Under the pieces are notes generated by a model. It saw only the letters and a program-made list of their open reading frames with translations, searched no databases and was not told where the DNA came from. The position numbers and the translations under genes were made by a program. 64,000 nt of DNA from Sclerodactyla briareus (taxonomy: Eukaryota; Echinodermata; Holothuroidea; Dendrochirotida; Sclerodactylidae), in assembly GCA_026419785.1 (NCBI GenBank), contig JAODTK010005674.1, positions 186,001 to 250,000 of the forward strand, given 5' to 3'. The stretch's first letter is position 1; the number at the start of each line of letters is the position of its first letter. Of this stretch, positions 1 to 64,000 are shown in pieces.

Positions 1-1339
1 AATAGGCAACAGATACTCACTGTTGGCTGGTCAAGAGGACTGCACACAAATCAATTGTTTTTTTGGCGGATACTGTTTTGAAAACGAACGGGAACACTTA
101 TTACTGATAGACAGGCCACACACAGAAAGGCCTTTAAACACAGGAAAATTTCAAACCAGGAAGCTGGGCAAACGGCATAAAAATTACAGTGAATTCTCCT
201 AATAAAACCAGGATATTACTTACTGTTTCGATAGGGAGAGATTCTTGTGATGACTGTATATATAATACCGGATTCAACCTCAATCATCCTCGCTGCAGTA
301 ATCCCTCATCATCGTAAAAAAATATTTGGATCATTTGACATGGAAAATGGGAAAGTATACGGAAGGTAACGAAACTAGTAATGAGTGGGAAATTCCCCAA
401 ATGTGGCAATCGGAAAATATTGATAGCATAGGGAAATGAATGGACTATGAGATTGTATACTGTCACAAGGACGCTTGTCTGGAATACCTCAAGAATGGTG
501 TATACCACCCTCACTACAAGGAACATTTGGCACATCATGGACATGAGTACCAATTTTTAGTTCTGCCTTCTACTGGGAATGTTCCTAAATGGAGATCAAT
601 TAAGGATGCTGTACACACCCTTCTGTATTCAACACATCCCATCTGGATGCATCCAATTAAAACACTATGTGAATAGGTCTATGAAATGCTGGCACCCGCT
701 GAATAATGGAGTCCAAGGGATGTCTATTGTCAGAGCACCTATTGGATGAATTGTAATCTGGGTTGCATCTGGGACACCACCGCCGCCAAATGCATTGATG
801 AGCGTGTATTGTGGTTTTCTTTGGATGCTCCTGGAATGCAGTGCAACCCCAAAATAGGTTTGTATGGCGTCCCTAACTCTAGCTTGTTTCTGGTCAACAT
901 GAGAGGACTTTTCTATACTTGTTTTGGTCCCCCACTTATGGGTGCTAATATTACCAGACTTTTTTAGGGAAACCCCTCGTAAGCCAGCCCCTCAAGAATA
1001 ATAATGAGGACCAACATAATTTACCAACAGTGACTCAGTACTTCCTCAAAAATGTCATTGTCAAAATAGGATGGAGATTTCGATCTTCCTTAGATAGTCT
1101 TATTGCTATTACAATTCAACAGGAGTATGGCCAATTATAAAGGTTACCATAGTTTTTTTTGTCCGTTTGTGACTATATTGCTTATCAAGCAGAGGAAGAG
1201 TACTTGCAACAATGGTCGCTTTTACATAAATATAGTATTTAGTCAATTAGGCATAATTTGTAGCCATTATGATGTCCAATTGTAAACAAATTAGTTGCCT
1301 AATGTTATGTATAACGTAAGTGCTATCGAAAGCTCTTTA
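1..1339. other. No supported gene; weak open frames only
   Basis: Two plus-strand open frames of 78 and 73 codons (440-676 and 746-967) occur here. Neither has clear splice signals, a recognisable domain or a partner frame, and I do not recognise either product. The rest is AT-rich unique-looking sequence. Treat as intergenic or intronic. Confidence 0.4.
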
Positions 1340-1595
1340 CGTCATGCATATGACTTCTGTGGTCTCGCTAGCTTTCACAATATTAATGATGAATGGATAC
1401 TGTTTTTTTTTATGGTGCCATTAATAAAGTACTGGTCTTTCATTTGTGTTGTTTTTTGTCTGGTGTATGTGGACAATCTCCATCGCAAAAAAGAGTGGCG
1501 GGAATTTCCGCTCGGACATTTTCCTGCGGAATCATGAAGAGAGGATGCGGGCGCGAATCCCGCAACATCGCTGCACCTTAGCGCGAACCTGTTAG
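1340..1595 (+). repeat. Dispersed repeat family R1, copy A (hAT-like end)
   Basis: This stretch aligns with 50020-50250 in the same orientation. Shared words include CATATGACTT, a TACTGG...TTGTGTT block, CAATCTCCATCGCAAAA and GCGGGAATTTCC, ending in TTAGCGCGAACC. Part of it also aligns, reversed, with 44431-44540. Read from the other strand the end is GGTTCGCGCTAAGGTGC. In the other two copies this end is preceded by CAG, giving a CAGTG start typical of hAT transposon ends. The family assignment is inference; the three-copy similarity is visible directly. Confidence 0.65.
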
Positions 1596-1823
1596 ACAGA
1601 CCTTAGTACCAACTGAGAGTTGTTATTTCCAACCACTAGTCAAAGGTTATGGAGTTTCTAATACTTAATTTTGCCAGTCCCAGTCCAGTTTTACAAAATT
1701 TGGCCTCCCATAGTTGATTTATTTGACATTATATCTTTTTTTATTTTTGTCTGTCCTGCCCAATCAATTAGCTTGCATCCCCAGCAGTTTCCGAGCTTTT
1801 CATCCAACCTGTACAGCAAGCCT

Positions 1824-2245
1824 AGTGTTATAGTGAACCAGTGACCTGTTTGTTAGGCAGGTGCCAAGTTCAATAAGGGGATTGGCCATCTTGGATTGTC
1901 CACTCACTGACGCTTACCCTAGTGTTCGTTGACCACGAGCTTTTGTTAGGCATGGCGCCAAGTTCATGAGGCGACTGGCCATCTTGCTATTGTCCACTTT
2001 CCTCACCGTCGCCATAACAAGCTCTTATACGGGGTGTGCCACAACATCACACATCAGATCTTTCACTCCCCTCCCCTGTAGAGCCGAACCAGTGTTACAG
2101 TGAACCTGCCTGTTTGTTAGGCGGCTCCTAGTTCAATGAGGCATTGGGCCATCTTGCGGTTCCCACCAACTGCCCTTGACTTCCTCACACCCGTCGACTA
2201 GAACCTCTGATACGTGCGGTGTGCCACGACCACACAATCAGGGAG
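1824..2245 (+). repeat. Short tandem repeat block, about three diverged units
   Basis: Three units begin near 1824, 1920 and 2091. Each carries a form of AGTGTTA.AGTGAACC, then TTTGTTAGGC, then a GCCAAGTTCA...GGCCATCTTG block, then a TCCAC or CCCAC end. The tail with TGTGCCAC and a nearby CACA..ATCAG is present twice (near 2034 and 2220). The units differ by substitutions and small gaps. No coding potential is seen. Confidence 0.7.
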
Positions 2246-2639
2246 TCTTCCTGATCAGGAAGAGAATCTCTTTTTTTTTACTTCACATCCATTTTTTTTT
2301 AATTTAATAACTCCTTGTCTAATTCCACAGAATTTCCTAACACAATGTAACGGATCGTATATCCCTTCCGTAACCAGTCCTTTAGGGTTCTGCACCGGTT
2401 TCCATTGACAATGTTCTGGTTAGTTTTCTTTCTTCTTTTTTTCCCTCAAAGAGATAGCTACGAGTTCCTTTCTGTATTCACCAGGGCTACAATGCCTACA
2501 CTTTATATCTCCTGGTCATAAGCTTTAGGCGTACAAGTTCAACCCACTAATTGTGATCTAAAGGAAGTGAAACCTTCATTGTCATTGGTTTTTTTATTGT
2601 ATACTTGCCGAGCAGAGGATCAATCCTATTCAAGGCCCA
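2246..2639. other. Spacer without recognisable feature
   Basis: T-rich sequence with several poly-T runs (2273-2280, 2292-2300, 2428-2450). No gene, repeat copy or structural signal could be supported. Confidence 0.4.
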
Positions 2640-2940
2640 GCAACTGGTGCAGACCTGATGATGCACCTTATTGTTCCGCTGCGAAGCCTTCAGCCAGATA
2701 CAACGGAATAGGCATGCCTTTTTGGCGTACCATTATGTGGAGTGGGGGTATCCAGGCAGACAGCAACTTGCAAAATGCTACCCCGTCATTTGTCCCTGCT
2801 CTCCAATCCTATGCGCTTAGCGTCAAGCGAGAAGGCAAAGGTACCATTTTTAAAGTTTTTGGTATGACTCGACCTTGGAATCGAACCCGGATCTTCCGGT
2901 GGAAGCTGAGGCTTTTTCCGCCAACCACTCAGTTAAAACA
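2640..2940 (-). mobile_element. tRNA-derived SINE (about 300 bp)
   Basis: On the minus strand a tRNA-like head lies at about 2860-2940. It has an A-box-like segment (TTAACTGAGTGG, complement of 2925-2936) and a near-perfect B box (GGTTCGATTCC, complement of 2877-2887), spaced as in a tRNA gene and as used by RNA polymerase III. The head continues into a body with ACTTTAAAAATGGTAC, a GCTTGACGC word and a GGAGAGCAGGGACA word, down to about 2640. That layout fits a deeply conserved-domain SINE of the kind known from marine invertebrates. The plus-strand 148-codon open frame over it is therefore not a gene. The subfamily name is uncertain; the tRNA-like head is well supported. Confidence 0.72.
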
Positions 2941-3134
2941 TGGCTGTTTCCAGCTGACAAAGTGCTCTCTCTCAAAGAAACTATATAAAAACCATAAATG
3001 CCAAACGGCTTAGTGATTTCCTTGGACACAACGGTATGGTTTTGTTCAAGTTCTTAATTTTCCCTAACACCAGTCCCCTGCTTATAAACTGATATCAATA
3101 GCAATAATGTCTAGGCATTTTCATGACCAGCCAG

Positions 3135-4505
3135 CAGGATTGGACAATGAGCCGATACAGGTAAAAGTAAGTCTGCAAAAATACCAAATGTTTACAAGCC
3201 CTATAATGAGGAACGCCTTGAAAACTGTTGCAGCGTTGTACAACATAAATAGCGTTCATGTACTCAGCATGGGAAGCACACCCACCACGTTTTGAACTTG
3301 ATCCCCACCAGCATGTTGGACTTTGCCTAATTACAAGGTAAAAGTGCCCAAACCACCAGAATTTTACAAGTTTCCACTTTCCTGCCCAAAGTTGACCCCC
3401 TACTCATACAACAAGAAAAAGCGTTCATGTACCCACATTGGGAAGCACACCACCCAGTTTGAACTTGATCCCCACCAGGATGTTGGAAGTTGCTGAGTAC
3501 CAGAGTTAAAAGTGCCCAAAATACAAGAATTTTACAAGTTTCCACTTTTCTCCAAAAGTGACCCACCAAACTCATACACAATAAATAACGTTCAGTAACT
3601 AATCATTGGGAAGAGCACACCCACCAGTATGAAATTGATCCAACCAGGCATGTTGGAATTGCCTAATTACAGGTAAAGTGCCCAAAATACAGAATTTTAC
3701 CAGTTTCACTTTTTGCCCAAAAGTGAACCCAAACTCATACAACAATAAATAACGTTTGAAGGGACTAAGATGGGAAGGCACATCCCACCAAGTTTGAAAT
3801 TGATTCACCGGCATGTTGGACTTGCCTGATTCAAGGTTGAATGAAGTGCCAAAAAAATACCAGATTAACCGTTTCATTTTGCCCAAAATTGAACCCCCTA
3901 CTCATACAACCAATCAATAGCGGTCAGTGTACTTCATCATGGGAGCACAACCAAAAGTTAACTTGATCCCTCAGGATGTTGACTTGCCTGATACAAGGTT
4001 AAAAAAAGTGCCCAAAATACCAGACTTTTACAAGTTTCCATTTGCCCCAAAATTGACCCCCTACTAATACAACAAATCAATAGCGTTCATGTACTCATCA
4101 TGGGAAGCACAACCACCAAGTTTTTGAACTTGATCACATTCAGGCATGTTGGACTGGCCTGATTAAAAGGTAGAAGTGCCCAAAATACCAGATTTACAAT
4201 TTTCCACTTTTTGCCAAAAATTGACCCAACCCATACAACAAAATAGCGGTCATGTACTAACCCATGGGAACACACCACAAAGCTTTGAACTTGATCCCAC
4301 CAGGCATGTTGGACTTTGCTGATTACAAGTAAAAAAGGGCCCAAAATATCAGAATTTACAGCTTCCCATTTTTGCTCCAAAGTGACCCCCTACTCAGACA
4401 ACAATAAATGCTCATGTACTCATCATGGGAAGCACGCACACCACCCAGTTTAAACTTGATCCCCACCAGGCCATGTTGAATTAGCATGATTACAAGGTAG
4501 GCGTT
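3135..4505 (+). repeat. Satellite array, unit about 165 bp, about 8 copies
   Basis: The anchor GTTCATGTACTCATCATGGG or a diverged form recurs at about 3254, 3423, 3590, 3754, 3922, 4084, 4248 and 4411, giving periods of 162-169 bp. Each unit also carries TTGAACTTGATCCCCACCAG, GCATGTTGGA, GTGCCCAAAATACCAG, TTTACAAGTTTCCAC and CTCATACAAC. A partial first unit starts near 3135 and the last ends near 4505. Copies differ mostly by single-base insertions and deletions. Minus-strand open frames of 84-97 codons inside it are by-products of the repeat. Confidence 0.92.
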
Positions 4506-5227
4506 ACCTAAACACATACACAGATTAACTACATACACACAGACATACACACGCCACGCGTGACTGACTGTAAGGATTCCTTGGGACTCCCGTCCAGGAA
4601 TAAAAAAATGGCGATGCTGTCAATGTTCACATGATTACGATTCTCTAGGTACATATAGCACTTACCCATGAGAAAATCATGCTCAAAGCACCCCTATTGT
4701 ACCTAAACGGAGCACCTAGGGCTTGCCTCCACCCTGACCAAACACGTGTCAGTGTGCAGACTCCATCATGTCTCGTATGGAATTCCCAATTAGGTGCTGC
4801 CACATATGGCACTAAACTACTATTCACAGGACTCCCCACAAGGTGCCCACTTTAAAGTACCATAGTGTGGGAACCATCAAGGAGAATGACTCGAATCTAA
4901 ACAGCATTGGGGAAACCCCCCCCCCCACTTCTAGTATAAACAGGATTCGATTTCGCTATCATTTTTCAGTACGAAGCTGTAACAATGAGATAATATGAAA
5001 ATGAGTCGCACAGCGCCTGTATATCACTAATATGTATCAAAAATTTTGTGGTTGCAAAGCATTTTTACCCAATCATGTTGAAATGCAGGAAAAAGAAAAC
5101 ACCCCACCCAAACGAAAAGGGGTTAATTGGTCGCTAGGCTGGCTACATCAATCCCAGGCACATGTGTGCGAGGGTTATACTAATATAGTGTTGCACTCCA
5201 TTTTGTATTCAGGATGTGTTCTCTCAC
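4506..5227. other. Spacer; no supported gene
   Basis: Contains a short ACACAC-type stretch (4515-4555) and a C-run near 4916-4927. It may include intron sequence of the candidate minus-strand exon that ends at 5228. Nothing else was identified. Confidence 0.35.
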
Positions 5228-5542
5228 CATTAAAGTCTAGCTCGTTGAGATGCACACCACGGCCAATGCATTTGCTCTCTAGCGCGTTGACCACTTCCAC
5301 AAAGCCATGGCGCAGCGTAGTCATCGGAAATTTCCCCCATGTTGTCGCCCAGCTGAGTCTGCGTTGTTTTCGGACAACAAGCTCCCACACCAACAATGGC
5401 ATGTTTGTAGAACATGCCATCAGGAAGCGCCGACTGGCGCTGGTCATTGTCGTGTTGAGGTTGAGGCCCAGCTCTACCATGCGATGGACCACTGCAATAG
5501 AGTCCTACCACCCGCAAGTTCAGAATCAGCTGCTGCAGCATG
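5228..5542 (-). pseudogene. Candidate coding exon with frame breaks, product unknown
   Basis: On the minus strand a TTTGTTGCAG acceptor (exon begins at 5542) and a GTGAGA donor (after 5228) bound 315 nt of GC-rich sequence. All three frames are open in turn and look protein-like. One opens with an alanine-rich start and reaches a TAG after about 22 codons. A second gives MVELGLNLNTTMTSA and later LRHGFVEVVNALESKC. A third gives QLGDNMGEISDDYA in between. The simplest reading is one exon interrupted by small insertions or deletions, either from decay or from sequencing error. The longer 190-codon plus-strand frame (5032-5604) overlaps it and has no splice support. I do not recognise the protein family. 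Confidence 0.38.
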
Positions 5543-7437
5543 CTGCAACAAATGAAATTTGGCTAGATTTCCATATCACGCCATGCACCTCCTCCCAAAA
5601 CTAGCAGCTTCCTTCTTTGTAACCTGATAAATACTTTCGACTGCACCACTCCGGTCCACCTGAATGCTAATGTTCCCCTACACCCTGACAAATATATTCC
5701 CCACAACCTGTCCGCCGTAACTACTGTACACTCCTGGCAGCCATTGCAACAGTGCCTACTGTACGTCCGTTACCATCCCGTTATACCTACTACTCTCACG
5801 GTATGTGGGTACCTGGTAGGGTTGGGTATTTGATGAAATATGCTTTAAAAAACTAATAACGCTCCAAGACAGCCCCTCTGGCCTTCAATTGGATTCGATC
5901 TTGCAATATATTGATCTTACTGTTAGGTCCAATTTCACCAAGCAGGGGTGTAGCCCAGTGGGGGGGGGGCGGCGCTGGGTGGGGCCACCTGACACTAATG
6001 TATCCGCGCCTATACTCAATTTAGAAGGAGGAGCCCATGCACCAGGCACTAAATTTTTTTTAGGTGATGGAATAACTTCCACAGTATAATGCTCCCGTGG
6101 TCCACATGTGAAGTTCCATTATTACAGTATTGCGCCAAGAAATAGTCAGAAGGCCCTCCGTTTGCACCTGGCCCCGGACATGACCCGCTGCGCATCCAAC
6201 GCTACACTAACTGTCCCCAATCTTCACAAAATTCAGATGCAGAAGCTGGCACTCTGGATCTCTCCTTTCTTTCATCCCTCTCGCTACCATCTGTGCTAAT
6301 TGTTTGTACAAGAGAGCAAGTCTGTAATCAGATCGACAGGAGTTGAGTCTACCCATTTAGGTTATCAGTAAGGACGTAACTACTAGTGGGTCACCTCTCC
6401 CCAAACAGAACAAATGCCCCCTCCCCCTCACCTTACCTTTACCCTACTTCCAAACACCACTTGCGTATAGTGAAATTTTGACTCCTAAAGGACAACGGTA
6501 CAGGCTTGGAATTTGGATAACAGTACAACAGAGGTTAATCATGGAGAAAGGAAATATATAGTCAAAAGCCATTTCAATACCGATATTTCCTATGTGGAGT
6601 TATTGGCCACAAGTTGGTCCATTGTGCAGAGAAATAGGGGAAATCCCAATTGCGCAATAAGTCATGACGTCACACCTTGGACACCCGGGCAGATATCGTT
6701 GCCATTTATTTCATTGAGCATTGCATTGTTGTTGAATAAGGTCAACATTTAGAATAATTATGTTGTCCTTCCTTTCCCAAAGTAACCATCCACCTACTAA
6801 CCAATTCTCCTCCCATAGACTACATGCTTTTTCGAAGTGAAAATAAGTGTGAATTTCAATAGAAACGAAGATTGTTTTGCAGGGGTGTGCGAGTATGGCA
6901 TCATATTATTGGTTCATGATGGATGCTTTTCGTCTTGTGCAATACCCATGCACAAACTCAAAGGCTATAACTCTGTAACAGAAGTCGTACAAACTTCGGA
7001 TGACTGTACGCATTCAGCTTTTTCTCCAGCTAATATATTAGCTCTTTATAATTCATCTGCAGTTGTCCTTCAACTTCAACAAGTGGTTGTGTTCCAGGGA
7101 ACGTGTGTTCATGAGACCCTTAACTCCAATGAATAGGTCTGACTTAACGGTAACACCCTTCATAAGTCTGCCATTGAAGCGTTCTGAAGGTTTGAGCAAT
7201 CCAATGGCTCCTTTTGGACCTGTACATTACCAATAATTAGTTTAAGCTAGACAGCTCATTCTTCAATACTGACTTCTCTCACTCAAGGTCCATTGTGGTC
7301 CTGAACATTACCACAAAAGAAATGTGACAGCTCAGTACTGTACTCACTCTTTCTCTCTAGTATTTCATAGCCCTCCTGATCATAACTAATAAATGAACTT
7401 GAACAGGTGAGTAATCCTTTTTTCTCCTCGTATTGGT
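5543..7437. other. Spacer with weak open frames and one G-rich repeat end
   Basis: At about 5943-5975 the words GGGGTGTAGCC and a run of ten G form one of the recurrent GGGGCGT...poly-G repeat ends seen in this window. Plus-strand frames of 63-99 codons (6108-6299, 6513-6752, 6837-7136) lack recognisable motifs. A TTTTGCAG word at 6876-6883 could be an acceptor for the last one, but no further support was found. Confidence 0.35.
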
Positions 7438-7938
7438 TCATTGTAAGTCCTGAATGGCAGCTGTTCCCGGGGTCATCTGCTGAACCCCGAGTGTGGTTGG
7501 TTTTTTTATTGGCTGTTTAATCTCGGAGCCCGGTACAACAGACGAGGCTTGCGACCTCTCAGTGGTATTCCCGTTCACATGGTGCATTGCCAGGGGTGTT
7601 TGGTTGATCCTCACGCATCGTTGTTCAGACTGCCTGTAGAGAGAGCTATGAGAATCTGACATATCGTAAGGGGTCTCCCGGCGGGTTGTTCGCTTCGGAT
7701 TGGCCCGATGTACCCGCCGGTGGGCCTGGAAGACCTGGAAGAAGGTCTGGATCGATGGATTGAATTCTTCGCTGGGGTGCATCAGGGCTGTCCGGCAGAA
7801 GTCTATAGGGGCAGTGTAGGGGGGCGGGAGTGGACCATTCTGTGCCTCGTCGCCCGCCTTCAGCTCGTCCACTATCTTCTCTATGTCTCTGTCTTGTTAC
7901 TGGGAGGATTGGCTGATGCCGGGCGATGACCTGTTGAC
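7438..7938 (-). pseudogene. Candidate terminal exon, unknown protein with PPPY motif
   Basis: On the minus strand a CTCCACAG acceptor (exon begins at 7938) opens a frame of about 166 codons that ends in TGA at 7438-7440. It is interrupted once, by TAA at codon 14, so the true coding status is uncertain. The uninterrupted part gives 144 residues from its first methionine. It contains a charged helix-like start (IEKIVDELKAGDEA), a PLPPPYTAP stretch that matches a WW-domain-binding PPxY motif, a basic patch (RRVHRANPKRTTRRE) and a Ser/Thr/Gln-rich C-terminus. This composition suggests an intracellular tail or a disordered region. It could be the last exon of a gene whose upstream exons lie in 8860-10095. 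The family is not recognised. The opposite-strand frame at 7708-7929 is a shadow. Confidence 0.4.
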
Positions 7939-8017
7939 CTGTGGAGCATAATTTAAAATGACATGAAACTATCAGCCAGTCACTAGCTGTCCATCTTCTC
8001 TGCTTTTCCTGCCAGTT

Positions 8018-8410
8018 TTAAAGAAAGGCAAATCCCAGCCGAGTTAATACTTGTTTTAGTGGTTATAATGTTAAAGAATGAAAAATCATGCAATATCACG
8101 GGCGTTCCAGGTTATTAGCGGTTTCCGTGTGGGAAGAATCATGGCTTCCCCCTCAAATTTCATATATTTCAGTTGGGCAAACTGGCAACCATTTTATGAT
8201 GTTCATTCTACCATATAGGGAAAGTGTAAGACATAATAATTTTCTTTTTTCTTTTTTCTCAAACTTGGTAGATATGACGTCATCAAATGGTGCCAACCTT
8301 GCAAAAATTGCCAACTTAAGCAGTGATAAATTATTAATCTTTAAAAAAACAAATTATTTTTTGGTTTTTTTCAACTTAACCGGAACAATACTCTGGAAGT
8401 AATGAAGTAT
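8018..8410 (+). mobile_element. TTAA-type small element, diverged copy (left end kept)
   Basis: Aligns with 32446-32892 in the same orientation. Both start TTAAAG.(A/G)AAGGC, both have AATGTTAAAGA, GTTCCAGGTT, a TATGGCTCCCTC or CATGGCTTCCCC block, and the palindromic ATGACGTCATCAAATG, followed by AAAAATTGCCA or AAAAATGCCA and a GCAGTGAT word. The right terminal repeat of the 32 kb copy (complement of TTAAAAGGAATTCCAGCC) is not found here, so this copy looks truncated near 8410. Confidence 0.7.
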
Positions 8411-8859
8411 GTTGGTTTTTTTGCATTATATTCCATTTATTCCCCCTTGCCCCTTCAATGACCTGAAGTCCCTTGAACACCATGTGGGTACCACTAGTCC
8501 ATATCAACACCACTACTGACGAAGTATGATGGTACTCTTACTTCAAATTTGTGCTGTGGGAGAAGCTGAGCATTTTGTAATTCCTGCATCTTATTGTTCA
8601 TAATGCCATTTTGGTCTATATAAATAAATACAATGACTAGATTTAGTCAACATCCATCAAGAACAAACACCTAAAGCTCAAAAAAGCAAATGTAGACAGA
8701 CGACATACAAAAAGATAAACGGTGACTGCTTGTCGGCAGATCACAATAGCTCACAGCAGTACTTTTAGCATAGTTAGCTGGTTTGAGCTAAAAGGGGGAC
8801 TAATAACAGAGCTACAACAATTCAGATTCTTACTAACCCGGAACCATTCCGAAGTTGTT
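8411..8859. other. Spacer without recognisable feature
   Basis: AT-rich sequence between the small element and the GC-rich island. No gene or repeat could be supported. Confidence 0.35.
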
Positions 8860-10095
8860 GTTAGTGCTGGCTGTTATAAAAAAACTGTAAGATTCCGGCC
8901 TCTGGCATGGACTTCCTACCACCATGAGGGTAACCCATCGATCCGCCGGGGCAAAACCGGCGAATTGACCTATACTGTTCCCGTAGAACCAGGCCGGCGA
9001 TGCGGCTCCGGTTAGGGTGAAGACGAGTCCGGTCTGATATGGCAGAGCTCACGCTGGGTGGGTTGCCCTGCAGGCAGATTCCGGTGAGGATTCTGGCCAC
9101 GCCTGTTCCCTGAAAACTCCCTCGTTCTGTTGTACTCCCCCAGAGGGGCCGGCTCTGGGGGGAGGGGACAGAAGGGTGGTCCGCGGATTTGACCCCCCAG
9201 GGACTCGGCTGCTGGTCCCCCGGTTCGTCTGCCCATGGATCCGGACCTGCATCGCAGTCGCTATGAACAGTCTGGATATCCTGAAAACACTCATCAGGCC
9301 TCTGGCCGGTAGATTGAATCTGCGTCTTGACAGGGCATGCTAGGCTGTTTGGTACCCCCCGATGCAGAGGCTGTGATATCGGGGGGGGTGACAACAGGGT
9401 AATAGGACGGGCCACTCTGAGACCAGAGATAATCCATCATTCCTGGGGGTACCTTTGGGTGCACCACAACCGCCACCACATGGCGGTGATGTCGCCAATG
9501 AAATCATGCGGAGGGCGACTCCAATCATCTGCCCTGGGGACCTGCGGATAGCTGGGAGAGTATGCCCCTGGCAGGTCCGTGTCCACCATATTGCCCCCTC
9601 ATGCCAGCACCCTGCACCGCGGCCGTCCTCCCTCTCCCCTTCTTCCCCCTCCAGGGACAGTGCATAAAACCGGATCACTCAGGGGGGCAGACCCTCTCGG
9701 TTCCAAACTGTATGATCCCCAGTGGTGGTGGGTACGGCCTCCCAGGCACTTTTCACGAGTTTCCGCACTTGTTTCTTCTCTTGCTGCGGGCAGGGTCGTA
9801 ACCAGAATCGTGCTCCTGAAGGATCTTGCTGGGGAGGTCCAGGGACTCATCCTTGGTGTCATGTGACTTTGTATCAGGTGGTGATCATTGACACCTCTGG
9901 AGGGCTACCATCCTCCCTGGCGTTTTTTCCTCTCCTTTTTTCCCCTGTTCCCGCGCCTCATCGTTCCCTAACTTCAACAACGACCGTGCTGCCTTTGTTA
10001 CTGCCCTTCATGTGATTAAACCTCTTCCTGATGGTGGGAACTCTCTCATGTCCTTTTCTTCTTTTCTTGCTGCGCCCTTTGGTCTTCACAACAGC
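8860..10095 (-). pseudogene. GC-rich coding-like island with broken frames
   Basis: This 1.2-kb island is much richer in G+C than its flanks and has long minus-strand frames that hand over to one another. Protein-like pieces, upstream to downstream, are: a basic segment (KTKGRSKKRRKG) near 10060-10030; HDTKDESLDLPSKILQEHD then GYDPARSKRRNK near 9870-9780; NMVDTDLPGAYSPSYPQ near 9590-9540; VPPGMMDYLWSQSGPSYYP near 9455-9400; and a 184-codon frame at 8861-9415 rich in Pro, Ser and Gly. Acidic, basic and Tyr/Pro-rich composition suggests a disordered region or receptor tail. Frame changes coincide with G/C runs such as 9378-9387. It may belong to the same gene as 7438-7938. No domain was recognised, and an old mobile-element ORF is an alternative. 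Confidence 0.33.
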
Positions 10096-12060
10096 ATTGT
10101 CTGGAAACGGAACAATTTACATTAAAGTCCATTGCTAAGTTTAGGTCCTGGCCATGTTTTCCTGCAGACCCGAAGAATTAATAGATTATTGATTGCACAA
10201 TAGATTAATCGATGAAGAATATCAAGTTCTGAATTAATTGGGGAGCTTGAAATAGCAATGGTTCCCACCCTTTTTTCCTCTGTCCTGACCATGCAGAGAC
10301 TCTGGACCACACAACCCTTCAAATTGTAAGCCTTAGCCGTATGGATTGTGATTGATACTAGTGATGTCAGAGAAAATGCTGATTCAACCCTCCCTGTACA
10401 ATCACCTCCAGAATAAATACAGAAAGAATTCATTACTTGATTGTTTAATCTGAGGGGCATACACAAGCCATGGTTGGGCAGTGTATTCGATTGGCCTTAC
10501 AGAGTACTCCCTAACCATTACATGCAGGAAGGCAGGGGGGAGGACTGATCCTTCCGTCAGGGAACAGAGAGCATATATCATGACCAGATTCAGTGGCACG
10601 AGGCCCCATGCCTCCCTCCCCACTATCTAAAATTTACTAATCAACCCCCAGGAGGGGAGAGCGGGGTTAGTTGGAACGCAGGGTTTAGTTGACACCAATT
10701 TGGAATTCTCTCCCTGATGCGATAGCTTTTCACCAAGTATTTCCCATTAACCACCTAGGGGTAGCCTCATCTAACACCATCCACCATATTACTTTCAGAC
10801 TGGTTAACCAATCATCTAGGCAAATGAGGGAGGAAGTTTGTTTTTCAGCACCCCAAGTAATTTTGGCAACGAAATTAACAGATGTTGTTTTTTTCACAGA
10901 GGATAATACCAAAATATCCTGGTTTGAGTTGTTTCACCCAGCTTAGAGTACTGTAAGTACAGTACTAAGCTTCAATATGAGGAAATAAAGAATTATTCAG
11001 CTGGTCCCCATCCTGTGATTTACATGAGCATACAACTTCAAAATGGTCCATGGGGTTCCTGTAGTTTTGTCGCACATTATTGGAGCGGGTTAGTTCTAAC
11101 CATGCTGTTTTGCAGTCTGCTAGCGCATACCTGTTTCTCCTTGCCCGAATATTGCTCAGATGCCACTATTAAGACCATTTCGAAACACGTCAGAGTTCTT
11201 CTGCAAACGTAGTAGAGATTAAAATATTCTGATTATTCAATGTTGACTGGTTCTACTGCTTCTTTGTAGAGAATTTTCTCCTAAGACGGTAAGAGAAAAG
11301 AATTATATATATATAATCTACTTCACCATTTACAGTATATTTAGTAATCTGGATGCAAAGATCAATGTATTGTTAACCAAGGTAAAAATATGTATATTTT
11401 TCATGAAGGTCCCATTATTTTCCTAGATGCGAGAGGGGCAATGGGTCCCTGCTTATCGGAACCCTACTTGGAAAGTTCTGAACAGCAATTTGAACATGTG
11501 GGGTTAAAGGATGGACTTGTACAACTTACAGTAATTTTATAACAGGAAGCAATTTATAAAGAAGGTCTTCAGTATACATACATTGTAGTTAAACTCAAAC
11601 AAGAGGCCCAGAACTGTGGGGATAAAATCCCAACAAAATTCATTGCCAATTCTGACACCCACAAATGCACAAGTGAGAAACTTGTACAAAAAAAAATCTT
11701 CGGCCTAGTAAATTAGAGGAAACATGCTTACAGTACATGTATAAAAGTATGTAAATATATTTCCTACCACTTCAAGGAGGTTGACAAGCCCCATGAAAAT
11801 GTGGTTTCAAGTCCTTCATTTTAGTTCCAGTTTTATAACTGCGGCAATTAGCGACTAGATTCTGCCTTCAAAAGTGACCTTCACTAGGCTTAAACACGGC
11901 AATGTGCCCCACGTACAGGGCCATATGTGATACAGGATATAACTTGCGTTCAGGGGAGTCCCTAGATACTATGATGCGAGGAGTCTTCGCTGATTTTATA
12001 TCATCTTGAAATCCAGAAACAGCAACGTTTGAACCTACTACGAGCTATACTAACAAATAA
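10096..12060. other. Spacer; one short retrotransposon-like peptide
   Basis: Open frames at 10122-10466 and 10402-10623 (minus) and 10689-10946, 11015-11212 (plus) show no convincing domain. The plus frame at 10689 begins with IWNSLPDAIA, which resembles the C-terminal end of LINE ORF2 proteins, but the match is too short to call. An AT repeat lies at 11306-11317. The sequence immediately left of the foldback candidate includes ACTAAC at 12049-12054. Confidence 0.35.
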
Positions 12061-12560
12061 CGGGCGCAGCCCACGAGACCGAAGTGTCCAGAGACCGAGG
12101 GCCCACGAGGACCCAAGGTCGCGAGACGCGGATACGAAGTGTAAAAGGGTCCGCGAGACCGGAGGTCCGCGAGAACGAAAGGGAGAAAAGGGTCCGCGAG
12201 AGAGAGAGACCGAAAGGGTGTGAAAAAGGGTCCTACGAGACCGCACTTGAAAAGGGTCCACGAGAGCGAAAAGTGTCGCGAGATGAACTGAAAGGCCACG
12301 AGACCGAAAGGTGCGAACGGGGTCGCGGAGGACCGGCACTTAAAACGGGTCCACGAGCCGAAAGTGAAAAGGGTCCAAGAAGACGAAAACATAAAAAGGG
12401 TCCACGAGACGAAAGTGGAAAAGGGTCCGCGAGACCGAAAGTGTGAACGGGTCCGCCAGACCGAAAGTACAGGGGGGGGGGGGAAATGGTCGCGAGACCG
12501 AATCCGAAAGTCATAAAGGGTCCCCGAGATCCGAAGGTCCAGCGAGACCAAAATGAGAAC
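12061..12560 (-). repeat. Minisatellite array, left arm
   Basis: About 20 diverged units, read on the plus strand as AAGGGTCCGCGAGACCGAAAG and variants, of about 26 bp with some longer composites. Each unit contains a GGTC-N5-GACC inverted repeat. The linker between palindromes (AAAGTGAAAAGGG) gives the array a direction, opposite to that of 19015-19460. A run of about 14 G interrupts it at 12470-12483. Long open frames on both strands here (for example 12045-12551 minus) are repeat by-products. Confidence 0.9.
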
Positions 12561-12934
12561 CTGAATCGATCATTTGCCGTTCCGATACCGCTCCAGTATG
12601 ACCTTTTGCAACGTAGTATTATGTTGCAAACACCTGTTGAAATGACTTAGTGACTCTCAATTCAGTAGCTATGGAGAAGGAAGAGGACGGTCACCCACAA
12701 CTTTCGTACGAGACGGCTGCGGCATAATTTGTTGATATTGGGTCGGACATCCTGAGGATGTGGGGGCATGCCCCTCGGGAAAAGCCCCCCCCCCCTGTCG
12801 TCGGGAATTGTTTTCCGATTGGGGTGCGCTTAAAAATTTTACACCACTCCGACGGAGGGCCTAACTGTTCCCCGACAGTACCTTACTGTATTTCCAACTT
12901 CTTTATGGAAACAGAGCGGCGATCTGTGATGAAA
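12561..12934. other. Interior of foldback candidate, unassigned left part
   Basis: Unique-looking sequence directly inside the left array, with a GGGGGCATGCCCCTC palindrome-like segment and a C-run at 12787-12796. It does not match the sequence directly inside the right array, so the inverted repetition is limited to the minisatellite. Confidence 0.4.
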
Positions 12935-13490
12935 TTAGGGTTTATACGAGGTAATCACCATCCCAGAGGTTTGGGCCGTGCGTACAAGAGAATTTTCAGT
13001 TTCACAAGACCCACAGTTGCAGGAAAGGCCACTCACGGCGTATGAAAGAGCAACATTCCCTGAATGGCAATAAATTCGAAATTTGACTTATTAAAGACTT
13101 TCTTGAGAAGAAACGAGCGGTTTATTCCTCACAAATCGGGTCACCATCGGTTGACGGTGAGCATAAAGAACATATTCGTTTTAAGGAACCCTACTCAGAG
13201 GCAGGAATGCGTACCAGGCCGTTATATTATGGCAGTAAGCAACATTCCTAAAATGAATAAATTTCCGAAATTGAATTGTAATTCCAAGAAACTTCTAGGA
13301 AGAACTGATCAAGGTCTCAGTCCTTACCAATCCAGGGCCACCTCGGTTTGACGCGTTAGCGTATAAGAAAAAAAACAATAGGTAACAGACCCCAGATTGC
13401 AGAAAAAGGCACTACCGGACTTTAATGGCATTGAGCAACATCACAGAATTGCCAATAAATTTCACAAACTGATAAGGTTTTATCCGTACA
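12935..13490 (+). repeat. Satellite family S180, three units
   Basis: The anchor CAGATTGCAG or a variant occurs at about 13014, 13196 and 13393 (periods 182 and 197). Units share a GGCACT or GGCCACT word, GGCAGTAAGCAACATTCC, AATAAATTTC, GAACTGATCAAGG and CCACCATCGGTTGACG or a variant. The same family forms the array at 35320-36240 and has further copies at 13985-14175, 16100-16240 and 17160-17270. Confidence 0.8.
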
Positions 13491-13984
13491 TAAGTTTTTC
13501 CTCATGGCTTAATTCCATATCATATACTAGTAAGAATAAGTAAGTAAATGGTGAGTGAGTAATCCAGAAATAAATTTCAAGGATCGGCCACGTCCGTACA
13601 GGCCTGAATGATAAAAATAAACAGTCATGTCTGAATAAATCAAGAAAAACAAGTCATATAGTAAGCTATGAAAGCATAGGAAGGAGGTAGCGTCTCGTCA
13701 ATCATTTAAAAAGCTTTATTGCACGGGGGATGAATGAATTACGAGTCTGTTGGTTTCAATATACCTCTCTATTTTCTGTCATGGAGAGGTTGATTAAAGC
13801 GGGGTTGGACTGGTGTCAGTCCAACCGGGAGTCTAACTTGACCGAGTAGGCATGGGTACATCAAGTTCGACTGAGCTTGAAGGCTCTCCAACAACAACTG
13901 ATAGCTTTGTTTATAATTAGTGTCGATACGTGTTCTTTCGGTTGGCCACGACATTACCAACCCAAGTGGAAGAAAATGTCGGAT
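13491..13984. other. Insertion-like segment interrupting the S180 satellite
   Basis: About 490 bp without S180 sequence separates satellite units ending near 13490 and starting near 13985. It contains a perfect 10-bp stem with a 4-base loop at 13803-13826 (GGTTGGACTG, GTGT, CAGTCCAACC). No terminal repeats were found that would define it as a mobile element. Confidence 0.4.
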
Positions 13985-14175
13985 GTAATTACTTACCTAA
14001 ATCATGCCACATCAGTTGGCGCGTGGTGTAAAAGAAAAATCGTTCTACACTCCCCAGAATGCAGGAAATGGCATTTCCTGGGCCGTTTATGGCAGTAAGC
14101 AAATCCCTAAGGTGACAGGAAATTTACCGGATTGATATTCGAAATTGGTGAAGAACTGACAATGTTTAGGCTTTC
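13985..14175 (+). repeat. Satellite family S180, single unit
   Basis: Carries CCACATCAGTTGGCGCGT, CAGAATGCAGG, GGCATTTCCTGGGCCG, TATGGCAGTAAGCAA and GAAGAACTGACAATGTTTA, matching the unit at 12935-13490 and at 35320-36240. Confidence 0.7.
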
Positions 14176-16025
14176 GTGGCCTCCCCAGTGTTCATGCCTA
14201 CGGTATTATACATCTGAACAAAAAGGTAGCAATCTGATTAGAAATAAGCGGTTAGCCTTGGTGTTGGTGTTTTACTGTACCATTGATCATAGGACTTTTG
14301 CACCACTCCCCAAATATATTTTTTTCTTGGGGGGGGGGAGGGAGGAACACATAAAAAAGAATGTTTCGACATATGCGTTAGGGTGGGGCTCGGAAATCCT
14401 CGAACAATCCCGAGACACTCAGTCAAAGAAACTGAATTGGACCTCCAGCGGAGGGATCGGGGCGCCAATCCGTTGCGCAGGAATACCAGCACTTCTTATT
14501 GATGATTCAAATTCAGATCACTGGTATTTTAAACCAGTTCCAGTTTCCGGGAAAGACACTTGGATGGGGTGGTATTGAGCTTCTGTTTCAGTCGCATGAA
14601 TGATCAGGACTATCTGATTGATTCAGTGTCAATTTCTGCAGGAGTGTGACTGTATAGTATATATATATATAATTACATTACATTCATATTATAAGATACT
14701 CTTCATTTTTCGAAGGATTATAGATTGGGACGTACCTGGCGTTTTACTGTTGTATTGTTGGTTTTATGAACTACAGTGTATGAGGAATAAATACTATAAA
14801 TGGTGAAGCCTAGGCTATGAACTTATTATGGTGGCAGGTTGGAAAGCACCTGTGATAAGATGTATCAGTTTTTCCTTCCCATGTGCTCGTACAGTTTGCT
14901 GAGGCATTAAGGGCGCAAGGCCATTTGTCAACTTAGGGTAGATCGTATACCTTCGCATCATAGCACGCACTAAAAATGTCAACCCAGCAACGGTTGATTC
15001 GAACTGATGAGTGAAATGAAATAGCTCCGTTGAGTCGTCGTGTCGTGCTTTATCGGACTGTACGATATTAACATTATGGGTCAGGTCAGGTCAGCTGTGT
15101 GGTGGGGTCACGAAAGCCAAGGCCACGCATCTCAGACGATGGATTCCATCAGATGAAAGAGTATCATGGGTATATCACCAACAAAGAGACAAGATGATGG
15201 CGGCCAAATTATAGTCAGATGCAGTGAGTATCTAATATATGATGCGCCATCAATCCCGACAAATAGATATCGATTAAGCCAGAAAAAATAAACAAATGCC
15301 AGACTAATTGCCTATAGTATAGGTAGTTATTTCATTTTGGGGGCGCACTGGAACCCTTAAATGCATTTTACGTAAATCATCTTTGTCGTTTATGCAACTT
15401 GGCAGTCGAGAAAAATTAGGAATAAATATAAGTGATTGAGGAACTTCCTGATGATAAGACTGCGAGATACTGATTCATGCCTTCTAAATCAGGTTGGAGT
15501 TCTTGAATTCTCTTTACTTGGCCTGCCGGAGTGTTCAATAAGGAAACTACAGTCACCCATGCAGCGCGTATCGCTAAACAGAAAAGGAAAACGGGGTCCG
15601 TACTCCGGTCTTGGACAGCTATACTGGTATCGTTTGGGAAAGAAAATTATTTCAAAATCATGTTGCTTGCCTTTTCTTTTGCCCTTCACCTGGAACCTCA
15701 TCCTGTGTATCTATTTCTCGAGGTGATGTTGATCTCTGTCCGGGAACTTCATCCAAATCCAAATCGTCCATCGTTCGAAGACAAATGGGGTATCGATGCC
15801 ATGATACACGGCACTACCCTGTGGAATCGAATACGACCAGATCAGATAGGCTTGTGATAAAACGGTTCTACATTTAAGACTAAGCAGAACACTCATTACT
15901 GCATCTTTCTTCTCCTGATGGCCCTTTAACGCGCCTAGAAAGCATTGTGTGCTGAATTTACGAATATAAATCTATTATTATAGATATTATTATGATTATT
16001 ATTAGAGTAGGCCTATACAGCCAAC
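14176..16025. other. Interior of foldback candidate; one short acidic frame
   Basis: Includes a run of ten G near 14330, a TA repeat at 14657-14672 and several unremarkable open frames. On the minus strand at 15658-15771 a 37-codon frame starts MDDLDLDEVPGQRSTSPRE and repeats the word DEVPG before ending in TGA. It is protein-like but too short to assign, and overlapping plus-strand frames (15436-15857) are equally open. Confidence 0.35.
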
Positions 16026-17290
16026 GGATTACTCAGGAAACTGTTACAGTTCTACGTGGAAACACCATCGGCGAGTATGCAGCTTTTTTAACCGGAGCGC
16101 AGGCACTAGGTACGTGTTGAAGCGCCGTCATCGGTTGGGCGCGGAGCGTGGACGAAAATTGTCGAGGGTTCCAACACCTATCACGGAAAAGGCACCTCGG
16201 GGCCTGAGAGTGACCATTTAAACTCACCCTATCGGTTAAAAACAAAGTTCCTTACGGGGGGAATTACATGAAAAACAAAAATGATCTTGGCACTCTTACT
16301 GGGACTATTATTGAATCTAAATGTGAGGGTTGGGTTTCGTTCTCCACTGACAGATTACACAGAAACGAACCTCGATACTAAAACAAATCTCTCATTACAT
16401 GATCACTACTCTAAGTACAGTGCCGTATGAGGAACCATTTTATTCAGCTGGAGAACGTTTATTATATTATTTTAATATATGTTCTATTGGGGAGCCGATG
16501 TGGAGTGCAATTTTTTTACTATCTGAGCGGAGCGCGCAATTTGTTGGGCGTAGCGACCCTAAAATGTTGCGTTTTATACTATCCGAATCGCCGAGTATCA
16601 CGGGAAATGGAACTGGCGGGCTAATTGCAGAAATCTGTATGACAATTCGGTAAGAAAAGGATATTGAAGAGTTGTCACTCTGAAGAAATAGGCAGAGATA
16701 TAGCAAACACATCATCTGTATTTTCATGAAAGAATATGTCAGCAAGTGATTTCAAACTAGATATCAAGAACCTACTGCAAGTTATAATTCACGTTAAACA
16801 GGTGGGGTGGAACCAGGATTGAACCAACCCCTTCATTTTAGCTATTAAGATTTGATCAGCAAATGGTGACAATATGTGAAGTGTGTAGAAACCCGTTGTG
16901 AAAGTGGGGGATGATTGTGCAGGGTATCTAAATGGGGCGCCAATCATGATGGCGTGAAGCGTGAGAACGTTTTGGGAGAATTATGTAAAAAGATTGCATG
17001 AAATAGTACTTTGCAGTACTTGACTCCAGTGCGCAGCTAGGATTTTTCAGTGGGGGCGGGGAGGAGGGCGGAAACTAGAGCAAGGGTGACGCCAGGACTT
17101 CCTCTGAGGGGGCGGGGACAATACATTTCAGGAGAAGAAACAAGAATACTATTTCGACGCGGGAGCGCCACCATCAGTTGGCGCGGATCTACACGGGAAT
17201 TGTCGAACGTATCAAGCCCCCAGATGACGAAATGACCTTTCCCGGCGCGTTCACTGCTGGCCAGAATGTAAACAATTGATGCGATATACT
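16026..17290 (+). repeat. Dispersed S180-related copies
   Basis: Two stretches (about 16100-16240 and 17160-17270) share the S180 hairpin word. The first has GCGCCGTCATCGGTTGGGCGCGGA and the second GCGCCACCATCAGTTGGCGCGGA in split form, followed by GGAATTGTCGA or AAAATTGTCGA and a CACCTCGG or CCTTTCCCGG word. The stretch between holds a plus-strand 84-codon frame (16399-16653) without recognisable motifs, and at 17024-17060 a GCGCAGCTAGGATTTTTCAG repeat end followed by G-rich sequence. Confidence 0.55.
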
Positions 17291-19014
17291 ACTATCCACC
17301 GGTGCGGACGAAGCGTTTTAATTTTTTCTCAAGATTTCCAGAGCAGATCTTAGAAAAATCAGAATCCCAGCTAGAAAATTTAGGAATTAGCTAGCTTGCT
17401 CCACATTCCAATCATGATGTGAATGTTATGCCATGAGAGAGCAGGGAACTTCCGAGTAGTAGTTCCATTGTGAAAACTCGCGTCGAAAATCCAAGCAGTC
17501 TGAGAGCCTAGGATACTGCCGTTGAAATGAGACGTGGTTGAGAGAGAGAGTAAGAAACGAACCAAAGGCTAAAGGGTCATTAGTAATCCAAAGATGTTGA
17601 TTGTAGTTTAAATGAGAAATGAGTAGAGTAAATGAGTTCAATGAGAATGTTGTTGTTTACCGTATTTCTGCTGATAAGTATTAAGCTAGGGGAACAATGA
17701 GTAGAGAGGCAGAAATCCACAGAGCTTGCAGCGATGTAGGGAGACGGGAGAGCACGGGACAAATTCCACCATAGTTACATGGTAGACGAAGCATGAACGA
17801 ACTTTGTAGTACATACTTTTTAGGGCAATTGATGACAAATTTGGCACAATTACTGCTTTATTGTCATAAAAAACCCCCAGCAAAGAGCAGATCTTATATC
17901 AAAAACTGGTCGTAGAATACTGGCTACAGACTATTCCTCGAAAATCACAATCTTTTTTTATTGGAGGGGGGGTGAGTGGGGGCACACGGAGGGAGGGCTC
18001 ATGGTTTTCGAGGGGACTGACCCCTTGGCGACACGGCAGGGCTAGAGTATTTCACTGGTGGTGTTCAGTCAATATATGAGGGAGAAGAGAAAACTGGTGG
18101 TGAAGTAGTGTACACGGGAATTTGGGAATAAGGCCCCTCCAGAGGTTAAGAAAAGGCACTTCCCAAGGCGTCAGATTTTTTTCAGAGCCTGGTTGTGAAG
18201 GGCGTTAGACATTGACATGGTGAGGCTGTCATATTATCCGGATAAAATTACGCAAATCTGAGTAAGGTGCTAAATTCATCGAAAGTTACGAAAGAAACAC
18301 CCTTTTTGTGGCACTCAGTAGATAGTTTGGGTAAACATTTCTCCCGTGCTTCACCATGGATCTAATTTTCCATTCTCCGCCCGAGTTGCGGGGCTACTCG
18401 AGTTTCGATCCCAATTGATTATGCACTGGTGTCTCGGATGCCTGTGATATGGTGGTGCCCTAATTTGGTTTTAAGACACCTGGGAGGGGAGTGGGTTATG
18501 ACGTGACCATCTAACGGAGCACCATCGTCGGCCTGATGCGGATCGGTTTAAGGATGTTTTGTGACAGGGGCTTGAAGTAAATAATGGGCTCGCAGGGGGT
18601 TTAACGGGGAACTGTTGTACATTTCAGCTGATCATGCAGTTCGGCGGCTTCAGGAGAGCAGATTGGCCCTCTCTCGGAAAGGAGTCACATGAAACATTAA
18701 ATTTATTGTCGAAATTGAGTTCAATCAAGCCAGCGGGTATGGAATCATCATAACCCATGCCCTCTTTCCCCTGATAGCCTGTAGGGGTGGAGGGGGATGG
18801 AGGCTTCCAGCCACGATCCAATATTTTATCATCCGAGATACGGAAGCTGCATTTTTTTACCCCAATTATTCTTCGACAGGCTGGCATCTGGTGTCAGTTC
18901 GACTGTTAGGCAAACGGCACCGAAATCATTGCCGGGTATTGCGAGACGATATTCTCCTCATAATGGTTCCGCCTGATTTGGTATTCATACAGAACAACGC
19001 TCGGTCCTGAGGAT
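17291..19014. other. Interior of foldback candidate, right part
   Basis: No gene supported. A minus-strand frame at 18624-18887 (87 codons) has a plausible composition but no known motif. G-rich stretches occur at 17965-18010 and 18480-18500. Confidence 0.35.
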
Positions 19015-19460
19015 TTTCTTCTATATCGGTCTCGCGAACTTCGGGTCTCGTGGACCCTTTCTAATTTCGGTTCCGCGGACCTTCGGTCTCTTGGGACCCT
19101 TTTTCAATTTCGGTCTCGCGGAACTTCGGTCTCGGGACCCTTTTTCACTTTCGGTCCGCGGAACTTCGGTCCGTGACCCTTTTTCAATTCGGTCCGCGGA
19201 CTTCGGTTCGTGGACACATTCACTGTGGTCTGCGGACCTTTGGTCCGTGCGACCTTTTCAATTTGGGTATCACGGGACCTTCGGTCTCGTGGCCCTTTTC
19301 AATTCGGTCTCGCGGACCCGGTCTCGTGGAACTATTTCATTTTTCGGTCTCGCGGAATTCGGGTCGCGTGGCCCTTTTTCAATTTGGGTCTCGCGGACCT
19401 CGGTCTCGGGGACCCTTGTCAATTCGGATCGGGGACCTGTCGGTCCGTGGGCTGTAACCC
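19015..19460 (+). repeat. Minisatellite array, right arm
   Basis: Units read GGTCTCGTGGACCCTTTTTC, AATTTC, GGTCTCGCGGACCTTC, giving about 42 bp with shorter variants. These are the complement of the left-arm units at 12061-12560, with the same GGTC-N5-GACC palindromes. About ten composite units are visible. Open frames of 73-134 codons in this stretch come from the repeat. Confidence 0.9.
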
Positions 19461-19719
19461 AACTAACCACGGGAAACGCGACCAGGACCACCTAGAATTA
19501 GGCCTAGCCTAGCCTCGCTCGCAGGCTTTAGTACTGGTCTAGCCTGCGTTCACAACTCGAGCCTATGCTGTTTTTTTAGGCTGCGCTAAGTGGCCAACTA
19601 TCTATTTCAACTTCAGTTCCGAAAAGCTTGCATCCAATTAATATACCCAAAAGGCCGATTAAGATTGTAGTTAAGAAAAGGTTTAGAACTTTATCATTCC
19701 TAATATTGGTCTTTGGCAG
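19461..19719. other. Short spacer with TAGCCTAGCC words
   Basis: Includes CCTAGCCTAGCCTCG (19503-19517) and a possible polypyrimidine tract before the acceptor at 19719. It could be intron of the gene ending at 20508. Confidence 0.35.
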
Positions 19720-19832
19720 GTGAGACTTATAAAATATTCACCAGAAGAATCAGTAGGAATCTCTTCACTTTTCACAAGTTGACTGTTGATCAAGACACAT
19801 CACAAGTTGTTGTTTGCGTTGCCACTCTCAAG
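19720..19832 (+). CDS. Candidate internal exon, product unknown
   Basis: A TTGGTCTTTGGCAG acceptor (AG at 19718-19719) and a CTCAAG/GTATGA donor (GT at 19833-19834) bound 113 nt. Only the frame entered after two bases is open throughout. It encodes 37 residues beginning ETYKIFTRRISRNLFTF and ending QVVVCVATLK. The alternating hydrophobic pattern at the end is beta-strand-like. The exon ends in phase 0. The next supported exon (20362) starts with two bases of a split codon, so an exon between them or a small indel is needed. I do not recognise the family. It lies 260 bp right of the foldback candidate. Confidence 0.42.
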
Positions 19833-20361
19833 GTATGAATAATCATGCAGATTTTTTTTTTAGTAATGTCTCGCATGTGCCCCGCTATGATAAATAGGAT
19901 CGCCCACAAATGGCAACTGAGTGGCACACTTATGTGGACAAAACTATATTTCAACGAGACAGGCTGGGAAAAAACACACTTGTCTGATTTTCACCAATTA
20001 TTACAGTCAAAATTAAGCTTGTATATTAACTAATACTACATTTGTAGTGGATTAGAATTTTCTTGGATGATGTTTTGAAAGTTATAGAGGGCTGTGTAAT
20101 CGGAGGGAGAAGTTGGGGCATGCGGTGCCGATTTCGTCACCTGTCAAAATCAGTCACCTTCAATGGGAAAGGATGGGCTACAGTAAACATAAAATTCTGA
20201 TACGTGATAGCCTATCTAGCCTACGACTATCACTGTAGGCGAATATGTAGGCCCTCTATTGAAAGGAATTGCAACCAAAATCAGTATAGTTCATAAATAT
20301 TTATTACCAACAAAGGTATTCCACTTGACTGTCTTTTGTGGGCAATTTTATTTTTGGGTAG

Positions 20362-20508
20362 TAGTTGTGAGTAAGGATACTATTCAAGAGTGCACGTTCC
20401 GTCCAGAAAACGGTCAACCCGTGTTTGTCGCCCATCTTTTCAACGATATCACTCTGAAGAACACTGTCTCTATCGACGGCATTATTAATTTATGTCCAAA
20501 TGACTGAG
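20362..20508 (+). CDS. Candidate terminal exon, product unknown
   Basis: A T-rich tract ending GGGTAG (AG at 20360-20361) precedes a frame that runs to TGA at 20505-20507. The peptide includes VVVSKDTIQECTFRPENG, QPVFVAHLFNDITLKNTV and ends INLCPND. It is protein-like, with spaced hydrophobic residues suggesting a beta-sandwich; no named domain was recognised. AATAAA follows about 57 bp after the stop. Together with the exon at 19720-19832 this suggests the 3' end of a plus-strand gene. Its 5' exons would have to lie inside or beyond the foldback candidate, or in unrecognised exons between. The opposite-strand frames (20414-20727) are shadows. Confidence 0.42.
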
Positions 20509-20564
20509 GAACGAGAAAGAAGAAAACACGTATGAACTTATACAATCTCCGGAGTATATTTGAA

Positions 20565-20570
20565 AATAAA
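20565..20570 (+). promoter_or_regulatory. Putative polyadenylation signal AATAAA
   Basis: AATAAA lies about 57 bp downstream of the TGA that ends the candidate terminal exon. Its position is right for 3' end formation, but the hexamer is common in AT-rich DNA. Confidence 0.35.
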
Positions 20571-22026
20571 ATTTCTTCCTCATTACAGTCAATTGTTTTG
20601 GATAACTTTCCAATACGATCAATCCACAGCTGCATGTAAGCGTACTAATGAAAACTTGAGATTCCTGTACTATATGCCTAGGCTGGCGCTGCGCTTCAGT
20701 GTTATAGCAAGCTAGTGGCCTTTCCAATCATATCCATATCCAGGAAAATGTGTAATGAATCTTCGAGTTGTGAAATGATACAACAACCTTCGATAGCCCA
20801 CGTGATTCTAAGAACCAATTCACACCGCGATTTGTCGAGAATTAATGTGAATATTAATTTATGTACGCATAGGAGTGAATCAATTGGTTTGTGAAAAAAT
20901 ATATATTTAAACAGACATGGAGAAAACGGGAAACACGAGGGAATTTTCCCTTGAAAAAAACAGGACGTACACGTGGTTTAAAGGCGGGTGGTTGCAATGT
21001 GATCACCAGAAACGATAATTGTTCGGGTCGAACCGTCATAGCCGCATATTTGACAATGGTTACATGAAAATAGGACCTGCCTTCGTACTTTCATTTAAAA
21101 ATCCGCGACTAATTGAAATCCTCGCGATCATCTATATTATACAGTGATATGCATTAATTATCGTGGCACCACCCCCCCCCCCCCCCCCCCCCCCCTCATC
21201 CCCCCCCCAGATTAAGTTCGTGAATCGAGCGTTTCTCAGAAAGAATGTACGGACTTCATGAAAACATGGAAGAAGGTTGCCATTCACGGCCGGCCTGTGA
21301 ATGGCCACCTACGAATAAATGTAATGATTAAAACCTCTAAGCTTGAATTATGATCCTAGGCTAAAAGTTCTGAAACAATGATTGGGTCTACTACTAGTCC
21401 AAGTGTGTCTGTTTCTTCCAGTGACCCCCCTTCCGTGTTTCGACTTTCGAGAAGCTAAGCCTAACAACGTTCATCAAGAACAGGCTTGCCCTGTATAGAT
21501 CATATTACCCTCAACTGCCTCAAAGGGGTCTCCGGAACTGGAACGAGTTCTCTCCTCCGTCGCATTGAGACACGTGCCGCCGGGTCGTTGCGAAAATAGT
21601 ACTCGCCGTAGGATAGAATAGCGCACAGATCGATTATTCCAGGGGGTATTCACGATGGAGCTACCGAGATCGAAGCTCGGATGAACTTGTAGGAGTAAAG
21701 ATTAGGTCTGTGGGGGGGGAGACGGAAGTTTGACGACGGTATCTGGGCCAAGAAGGGGTCGCTCCCCTTTGCAAATGGAGAAAATGTTTGTTTTTTTCGG
21801 GGGCCGGACAGCATATTTGGGCAACCCGGAAACATTAGACTTGTGCAGGACAGAGCACTATCAAGAGTAATTTTAATGCAGTTTAACATCTTTGATGCGA
21901 TCTTGCTACTACTGCAGGTATTGGCTTGTTGTCGGTTTTTTTTTTTTTTCACCGGCAATTTGTAGCGAGCTCATGCGGCGTATAGACACATGTTCTTTGT
22001 GAAGGTGGTTGTAAATTATTACCTAA
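20571..22026. other. Spacer with long poly-C run
   Basis: A run of 24 C at 21172-21195 is followed by TCAT and a second run of C. Minus-strand frame 21650-21958 (102 codons) has no recognisable motif. No gene supported. Confidence 0.4.
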
Positions 22027-22205
22027 CAGCGGCACCGCCACAACATAGGTAGGGCACTTGATTATCTTAGAGACGGCAGCAAACATTTGCACGAAGTGTC
22101 GAGTGGCTCTTCCGGTAGATGACAAGTGGGATTGCTCTAGTCCTTTCCACTGCGCTTCGACACTTAGCGCAGCCCCAGAAGCAGTTGAATATACTTCTGG
22201 CCACT
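22027..22205 (-). CDS. Weak candidate exon, product unknown
   Basis: On the minus strand a frame of about 55 codons runs from a GGCACAG-type possible acceptor to a CTGTTAG/GTAATA possible donor. It includes ALSVEAQWKGLEQSHLSS, HFVQMFAAVSKI and CPTYVVAVPLL. Composition is protein-like and GC is higher than the flanks. Opposite-strand frames are also open (22058-22324), so the strand is uncertain. No family recognised. Confidence 0.22.
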
Positions 22206-22395
22206 TGCTGTGCCTTTCGCGCAATAGGCCAGAAAATATGCAATCCCCCTCCCCCGCCTCCCACCCCCTACCCGCCCCCCCACCGCCCCCCCCCCCTCCA
22301 TCCTCCGACTCTGTACGTCTATGAGCGCCAAGTCCATGCTCCGTCCCTCCCTACCTTTGGGGGGAACGATGGTTCCCATTGCGTTCTTGATGCAA

Positions 22396-22785
22396 TCATT
22401 GGTGGCCATTTAAGACCCAACTCATCAAAAAGCCATACTCGCTTCGATCAAAAAAAATAATTTTGCACTTTACCACTGACGCCCAAACCTTTCCACCATA
22501 TGTGATATGATTTAGAAAAAAAATACATTCGCCTTCGTCCCTCGGAAATGAATTTCTTTTACGGATTTTGCAACTGTTTCTGCCTCGGATCTTCTCTCTC
22601 AAATGATTTTTTTGTATATTTAGGGTGTAAATTTTTTGGACACATTGGTCAACTGCCTTTGTGACCGAATTGAGGAGAGACGCGGGTGAGTCCACCTCAT
22701 TTGTCCACGCGTGAATACAGTTGAAAATCTGAGCCCCATACCCAAAAGTCCTCTGAAGCCTTAGATAGAACATATAGACAACCAA
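22396..22785 (-). CDS. Weak candidate ORF, 129 codons, product unknown
   Basis: The longest minus-strand frame in the 22 kb region. Its middle part (SPASLLNSVTKAVDQCVQKI then a basic KIRGRNSCKIRKRN stretch) is plausible as protein, whereas the C-terminal third is low in information. It lies upstream, on the same strand, of the weak exon at 22027-22205. No domain, start context or splice evidence beyond this. Confidence 0.22.
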   Translation of the reverse strand: MVVYMFYLRLQRTFGYGAQIFNCIHAWTNEVDSPASLLNSVTKAVDQCVQKIYTLNIQKNHLREKIRGRNSCKIRKRNSFPRDEGECIFFLNHITYGGKVWASVVKCKIIFFDRSEYGFLMSWVLNGHQ

Positions 22786-25089
22786 TTCGATGTCGATATG
22801 CCAACAGAACCGACAGCCGATATGATGCGCGCGATTTTTTTGTTTTTAAGCAGTAATCGACATCGAAGTATATGATACTAGAAATGTTGAAAAGAAAAAG
22901 GAAAAAATAAGGACAAGCGGGACTGAAACTGAGGAGGAGAAGGGGCCTAGAACACATGAATGACGAATGCGGCGTCGCTGGTGAGAGATGAGAAAACGGG
23001 TGAGGGAAGGGGGTTCAGCTCATTCAGGTTACAGTGACAGCAACATTCGGACAGATCGTTTATTCCATTCGAGTTGAAACTAGGCAAACTTAACCTATAA
23101 CCAATCAATAGAATGTATAAAGCGATTCTAGTCACTAAGTTATAGAACAGAACAAATAACATTATGAAGAGACTTAATAATAACGGGCGAAGTCGAGTTG
23201 GAAGTATAGAGCTGAAGATGAACAGCGGGGGCCGGGAGAACACCAGTGAAGAAGAAAAGTGTAGAAGAAACTAAACTTTATACTAGGTAGCTGAGGCCAG
23301 ACATAAACGGAACGCACATCAGCAGGTATTAAGGAAGAAGACAAAGACCAATAAAGTGAGACAGGCGTGAGTCCGAAGGGAATGAGAAGCGTTAAAAAAA
23401 TAATACTACTCAGTTTTGATAAGCAGAGGGAGTGATTTGAGACGAGTTTCTAGATGCTGACAAAGTTAACGACACGTTATGCCGCATCTGTTGTATCTAC
23501 CTTTTCTAATGGAGCAAGAGGAGTAGTCCCCAAACATAAACGGCACAGACTAACGGAATGTGAGCTTTTTAGACGAATGACTCTGTGTTGAGGCTTTAAG
23601 TTGTGAGAGGGAGAGGAAAGGATGATCACACAGCCAGTCCATGTATGAATGGATACAATGAACAGCGATGTAAATACAAATTTAGCGCGGATGATTGAAG
23701 AGACTTAGCACTGTTCTTGGGCAGAAAGGATTCATTCATAGAGACCGAGGGTGTAGCGAAGAGAGGAAACTCCTAACTTGCGGATGTGTGGAAGTGATGA
23801 ATTGAGGCGCATTATATCACGAGAGTTGTGTCAAAATATAACTCGGGGTTGAGTATGATCTTCCAAAGCCCACTTTGAAAAACGAGGCGAATCCCGCCTA
23901 GCTCTTTGAAAAGAAATAGCCACACATACAATAGTTGCGAGATAAATGCTCGTAAGAGGAACTGAGAGAATTGTTATGCCATAAGTAGGAGATTGGGTGA
24001 TTTCGGCAGGATGAGGCAGCAGAGAGCAATATGGGTACTAGAGGCTACCGTCCTTATGACACAATAGACATTGCTCCTACTGCAAATCTTAGGTGATGTG
24101 TTGATGGGGTCAGTTAACCTCTTTTCATGTATTGTTATTTGAGTTCTAATCCTGTACTCTCTTCTCCCTGTATGTACAGAAGATGATAAAACTCTGTTTT
24201 CTGCCTTCAGTGATAATTTATTAACTCCACAACATTTGAACCGTTAGGTCGTATTAAACCAGTGCTGCCTGCTCCTTCAATTAAAGTGCTGTGTTTGTAC
24301 AAAATAGTTGTGGCATCTGCAAAACATTATTAATTCAATATTTTGGACGACGCATTGATTAATCGTACAATCATAAAATCATAAACATCCGCACGCACTC
24401 CTCGAGTGGGGCGGAATGGTACTTACGCCCTCCCACATTTTAATGGAGATGGAACCCCCACAACCCCCCCCAGTTCCCAGAGCCTGATGATGACGCTACC
24501 AAGGCCCTCGTGTAGCGTCCACACGTGTGGTATGATACACACGCAAGACAGACCACGCGCTGGCAGTCACTGGACGCACCCCCCCCCCTGAAGGCTTCCT
24601 TCGGCAAAGTTTCTTTGCTATCGGGTGACGGTACTCAAGGCTCTTACTTCATGTTCGTACGTATGTGAGGACGTGGGACAGTGGACGTATGGAGTTTACT
24701 GGGTGTGTGTACAGGAATATTGCTATACGGTCTCGCGGTCGGCTGGAGCAATCACGTGGCAATTTTACCAGCCCCACCCCAAGGGTTCAGAGGGAGGACG
24801 CAGGGTCGGATCCTGGAGTGTCACCGATTGTCCTATAGGAAGAAGCGTAAACAAGGCGATTCGCCCCCAGGGGGTCTTGCGTGGATTAGGCGCGATGATC
24901 AGTGGTCTGCCATCAGTCACCATGCATACAAACATTGATAAGCAGTCCTTGTGTTGCTTCGCTTAGCATTTATCAGAAAAGATTACTTAATACAGGGACC
25001 TTTGCAAATAAATAAGGACCCCCCTTGATTGTTTGACCATGTCATACGAAGGAGTATAAGTTTCGTGGGGAAAAATGTGACTGGAATTA
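22786..25089. other. Long stretch without supported gene
   Basis: Purine-rich sequence at about 22960-24050 and a GC-richer block at about 24400-24930, with open frames of 60-113 codons and no recognisable motifs. A C-run lies near 24581-24589. Nothing else seen. Confidence 0.4.
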
Positions 25090-25470
25090 GGTGAATTATG
25101 CAAATTAGACGAAATATACAACTTCCCTTGGACCCATTTTTCTCTCTCGACCCTCAGGACCATGTGCACAATTATGGAAGCCAAGAGAATAATCATACCA
25201 CCAAGTTTCATGAAAATCATCCAACGTTAGGCTTTTGCAGGAATTATGCAAATTATACCATTCAATGACCTCATTAACCCGACCAAATTTAAGATTTCCA
25301 CATAATTTATGCAATTAGAACATTGATTACCTCCTTTACCCGAATATTTGTTTAACAAGCTTTCGGGACCTGAGGTAAGACCCATATTCACCAAGATCGT
25401 GAGAAATGGACGAACTTTAAGATTTGCCAAAACATTAGCAAATAAGAGCGCTGCATGTTTTACGTTGAAA
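25090..25470 (+). repeat. Diverged tandem-like repeat (TTATGCAAATTA words)
   Basis: ATTATGCAAATTA occurs at about 25096 and 25246, and a diverged TTATGCAATTAGA near 25308, each followed by CCTC.TT.ACCCGA or similar. The phrase ACCAAGTTTCATGAAAATCATC at 25199-25220 is split by these units and resembles common invertebrate minisatellites. Copy number is low and divergence high. Confidence 0.4.
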
Positions 25471-27720
25471 ATATAATCAGTCCATCTAACTCATATCATG
25501 CACCTAGTGCCAAACCAAAGCACCATAGCACCTACAGTTATCCGTTAATCTGCTACGAGGCTGTAAACAATGAATTACATAAATAAGCTAATTACCTATA
25601 TATTACTTAATTGAAGGGACAAATGCAGGATGAAATATAGACTTGTTACAGCGGATAAACCGCCGACGAGTATAAATCCCCCGCGAAAATTACCTAATTG
25701 GGTCTCATTCAGAGGAAGCACTTCGAATCATGTCTAGTCCACATTCTTCAGTTTCGTTTCGAACACGAGTTAGGAAAGTTAGCAAAATCGTATGGAAACA
25801 TTTCAAACTTGGACCTCTGGGGACCTTGAAAAGACCTTCAAGTTGGTCAGGACTTTACAACAGTCAAACATCCGCCAAGTTTCGTTCGAATCCAACAAAG
25901 TCTGAAAAAATCGTGAAAAAAAACCACGAATTGACCTTGCGTGACCTGGAATGACCGTCTGTTTTTCGGGACCAATGACTGTCCCCACCCACGCGTTGTA
26001 GTGTAAATTGGGCCAACTCTGAAATTTCAGTGTGGAAACCTGAAAATAGAGAGTAGCAGACACGTAGTGATACCCACTTTCGACAATCCAAACCCATCGG
26101 GATCTCTCGTAAACATGCCAAAAATAGAGGGCAGCAAACATGCAGAGATGCTCACTTTCGAACACATAGAACTTGGCACTTGGAGGATCTGACAAACAAC
26201 ACCGAAATGCTGTCTTGTCATGAGGGGTTAGGCCTAGTCTCATGCACCAAAAAAAAAAACCGGAGTTGTTGCAAAACGATTGCTCGTTCTCAAAAAACGT
26301 GCAAATTTGCAATAAACATCATGTTCGTCGAAATCAGGAAGGCCGCGTCATTCAGTGCAGCGACGCTCAATTTCAACAACTATCCGAGATGTCACTAGGA
26401 AATGTGTCAAGTTTCAAGCGCGATCGGACATGTGGTCAAGAGTTAACGTACAGTGAAGTTGAACGCCATCGGACGAGGCGGACGCGGACGCGGCGGCGGC
26501 CGGGCCGGTAGGGTAAGGACGGCGACCACCGTCAGAACATGACATTATCACCGAAATGATGATGCAAATAGATTACGGCATACGAAAAACGTTGAAACTT
26601 GTTCATTTTCTGATTTTGTGGAATTCTGTGCGTGTCGTACCAATAATGGTGTCCTAATTGCTGAACTCTTTCAAGAGGAAACCATAGGTCATATTTAGTA
26701 CAGCCTCAACTTGTTCTGACAAGCTCGGTATGGACACATCAGCAATGCCAACTCCTCGCCAACTTTTGAAAACGCATCTTCGCGCATTTCCTTTAGGAAT
26801 TTCATCGTCTGTTTATGTGTTGTATCAAGGGTTGTCACCTTGTTTACCTTCTATTTTTCACCCAGCTTAAACTTGTATGTTTCGATTTTTCTATTTTATC
26901 AACTTTACAGTGGTCTGTGTAATTTTCGGTTTTCACGCACTGTATTTTGTTTAGAATGCCGTAAAGGCGCTGGTATTTTGGCGATTATATAAGTGCGTTG
27001 TTTATCATTATATATTATTAAACTACCAGTATCATTATCGTTTAGGGTATTATTGTATAGAGGTATTAATGAGAAGTCTCGGCGTCCAATTGGGATGTTT
27101 TGGCCTGCGCTAGCAAGCACGACTTTGGGGCTGGCTATCGTGCTATATAGGCTGAGTGGGGCCTACAACCTTACGGAAAGATGGCTCACGTGAAGCAAGG
27201 GAGGATAACAATGCTCTGTCCATGCAAGCAGTTCGTGCGTAGGAAATTATGGGGTGTGGTTCGGGAGATGTTTGGTGGCAGAGTTTTTCTCCTGATTGGA
27301 ACTGTATAGACGCAAATTGTACTTCGTAGTGGTGGACGTGGCGGTGACATTCTTGACGTGTTAATGACTAAATTATATAGCAGACATAGAAAGGATTTTT
27401 GAGTGTATGTGTGGGTGTGTGGAGGGGGGGGGATGAACGTGATGCCCGATATAAGGAATTCATAAAACTTTTGGCCTTGCAGGGGACCCTAGCTCCATTA
27501 CTGTAGGACTATGCGGGTTACTGGGGGTTGTTTTACGTGGTTAGTTCGCGCTCAGGCTGGGATCAGCAATCAAGTGGTACATTATGTTACCCGCTCTTCA
27601 TTTTGGGTTCGGATTTCTGGAGTAGTTTGTGTTTTGTTTGTCCTTCGTAGGGGAAACGTCAAGTGGCGGTCCCGGGAGCAAGCAGGTTGGGTATAACAGC
27701 CCTGTCTCGATATCATCTGA
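25471..27720. other. Stretch without supported gene; short GC-rich GCGGAC repeat
   Basis: The 169-codon minus frame at 25803-26312 is rich in Phe, Tyr, Cys and Trp and has no domain; I consider it chance. At 26470-26510 a GGACGCGGACGCGGCGG simple-repeat-like stretch encodes only Arg/Thr strings. G-run at 27423-27431. Confidence 0.35.
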
Positions 27721-30700
27721 GGAACTAGGTTCGAGAAGAGAAGGCGAGATATCGTCGGTGCGGCCAGGGCACGACAGAGAGATTTCGTCTTGGGGGGGGG
27801 GGGGGAGAGACCAAAGGAGGCGCATTAGTATTGCCTCACACTCCCTATGCAAATAAAGTACAATTTATGGCCCCTAGGTAACATGCTGCTGCAGTATTTT
27901 CTAAAAACAACTGCTTGAAAAAAAACCTTACTATACTGAAAAAAAAGTCTTTTATTGATTACTTGGTCATGGGGGGGGGGAGTACTGATCCCCCCCCCCC
28001 CGTGGGGTATGCACTGAGTGCGGCATTTTTTAATACAAATCGAAATTTACGGCTGGGTTTCTTGATGAACCTTACTGAACGTTAGAAATCAATTCCAAAT
28101 CACAAAGTGGAAATTGACAGAGGCCCCACGCCCCAAAGTCAAGATTCTATCAAGTTGCCTTGTTGAGTTATTCCAATTCGCTTTCGAGGAATTTGAAGGA
28201 TTTATGACGTCACGAGAACTTGAATTAAGATACAAAGGCTGAATGTTACGGCAGGCGATATACTTCCACGCGCCTCCATAACAGAAGGGAGGACATAGGT
28301 TTTTCAATACCAGCAAGAATGATGGAAATACTCTTCAGTTGGTTTTTATCGTGTGAAAAAGATGTTTTTTTCTTTCATCCATGATCCATTACTTCGGTTT
28401 GTTACAGGTTTCAGTCACAGTCAAAAGTACCTACTTCTAATACTTGGGAGGTGAGTGAAGTTTTCACTGGAATCCGGCCGGTGACCCCTGTGACGTCACA
28501 TTTGAACTTTTTTTAAATTCGCGCTCGGACATAGGCGTCGATTTCGTTGAAAGATTGGGGGGGGGGGGATGTACTTGTAAACCATTAAGAAATTTTTGGC
28601 ACATGAGACCCCCTTCAGATGGCCAGCGACGAGCAGCACACTTAGCAGTCTACTGTAACACACGGCTGTCCGTGGAGGAGGGTTTTTGTGTATCCAACCC
28701 ATGGGCTACAAAAATTAAACAGACATTCAAAAATGGGACCCCCCACCCATTCCACTCGAGGCGTTGTAGGCCGACTGATAGGGGCCAGTGATGGCACTTT
28801 ATGATCTGAGCCGTCTTCCGTTGAAATAATGCTGTTAGTTCGGCAGCAGTGTGAGGCACAGGTCGTACCAACCTCTATGTGTAGTTTCGGCAGTGGTGAG
28901 GTGATGAAATATGCTATTGCTTACCACCTCCCTCACGCACTTATAGAAAATATGTGAAAATGGAAAAATGTAGTAGATTAATGCACATTTTTATGGTCAT
29001 TACAAATTATCGCTATAATCTTCTGTTCAATTGAATGCCACCCCCCATGTTTACTAGCTGTGGTTTTTATTAATAACCCAATTTACCCATTACATATGGT
29101 TATCTTTCATAGAAAAGAACAGATACCAGGGTTTTAATTACAAGATGCGTTTATGTTCTCTTGAAGGATTTGCCGTCCGATTCTAAATACCCATTTGAGA
29201 TTGGTTGAGAAGATTCTTACTGTCAAATTAGTTTACACAGTCCCGTTCATTCCATGCACATGAACGGACAAATACTATTACTTGTTATCACGCGTGTCAC
29301 ACGGTAGGCTATCGAACCAGAGTTTGATTCGGAATTTCCGGTCTAGCTGGAACGATTGTTACATGCCCCTCTGTATTTTTTAGCAAATCGATTGGTTAAA
29401 ATGAGGTCGAAAACTGCCATATTGCCTATACGTCCGCAAAAAAATATAAGCGCCCATTCCGGCCAGGGATAGCAGGATTGGATATTATGAGGTTCCCATA
29501 TTGTTACGAGTACTGCGGTTTGCAAAGGCCAGGTTTGCACGTCACAAGGTAATGGACGAACGCGCGGCATTCCACAAGTCTTCACTGGTGATATATAATT
29601 ACGCTAAAATCGTGTTGGTATTCTAAGTCAATTCCCCGGCCCTACCGTGAGACTATATTACTTAGTCTTCATTTGGACTGGAAATCGATCCACTCGTCGA
29701 GGTCTACAGGTCGGAAGTCTCCACGTTCGCTGTTACGGTCACGTCAAGCATGGGAGTCAAAAGGTGGGCGGACGGGGGGGGGGGGGGAAATGTCCCCTAC
29801 TTCAAAAGGGGGGGGATACCCATATCGTTGTTCCCCCCCCACACACTTTTACGGACCGTAATAATAAAAAATAATAAGCACATGCCCGATTTGTATCACT
29901 CTAAAATGAATTCAATTTTTGTCTAAGCAAACAAATAATACGCGGTTTGGAAAATTGTCTAAGTCCAGTAAATTCCAGGTGCGGACCTCAGGTGCGGGAC
30001 TGGGACACGGACTAGGGCCGACGAAGGAGTTACCATGTTTATACCGAGTTCTCGAATTTAAATGAATGCAAACGTGCAAAACTTATCAGGTGTTTCGGCG
30101 GCATTGGGTTTTTCTTCCAGGCGTGTAGGCTACATATGCGATTGTAATCCATGGAATGATTCGAATCATTTTGTTTCACTCGATTAATTTCAGAAGCACC
30201 CTTGGGGGCAGACTTCCCCCACCCCCTCCCACCCCACCCCATTTTTATAAGATGAAAAAGTCTCGGGCGAACAAAGTAGTGGAACAAATTTAGGAAGAAA
30301 AGGGCAAAGGGAAAAAATGCCTTAATTGTTTTGGCAGACTGTTCCGAGAAAATGCTGGAAAACATGCAATTTTTTTTTCCGCGACTCAGCGCGCGACCGT
30401 TAGTTTCCATGGACGATTGTAAAATTCGGGTATACAAATTTCTGCTCCCCAAAATTGGAGAGTGGTTGTACGCCTAGGCTTTTTCCCTGCGGTCCCAAGA
30501 GGACCGTTCGGTAGATTAGACCCCTGGATCCCCGAAAAACAAAGCCAGAGTTAGAAAAGGTAATAAAGAATACCTGTGGGATCTTGGAAATCATCCTTAG
30601 TATGCACAACTGAGAACTTTTTTGTTGCCTTTTACTCAAATCACAACATGTAGAGGGCGTGCTATTGCTATTGCGCCTGGCAAGGCCGTTTCCGTCCATT

Positions 30701-30724
30701 GGCGGGTATGAAAGTCTGAAATTG
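27721..30724. other. Stretch with G/C runs and repeat ends, no supported gene
   Basis: Poly-G or poly-C runs occur at 27792-27803, 27972-27981, 27991-28000, 28557-28568, 29776-29787, 29810-29817 and 29834-29841. At 28530-28570 ATAGGCGTCGATTTC followed by GATTGGGGGGG is a recognisable dispersed repeat end. The minus frame at 27598-27852 and the plus frame over it are both open and Ser/Pro-rich, with GAGATATCGTC-like words spaced by about 35-40 bp. No gene is supported. Confidence 0.35.
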
Positions 30725-30835
30725 TATTTGTACGATTAGCGCCAACCGATGGTGGCGCTCGCTAGAGGGTAATTTGCATTGATGTATCCCCCCCCCCAAT
30801 TTTCAAAAACGGTTCCGACGCCCCTGCGTCAAGCG
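30725..30835 (-). repeat. Dispersed repeat end with hairpin and C-run
   Basis: AGCGCCAACCGATGGTGGCGCT (split: GCGCCA and TGGCGC stems, 30733-30755) is the complement of the S180 hairpin word. It is followed by nine C and AATTTTCAAAAACGGTTCCG then ACGCCCC, the complement of the GGGGCGT...poly-G repeat end seen elsewhere in this window. Confidence 0.6.
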
Positions 30836-32445
30836 ACACACTGTACGTACTCTATTGAATCTGCAGACATGATCACTCTTTGCGAGAGAAGTTGCGAGTG
30901 AAGCCTCTACACGAAGTTTTGAGCTTTGGGTATGCTGCGTTCTTCGAACCAACTGTATATACCGTACATACCGAGTTCGCAACGTGGGGTAGAATGCGTT
31001 CTTCGACCCCCGACACTTTTCCAATTAAAGCGAGCCGTTTAGAGGCCACATCGAAATCCACTGTATCATCGCAATGCACAGTGTAGTGGTTACGCGAAAA
31101 GACCTACTCGCTTGTTCGAGTTCGACGCTGCACTAATTTGACTGACATTGCTCCTAAGTACGGTATTTATTTTTATTTTTCCTTTCAATTGCATGAATTC
31201 AGGTCCCTAACTTTCATCTACAGAGGTTATTCACATTGGAATTAACTATTCATTGATGGAAAACATTTCGGAAGACTCTCGATATCTGAGAATTGAGAGT
31301 ATCAATTGTCGCCATTTTGATACAAGCTGTGGAAGTGGAGGTTCATTGGATAATTCCCAAAGTCAACACTTAAAGTCACCACTTGTGTACCGAAAGAATG
31401 CGTTTTATCTTGTATATACGGTATCTACCAGTGTCGAAAGAAGAACGCACATTATACATATCGACCATCTGCCGGCTATTGCAGCGGTTTGTTCATTGTA
31501 CGGACTAGGAGTGCGAGAGGCGGTACAATCAAACAAAAATAACAGTAAAATAGAAAAGTAGATATAACCGTGGCGGAAGTCCTGAATAGCGTGAGGTTGC
31601 AAAGGCAAATGGTGGATATTCTTCGACTCCAGATGTGGATGGAATACTTTAGAAAGACCATACATTTGTCAAATTCATTGTTTTTTGTTCAAATTTTAGT
31701 TGATTGTTGGATCGAATAGGGGGGGGGGGGAACGATTAACATTTAGGCCATCCCCCCCTGACCAAAGAGTGGGGGGATACACCACCCCCCATTCCCCGGG
31801 ATCGGAAGGCCTCATGGCTCCGGAAGTGCACTTCACCCTGAAATTCACATAAAGAGGGCTAAAACAACCCTCTGTTCTACTTTCCAAATGGTTTCGGATA
31901 TTAACGAAATGCTACAAAACTAGGGTTTCACACAGACATTGAAAGATAAGTTGTTGTTTTCCTTGTTTATAACATAATTTGTTCTTATTGACTCAAGTTA
32001 TCCTCGTCATTTTCAAACTCTAAAAGGCATTTTTAGCTAAATTACTGTGTAACATAAACGGGATTTCAGGTTTTATTCTATTCATTCTTCCTAACTCGAG
32101 AATCCTGAATCGATCTCTTAGGTTCCAACAGTTTCACACGGCAGTTGAAAAGATATTAAAAATCTAATGATCTGTTGTCGTATGCAGCATTCACCTAAGT
32201 CATTTCAGCGTTGGAGCAAAAAAATTTATTTACTTGTTACAACACCCCATTATCATGGGTAAACGGGGCGCCAACACTGTATGTAGGGGAAATAATCACG
32301 TCCACATTCAGAAGTTCAGAATAAGAATGTAATGCTGTCCGTCCCAATATGAACTATTTTGAACAGAAATCGTTATTTTCAAGCAAAAACTATTAACAAA
32401 TTATGGAAAAGAAACCTTTTCCATCAGTTTATGTGTACTTTCTGT
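30836..32445. other. Stretch without supported gene
   Basis: The plus frame 31253-31561 (102 codons) and the minus frame 31405-31665 overlap and neither has a recognisable motif. A pair of G/C runs occurs at 31718-31800. Nothing else seen. Confidence 0.35.
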
Positions 32446-32892
32446 TTAAAGGGAAGGCCAGCTAAATCAGTTACTCTCATGGTGTTACAATGTTAAAGAG
32501 AATAAAAAAAATAATTTAAATATCACTTAGTTCCAGGTTCATAGCATGCTGCGGTTGGAAGATATGGCTCCCTCAAAGGTCAAGATTAATTTGATGATTT
32601 ACGGCAAACTGGGGCAAACTTTTTTGTAGATGTCATTATGCTCTAACCAATTTAAAGGAAAAAAAGACAAATGTCAAAGTTTTCTCTCCGATGGTAAAGA
32701 GATGACGTCATCAAATGTGGCTAATTTGGTAAAAATGCCATTTAGCAGGTTAGCAGTGATATTTGTTAATCGTCGAAAATTAAAAACTTTATAACCGAAC
32801 AGACTATGAACATGAAAAACAAAGGTTGATTGGCATAATTTTAAGCACAGTCATTTGACATTTTAAATATTCTTGGCTGGAATTCCTTTTAA
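32446..32892 (+). mobile_element. Complete 447-bp inverted-repeat element with TTAA ends
   Basis: The left end reads TTAAAGGGAAGGCCAGC and the right end, read on the other strand, TTAAAAGGAATTCCAGC. They match at 14 of 17 positions, and TTAA is the outermost tetranucleotide on both sides. TTAA is the target site of piggyBac-like transposons, so this is most simply a non-autonomous piggyBac-type element; the superfamily is inference. There is no coding capacity. An internal ATGACGTCAT palindrome (CRE-like) is conserved in the second copy at 8018-8410. Confidence 0.75.
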
Positions 32893-33438
32893 GTATGATG
32901 AAATCGTGAGAGAAAAGAATTTGCAGTTTACAAAGTGTGAGTTAACGGACTGGTATGTATGTTGCAATGTGTTAGGAGAAACTCGGTGTGGGGCTGCGAA
33001 GTAGTCAGTTGTCAGTAAACCCGGGGAAAAAGGTTTCAATATGCAGGAAAAATTTCGCAGACCGATGTCCCTAATTTGCGCACTCGAATTCGGAAATGGT
33101 TAGAGAAGAAAATGTAAAAAAACTTAATATTAGCTGGCGAAAAACGAAAAGAAAACGTCAGTCAAACCCGAAGTTCATACGACCTTTCCGTACGGGGATA
33201 CAGTACTTGGAATTGTGGTGCATGTGTGTTGAGCAAGATCGAAGAGATCCCATCATGCACTATAAAATGCATCATTACTTGCACAACGGCTGAAAAAATT
33301 TGTTTTGCGGTTGGAAATTCAACATTATTTTCAAACTAAAAAAAGCATTAATCTATGCGCGAGGGATGCTGTAGGTGGTAGTGCGATGGTACTTGGTGAG
33401 GAGAAAGGCACAGAACTCTGCTAAATTTGTTGACTTAA
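32893..33438. other. Spacer without supported gene
   Basis: A 65-codon basic plus frame (33096-33293) lacks recognisable motifs. Nothing else seen. Confidence 0.35.
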
Positions 33439-33610
33439 GGCCTGTCCACATCACTGCGATACGTTCGTTCAGTCACGTCACGTCAAATTTAATTTCCGTA
33501 CGGCGGACGGATGCGCCGTAGACGGGACGCCGTCCGAACAGGAATCCGTCTTTCCGTATCCGCAAAATGCTTACGGAGAATGAAATTCGACCATGACAAT
33601 CGTTTGGGAG
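33439..33610 (+). mobile_element. GGCCTGTCCACA element, copy 1
   Basis: Starts AAGGCCTGTCCACA, continues with TCAGTCACGTCACGT, CGAACAGGAATCC and GAATGAAATTCGACCATGA. It matches in order the complement of 39655-39927 (AAGGCCTGTCCACAATGG, GGTCACGTC, GAAGCAGGAATGAAG, GTTGAAGTCTCGCCATG). It is probably a small non-autonomous DNA element; no target duplication was identified. Confidence 0.55.
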
Positions 33611-34084
33611 TTTTAAGTTATTTTTTATTTTTGCATATATGCACAGTGGCGCCAAGTTATAGGTTGAATACATATCAAATTCGAATATTTTCGTCTGAAG
33701 AACGGCTTGCCCTAAACAGTGGTAGGTGAGTATATAAGTTTGATTGCTGGGATGATTGGTTACACCGAGGTTCGGGTTTTGCCCAAACCACCCGACTAGT
33801 CAAGAAAATTAGTCGAAGTGGAGGACTCAGCAGTGATTGACAAATTCGCAGTCGCCCCCGTTGTCCACAGGCGCAAAACGGAGGGGATCGTGGGCCCACG
33901 AAATCAACCGAAAAGAGAAAGGGACCTCGGGAATATTATCACAGATTATAGTCAGGGAAACTGTTCCTGGACAGTTCTTCATCGTGGCCTTCATTCCGAC
34001 CATACCATTTTTTTTTATTAGGTTCCGCTTGCCATAGAGGACCTGCCATTTGGTTAGAGTTGCCGCGTCTCGGAACTGTGCGGA
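33611..34084. other. Spacer with open frames but no supported gene
   Basis: The 119-codon minus frame at 33827-34186 runs into the duplicated block at 34085 and has no recognisable motif. Confidence 0.35.
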
Positions 34085-34640
34085 AACCATCACTGTCGTG
34101 GAAAATGGTGGTGCATTTACGGGCCAGATTAAGGACAAATCGAGGAAAATCGAGCCAGTCAACAATAAATGTTGTCCTTTTTTCAATTTGTTTCGTTAAA
34201 GAAATGTCACAAATTTTTGAATGTTTTTGACCCCCACCTATGTACCTGACGCGCTATTTATAAGCCAAACTGGCACGAATGTCCAGTAGTGTGATAAACA
34301 TCCGGATTAGAAGAAGAACTAAACTTAGCCATTGGTACTATTGTGCATGACAGTTGGATTCCAGCATTGAGTGGGGGCAAGGGCGAAAACTGTGATAAAT
34401 CAGGGGAGCCTCAAAACGCCTGTGCTGCATGGCGTGTGGGGGACAGAATCGTGAGAGCAGGCACAGTGTATAGTATCAGAGTGTCCAAAAACAACCAAGT
34501 TTCCTTGTGGCCTTTCCATATGTCACCGCACTGTAGATGACATATATGGGGAAAAAGTATATTTGCCGAAGTAAGTCAGAAAACACCGCGCCCCATGCAG
34601 CGCGGATTTTTTTCTTTTTTCATGTTGCCTCCTCCAAAAT
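34085..34640 (+). repeat. Duplicated repeat block, copy 1
   Basis: The left part (34085-34200: ACCATCACTGTCGTGGAAAA ... GAGCCAGTCAACA) resembles 36345-36440. The right part (34350-34640: CAGTTGGATTCCAGCATTG, GATGACATATATGG, CAGCGCGGATTTTTTTC) resembles 37905-38150 (CAGTTGGATCCGGCATTG, GATATGACACTATGG, CAGCGCGATTTTTTTC). Order and orientation are kept, but the second copy has about 1.3 kb more between the two parts. Confidence 0.6.
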
Positions 34641-35319
34641 AAAATTTAGGCAATTCTTTTATGTAGGAATATGTGTTGTTGCATTTGTGTATCGGCCGGG
34701 CCTAAGGCTACTTTCGTTGCTACAAGGCCCCTGACGAACGATTTTTTTACTGGGGGTGCTGAGCTCTCCTGAAAAAAGACACATTCAACCTTACCCTACA
34801 CAAAAAACCTACATTTTCGTACTTTTCATTTTTCAGATTTTTTTTTTGCAATTTTTTGGTATATACTTTTGTGTTATTTCATAGCGAATCGCTTTACAGA
34901 CCAACCCGGATGTACCGCGGAACGGTAACCCTAATCCGTTAATCAGAGACACGAGGAAGGGCGAACCCATGAGCCAAAAAGCAAAATAACAGTGAATAGC
35001 GGGCGTAAGGCACCAGGTTGCTGGTGTGTAAGGGGGAAACGATACTTAGGGTCCCCAGTATGGAACGCCGTCAGTGAGGGTATTAGAGAAGGGAGTGTCC
35101 ATCGTTCCCTTTGAAAATTCTGGCGGTTTAGAAGATGCAAAATTGTTTTATCTTGTCAATGAGCTGGAATATCCTGCTTTTCCCACTTTATTATCACTGA
35201 TAATAATTACTTCACTGTATTTCAGTTGGTAATGATACAGCCGGGCGGAGATCTGTGTTGAATATTGGGGAGGGGGGGGGGGGGGGGGGGCGGGGGATAT
35301 GAGTGTCGCACTATCTAAG
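34641..35319. other. Spacer without supported gene; G-run at its end
   Basis: AT-rich sequence with a poly-T stretch near 34838 and an interrupted G-run of about 20 near 35270-35290. No gene supported. Confidence 0.35.
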
Positions 35320-36240
35320 CGGCGCGCCACCATGGGTTGGCGATAGCGCACAATGGCAATTTCTTTGGTTTACAGACCCCCAGATGCAGAAAACGGCACT
35401 TCTTGGGTCTTATGCAGAAGCCAACATCCCTAAAATCTTCATAAATTCCGAATTTTTCATTTCAAGAACATTCTTAAAGACTGATCAATGTTTATTTTCC
35501 TAAATTCGGCCACCGTCGGTGTTGACGCGTAGGGTACAATAAATTTTTTTGTTTACGACCCCCCAGATTGAGAACAGCCTTTCCCGACCGTATGGCAGTA
35601 GCAACGTCTCTAAATTGGCACTAAATTTCAGAATTCATATTTCTAGGAACGTTCTTGGAGGAACTTATCGCTGTGTATTTCTTAAATTTCGGCCAGCCCG
35701 CCACCTCAGTGACGCGTAGGGGTACAAGAGAAGTTTCGTTTTACAGCCCAGCTTGCAGAACGTCAATTCCCTCCACGCGCTGTGGCAGTGAGCAACGTCT
35801 CCTAAAACATTGGCGAATAATTTTCAGAAATTTGTATTTCAAAGTGGAAACGTTCTTCAAGGAATTTTATTCCTTACATTTGTGTTTTGGGCCACATCAG
35901 TGGTCCTCGTATTTACACAAAGAAATTTGTAGCCTTACGATCAACCAGATTGCCGGAAACGTTACTTCCCATGTCTTATGGGAGTAAGCAACATTCCCAA
36001 AATTGAAAAAATTTCTGAATTTGCGATCTCAAGAAAACTCTTGAGGAACTGATCTACGTTTTATTCATTGCAATTCGCGTCATCATAAGTTTGACGCGTA
36101 CCGTACAAGAACTGGTCTACAGACCACCCCCCTCCCCCCCCCCCCCCCCTGGATTGCAGGGAGCGGCACTTCCGCGACTTATGGCATATGCATCACATGA
36201 AATTGACAGTAAATTTCCCGAAAACTGATCGATGTTCATA
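35320..36240 (+). repeat. Satellite family S180 array, five units
   Basis: The anchor CAGATTGCAG or a variant lies at 35381, 35564, 35749, 35946 and 36150, giving periods of about 183-204 bp; the largest contains a C-run at 36126-36149. Each unit has AACGGCACTTCC or a variant, a TATGGCAGTAAGCAAC-like word, AAATTTC, AAGAA.(A/C)TTCTT, AACTGATC and GCGTAGGGTACAA. The first unit starts with GCGCGCCACCATGGGTTGGCG. Copies also occur inside the foldback candidate at 12.9-17.3 kb, so the family has moved between loci. Confidence 0.85.
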
Positions 36241-38150
36241 CTTCATTTCATCCTCGTGGTCCCCTATTCTATACCATAGCATGTCTTAGAGAAATTCCAT
36301 CGATGACCCTTCCAATTGGGTTGGAGGCTGCCGCCGATTGAAAATTTTGCTTGAACATCACTGTCAGGGAAAATTGTGCATTTTTCGGTATTGGAGTATT
36401 GAGCCAGTCAGCAGACAATTTGATCATTTTTCAGAATAGTTTCTGCTAGAAAATTTCCGTCCAACTTTCTCATGTCTCAAAGTGTTTCTGCCCGGCTCCG
36501 CGCCTGTATAGTGTTCCTACGTCAATCACGTAAACCCATACGAATTGGCAGACCCCTGCCTTGTTTGTTTTTCGTTACATATAGCTTTCAATCTTCTATT
36601 CAAAACCGCAACGTCAAGCTGGCAAAGTCCAATCTGAACAATAAGGAATCAGAAGTACCACACGGCGTATCCCAGGAATTTGATTGGGGGTGGCCATGGG
36701 GGAGGGGTGTCCCCCTCCCCTTTGGAAAATGTTTGCATTTCAGGAACCCTCAGATGAAATCTTGTTAAACATTTGCCATCATTTGAAGTCATTTTTTCCT
36801 ATAAAAAACCTGTTCTTGAGAAGTGGACAAATTTTCTATTTTCAACTGGCTTCATATCATAGGCGTAACAGGACTCTTCTATTTTTTTGAGGGGGGGGGG
36901 GGCAGAAAAAGTCTCCAAATTCTGAAAGCCGCATGATGGAACAGTACTACCCTGCGCGCGAAACGCGCGAAAATTGCTGTTTTGATTTGAAACATTGTCT
37001 GAATTTCTCCTTTGTCTGAATTTTTGCTCATTTTTCCTGCCTTATATCCGTCTCAATTTCTTATCCTTTTCGGCTCCCCCATCTTTGGACGCAATGAATC
37101 AACTGCCTTGGTAGGAATTTGAAGGGGTGTCTACGCTTCCCTCCTCCTTAGGCCATGCCTTCGCTGGCCAGGGAAGTACCCAGGATGCTAATACCCACAG
37201 GATCAACAATTGCAATAATTAAAAAAACCTAACTAATTTGCTCGACTCTCAAATCTTATTATCGGTTGGGTGTTAAAAGCATACCAACAACCACGCTACT
37301 ACAAAGGCGCAAGATGCCGCAATTTTTGTGCGCATTGCTTGGGTAGCAGCTATGATATCCCCTATATGTGTACGGGTCATAATTTGGGAGGGGTGTCAAA
37401 TCACATTTTGCCACTGTTTTTGTGCCCGACTGGGAGGGCTCGCCTGCCCTCCCCCTTGCACCCCGTCCTATTTGGTTGGAAATTGACCAAACAATTGACT
37501 ATTCACGCAAATCTATGGGAATGAGACAAACGGATAACATAAGTGACAAATGTTGTTGGAGAGGTATCTACGCACCCCTCGTTATGCCAATGTCTTCTAT
37601 GATCTTGCCGCAACTCCCAAATGGGTAAAAAAACGTATATATAGAACTTGACTACTGCGCGCGAATGCGCGCCACAATTTTTGCACACTGTTTTGATATT
37701 TAACCAAAAAATGGGCTATCAGAAGATTCGAGCAATCTGTATCAAATGAGGTAAAAGAGCGCATAAGTGTCCATATTTGTTGCCATTAAGGAAAAATGAA
37801 AAAAATTGGGGGGAGGGGGCATTCGATGGGGGGCATGGCCCCCGTGCCCCCTCTGGCTACGCCAATGAAGTAGACTACACTGTGTGGCCGTGTTAAGAAA
37901 AGGGCAGTTGGATCCGGCATTGTTGTAGCTAGGGGGGGGGGGGGTGCCAACATGAATCAAGTCCTAACCCCATTTCCTCGTGGCCTTACCTATATGTTAT
38001 CACACTCGATATGACACTATGGACCAAAAAAAACTCATATTTGCCAGAATCTGACAAAGTTATGTACCGTTGGCCCACTGTATTTACATGTAACGGAAAG
38101 ATAGGATACAGCGCTCGCAGCGCGATTTTTTTCCTTTTTGCATTTAGGCG
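36241..38150 (+). repeat. Duplicated repeat block, copy 2, with G-rich repeat ends
   Basis: Holds the counterparts of 34085-34200 (at 36345-36440) and of 34350-34640 (at 37905-38150). Between them are GCGCGCGAAACGCGCG (36954-36969) and GCGCGCGAATGCGCGC (37656-37671), two near-palindromes each followed by an AATT..TG..TTTTGAT tail. Two further repeat ends, ATAGGCGTAACAGGA...poly-G (36862-36902) and the complement of GGCGTAGCCAGAGGGGGCAC (37845-37864), also lie here. No gene supported. Confidence 0.5.
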
Positions 38151-39654
38151 GCCTTCTCACCCAAAAAATTGGTAAACAATCTAATAAGAAATATGAGTCA
38201 GACAGTTTCGTTTTGGCCGTACTGTACAATTGATTATACGATTTTTCGCTAGTCCCGCACAATATTGGGGGGTGGTGGGGGTGATATTTCTATATATCCC
38301 CCCCCCTCCCACCCCTCGTCCCCCCGTGATCGCCGCCCATGGTAATTGTTCTATTTTTCAAGAATCACAATTGATTGAAAATTTGTCATGTGTTGGCCTC
38401 TATGCCTACGTTAGGCCGATGCTAATCATGTGTGCCTCCATCGTAACACCGATTGTGAACGTAGGCCTATTTCGGGTGGTATGTGGTTTTATGATTATGT
38501 GCCCGTCAAAGCAGAATGTCCTCAGTTGGTTGCGAAGCGAGGCAAAGGAATTTAAAACAAATCATGGCCCTCAACAGACCACCGAAAAAGGCCAGTTGCT
38601 ACTGAATTAACCATGTTCAACGTCCCATTAACAAGATAACAAGCACAACTACTGCGATAGAAACAAAATTGCGATTCGAATTGAGATGAGTCAAGGAAAC
38701 TTTACTGGCACCCTTCCACTTTCCGGTCGGGAAAGCCTGGCCAATTTGCACACCCTCCCATTTCGAATGTTTTGACGCTAGGGTGCCTGCCTGCGAGCCA
38801 CCTACAATAGTACATTGTTATACAGATGAAAATTCTTGAAAAATTCACCTTTTTCGTTATTTTAATCTAGTTCTATTGCCTTAAGGATGTATAGACACAT
38901 AATAAGTAACCTACAAGAAGATCTTTTTCCATACTATCAGATCAATCATCAAAATAATCAAGTGAATTTGGGGTGGGTACCCATCATATTATGATATCTT
39001 CCATTCAGTTGCTCATTACACTTATACAACTTACGCACTAGCTGTCGAAAACCGGATAAAACCAAATTTTTGTCAACTATTTATCCAGACAACAACCTGT
39101 AAGCTCAAAAATCGACTTGGGTGCTGGACACAATGACCTAGAATCGTCAAAATACAGGGGTGCTGGCAGCACCCCCCCCCCCCCCTTCGCAGGGGCCTGG
39201 TTGCTACCCTAGACTCATTTAATATTTCAGGCATGCATGCCGGGATCATTGGGGGCGATGACTCATATCCACCCCCCCATATCAACCATATTGGGAGTGT
39301 ATCCCCACCCCACCCCACCCACCACCGCGATCTACACTGTGCCTGTCATATGAGATAGAATATGTGTTATTCTAATGAATATACAATAGGCTACCACCAC
39401 CCCTTCTAAACCCCTCCTTTCGCTTCCCTCCCCCACCACCTAGCCTACCCCCCCCCCCCCTCCCGGAAAAAAAAAAAAAAATCATCCATTTCACTCCGTA
39501 GCCCTTCAAACTCGTTCCTACGGGGTCAAGTGACACTGATTTGGAACAAGCCAATCATATACTTGCAGTAAGCCCAATGTGGTTAATATTGGTACCCCCT
39601 TCTCCCCAGTATAGCGAGGGCTTTCTTCTGTGCTCATTTTTTTTTTCAGAAATT
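38151..39654. other. Stretch without supported gene; C-rich runs
   Basis: The plus frame 38230-38610 (126 codons) has a hydrophobic stretch but starts in C-rich low-complexity sequence and has no family signature. C-runs at 39170-39185 and 39450-39461; an A-run of about 16 at 39466-39481. Confidence 0.35.
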
Positions 39655-39927
39655 AGAATTAAAACATGGCGAGACTTCAACTTGACGGATCGATCCGTAC
39701 TTCATTCCTGCTTCGACGGTACATGCCTGGACTTTGAGCAATCCGGAAGATTGCGTACGCCTGCGTCAATTTTTCTGACCTATTGAGACTGAACGGAACA
39801 ACGGACCCATTGTGGACAGTCGCCATTGATTGGCTAACGTGCGAAGTGAATAGAATTGCGTACCGGTACGTGAAGGAACGGAGACGTGACCGACTGGTCG
39901 GAACGCTAATCCATTGTGGACAGGCCT
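39655..39927 (-). mobile_element. GGCCTGTCCACA element, copy 2
   Basis: On the minus strand the end reads AAGGCCTGTCCACAATGG (complement of 39912-39929), and internal words match copy 1 at 33439-33610 in order. The far end is not defined. A second TTGTGGACAG word at 39811-39820 is a direct repeat of the end. Confidence 0.55.
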
Positions 39928-39997
39928 TCATTCCAAAATGACCAATGAAACTAACATGACATAATTTTCGCAGTTGTCCAAGTGTACGTCAATGTCG

Positions 39998-40442
39998 TTA
40001 TTGGGCAATTGGGATTCCTCGCCAGTTTTCTCTGCTAATGGACCAAACTTTCAAGGCCATAACTCCCACCGTGAACAACGTATTGAAATGTGGTTTGTCC
40101 CTATAGCTAACAGTTTTCCATTCTCCCCGATATACCCCTATTGTATCCAAACCTGCAGTACCGGAGAATTGTCCTGACCCAGGCAGGCTTGGAATATATG
40201 TGGGGCATATACCATTCTGTGCTTTGTAAGTGATGAGCAGCAGGTTATAGGTAATCTTGTAAGGGATTAGGAGCCGTAAGAGCTCCACGGTCAAGATGTG
40301 ACAGGATCTCTCCGATATGGTCACAGTTCGGGCTGCAGTATTTTGGAGACGCTGTTCATACGTTCAAGTTGGACGGTGGACGATTCGCTCAGCGGCGTCG
40401 CGATTCAAGAATTTGCGAATTTTGCTGATGTTCCTGATGTGT
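39998..40442 (-). mobile_element. CR1/L2-like LINE fragment, ORF2 C-terminal region
   Basis: On the minus strand one frame, interrupted by a single TGA near 40366, encodes about 147 residues of the region after the reverse transcriptase palm. It begins HIRNISKIRKFLNRDAAERI, matching the family pattern HLRNI..IR..L...A..LVH. About 20 residues (the usual FVTSRLDYCN region) are missing. It resumes with EQRLQNTAARTVT, then LLIPYKITYNLLLITYKAQN, then GICPTYIPSL, the classic K.L..TYKALNG.AP.YL block, and ends near FTVGVMALKVW. The catalytic reverse-transcriptase motifs and the endonuclease lie upstream and are absent, so it is a dead 5'-truncated copy. This is the best-supported protein-family match in the window. 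Confidence 0.85.
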
Positions 40443-41600
40443 CATGATCGATGTCCGAATCGGATGTACTTCTATATTATAATACATAAGGAAAAGTACC
40501 GAAGGTCAATTCAATTTCACATATTCAGCCAACGGAAACTCTATAACGTTGAACAAGAGGGCCAATATGGCGCATTCGGCTCACTTATCAAAAGATTTTC
40601 CCCAATACGTTCAATGATATTCTTCAATGTTTATGGAAACATTAAAGTAACTTTCAAAGTCACCCATTAACCTGACTTACTTTCTTACAATTGATTCCTG
40701 CCAAGCCTGGTTGGTTGATTATCATTCCTAGTCGCCTAAGCAAGTTGATATGTTCAGCGAAACAATGAAATTGACCCTAAATTGAACTTTGACCTCAACA
40801 TTCTGAGCACCCCATATATCACACTTCAATAACCATGGACAATACCAGTAAACTTTCGGGCACTTTATCGTCTTTTTTTATTCTTATTATCATCTGATAT
40901 ATTCTATAGAAAATTTTTTTTTTTTTAAAAGCTGTTTGACCGCCTAAACAAAATACCTCTCGTATGACCTGCAATGGGCCTCAAATTTCTGAGCCATATG
41001 TCATGGTCTCACTAATTAACGTTCACGTTCGACCGCTCCATTCTGTCGATTGGAATCTGGTGTGACTGATTGCCGAAATAGCCGAAATTGACCCTATGAT
41101 GACATTGACCCTCATTTCTGAATGTACTATTAGCCAATGATACTATAAAACAGCCTCACATATCCAGCATATAGTAGAAGCCAATGAACGCGTTTGACCT
41201 AAAAATGTCTATTTGCGCTAAATGACCACTAGATGAAATTTGACCTCATATCACTGACCGCCCGACTCCTAATTGTGTAACATTGATCCCAGAACTAATG
41301 ATAGACAGATAATAGATATTCACATACTAGCCTGGTTATTTTCTGGAACAGTAGAGGGCCTGAGATCGCGGCTCACAACTTGGGAGTCGGGCGGGGGGGG
41401 GGGGGGGTTGAACCCAGTCTGTCATGCGGCTTACATATCTATATAACATAGTTTGCACGCACACAATTGTTCAACCTGCTCTGCCCAGTCCCCTTCCCAC
41501 TCTTCCCTCTTTCACCGTGGTTTGCGCCATCTCCTGAAACCCATCCTTACTAAAATCCTCCATTTCTTCAAGCCTTCACCGCGGGCGTTCCTCGCCTCTA
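40443..41600. other. Stretch with weak TTGACC-type repetition
   Basis: Phrases such as GAAATTGACCCTA (40767 and 41088) and TTTGACCTCA (40788 and 41240) recur, suggesting an old, highly diverged tandem repeat. A run of about 15 G lies near 41393-41407. No gene supported. Confidence 0.35.
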
Positions 41601-43734
41601 CCAAGCGACCCTCCCCTTAAAGTTGGCTACTCGGCGCTCGACGGCCAAACGGTGATAGCGTTCCAGTGACAAGCCTGCTCCCGCACTATGATGCCGGTAT
41701 CCGAACCGGTGTTCTGTATCGTAACCATGTTCCACTTCAGCAGAGATTCTTGTCCTCGTATTGTCCCTAACGCAGTTTGATGCGAAAATGAACTTGGTCA
41801 AACGTGGAATCGCTGAATACCTGGCTTATAATGCGTACAGATTTCTCTCTTTCATTTATTTTGAACAATTTGACACAAGACTGTCCTAATGGGATATTGG
41901 GACTCTATTATTGAACCTCAGCAAACGTTTACTGTCTGAATCCATCACAATTCCATTAATATACTTTATTTAAAACGTTTCCCAAGAATAAAATATATGC
42001 GATTCTTTCCCCGGATGGCGATCGTACTTCGGATTCGGTTTTCATGGGGACTGCACTGCAATGGGACGTTTTGGTAGGGATGCGCCCTCAGTTGAGCCAA
42101 GGTCAGAAACAACCAAGCTTTGCAAGGGCTTGTACTTCATTCAACAAAATATGGCGCTAGGTAGCTGAATTTTGTGGAACGGTATGAACCACACAACAGA
42201 ATGACGATGAAATCACCGAAATGTTGCGGCCAACGTTCACTGAAAGATGAAAGAATTTCTACTCTCTGCTTCGTTTTGTGACACTCAAGAAGAAATCGAT
42301 TGACAGATACAAATTCCAAGACTATTAAGATAATACACGATGTTTGTACTCGTTATCCTAGCGTTTAATGTTTTGTTGGCGAGTCAATAGGATTAGGCTA
42401 AGATAGTACTCAAATAGGCTAACCAGGTAGCTGCTAATTGCTACTGCTGCTGAGAACTGACGTGAGAAGTACTGTGACCAGAGGTGAGCCTGGGCTAAGA
42501 CCTTTGCAGAAGAAAGTCAGGACATTGCTAAGCTAATGCAGTGGATGGAATTATTAGGAAAGCTTTGCCTAGTGGATTTGCTAGTGGGATTGCTGTACGG
42601 CAGTAGTGTCACTGTGTGTATGCACAGTGGTCTGATGCTATGGTATGTTAGTTGTTACACAAGGAAGTGGCGAGCTTATCCTGAAAGCTTTCGAGTAGAA
42701 TTACTATTTGGTAAGCGCTCGCATTATCGATTGAATGATTAGCCTACCTAGCCTAGCGAGTTCGCTGATTCCGCCAGGGAATATGTTCACCATCGGGGAT
42801 ATAAATCGGGGCCATTTCCATCAAGTCTCGTTCCCTTTGTTTAAAACTGGAAGTGTGATGACCGGATTAACAATTGATATGGACGTTCGTTGTGATAGCA
42901 ATAGGCTGAAACTAATCACTCAGCTAGCCGCTGCTTAGGATTTATATTGGGGGGGGGGGGGGGGGAAACGAGCCAGTTTGATGACAATTGTATGATGTCT
43001 GGTTTTTTCTCCAGAATTAAGAAACAACAGCACTACAGCAGATATGCATTTAGTTTGATTTTAAAAAAGTCAGTAGGCCTGGGACCTTCTCCCCCTTTTC
43101 CCCAAAAAATGCTGCCACTCAAATGACCTCTAGGCACCCCCATCACACCCAGTCCCACTCTATGCACCCTCTGTCCGGCGATCATTGCAACGACCCAAAC
43201 AGATTTAAGGCCTAGGTTCAGGGCGGGATCCGTGAAAAATTCTGTCAAGGATTCTAGTTTTGCCCCTCACTCCAAATTGGTTCAGTGTGCCATAGCTGTA
43301 TCATCATCTCAAGCGATGAGCCAATCTCTCGAAACCAGCCAAACCTTTCCCCAACCTGAATCTGGTATCTAATCCCCCACCAAAGTCAGCATGGAACCAT
43401 CACATGTAGGCTAAAATTAGTTTGAATATTTAGATTAGCTGGGTTGCCTGGTGCAAAATCTAACAATCCACAACAAACACAGGTAGAGCTAGTCAAAATA
43501 GGAAAAAATTGGGAGTTTTCTCATTTGACCTCGATCAATTACGTCTGCGATACGCAGAACTTTGCAGGAAAGAACGTTAGCATATAAATCGATAAGCAGT
43601 AGATTATTAGCTAATCTTCCTCAGCTTTTAGCTACGACCCAAACAGTACAGTGAGTACTACTCCTACTATGTGATGAGCATGTACATATCTTGCCCATAG
43701 AAAATCATAAAGTAGTAGAACTAGAACTGCTGAG
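41601..43734. other. Stretch without supported gene
   Basis: Short open frames only (60-72 codons). A G-run of about 16 lies at 42949-42966. No repeat copy or structural feature was recognised. Confidence 0.35.
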
Positions 43735-43910
43735 AATTGTTCACTTGCAGCCAGGGCCAGGGTTAGAAAAAATAAATAAAGCGGGGGCCCAGGCCGCTTA
43801 TTCGCCGCCAGCAAGTGATAAAATTGCGCCCGCTGGGGTTACTTTTGAGCCGGCACGGGCGTGCTCTTTTTAGCAGATAGCGCCCGTGGGCGAATTTTAT
43901 CATCTAGTCA
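43735..43910. repeat. GC-rich inverted-repeat segment
   Basis: GATAAAATTGCGCCCG (43817-43832) is answered by CGGGCG-type and GGCGAATTTTATCATC (43889-43904) in reverse complement, and GCCGGCACGGGCGTGC lies between. The segment could fold on itself and resembles an inverted-repeat end, but no element boundaries were established. Confidence 0.4.
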
Positions 43911-44430
43911 TCCTGTTCATGCTATAAAGAATAGATAATGGAATGGGTGGCCGAAAATGATAGAAACTTATTAGAAAATGGTGAATGGTCAGCATTGGGC
44001 AGGAGAGATCCAAAAAACCGACCGATTGTTGGAATAACGGAACGAGCGATCCAAACTCGGTCAAAATTCACCAGCTAGACTTGATTTGTGCTAGGCAATT
44101 AGATGGCACTGCACCAGTTCCTTAGGAGCGATTTGGTGTTGCATGGCCGTAATAGTTGTTCCGATCGAATGGAAATGGACAGCTAGTGAGCGCAGCTGCG
44201 TTCGGCAACCCGCATTGACTTTGTACACAGCTCGCGACCGCGCGATCATGATCCACACACACTTAATTTCAGTTGGGTTTTTGCACTAACGCTGTTATTA
44301 ACGCTGAACTTCCACGGATATCGATTCACCGAATCTCACGATAAAAAGCTGCTGGGATTCGCGTGGATCTACGTTTAATAGGCCTACGTATGTGTGAAGC
44401 ATATTACTGATGGCGTACCAAGATAGTGGA
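43911..44430. other. Spacer without supported gene
   Basis: No open frame or repeat copy of note. Confidence 0.3.
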
Positions 44431-44540
44431 GACAGTGTTCGCGCTAAGGCGCGGGGATTGCGGGATTCCCGCATACGCAGCCGATCCCGAGAGAAAATAA
44501 ATTGTGTGCGGAAAATTCCCGCACAGATTTCTCAACCAGG
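44431..44540 (-). repeat. Dispersed repeat family R1, copy B (reversed)
   Basis: Reads GACAGTGTTCGCGCTAAGG, then GCGGGATTCCCGCAT, then GCGGAAAATTCCCGCAC on the plus strand. These are the complements, in order, of copies A (1340-1595) and C (50020-50250). The CAGTG start fits a hAT-type terminal inverted repeat. Confidence 0.6.
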
Positions 44541-45016
44541 ATTGCAAAAAAAGCAAAAAATAGTTGTTATAATAGGGTGTTTGCGCGGTTTCTATATCGA
44601 TCGATAGATGGAACGATTCATGACAACAGACGTATGGCGAACAGCACCTACATGTGACCACTGTCGTGCTCGTAGTACCGTAGTACTAGCACGAAGGCAG
44701 AAATACGGGATACTACATTTCTTCCAGACGTGTACGTACGTACGTTATATATTGTCACAAGCCCAGCCCACGAAACAGGTTGCTAGCGCAATTACCAGCC
44801 CTAACAAACTGTGATTATTTTAGCAAGGGAAACCGAAGCAGGAACGATCTACAACTTAGTCGTCAATTAAAAACGGGACCAAATCATGCCTAAACTCATG
44901 TATGATGTTCATCAACCAACTGTCTAATTAATCACGATTCATTCTTCAAAGGAATTGTAGGCTGAGCAAATTAATTGCAGTATCGCTGATCGACTATCGT
45001 AAATAATCACGATTAG
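44541..45016. other. Spacer without supported gene
   Basis: Contains a CGTACGTACG stretch near 44734-44743. Nothing else seen. Confidence 0.3.
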
Positions 45017-45880
45017 GCCGCGTTCCATGCACGCGGGCGGGGGGGCGGGCAGTCTAAAAATCGACTCATTCGTTATTTTCAATGGAGCCGTTTCCATGCA
45101 CCGGTACGGGCGGGGGGCGGCGTTTTCTCGAACGGTCATGTAGCGTTTTTTCGCCCGCCCGCGGTCAGCGTGGTATTTCGCCAATCAATTCCCGGGGATT
45201 TCCCTGCAATCTTACGGCTTGAAAGCCGGGTAATGGAGAGTAGAGGAAATTTTAGGTTCAAATAATGTTCCAACAACATTCATAACTGTTCAACACTAGG
45301 GATGAGATTTTATAAGATTGTGTCTAATTACAAACGGGCTAGACACCTTTTTGAACACATATTTACTTGTTCTTTAAACCGAGGATATGTCAAGTATTTG
45401 CCTAAGAAAATCTCCAAAACCTGTCAAGTGTGAATTTTTAATAGTGAGCCGTAATAGTTGACATTCAGTAACAATGGTTCAGAAAATGAACACGGTGTTT
45501 AGGTTTTTATTAAAACACAGTATATGCGTCCGGTGTTTGACAACAACTTCAAGAACAACAACGACAATGACAACAACAACAACGACGACAACAACGACGA
45601 CAACGACGACAAAGAAAACCAAACAACCAACAACAAACAACTGGCAACGAAAACGACCAAAGCGGACAACGACAACAAACACAACAGCAAACAATAATCA
45701 AACAATAATAACAGTATAAATAACAATAATAACAATAATAATAAAACAATATTAATAATAGTAGCTACATCGGTTCTTATAAGCGCATTGGACACACAAA
45801 AGGGAGGGTGCGTGACTCGAGGGAAAAAAACGCCGCCGCCCCCCCGCCCGGGCATGGAAACGAGTCTGCCAAAACGCCCG
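45017..45880. mobile_element. Candidate inverted-repeat element with GC-rich ends
   Basis: CCGTTTCCATGCACCGG followed by GGGCGGGGGGCGGCG (45088-45122) is answered at the right by CGCCGCCGCCCCCCCGCCCG and GGGCATGGAAACG (45832-45870) in reverse complement. A second, diverged GCGTTCCATGCACGCGGG copy sits further left (45022-45039). The interval of about 0.75-0.85 kb contains the AAC/GAC microsatellite and no gene. No target duplication was identified. Confidence 0.5.
45537..45765 (+). repeat. AAC/GAC trinucleotide microsatellite
   Basis: Repeats of AAC, GAC and ACG with AAT variants towards the right. The Thr-rich plus frame and the Val- or Leu-rich minus frames over it are low-complexity artefacts. 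Confidence 0.9.
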
Positions 45881-46019
45881 CCGGCGTGCCGGAAAAGCGG
45901 CTTTATATCATAGAGCTAGGGAAAATGCTACAGAAGAAGTGTGTGCCGAGAGGTTCGTTGCCGGGTCCGTAGGACTGGGTATAGCTTGGTGTAGCATGCC
46001 AGTGGGAATAAATGGGCAC

Positions 46020-46320
46020 ATTGAATGCTTGTGAACAGCATAGGTGATGAACCACGTGTTTCCAAGAGGGCGATGTTTAAAGGTAGTGCCACAGCATCGG
46101 GCAGTGAGCTAGCAACCTGCAAACCATACAGCTTTGCATGTTACGTAAGGTTGAAGCTGCGATTCCCGCATCGGATGGGATATGCGGCAAATATGCAAAT
46201 ACACAGTTCGCAACACACGTGGGGCAGTTTATCAATTTTACAGATTGCGGATGAAGCTGCGATGTAGGCGGCGGCAGCTGGGATCAGCAAAAAATACAAG
46301 TATACAAGCCCTGGATTTGG
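46020..46320 (+). repeat. Dispersed repeat family R2, copy A
   Basis: The part 46150-46300 aligns with 60295-60445. Shared words are GAAGCTGCGAT or TAAAGCTGCGATG, GGGATAT.CGGCAAATA, CAACACACGT.GGGGCAGTTT, TTGCGGAT.GAGCTGCGA-like and GGCGGC...GGATC.GC.AAAA. The left boundary is uncertain. Confidence 0.6.
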
Positions 46321-46839
46321 TAATTTCATTATAGAGTACTGGGATTTGGGTAGTCCATACCGGTAATTTCCTCCAAGTTTGTCAAATTGTCCGACAGTGT
46401 AACTGGCAAAAACAGAAGCAGATGCAAAGCATCCAGATCTGACATGTCTGGAATACGTCAAACCATCCTATGCAATTATTTGACTTAATTGGTGTCCGAA
46501 CCTGCCCGCTGGATAGCCAAATTGGGTAGATTGAGAATAACTCCTTGGTAACAAAATAGCCCCTTGTCCCAGGCAAAATTTGTCTACCATGAGTCTACTA
46601 TTTTGGTAAAAGCGCCCCTGGACTATGATTGCTTATTTCGAACCTGGCCAGGGGCGTCGCCAGACCCATTTCTTTTTTGGGGTGGTGTACCTCCTATTTT
46701 TCCGACTACCATGCTGATTTTGCCGACTACCATGCTAAGTTTTGGCCGACTGACCCCGCCTTCATATATAGAGAAAGCGCCAACAAAATGTCCCCACAGT
46801 GTGTCTGTACCACGGTAGTAGGCGGGTTGTTGAATTGAT
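46321..46839. other. Spacer with one dispersed repeat end
   Basis: At 46650-46690 AGGGGCGTCGCCAGACCCATT followed by TTTTGGGGTGGT (with the intervening bases) is a GGGGCGTCG repeat end. GACTACCATGCT is present twice in tandem (46703 and 46724). No gene supported. Confidence 0.4.
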
Positions 46840-47590
46840 GAGGCGTGCCACCAGAGGTGGCGGCCGATGCCAGAGCTTAGATTTCTTGATCAAGGTACCC
46901 TCGGATCTACAAAGCTGGTACATACTTCGCTCAGGCTGCACCTAAAGTATTCTTCTTATTCTGGGGTACCGTGGGTGGCATATCAGTTGGTATGCTGGGA
47001 GTGGTATACTATCCAAGTGGAGCGCCACCTCTGGATGGTCTGCGAGCGTTCCAGAAAATTTTGGTTTCGTAAACATTATACTTCTCTTACCACCGGCCCT
47101 CACTTTTTCACTTGTCTAAAATGGGCGGCTGATTTTTCAGTCCCAACTTTTTATCATCGGTTACAACTCAGTTGAAGAATACTCTAGACAGACTAGACGT
47201 CAGATGATTTTCCACTGAAATTAAGTGACTGAATGTTTCGCCTAAAAAAAAAAAAAAAAAAATTTGACTGACTTTCAATCAATAAGGTGTTATCCATGCC
47301 TCAACTGAAGTTCCATTCTATTAGACAAAATTTCATTCATATTCAAGAGAAGTTTCTTCAAGCGGAGCGCCACTTGTTGCACGGAGCGATCCAGACAAAT
47401 GTTGGTTTCGTAAGCACCCAGATGGCAGGAACGGCACTTCCCCGGTGTTTTTCAGGTGGCATGGCACTAAAGTTGAATTTCTATACCGCCATAGATTCAA
47501 CTGTTAACCTCGCTTACCGGGCCTTTTCATGTCACTTCTGAAATGGTCGGCTGAATTTTTCAGTCTCAACAATTTTATTAGTCAGTGGAC
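46840..47590 (+). repeat. Tandem units of about 420 bp
   Basis: The phrase AATGGGCGGCTGATTTTTCAG (47119) recurs as AATGGTCGGCTGAATTTTTCAG (47541), about 420 bp apart. GGAGCGCCAC occurs at 47020 and 47364, each followed by TTGGTTTCGTAA. A separate part (47160-47355) recurs at 49090-49280. GGAGCGCCAC links the unit to the S180 satellite. Confidence 0.55.
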
Positions 47591-49089
47591 CCAGGGGCCG
47601 AAATACTTTTTCAATTTCGGAGGCTATTTTGAAAAAAAATCGCCCCCCTAACACTTTTATGGGGCTACTGAGAGCTTTCGGGGGCGACTTGAATAACACT
47701 AATTGTTCAAAAACTGTCACAGTGGCTATGAAACTGCATGAATTGATGTATAATGCCACTGGTGGTGATTTTGTCACTTAGAAAAGCCCTTCAGTAAGAA
47801 GGGGGTAGGTAATTTTGTCTCTTGCCTCGAGGCGGGTGATTGGAGCGAGTCTGCAGAGGGTGGACATGGCTTCCAGGCATCATGTGGTCTCTCGTTTGCT
47901 GCAACCGGCAATGTTACACTATGATTCGCACATTGAAACATGGAATCTGTGTTTCTTGTCAGGTTCGGAAACTTTCTCGATTTGGGTACTATTTTTTCAG
48001 AAAAAACTGCCCTCCTCAAAATCTTTTGGGTGCTATTTCAGAGTACTACTTTATGGTAATGATAAAAAAAAAAATACCCACTGCTGCTTGTTGTTTTATT
48101 ACACAGGTTTACTTCACTATCAAGATTTTACATCCCAAGAAACGGCAGCCTAGACACTCCAAAACCAGACATCCCCAAATAACCCATTAATACACTCCCC
48201 AAACCTAGACACTCTCCTAAACCTAACCAATTAATTCTGACGTCCGCTCTGTGAGATTTGTCACTCAAAATCCTATATTATGGTTTCTGAGTGCCAGTAG
48301 GCTGTTCATGTTCTAATCCTGTCATATTGTAATGTCTTGGAGGTGAAAGTGATAGCTCGATCACAAAATCGAGTTTGAAAAACTGGTATCTTAACTACAC
48401 ACTGTAGCATAGGCAAATTTCACATTAGGCTGCCACCCAGCAATCTCCGAAATGTTGGTCATAATTTCCTTTAAATTTGGGGGTTTCAGGTTTGACTTGG
48501 CACAAATCAGCTTGTTTCCTGCTCTCATACCTTTGTTGCAAGGAATTTATCAATTTTAATGTTTCGGCAGTGTTACGATTAAATGATTAATGCGAGAAAT
48601 CCCAACTAAATGTGAGAATTTTCCTGCCAAACACTTTTTTCAGTTGAATGGGTATTTGATGACTGTCGCTATGCGAGAACGATCCTGACGCGCGCCACCA
48701 CCCTGCATCGCTTGCGAGTGTACGGTACTGTACGTGTACGTTTATATGCCGTACTGTTATAAACATGTGCTGGGTGCAGTGGGAGGTTCACCAGTTAACT
48801 CATGTGTGTGACTCCCTGGAATATGTTAATCAATGTACGTGATTTATAATGACACAGTGGTCTATTACTAAACGATGGTGATTCACAGAAATCATGAACT
48901 TCGATTGGTATTTGGCACACTCAGAATCTCTTTTTGCTTGTACATACCAATGCTAAATGACAATTTTTCGGGGCGATTTTCCCATATTTTGACATTTTTG
49001 CGCCCCCCTGAATGTTATTTCGAGAGCTCTTTTTTTAACTTTCGGGGCGAATTCGCCCTCCGCCCCCGTGTTTTTCGGACCTGGTTGGA
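47591..49089. other. Stretch with short repeated motifs, no supported gene
   Basis: Plus frames 47815-48153 and 47840-48190 overlap the opposite 47774-48019 frame and show no family signature. TTTCGGGGGCGACT (47688) and TTTCGGGGCGA (48967, 49038) are recurring words. No gene supported. Confidence 0.35.
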
Positions 49090-49770
49090 CCAAACTTCAG
49101 CTTGAGAGACCTCTAGACGGACTATACCCGCAATGATTTTCCACTGAGATTATGTGACTGAATGTTTTGCCTCAATTTGACTGACTTCAATTAAGGTGTT
49201 ATCCATGCCTCAACTGAAATCCATCTTTGGACGAATTTCATCAATTCCATTTCAAGAGAGTTTCTTCATTGCTGACTGGGCACAAAAGTTTTTGTTCTAT
49301 ATATGCTGCCCACAGATTGCCGGAGATGTGCCTCCCAGACCATTTCAGCCAGAGATATTCTGAATAGTTGCATGTAAGTTTTTCACTTTTTAAAACCCTT
49401 CCCCTTGTTTCTTTTAGCTATATAAAGTTTCATTCGCGACTGGGGAGAAATTTAAATTTAGTTCTAAACCACTTATAAGTTGCCAGCCGGACTTTTTGTA
49501 GGGTTGACTGTAACCAGTTTGTTTTCTCTTCTTTCAACCTCCCCTCCTCTCCCTCAACATTTTACCACCTCCTGAGTACATTAACCCTCGTTTCTTTTGT
49601 TCTCCATATTCCGCTGGGGTACGAAAGTTTGGTTTCCTTTCTACGTTTCATTTGTTCTCAATTTGCGACTAGGCACAAAATTTGGTTCGATACTACCATA
49701 GACGGCGGGAGATGGCCCCCAGGCCTTTTTGAGCCAGAAATATTTTGAAGATTGGGAAGGGTTGAATAAA
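49090..49770 (+). repeat. Further copies of the 420-bp/S180-related repeat
   Basis: 49130-49280 matches 47200-47355: GATTTTCCACTGA.ATTA.GTGACTGAATG, then TTGACTGACTTCAAT, then AAGGTGTTATCCATGCCTCAACTGAA in split form. A second motif (GACTGGGCACAAAA ... GCGGGAGATGGC ... CAGCCAGA.ATATT) occurs at 49277-49365 and again at 49668-49745, a spacing of about 390 bp. Confidence 0.55.
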
Positions 49771-50019
49771 AAAGGTTGCTTTTTCTTTCCATCCTGTACT
49801 CTCTTTTGCTAATAACCTCTTTTATGTTGTCAATTTTCCTTCTTTTTGCACTGGGGCATCATTTGCCGACTGCCTGGGTGAATGTGGGGTGTCACACCCC
49901 CCTACCCCCCCCTCTGCGAGCCCCTGCTTGGCAGCAAATTGGGTTGCTTCAGGTTCTTGGGTAACAGGGAATTGGGCATAGCTGTTGTGTAGTGCTCGGA
50001 GAACTGAGTCGTGTGGTCA
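49771..50019. other. Spacer without supported gene
   Basis: C-rich segment at 49896-49911. Nothing else seen. Confidence 0.3.
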
Positions 50020-50250
50020 TGTATATCAGAGTCTCTTCTACGTGAACATATGACTTTGATCGTATGATCAGTTGAATATTTTTATGTGTGATTACTAGTA
50101 CTGGGCCTGATTGTGTTATTTTGTTTGGTGTGTGCCAATCTCCATCGCAAAAGAGTGCGGGAATTTCCCGAATATGACCAATTTCTCTGCCGGAGGAATA
50201 TGAGAGTAGTGCGGGAATTGCAATTGCGCACATTAGCGCGAACCACTGCG
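50020..50250 (+). repeat. Dispersed repeat family R1, copy C (hAT-like end)
   Basis: Same orientation and word order as copy A (1340-1595): CATATGACTT, TACTGGGCCTGATTGTGTTA, CCAATCTCCATCGCAAAAG, GCGGGAATTTCCCG. It ends CATTAGCGCGAACCACTG, whose complement begins CAGTGGTTCGCGCTAATG. Confidence 0.65.
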
Positions 50251-52339
50251 AACCAACTTAATCAGATTGCTCTCTCTAAATGTTGAAGAAGGCAAAGATG
50301 TAAACAATTCTGCGCTGTTGCTGCCGTATTGTCTTTCCATTATCATATCTTATCCATAGTTACAGTAGGCCCATGCACAATAATTTGTCAGATTATGGCC
50401 ACTATGTTGTATCTCCATACGTGTCACCTACAACTGTACAAGTGCGGTGAACATAGGGAAGGCCACAAGGAGAAATTAGTTGGGGACACAATTTCTGTTG
50501 CTCCCCCCTGTCAAAACCCTCCTAAATGACATTCCCAGATTCTTCAAACACCCACACAAACGAGGGAGGAAAATCGTATCGATATGGAAGAACATATATT
50601 CACTACAAAACTGTTGCCCGTGCCTGTGGGCCAATAAATGAACAAATTATGGCGCCTTGGACTTTCAAGGATAATACCTGTAAATAACCTACAAGCCAAA
50701 GTAATAATGGTCCAAAAAAACTGGGCTCAAATATACACAAATTAGAATAAAGTCCGAAACTAAATATCTGAGCCCCATCATTTCAAACCCATGATCACTC
50801 CTCCAACTAAATACTAACAACCCACTAGTGTGATGGGATATTGATCCCTAAGTTTTTACATTGACACTCCCTAAAACCTGGATACATTGGATCAGTTCAA
50901 CCGTGTCAGGGCCGGGTGAGTGCAGACTACGGAGCCCAGCCTCAGGACTCGACCCTCGGACGCACGATACTCGAGATGTCGGCCGACGATAGGTAGGATT
51001 GACACGGGTACACCTTCAGTTTGTGTAATCTGGCCGCCAAGCGAAACGATACGCCCTGGCAGCCCAACCCAGGTGATGAGCCCCACGGGAACCCAATGAC
51101 TCAGAAAGTCAGCCCCTGTCACCCTCAGAAAGATCCCCAGAACCCTTGTGGTAGAGCTCAACAAGGGACTTCTGCCCAGCGGGTGGATCAGCTACCCATA
51201 ACAGCACAGGGTGGGACGGGACAAATAGGACTTAACCAGAATAGCTGTATGCAGAAGCCTACAAAGTAAACAAAACCAGCTTTAATGCTTGTCCACACTA
51301 TAATGCTGCTGTAACACATGACTTCAAACAAAACATGATATATAATAACATGTCAATTGCATTTAACGACACGATCCGTGTCGGAACTTGCACCACAAAC
51401 AAATCTATATGCACACACTTATTCAATTTGGAGAAACTACTTCGTTACAACATCGTATCAACGATTACAGAGTAGGTGAGAATAATCGCACCCTATAATT
51501 GGAGTGTAACCAATTATCGTGCTACAACTCGGATTTCAACTCACCAATTTCATTGGCTCTGGTGACAAATGATCGTTGCGAAACTCAAGCAGGAGACGAC
51601 GACCGAGTCTCTTCATGTCTGTACGGCTTGGCAAAAACGGGTCAGGCCAATAGGTTGGAAAACCCTAATCACAGGGACGTAAAAATGGTGCTAAAAGCCA
51701 CACATTGCCTCCTAGCACTACGCTACCCTACTAGCGGCTCCTCCTAGCTATGAACGACCATGAAGCCAGTTGCCCATTGACATCCGTACCTGGAGGACGA
51801 TGCATAAATTTTGCTCCACAAAAAAAGTGACGCTTGCTGTAAATACTCCACCTGAGGAATCTAGGCAAGTGCGCACAAGACAATAAAGCTTTGAGATCCT
51901 GCAATGCGAACACATAATGCACGGCCGCCAACAATGGCGCAATAATTGAGCCCAACAAGTAAACAAAGATTACGTAATCGCATAGGTGCGCTTTTATACG
52001 GCAGTGATGAATCGACCTGGAGCGGACGATCCCCACACGTAGAGGATTAGTCTATTATGTACCTCACCCTATTAAAAGGGAATCTAAAAAAAGGGGGGTT
52101 CATTTTGCAAAGTCCTTGTGACGGTCCCAAATCCCAACTGCCATTCTCCCAACACTGCCACATGACCAAATGGCTAGAGTTTAGTCTAGTCACTTCTATC
52201 TAATTCTTATTGTTTATAAACAGACTTCACCAGTTGATGTGGCTGTTTCTTGATACAAAGCTTGAAAGCTAGGGAACAAAAAAAGACATGCAGTGCTGGG
52301 GATCGTGCACATCAGGTGGAGGTTTACGTGAGTGACGTT
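50251..52339. other. Stretch without supported gene; possible TATA box
   Basis: Open frames at 50892-51164 (minus), 51021-51269, 51499-51747 (plus) and 51731-52036 (minus) are not recognised. On the minus strand TATAAAAGCGC (complement of 51990-52000) is a good TATA-box sequence, but no transcript can be inferred. Confidence 0.35.
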
Positions 52340-52830
52340 ATGGCGTATAGGGCACAGATGGCAGGGCACACAAACACAAAACTTGAGATAGAAAAAATTT
52401 CAAACGAAAACAAATCCGAAAAATGACTAAATTTTTTGCTGACCGGCTGCTCGATTTTTTCAATCAAAAGATTGCATGCAGTTCCAAGAGTGATTTTCAA
52501 GCAATTTTTAGGATGGAGGCAACCTCTACCAATTATCAATTGGAAGGGTCCTCGATGGGCAGTGGAGACCTTAAAAATGAAGGATCGTGAGGAACTGCGG
52601 AGACACTTAGTATCTACAATGGAAATGGAAGTTCTTTCCTGAATTTAGCTGTACGTCAAAGATGCATTCAGGACCTCATTCTGGAATGCTAATGAGAAAC
52701 CTTGTAATCTCAAACCTTACAAAGGATGTACCAAAAATGTCATCGCAAAGAGACCAAATGTGGAGTATTTGAACTTTCTAGAAGGAACACCCAATTGTGT
52801 TTGTAGGGAGAGATGCATTTTAGCTTAAAC
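52340..52830 (+). pseudogene. Frame-broken coding-like region, product unknown
   Basis: Protein-like frames follow one another on the plus strand. ATG at 52340 opens 28 codons (MAYRAQMAGHTNTKLEIEKI...) to TGA at 52424. A second frame starts with ATG at 52423, overlapping that stop as ATGA, and runs 55 codons (FFADRLLDFFNQKIACSS ...) to TGA at 52588. A third frame covers LKMKDREELRRHLVSTMEME and stops at 52640. After TAG at 52646 it is open again, in that same frame, for 59 codons to TAA near 52828, with a cysteine-rich end (EKPCNLKPYKGC ... NCVCRERC). GAATTTAG before it could be an acceptor. One protein of about 160 residues, broken by indels, is the simplest reading. No family recognised. 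Confidence 0.38.
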
Positions 52831-52955
52831 CAGATAAGCCTATGCCGGTTAAGCTGCATGCCTTTCTATCGATATCAGCCATCTAGGGATATATGCCATT
52901 TTGTATTCAAACCAGTTGATTCTGGTTGAACAATTGTGATCCGAGTCTTCTTGCT

Positions 52956-53600
52956 ATCCATCCATCCCATCTATCCATCCCATCTGTCCATCCCCTCTGT
53001 TCCATCTCATCCCATCCATCATTATCCATCCCATGCCTCTCATCCCATCCACTACATCCCATCCAGCCATCTATCCACCCATCATTCCCATATTCTCTCT
53101 ATTCATACGATCTATCCAACCATCCACCCATCCATCCATTCATCCATCCATCCATCTATCCATCCCATTCCAGCATCGATTCCCACCCCATTCATCATTC
53201 ATTTCTTCTCTCCAACCCCATCGTTCTATTCCATCCATCCCATCCAGCCATCTATCCATCCAATTCATCCCAGCCATTTCTTCTATCAAACACATCATCC
53301 CATCCATCTATCCTCCGTCAAGCGATTATCCACCCGTTCATGCCCATCGATTTCTTATATCCACCCATCCAATATATCCAACCCACTCCATCTTATCCTC
53401 CCCATCCAGCATCTATCCATCCCATTCATCCAACATTTCTCTATCATACAAGATCTCCAACACATCCCATTCATCTATCCATGCAGCATCAATTTATCAA
53501 AATCTATCCATCCCATCTATCATCCATCTCCTCCATTGTCATATCCCTCCATCTGTCCATTCCATCCAGTCTATCCCATCCATCCCATACCAAAATGTAT
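52956..53600 (+). repeat. ATCC-rich microsatellite, about 640 bp
   Basis: Imperfect repeats of CATC and CATCC with interspersed ATCCCATCC. Because the motif has few stop codons it gives three overlapping open frames of 212-232 codons made of Ser, His, Pro and Ile; these are not genes. Confidence 0.95.
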
Positions 53601-53779
53601 CTTCGCCTACAAATAGTGCATTAGAATGTCATAATGTTCTGCATGGTGGGTTTTCAGACTTGATCACATAGTGTTGATGTTGCGTGGTTAAGTCATTGGA
53701 GTTACAACAGTAACATTCCTGGTGACAAAGAAGCTTTATGGGCCTCCGAATAGTCAGTGTTCATTGAGACCTCTGAAGC
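53601..53779. other. Short spacer
   Basis: No feature recognised. Confidence 0.3.
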
Positions 53780-54440
53780 ACTCTGTGTCTATGTGACATG
53801 TTAAAGGTAATTGAGGGGCACACAATAGACCATGGTGTGAAATTGCCTTTCTTGGCCATTCCTTGATGGATGCTGACCAACTGTGGACACAATGTTCATT
53901 GAATCATGGGGAATCTTTGACCATGGAAAGGTCAAAGGTCATTGAAGGAGCACAGGGGTCATGTTGAAAAATTAGCCTTTTGAGGCCAAATTGTTCATTC
54001 TTTGACTGGATGATGACTCTTTGGATGTTGACCATGTGAAGATCAAGCTTAGGGGTCCATTAAAGGGGCCAATAGGCCATGTGTTTGAATATTGCCATAT
54101 GGCCCTCAATTCTAGTCATTCTGTGATGTATGTTGACCAAATCTAGGGACAACTCTGAATGCTGGGGGACATCTTTGACCTGGTATGGTACTCCAAGGGT
54201 CATTGGGGACAAGGGCCATTAAGGGTGAAATTGCTCTTGACCACAAATTATTTATATTCGATGGTGTTAACCAACTGTGGACACAAGTTCATCGATCGCT
54301 GGGGTAAACATTGTCCATGTAAATGTTAAGGGATACAATCGGTGATTATGTGAATTACATTTTTGGCACCAGTTGGTCATTCTTTGGATGAAAACACGTG
54401 TTAATTGACTGATGGTCATTGAATGGACACAAACGCCTTT
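53780..54440 (+). repeat. Minisatellite, unit about 110-150 bp, with GGTCA words
   Basis: The anchor GTTGACCAA or GCTGACCAA followed by CTGTGGACACAA or a variant occurs near 53875, 54028, 54133 and 54266. Each unit also has a GGTCATTG- or GGGTCATG-type word, CAT.GGGG.(A)CATCTTTGACC and CATTCTTTG. One unit has the perfect repeat AGGTCAAAGGTCA at 53929-53941. Units vary in length and are strongly diverged. Confidence 0.65.
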
Positions 54441-54589
54441 GTGTGAATGCAAAATGCATCTTATGCAAAAGAAATGACAAGTTCCTTGGAATTTGTACCA
54501 TGGTTCTAGAGTGTTGCCTCTTTTTCACCATGTTTTTTTAATTAAAGAAATCCATTTGAATAGTACAGTCAAATTAGCTGTTGTGGGAA
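54441..54589. other. Short spacer
   Basis: No feature recognised. Confidence 0.3.
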
Positions 54590-54925
54590 ACATTGCAAAA
54601 ATGCATCTCTCCCTCTATCTGAAGAGCATTTAGAAGGTTTTGAACATTGAAAACACATTCACTGAATGAATCTCTGTGCAATGAAAATGTTTGGTACAAT
54701 TGGGTGGGTTGAGCTGCTGCACATTGGTGCTCTCGTTTGAGCAAATGAAATGAAAAAACATTCAAGTAAATCAGGCTAGTGTGGAATCTTGTGAAAATTA
54801 ATGGGATGTTCTGACCAATTCAACACATAGCTGCACATTGGTCTCTTGCAATGACAATGATTTGATCCATTTGGTATGGTTTGCGGCTTCAGCACCATTG
54901 GTGCTCTGTTTGAAACATTTACACA
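54590..54925 (+). repeat. Tandem duplication, unit about 170 bp
   Basis: CTCTGTGCAATGAAAATG ... GAGCTGCTGCACATTGGTGCTCTCGTTTGA (54671-54739, split) recurs as CTCTTGCAATGACAATG ... GGCTTCAGCACCATTGGTGCTCTGTTTGA (54842-54914, split). Confidence 0.6.
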
Positions 54926-55339
54926 AGATACAATGTTTTTGAAGAATGACCAAGTGGTGCAGAAAAAGGCAGTTTTCACCAATGTCATCCTCTGCATGGG
55001 TTTTTTCCGCCTGGTCACAGAATTTTTGATGCGTGCTGTGTCGATAATACCATTAGAGTTAAACAGAAAACATTGGTGGGGATGGGGGAAAGAATACGGC
55101 TCAACCATGTCACAGTGGTTCATTGACCCCTGAGGCATAATTGACTATAATTGTCTGTATCCAGGCAGCTCACATTGTGTGTGTGTGTCATTCCTCTTTC
55201 ACGTTATGACTTTCTTACCTGTGGATGCTCTGCTTACCTCCGTTTTCCTTCTTACAACATTCAGGCTTCAAGTGTCATGTCAACAAGTTGTCCCTAACTA
55301 CTCTCTCTTTCACACAAATGGCTGACTGGGTGCCACGTT
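54926..55339. other. Spacer without supported gene
   Basis: The 120-codon minus frame 54776-55138 overlaps the duplication and has no recognisable motif. A GTGTGTGTG stretch lies at 55176-55186. Confidence 0.35.
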
Positions 55340-55790
55340 GTTGCCCTTGAATTGACATTTATGTGGTCAAAGATGTTCCAGGGGTCAATGACCGGACGTT
55401 GTGTCCCAGTTTTGCGTCAACTGCCATCAAAGGGTGACTGTTAAGGGGACGGCCAATAGTAGTCTTTTTACCGTTTCTGTTTTAATGATATTATATGACA
55501 TCACATCTGAAGTGTAAACGAGCTTGATGAAAGAAGCACCACCCAGGAATTATGACAAAGTTCAGAACAATCCAATGCACTTGAAATGACTGAAAACTGA
55601 AAACATATTTTGACATTTTCTAACAATAAAGCTATGGTGCCCTTCAGTTACATTTGACCTTGACTTCCAAAGCAAGAAATATTCCAGGGGTCAATGTACA
55701 TGGATTCTGCAAGTTTGGTTCAACATCCATCAACGGATGACATTGGGGGCCAGAAGGGCAAGTGCTAACAAGTTGGATACTAGATAGATA
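55340..55790 (+). repeat. Two related units about 305 bp apart
   Basis: TTCCAGGGGTCAATG at 55376 and again at 55683, each followed after about 35-40 bp by CAAC.(T/C)CCATCAA and GG(G)TGAC or GGATGAC. The words resemble the GGTCA-bearing minisatellite at 53780-54440. Confidence 0.5.
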
Positions 55791-57467
55791 GGTAGAATGA
55801 CATGCAGATCACCCAATGAGCTCATAGGCACAGCTGATTTGAGCAGAAAACTCACTACTCATGGATTCGGGAGAAACCATGTCGTTCAAAATCTTGCGAT
55901 TTGTCAGAGAGATGAGAACGAATTGGAGAAAAATGCCAGGAAAGTCATGAACTTACTTTCCAACAGCTCTCGCTATGTGACTTCCATATACATCCAGTCA
56001 TATTGCATAGGTTTGATGAAATAACCATGTCGAAATCCCGTCTAAGTGAGTATTGACAGGAACCAACCTTGTGAGAATCTCTACTTTACTCAACTTTTTG
56101 AAAAATCCACTTTCCTCCCTACTTTTGGCAATTTTCTACCTACTTTGTTTTGGAGCATGTTGCATGCATGTTGTAGTTGTCTCTGCAAAAGTTAGGAGGT
56201 GCATTATGGGAGGGTTCTTGGTTAGAAGGATTCAGAACCCCAAAGCTATCCTATTGACGCATTCAGGAGTCTGAGGGGCTAATCCCAATCACGTGGCCAT
56301 TCGTTATTCTTGCCCATAACAGACAGATGGTCAGAGTAACACAACATTGAAAATACGTGCTTGATTTGCTGCATCTTAAGTAAAAGCAGTACTTTTTAAA
56401 CACAAATGTAAAGTGAGTGTCCTTTCTAAGTTTATGTACACATAACACAGATCCGGCTCTCAGTATAGGAGCGCTCGAAGGGCGTACTCAGTACTGCCTT
56501 TGAAGGAAATTACAAGCCGGGCTGAAAAGTGCGTGTTCGTTGCTCTTGGAACATCAAGTTACATGCGCAGAACCTGCCAGTTTGGCACGCACTGTTAATC
56601 TTTTGTGTGTGTACGCAGTGCAATTTACTTGATCAACCTAACGCAATAGTTTACGTACATAGCGGTTATTACGTTCATAGAGATACATATATAGATCTAG
56701 AGATGACATCTCTAATCGTTGGGGTAATTTTGTTATTGGCAGGGTGTATGAATGGGAAAGAACTAAGCAGGGTCGATTTTCATTGTTCATAAACAGTCTC
56801 GACTTGAATTTACCTTGACCACGAATTCGCTGCACCTCATCTGTTATCCAGGTAAATTAAGAGTCATGACTGTGTATTCCTCAGTAAACGTCGACAGTTG
56901 CGAATAATTCCTCATATACGTTATGTTGATTTGTTCCCGACTGTTTTTCACATACACTTGCTATATACCATTTTGTTAGTATACAGTGATTTGTTTGCAT
57001 TCTTTTGTTGTGGAAATGTTAACCATTGTGGATGTTTTTCTCTAAGAAGAAGAGTAATTTGCGAAGGATTCTCTATTCTCAGTGGAGAAAGGATTTAATC
57101 TATGCACATGAGACCAAGTTCGTCAGGTTCCAGGCCTACACATGGGCGTCATGCATACCAACCACAAATGGTGTCACACCAATCATTTGACATGTCATTC
57201 TATTGTCAAATCTTCTGATTTTGTTTTTTATTCACTGTAGACATACCATGGATGCTATTGCCGGTTCAGAATTGCCAGGTATCAATGATTGCCCCAGTCA
57301 CAAGACCAGCCAGCAGTGGAGTTCTTTTTAAAAAAAGTCCCTTTTGCTCAGTGGGTTTACAGAGAATGCCCACTATTAGCCTTGAGGGCCGAATGGAATG
57401 ATTTGTCAATACAAACAGATAGTGAACTCCTAAATAAATACAGCGACACCACATTCTGGTACTAAGC
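55791..57467. other. Stretch without supported gene
   Basis: A 75-codon plus frame at 55797-56024 has plausible composition (DENELEKNARKVMNLLSN) but no splice signals or family match. Other frames of 60-87 codons are unremarkable. Confidence 0.35.
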
Positions 57468-57739
57468 TACCGTATAATCTTTAAATAAACGCCCCGGGGG
57501 GCGTTACATTTTTGAAGAGGGGGCGCGATTATTTCGAGTGTATTTTCTAAGCAAAAAAATATATTTTGAGGTATAGGCTTCAAATTTACTATACTACTAT
57601 TTGTGTACAGCCTGTTCAAGGGGTAATTTTATTGTTACTTGGTGTGAAATATGCCGTCCTAACATCCATGGTTATGCCCCAAAAAGGACGCGGGGGGGCA
57701 TTTATTACAAGGGGGGCTTCTATTACGATTTTACCGGTA
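57468..57739 (+). mobile_element. 272-bp small element with TACCG ends
   Basis: The left end TACCGTATAATC followed by TTTAAATAAACGCCCC is answered by GGGGGGCTTCTATTACGATT and TTACCGGTA at the right. In reverse complement that is TACCGGTAAAATCG, TAATAGAAGCCCCC. The ends match with a few gaps. The interior has GGGGGCGCGATTATTTCGA and GGGGGGGCATTTATTACA words typical of a widespread invertebrate small DNA element. No coding capacity. Confidence 0.6.
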
Positions 57740-58139
57740 TTGATGTTAAAATTTGGGTCCCCATCTTGGTTAATCAATGCTCCATAGACACATTGATCAC
57801 TCACAAACAGTAGTAATTAAAAAATATAAGATAACTTCCTCATACCTCAAAACATATATTCAGACTTGTAAATGTTCTTGACTTACGATGCCAAAAAACG
57901 TCAGAAAAAATATGCCTAATGAAAATGGCGGCCATTTTGAATAGGTTTTTGGGCGCCATCTTTCTTGCGTAATGTCGTATAGAAGCACTCGAATTACTTA
58001 CTTTGTAATTAATTGGATTTCAAAGTTTCCACAACTGGGATTTTGGGGAGTTTTAGTATTTTATTCTACACTTTTCTGATATGAAACATGGTTGAAAAAT
58101 CAGCTTGTTACCGAAAAGTCATCCTTATCTCATGCCCTT
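57740..58139. other. Spacer without supported gene
   Basis: No feature recognised. Confidence 0.3.
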
Positions 58140-61100
58140 GGCTAGGCACCAGGATTGCGCGATTTGAACGGGCAAATGCGCTCTCCCCCATTTTCCCAAA
58201 TGCGCGGATATTGCCAAACAAAAAGGCAAAATGCGCGATCGGTTGCGATTCGGGGGAATTCAAAGTACATTATTTAACAAACACTCAAACACATGACAAA
58301 CGCATATTTTCTTGAGAAAGGAAAAATCGCAATTATGCCGCTGGCCAAAATTCCGCGCAAAATGTAATTTCACTCTAAGTAACACATCCAATCTTGAGGT
58401 GCATTTAAGAAACAATTGACTTTCAAAGATCATTTTAAGGTCACGTAACTTCTGACGATATTTGGAAAATATCTCGAACTTGGGAATATGAAAAATGAAC
58501 TTGAACATACTCCGCCGACTACAACGATCATGAATTTTTACCAAACAAGCGATGCAGCTCTGCATACGGCACATAACGTAAACGAGAGCACACATGCCGT
58601 GCTTTATCGATCAGAGACCGCCGATTGCTAATTATTAGCGATATGCCAAAACACAAGTCACGTACCACCGCAGGCTAGGCCAGCTCTGGGATCCCGATCC
58701 ACGTCAACTAAATTATCCATTCCTGGCTAATCAGCACTCTTGTCTGACGGGGTGATTAACTGACAATTGGAACATTGCCGCACCGGGGAGCACCGATGTC
58801 TTTTTAGTGCACTGTAAACAAAGTTTTCAGGTGTACTACAGTAGTGTCCAAGCATTTTCCGCATCGCGGAAAATCCGCTGAAATCGCGGAATTCTGTATT
58901 ATTTGCGGTTTAAACCGGAACGCCTATGCGCTTAAAAAGAAAGAAAAATTAATTTTGCGCTAATCCGTGAAAAATGCACCAAATATCACAATAAATTCAA
59001 AATGGATCACGCGAGTCACATCGTTCGCTGTAATCCTTTACCATCCATTAATTCCATGTTAAAATTCAACGAAAACATCGGTTTTCATTTCTTCCGAATC
59101 TTGAAAAGCCTACGCACGTTGTTGAACAAGTGCCGTAAACTTTTCAATGCCCCTAGCAAATGCGTCATCCGCCATGTACTTGTAGTAGCTAACTGAACTC
59201 GTAACACCGGGCTTGCCATTATGTACATACAATTTTTCATCTAATGCGCCGAAACTGTGGCCGAACGTTTGTTGCGCACTGCCCAGATAACTGCTGCCCT
59301 GGATCAGCCTTCTAATTGTTACGTGTTACATGTTATCAGTTTGATTTATTACTGTCCCCCATTTCTAACTATACCTATCACATCATGTGTATTGCAAGAA
59401 GCACGATGGCATCACTGTATATCTTCCCGAATGAACGAACTGCCTCGAAATGCACAGTTCTACTGTAGCTACTCGTGCATCAGGGGAATTTCGCTCAACG
59501 TTAGTGTGTGGCCATACACTCAATAACCAAGACATTTTTGAGAAGCGGAATAAAGCGTAATTTGGTTCCTAAAAGCAGAACAAAGCAGAAATTTGACTTT
59601 TAAAAAGCAGAAAATTCTTGCACTTAAAACTACAGTGATAGGGATTCAACAGGGGAACACGCAACTTTCAGACATGTCTCCGTGCACGCAATACCCCATT
59701 ACAGAGACAATATGAATAGTTCCTGCACTACAGTGTCGGTTTCACCTGTGATCGTTCCGCTCACGTACTTCCCGCGTGGCCTTGAGTCTGTGCAGGAATG
59801 TTAACGTAAAGGCATAATTTTACCCCGCGATACGGAAAACGGAGAAAAATCAGGGAAATGCAGTAAAAACGGATTTAACATTTCAAGAATTGTCCCAAAA
59901 ATACCAAAGTCAAACTGAATTGGATATTAATCACCAAAAAATAATAATATTTATTTTTCATGAAAAATTCCTTACTCGAATCAGTGAATTAATGGAAAAT
60001 TAAGCATTTTTGCCACCTACCGCGCTCGCTAATAATTCCAGCCTTAATCATAGAGTTAGTTAGAACTTCCCATAGATTTAATTGTGTGCGATACATAAAA
60101 GGTTTTGCTGTCGTCAGCCTGTACCGAGCCAATATGAAGTGGCCACTTGGTAGTTGAGTAACGCATGTACATTTCAGTGGGAATGCCTTGTCATAAATAC
60201 TAGTCAACATAAGTAGGTGATTGACCACTGTTCCAAACATGGGCGGTAAGCAAGAACATATGAGCTGTTCATGCAGTTTTTATTATTACCGGACCCTAAA
60301 GCTGCGATGTCCATGGCAGCTGGGATATTCGGCAAATAATTCAAGTACACGCTCTCAACACACGTTGGGGCAGTTTTTATTAATTTTCAACAGGTTGCGG
60401 ATTGAGCTGCGAGTACGCGGTGGCGGCTTTGGATCGGCGAAAACACATAAAATATGTTTGTGGGCTTGTTGGCCTATATAATTATGGTCTCCGTAATGCT
60501 GTACTTAACTTATACAGACTACAGATTGCGGTAGCCTGACGGGCATTTCCACGAAACCTTAGCCCGACTGCAGGGAGGGGAAGCCCCGGACTACCGGCGC
60601 ATAGGGATTTTTCGAGCCCTTGAATATAGCATGCACTAATTGGCTACGTTGTTGTTGGCTTATCTCCAAAAATGCAAACACATAATGAGGAGCACAGGAA
60701 CATGGTTGCTTTGTTTTTCTGTGTTTTCCGAATATTACAATTAATGGAAAAATGTGCTCTTTTTACAAAACGGAAAAAATACGGAAAAACAGAATTTATA
60801 AAACGAATTTACAGTTTACAAATGGAAAATTTATTCCTTTAGTTAACGGTGCAAATTGTAGAACAATTATCAATGACAACGTCTGTTGATATGGGTCATG
60901 CCTGTGTGTGGTACTCGCGGCGAGTCAAGCGGATATGCCGCTCGCGTTATCTGAACTTTTAAACTGACATCGAAAACTGTTGAACTGCAACTCCCAGGGA
61001 AGGTGGTAATGAGGACACCTAGGCCTGCGCTGTGTAATTTTAGGTAATGTTTAGCACCACAATTCTTGTGTTTGGATTATTACTCTCGGGTTGTTTGTTT

Positions 61101-61225
61101 TTAGGATTTTTTTAAATGAAAAATCTTGGTATCACGATAACACCATAATGCGCGCTGGAGTTTAAAATGGCACGACTAAGACTATAAATGCGCGATTTGC
61201 GCGATTGCGCAAATCGTGCCTACCC
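58140..61225. mobile_element. Possible 3.1-kb inverted-repeat element
   Basis: GGCTAGGCACCAGGATTGCG (58140-58159) is matched by the complement of 61200-61225 (GGGTAGGCACGATTTGCG), and both continue into GCGCGAT / GCGCAAAT words. The interior has AT-rich sequence, CGCGGAAAATCCGC-type palindromes (58863-58876) and no recognisable transposase, so it would be non-autonomous or decayed. The similarity is short, so this is tentative. It contains repeat R2 copy B. Confidence 0.35.
60170..60470 (+). repeat. Dispersed repeat family R2, copy B
   Basis: Aligns with 46020-46320, same orientation: AAAGCTGCGATG, GCTGGGATATTCGGCAAATA, CTCAACACACGTTGGGGCAG, TTGCGGATTGAGCTGCGA, GGTGGCGGCTTTGGATCGGC. Confidence 0.6.
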
Positions 61226-61521
61226 TTTGGCCCTACAGTGCAATTCATGACCATCAGTCATGAGTCCTCAAGCGCATAAAGTCGATATTACCATTGCGTG
61301 CCGGTGCACGATGAGTTGAAATTGAACAAGTATTAATATTCATCAAACTGATGCATGTTCAGAGCTGAGGCCGATTCATGGTTTCTACCCAAATTTGAGT
61401 AAATTTTGATGACACATCGAGTGCTTACCGATTGATATAATTATCCAGCCCACCCTTGATCACCGGAACATGGGAATAAGCTCTACCGGCTGCCATAAAT
61501 TATGACCATTGACGTTTTTTA
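61226..61521. other. Spacer without supported gene
   Basis: No feature recognised. Confidence 0.3.
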
Positions 61522-62040
61522 GTGAACCTAGCATGGGTTAACCTAATGAATTTTTAGAACCCTGTTTCTCAACTGTGAGCATACCGAGACTAGCAATCGC
61601 TTTGATTCTAGTTTGGATCAGGGTAGGTCCCGAAAACTGCCGTGCATAACAACGTTTTATGCGCAGAATTTGAGTGTTTGAGCAGAACTTCATCTAATTC
61701 ACAGATTCCGATCACCCACACAAATCAATGGCATCCTTTCTATAAATTCTCATTTCCCATTGTTAAAATGATTGTTCAGTCATATTAGTTTACGTCAATA
61801 TTAATGCATATATTAAACTTCCCCCCCCCAAATTAACATATCCTCCCAGAAGAGTAGAACATTCAGCCACGAATAGCAGTAACACCACACGAAGTGCACC
61901 ATCCACCCCCTTTGATACGAACATGGAAATATCGCTAGCACAAAGGTGCCTGAAGTATGGGACCATAGATGAACCTAGTATGGTTTAACCTAATGAATTT
62001 AGCCCTGTTCTAAACTCTGACATACCGAGACTAGCATCTA
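61522..62040 (+). repeat. Direct duplication, copies about 445 bp apart
   Basis: GTGAACCTAGCATGGGTTAA, CCTAATGAATTT, then ACATACCGAGACTAGCA-type sequence (GCATACCGAGACTAGCA in copy 1) at 61522-61595 recurs as ATGAACCTAGTATGGTTTAA, CCTAATGAATTT, ACATACCGAGACTAGCA at 61968-62036. No gene supported in or between the copies. Confidence 0.65.
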
Positions 62041-62683
62041 GACATCTTGGTCCTTAATGAGAATCATGGTCAAAAGTTGTTAGCAAACGACACAATAGGC
62101 CCATTGTTTTTTGAAAACTGCCTTCTTGCCTCATGTTTTAACATTGATCACATAATTGTCATTTGGTTCCCGGACTTTGTGTGGTTTGAGCTACACACCC
62201 TGGGGTGCTTCATTCAACTGTACGAGATGACGTTGTGGCTGGATCCTGAGCGTTTCACCACTGCCATATGCAAAGGAAACAAAAGGTCCACTATTAGATT
62301 TTGTGAATGACTCATCGCATTGAGGCCAATACGTCCTAACAAAGGACTGGGTTGAAGTTAGCGATCCACGTCCCGCTTTCCTTCATAGGTTAGCAATTAA
62401 GGCATGGATTCAGAGTTTGCAGTGTGAAAAGTTGACTGTGGGTTTTGTCTCTACAATGAAAAGTCCAGTAAGTCAATAGTGATGAAATTTCAGGAATTTA
62501 AATCAACTAGAACCGCGACCGATTTCCTGGAGGTTATTGCCTAATGATGCCAAAGTCAAATGGGTAAGTATAAACAACAAGCTATTTGACAAATCAGAGA
62601 TTCAAAGGTCTCTAAGATCGATACTAAATCAATATTCCAAAAACGTTTTAAGGTGTCCATATTTGTAGTTGTTGCTCACTTCA
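62041..62683. other. Spacer without supported gene
   Basis: The plus frame 62047-62310 (87 codons) has no recognised motif. Confidence 0.35.
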
Positions 62684-62871
62684 TTACAATGTCATAAAGA
62701 TTTCCTTTACTTGCTCAATTCGGCCCCCCTCTTTAACAATGTACAGTGTGATTGTACGACCAGAGATTTCAGTTTTTTGTGTACGTAAGAGCAAAGCTGA
62801 ATTTCCCCTCATAAACTGATAGGCAGTGGTTATGGGGATAACATTGAATAGCCTAACCTTCCAGTGTTCAG
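62684..62871 (-). CDS. Candidate terminal exon, product unknown
   Basis: On the minus strand a strong acceptor (TTTCCTCTATTTTGCAG, exon begins at 62871) is followed by two bases and then 61 sense codons to TAA at 62684-62686. The peptide starts EHWKVRLFNVIPITTAYQFM and ends RIEQVKEIFMTL. It includes NSALLLRTQKTEISGR and ITLYIVKEGG, with amphipathic and beta-strand-like segments. This is one of the cleaner splice-plus-frame combinations here. Earlier exons would lie at higher coordinates, beyond the window or unrecognised in 62.9-64 kb. No family recognised. Confidence 0.4.
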
Positions 62872-64000
62872 CTGCAAAATAGAGGAAATAAAAGTGTCTT
62901 GTGACGTAGGTACATTTGTCCAATACAATTTAACCTATTAAAACTCTTATTTTTATTTTTGAATGTATCAGACCAAGCAGAACTCTACATGAAAAAATAC
63001 TTTTCGATACAACAACAATATAAGTGTTAATTTCTGGCATATTCCCTCCTTTTAGGGTTCAAGAAAAGAGCAGGTGACTGCTTTTAATACATTCATCCAA
63101 ATATCAACCTGGATGTGCACATACGCAACTACTGCAACCACATACACTCAATTAATTTTCCTAATCTTGTTTGACCTATGAATGATTTAAGATGAAAGTT
63201 TTGGTGCAAATGTATGATAAAGTGAATTTAAAAGGAAAGTTTCCTGTGACGTACATGACCTGTGATTTCGGGAAATTTTCCCATGGAAAAATAGACCATA
63301 AAAACTATTTTCATCATTTGATCTACATTTCTGAACAATGTATGAAATTTTGGGTACATCAAACATCTATTAGTCATTCCAGGCAGATTACCATTACAAG
63401 TCCAGTCTATTTCACCACCCATCGATTCAAGATTAAAATTTTCCCCCAAGTTTTTTGGTGTGTTTAACTATTTAGTATAATCGTGGCACTATATCAATCT
63501 TCCTGCCATTTATTCCGGGAAGAGTAGCCAAACTTAGTAAGTTACAACAGCATCACTAAGAAGCATTGGTGTCTCTGTATCACCCACACAAATGGCCCAC
63601 CACACACAAAGACCAATAGTATATCACCAAAGCTATGCTGTCCATGATCATTTGTCATTGGTCAACATTTTTATTTGGGCTTGTGCTTTTTCGGCATGGA
63701 TTTTTCAGCCTTCAACAAAAAGGTTGGATCATCAGGTGTTTCATTTTAGTAGAGACCGCTATTGAACCCATGCAGTAGATATTTATAAATTACATGGCAT
63801 TTAACCACACTATGTCCCGTCGACACTTTTGGTCCTGTGTGTCACTGTGATTCGTCACCATTATTAATTTGCTAATTAAATTTCGCAGTGATTCTCATTT
63901 TCACGAATTTTCTTTCATGATCTTGTTGGTCAATGTTCCTACTCATAACTTTACCAGAATGTCACAGGAAAAAACTTTTACCATATGACAACCTGAAGAA
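62872..64000. other. Stretch without supported gene
   Basis: Opposing frames 63192-63467 (plus) and 63228-63449 (minus) overlap and neither has splice support or a motif. Probably intron or flank of the candidate exon at 62684-62871. Confidence 0.35.

Follow-up and report, generated by a model that had tools for sequence, protein, structure and literature searches.

The ends of foldback elements are usually described as equal arms that recombine with one another. Among them, the TU elements of sea urchins combine long inverted ends, built from 15-bp subrepeats, with 8-bp target duplications. Accounts of Tm1 and Galileo agree with such equal arms in the parts of those papers drawn on here (PMC3169594, PMC3573991), and the same portion of its source describes Tm1, a Mutator/Foldback family of root-knot nematodes, as having composite inverted ends of 13-15 bp tandem repeats, outermost 7-bp motifs that differ between the ends, non-coding members and paralogous empty sites (PMC3169594). 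The 64-kb window examined here, meaning the whole stretch of DNA that was analysed, contains an interval that is very probably a copy of a mobile, foldback-like unit, from an old family of cut-and-paste DNA transposons that seems to be no longer active.

Two types of box array form the ends of one element

The element spans positions 12062-19459 (7398 bp), limits that are set by the target duplication and lie one base inside the edges given by the first-pass annotation. The two copies of this duplication, CAAATAAC at 12054-12061 and CAACTAAC at 19460-19467 (neither assigned a strand), agree at seven of eight letters. The left arm (12062-12560, forward strand) opens with the outer end GGGCGCAGCCCACGAGACC, followed by an array of the box GGTCCRCGAGACCGAA in steps mostly of about 26 bp, and has a counterpart at 26 further places in the same genome among the matches listed. 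The right arm (19016-19459, reverse strand) carries the same box inverted, in units of 41 and 79 bp, with the outer end 5'-GGTTACAGCCCACGGACC when read inward; it is adjoined by a non-repeated inner block (18848-19015, forward strand), which accompanies the right arm in other copies. Between them, the body (12561-18847, forward strand) has approximately 73-80% identity to the full copies C2445, C1975, C2454 and C739. Gaps between aligned pieces at five loci (L010, L019, L023, L025 and L027) mark a site in the window copy at 18845-18850 (no strand), where about 230-560 bp present in other copies are absent. The body also includes a dispersed repeat unit (13227-13467, forward strand), which is present on other contigs. 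This corresponds to the interior satellite that had been reported to form an array at 35-36 kb: the match is real, with 69-72% identity (E up to 0.001), but it consists of just one interior unit and two places, 35410-35633 and 35976-36111.

The box is concentrated in the arms. Allowing at most two errors, GGTCCRCGAGACC has 25 matches in the window, 24 of them within the two arrays and the other at 36114, with 0-5 matches in each of 20 mononucleotide shuffles of the window; the reverse complement has 23 matches, 21 of them within the arrays. The matching outermost words that had been noticed at the two edges are both present, CAGCCCACG at 12067 and CGTGGGCTG at 19446. The proposal that the edges carry one minisatellite in opposite orientation survives in part, as both arrays exist and are inverted, but only a box of 13-16 bp is common to them and their units differ. 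In the window copy the left array has a period of 25-27 bp, and the right array periods of 41 and 79 bp; across element copies, the spacing of boxes is mostly 26 bp on the left, and a mix of 16, 26 and 42 bp on the right. Copies across the genome have these left and right registers in common, so the founder already carried the arrays beside both of its cut ends.

Comparison of the arms within and between elements shows the same division. Left and right arms of the same element align with a median of 81 bits and 68% identity over the aligned part (10 elements), whereas comparison between elements gives 214 bits for left-left and 320 bits for right-right arms, and the similarity of arms within one element is not above that between different elements. 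The left and right arms are therefore two different array types, not homogenised within an element. Hence the original description of a foldback element holds for the long inverted ends of tandem subrepeats and for mobility, but its strict sense needs correcting, as the arms are not near-identical.

Dispersed copies share ends and a target duplication

A survey of the 319-Mb genome used left- and right-arm matches as listed, with a partner sought within 13 kb. An inverted right arm lay 4.4-10.5 kb from the left arm at 18 of the 27 left-arm places among these matches, where neither another arrangement within 13 kb nor any left-left or right-right inverted pair was found; nine of the 27 left arms and 20 of the 40 right arms listed were partnerless. 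Right arms lacking a left partner vary in completeness: that of L034 is complete and that of L033 only about 80 bp long, L032 with L057 is an old copy whose body is reduced to its right half, and in L029 with L058 little body sequence is evident.

The copies are discrete units at unrelated insertion sites. Both outer ends are conserved among them, with the right end GGTTACAGCCCACGAGACCG occurring 29 times at up to two mismatches, against one occurrence of a control pattern. The flanking DNA is unlike between copies, and similarity stops at the conserved termini. Fuller copies are 7.4-8.3 kb long, while C2321 and C1985 are internally deleted (4.7 and 4.6 kb) and retain both inverted box arrays. 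Five full copies have a mean identity of 78%, with pairwise distances about equal, and each is 11-13% off their majority sequence; hence the family looks old and dead.

Insertion duplicated approximately 8 bp of target. Over 11 loci the flanks shared 62 matched letters, a score reached by none of 20,000 flank re-pairings, with end markers chosen by hand and 12 offsets searched for each pair, control pairs included; nine loci with one end missing, truncated or outside the stretch were omitted (L015, L017, L018, L020, L022, L024, L025, L026 and L028). Four of the 11 (L011, L012, L021 and L027) scored at most 4/8. At L011 the duplication is rescued by its own empty site (7/8), with no such rescue for L012 or L021, and L027 has a shifted near-match only, as read by eye. 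Paralogous empty sites were found in the one assembly for four of nine queried insertions, plus one weak case, with L012 left out of the queries owing to simple repeats. The rows crossing the junction numbered 22 for C2454, 10 for C1745, 4 for C2445 and 24 for C2321, with none found in this assembly for the window copy, C1975, C2265 or C1985. These sites directly show the duplication of about 8 bp for GGCACATT and TATCAGCC, and 8 bp are duplicated in the two clearest alignments. For C2321 a length of 8 bp is suggested by the empty sites, yet the flanks read 11-12 bp, and the C2445 insertion lies within a variable C-run. The duplication is clear in several copies rather than all. Clean paralogous empty sites thus reveal the target rule of a family for which no transposase was found. 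That the interval is one mobile unit, originally only surmised, follows from the inverted pairs and outer ends shared with other loci, the paralogous empty sites and this duplication; the contrary case, of arrays occurring singly with neither shared ends nor an empty site, is not what the matches listed show.

Probable non-coding cargo and the alternatives

The most likely account of the body is as the non-coding cargo of a founder that was itself probably non-autonomous. The transposase would have come in trans from another element and bound the many near-palindromic GGTC-N5-GACC boxes in both arms, which are putative binding sites, before pairing the arms and cutting at their outer GG ends. 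The cut ends would then have been joined to a target opened with an 8-bp stagger, with the different box spacing of the arms perhaps making them non-equivalent ends of the reaction.

Alternatively, the family may once have encoded a transposase itself, perhaps one of the Mutator/Rehavkus or P/Galileo type, and the copies sampled would then be autonomous elements in decay. The fuller copies are long enough to hold a gene. In the majority sequence of the five copies, however, open stretches reach at most 142 aa, a length within what 200 shuffles gave (mean 127, 95% mark 168), and no Pfam family matched at E up to 1 in open pieces of at least 48 aa from its six frames. This majority-frame test has about half power for a decayed frame, with simulated frames leaving a stretch above 168 aa in 4/9 trials at 400 codons and 4/8 at 550 codons, and introns would lower it further. 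Pfam scans of single copies found nothing above the cut-off in five of six frames over 5 kb of the body of L010, or in six frames of L013 (C555, 7.85 kb) and L021; one L021 match at E 0.2, below the cut-off, was taken as chance. Stop density across five aligned copies gave no extended open region beyond the arrays, a result not relied on because a simulated control showed that this test barely detects a decayed frame. Elsewhere in the genome there are 10 remnants of P-type transposases and 38 hAT dimer domains, but these, like the IS1595 domain matches, are all away from the arms among the matches listed. The MULE domain PF10551 has no match in the genome, and no MULE, P or hAT domain was found in the element frames, as read in decayed copies at about half power. 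In the copies and frames examined, neither a transposase, nor an autonomous copy, nor movement was seen for this family. The interior accordingly has no known transposase in the frames tested, as first reported, and the body looks non-coding, making a decayed autonomous origin unlikely.

Two further explanations dispense with the arms' role in transposition. The arrays could be secondary, in an ordinary short-ended transposon whose box is a site for a host protein, and be kept for another reason. Box function is indeed putative, and array length differs among copies (e.g. 5236-6687 in C614), but the registers shared genome-wide place both arrays in the founder, and we regard this as improbable. 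Spread of arrays and body within larger segmental duplications, or independently as minisatellites, might leave partnerless arms, and two right-arm copies (L030 and L032) seem by eye to share their stopping point in another dispersed repeat. However, flanks that differ between copies, end at conserved termini and run uninterrupted through paralogous empty sites make such a process scarcely credible.

Within the preferred reading of non-coding cargo mobilised in trans, a two-part end code can tentatively be proposed, in which transposition may need one left array of 26-bp steps and one right array mixing 16- and 26-bp steps. A need for unlike ends, like that of phage Mu and Tn7, is suggested because no left-left or right-right pair was found among the matches listed. 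If true, this would be a foldback-like element working on unlike ends, rather than through the snap-back of equal arms. The 18 paired places, with two array types in fixed positions, make the idea that spacing marks the left and right ends testable.

Likeness to described transposon families

Set beside other systems, the element shares with the foldback class long inverted ends of tandem subrepeats, and mobility with a duplication of about 8 bp and empty sites, but not near-identical inverted arms. TU elements, as generally described, are alike in their subrepeat ends and duplication length. The 8-bp duplication matches that of hAT elements, and falls within the 8-11 bp range for MULEs, which is not specific to them; P elements other than Galileo also duplicate 8 bp of target.

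The remaining comparisons draw on portions of their sources. Rehavkus, placed next to Mutator, likewise has a minisatellite adjoining the end of a cut-and-paste transposon, but differs in its 9-bp duplication, where the clearest two empty-site alignments here give 8 bp, in ends of 26-400 bp, with a minisatellite noted only ahead of the 3' end, and in a PHD-finger transposase, of which no gene was found in the element frames tested (PMC6446971). Galileo, of the P superfamily, has long tandem-repeat ends with several transposase-binding sites, which are putative here, and non-autonomous copies retaining both ends; it differs in its 7-bp duplications, against 8 bp here, in tandem units of roughly 210 bp within one subfamily, in arms that are 95% identical in a long copy, and in known copies with transposase sequence (PMC3573991, PMC3688188). 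Tetris, a foldback of Drosophila virilis, resembles the element in its long arms of tandem repeats, non-coding middle and 8-10 bp duplications, with the transposase not found there either, but its arms reach 1,735 bp and have 220-bp repeats, in place of 13-16 bp boxes in two registers (PMC4079207). Tm1 is alike in its inverted ends of short tandem repeats, different outermost motifs, non-coding members and paralogous empty sites, and unlike in its duplications of mostly 9 bp (8-10), its length of 1-2.6 kb, and a mean arm identity within elements of 93%, against about 68% over the aligned part here (PMC3169594). Should the element match a Rehavkus, Foldback or TU entry in a repeat library, it would count as a well-described member of that family. 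It is of a foldback-like kind already known from other animals, and what is unusual is that its left and right array types are not seen to swap.

Paired but unlike arms

The element in the window (12062-19459; 7398 bp) is bounded by a left array at ~12062-12560 and a right array at 19016-19459, both far above chance and opposite in orientation. The first-pass annotation had described one minisatellite at both edges: the inverted pair stands, but the two sides share only a box of 13-16 bp, GGTCCRCGAGACCGAA, from which unlike units are built on the left and on the right. A single stray match to this box (up to two errors) lies at window 36114, adjoining the repeat copies at 35-36 kb, with one such match expected by chance. 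The window also holds a separate tandem array at 3239-4494 (period ~168 bp, 7.6 copies), and a long degenerate ATCC-type simple-repeat region at 52956-53585, in which three frames are open by composition.

The 319-Mb assembly (3171 contigs, with the window at C2917:186001-250000) gave at least 64 matches to the left array (best 40 of 69 candidates scored) and at least 48 to the right (best 40 of 117), corresponding to at least 27 left-arm and at least 40 right-arm places once neighbours were merged and right arms seen backwards were dropped. Accepting left-right distances of 2.5-13 kb, 18 of the 27 left arms among the matches listed had an inverted right-arm partner, the nearest being 4.4-10.5 kb off, and the inverted pair thus recurs at other loci. 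Among these matches, neighbouring arms showed no other arrangement, and two left or two right arms were never found as an inverted pair over distances up to 13 kb; 9 left and 20 right arms were partnerless. A query with the opening 2.2 kb of the body recovered many of the arm loci. Five copies share the whole body (the window, C2445, C1975, C2454 and C739); C2321 and C1985 keep both arms with large internal deletions; sharing is partial in C407, C1745, C3170, C2663, C2265, C2954 and C2249; C555 has common arms and a largely different interior; and one unpaired right arm, on C2522, belongs to a copy retaining just the right half of the body. By eye, the right-arm copies on C2766 and C2522 (loci L030 and L032) apparently stop at one same point of another dispersed repeat, each preceded by GATTAGCA, pointing to either a common target or a composite repeat.

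Box spacings under 70 bp were counted with up to three errors per box, meaning decayed boxes were missed. Across 15 left arms they fell at 24-27 bp (31/63), 14-17 bp (13/63) and 51-57 bp, or two steps (11/63); across 11 right arms, at 14-16 bp (19/67), 23-27 bp (15/67) and 39-45 bp (18/67). Best alignments had medians of 214 bits between left arms, 320 between right arms and 97 between left and right, falling to 81 for the two arms of one element (10 elements). Both arm types are hence conserved throughout the family, with no homogenisation between the two arms of an individual element.

Ends, target duplications and empty sites

Read inward by eye, 15 left ends begin GGGGGCAGCCCACGAGACC and 10 right ends GGTTACAGCCCACGAGACC, several of these ends being decayed, and the genome holds 29 occurrences of the right-end pattern (up to two mismatches), compared with one of the control; the outer ends are therefore common to other loci. 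In 11 loci retaining both ends, left and right flanks agreed at best in 8/8 letters at C407, C2454 and C2445, 7/8 at the window copy, 6/8 at C555, C1975 and C2321, and 2-4/8 at C1745, C3170, C2265 and C1985, the low value at C1745 reflecting extra bases at its left end. The mean was 5.6 within loci and 3.5 between different loci, and none of 20,000 re-pairings reached the observed sum. A target duplication is thus clear at several of these loci, though not at all of them.

Joined flanks were searched for nine of ten prepared insertions, and junction-crossing matches numbered 22 for C2454, 10 for C1745 and 4 for C2445. Alignment with six empty sites each, differing among themselves by a few letters, gave 8-bp duplications of GGCACATT at C2454, with one G lost from the left copy, and TATCAGCC at C1745, where the left copy reads TATCAGCA. 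The C2445 empty sites are consistent, and located in a variable C-run. The 24 matches for C2321 are of tandem-repeat origin, most extending just ~16-42 bp beyond the junction; they suggest 8 bp (ATCACCAC), with flanks reading 11-12 bp. C407 returned a single weak row from its own neighbouring array. Empty sites within the assembly were recovered for C2454, C1745, C2445 and C2321; the joined flanks of the window copy, C1975, C2265 and C1985 had no junction-crossing match there. These results fix the ends of the element, and are compatible with cut-and-paste insertion.

Age and coding capacity

The five full copies average 78% identity, each 11-13% from their majority consensus and about equally distant from one another, and hence represent an old family. 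The longest open stretch of the consensus, 142 aa, is no longer than expected from 200 shuffles (mean 127, with 168 as the 95% mark), a test with about half power, as simulated frames of 400 and 550 codons exceeded 168 in 4/9 and 4/8 trials. Pfam scans of the consensus pieces found no family with an E limit of 1, and in those single copies that were scanned none passed its cut-off, agreeing with the earlier reading of an interior lacking a known transposase; the body is probably non-coding. Consensus peptides, presumably from around window 15440-15540 in the body (by eye), appear to resemble the tail of non-LTR retrotransposon proteins, with no domain matched there, and may represent a fragment captured or nested in the founder. 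Genome-wide, MULE PF10551 had no matches, while hAT PF05699 (38), P-type PF21787 (10) and IS1595-type PF12762 (1) had none near a listed arm. Three consecutive P-type transposase fragments, spaced ~467 bp, lie at C2437:57081-58178.

Mechanism and known systems

The element works like a foldback element, inserting as other cut-and-paste elements do. A transposase made elsewhere would have bound the near-palindromic boxes, its candidate binding sites, as a multimer; it would then have cleaved the outer GG ends and linked them to target DNA broken with an 8-bp stagger. Our boldest reading, which we hold tentatively and would not bet on, is that the difference in spacing tells one end from the other, as the fixed pairing and spacing might indicate.

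The proposal of a foldback-like mobile unit is borne out by the inverted pairs, target duplication and empty sites; one feature of a strict foldback element, equal arms, is absent (median 81 bits within an element). Among known systems, the closest may be the sea urchin TU elements, judged by their description. The arms of one element are reported to average 93% identity in Tm1 (PMC3169594), and to be 95% identical in one long Galileo copy (PMC3573991), whereas here they are not homogenised. The clearest copies do not fit the target duplications of Rehavkus (9 bp) or Galileo (7 bp); the 8-11 bp reported for Mutator-like elements (PMC6446971) fits the 8 bp here, although other superfamilies also have 8 bp. 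Set beside these systems by their descriptions, the family is filed as a foldback-like DNA transposon, with no superfamily assigned.
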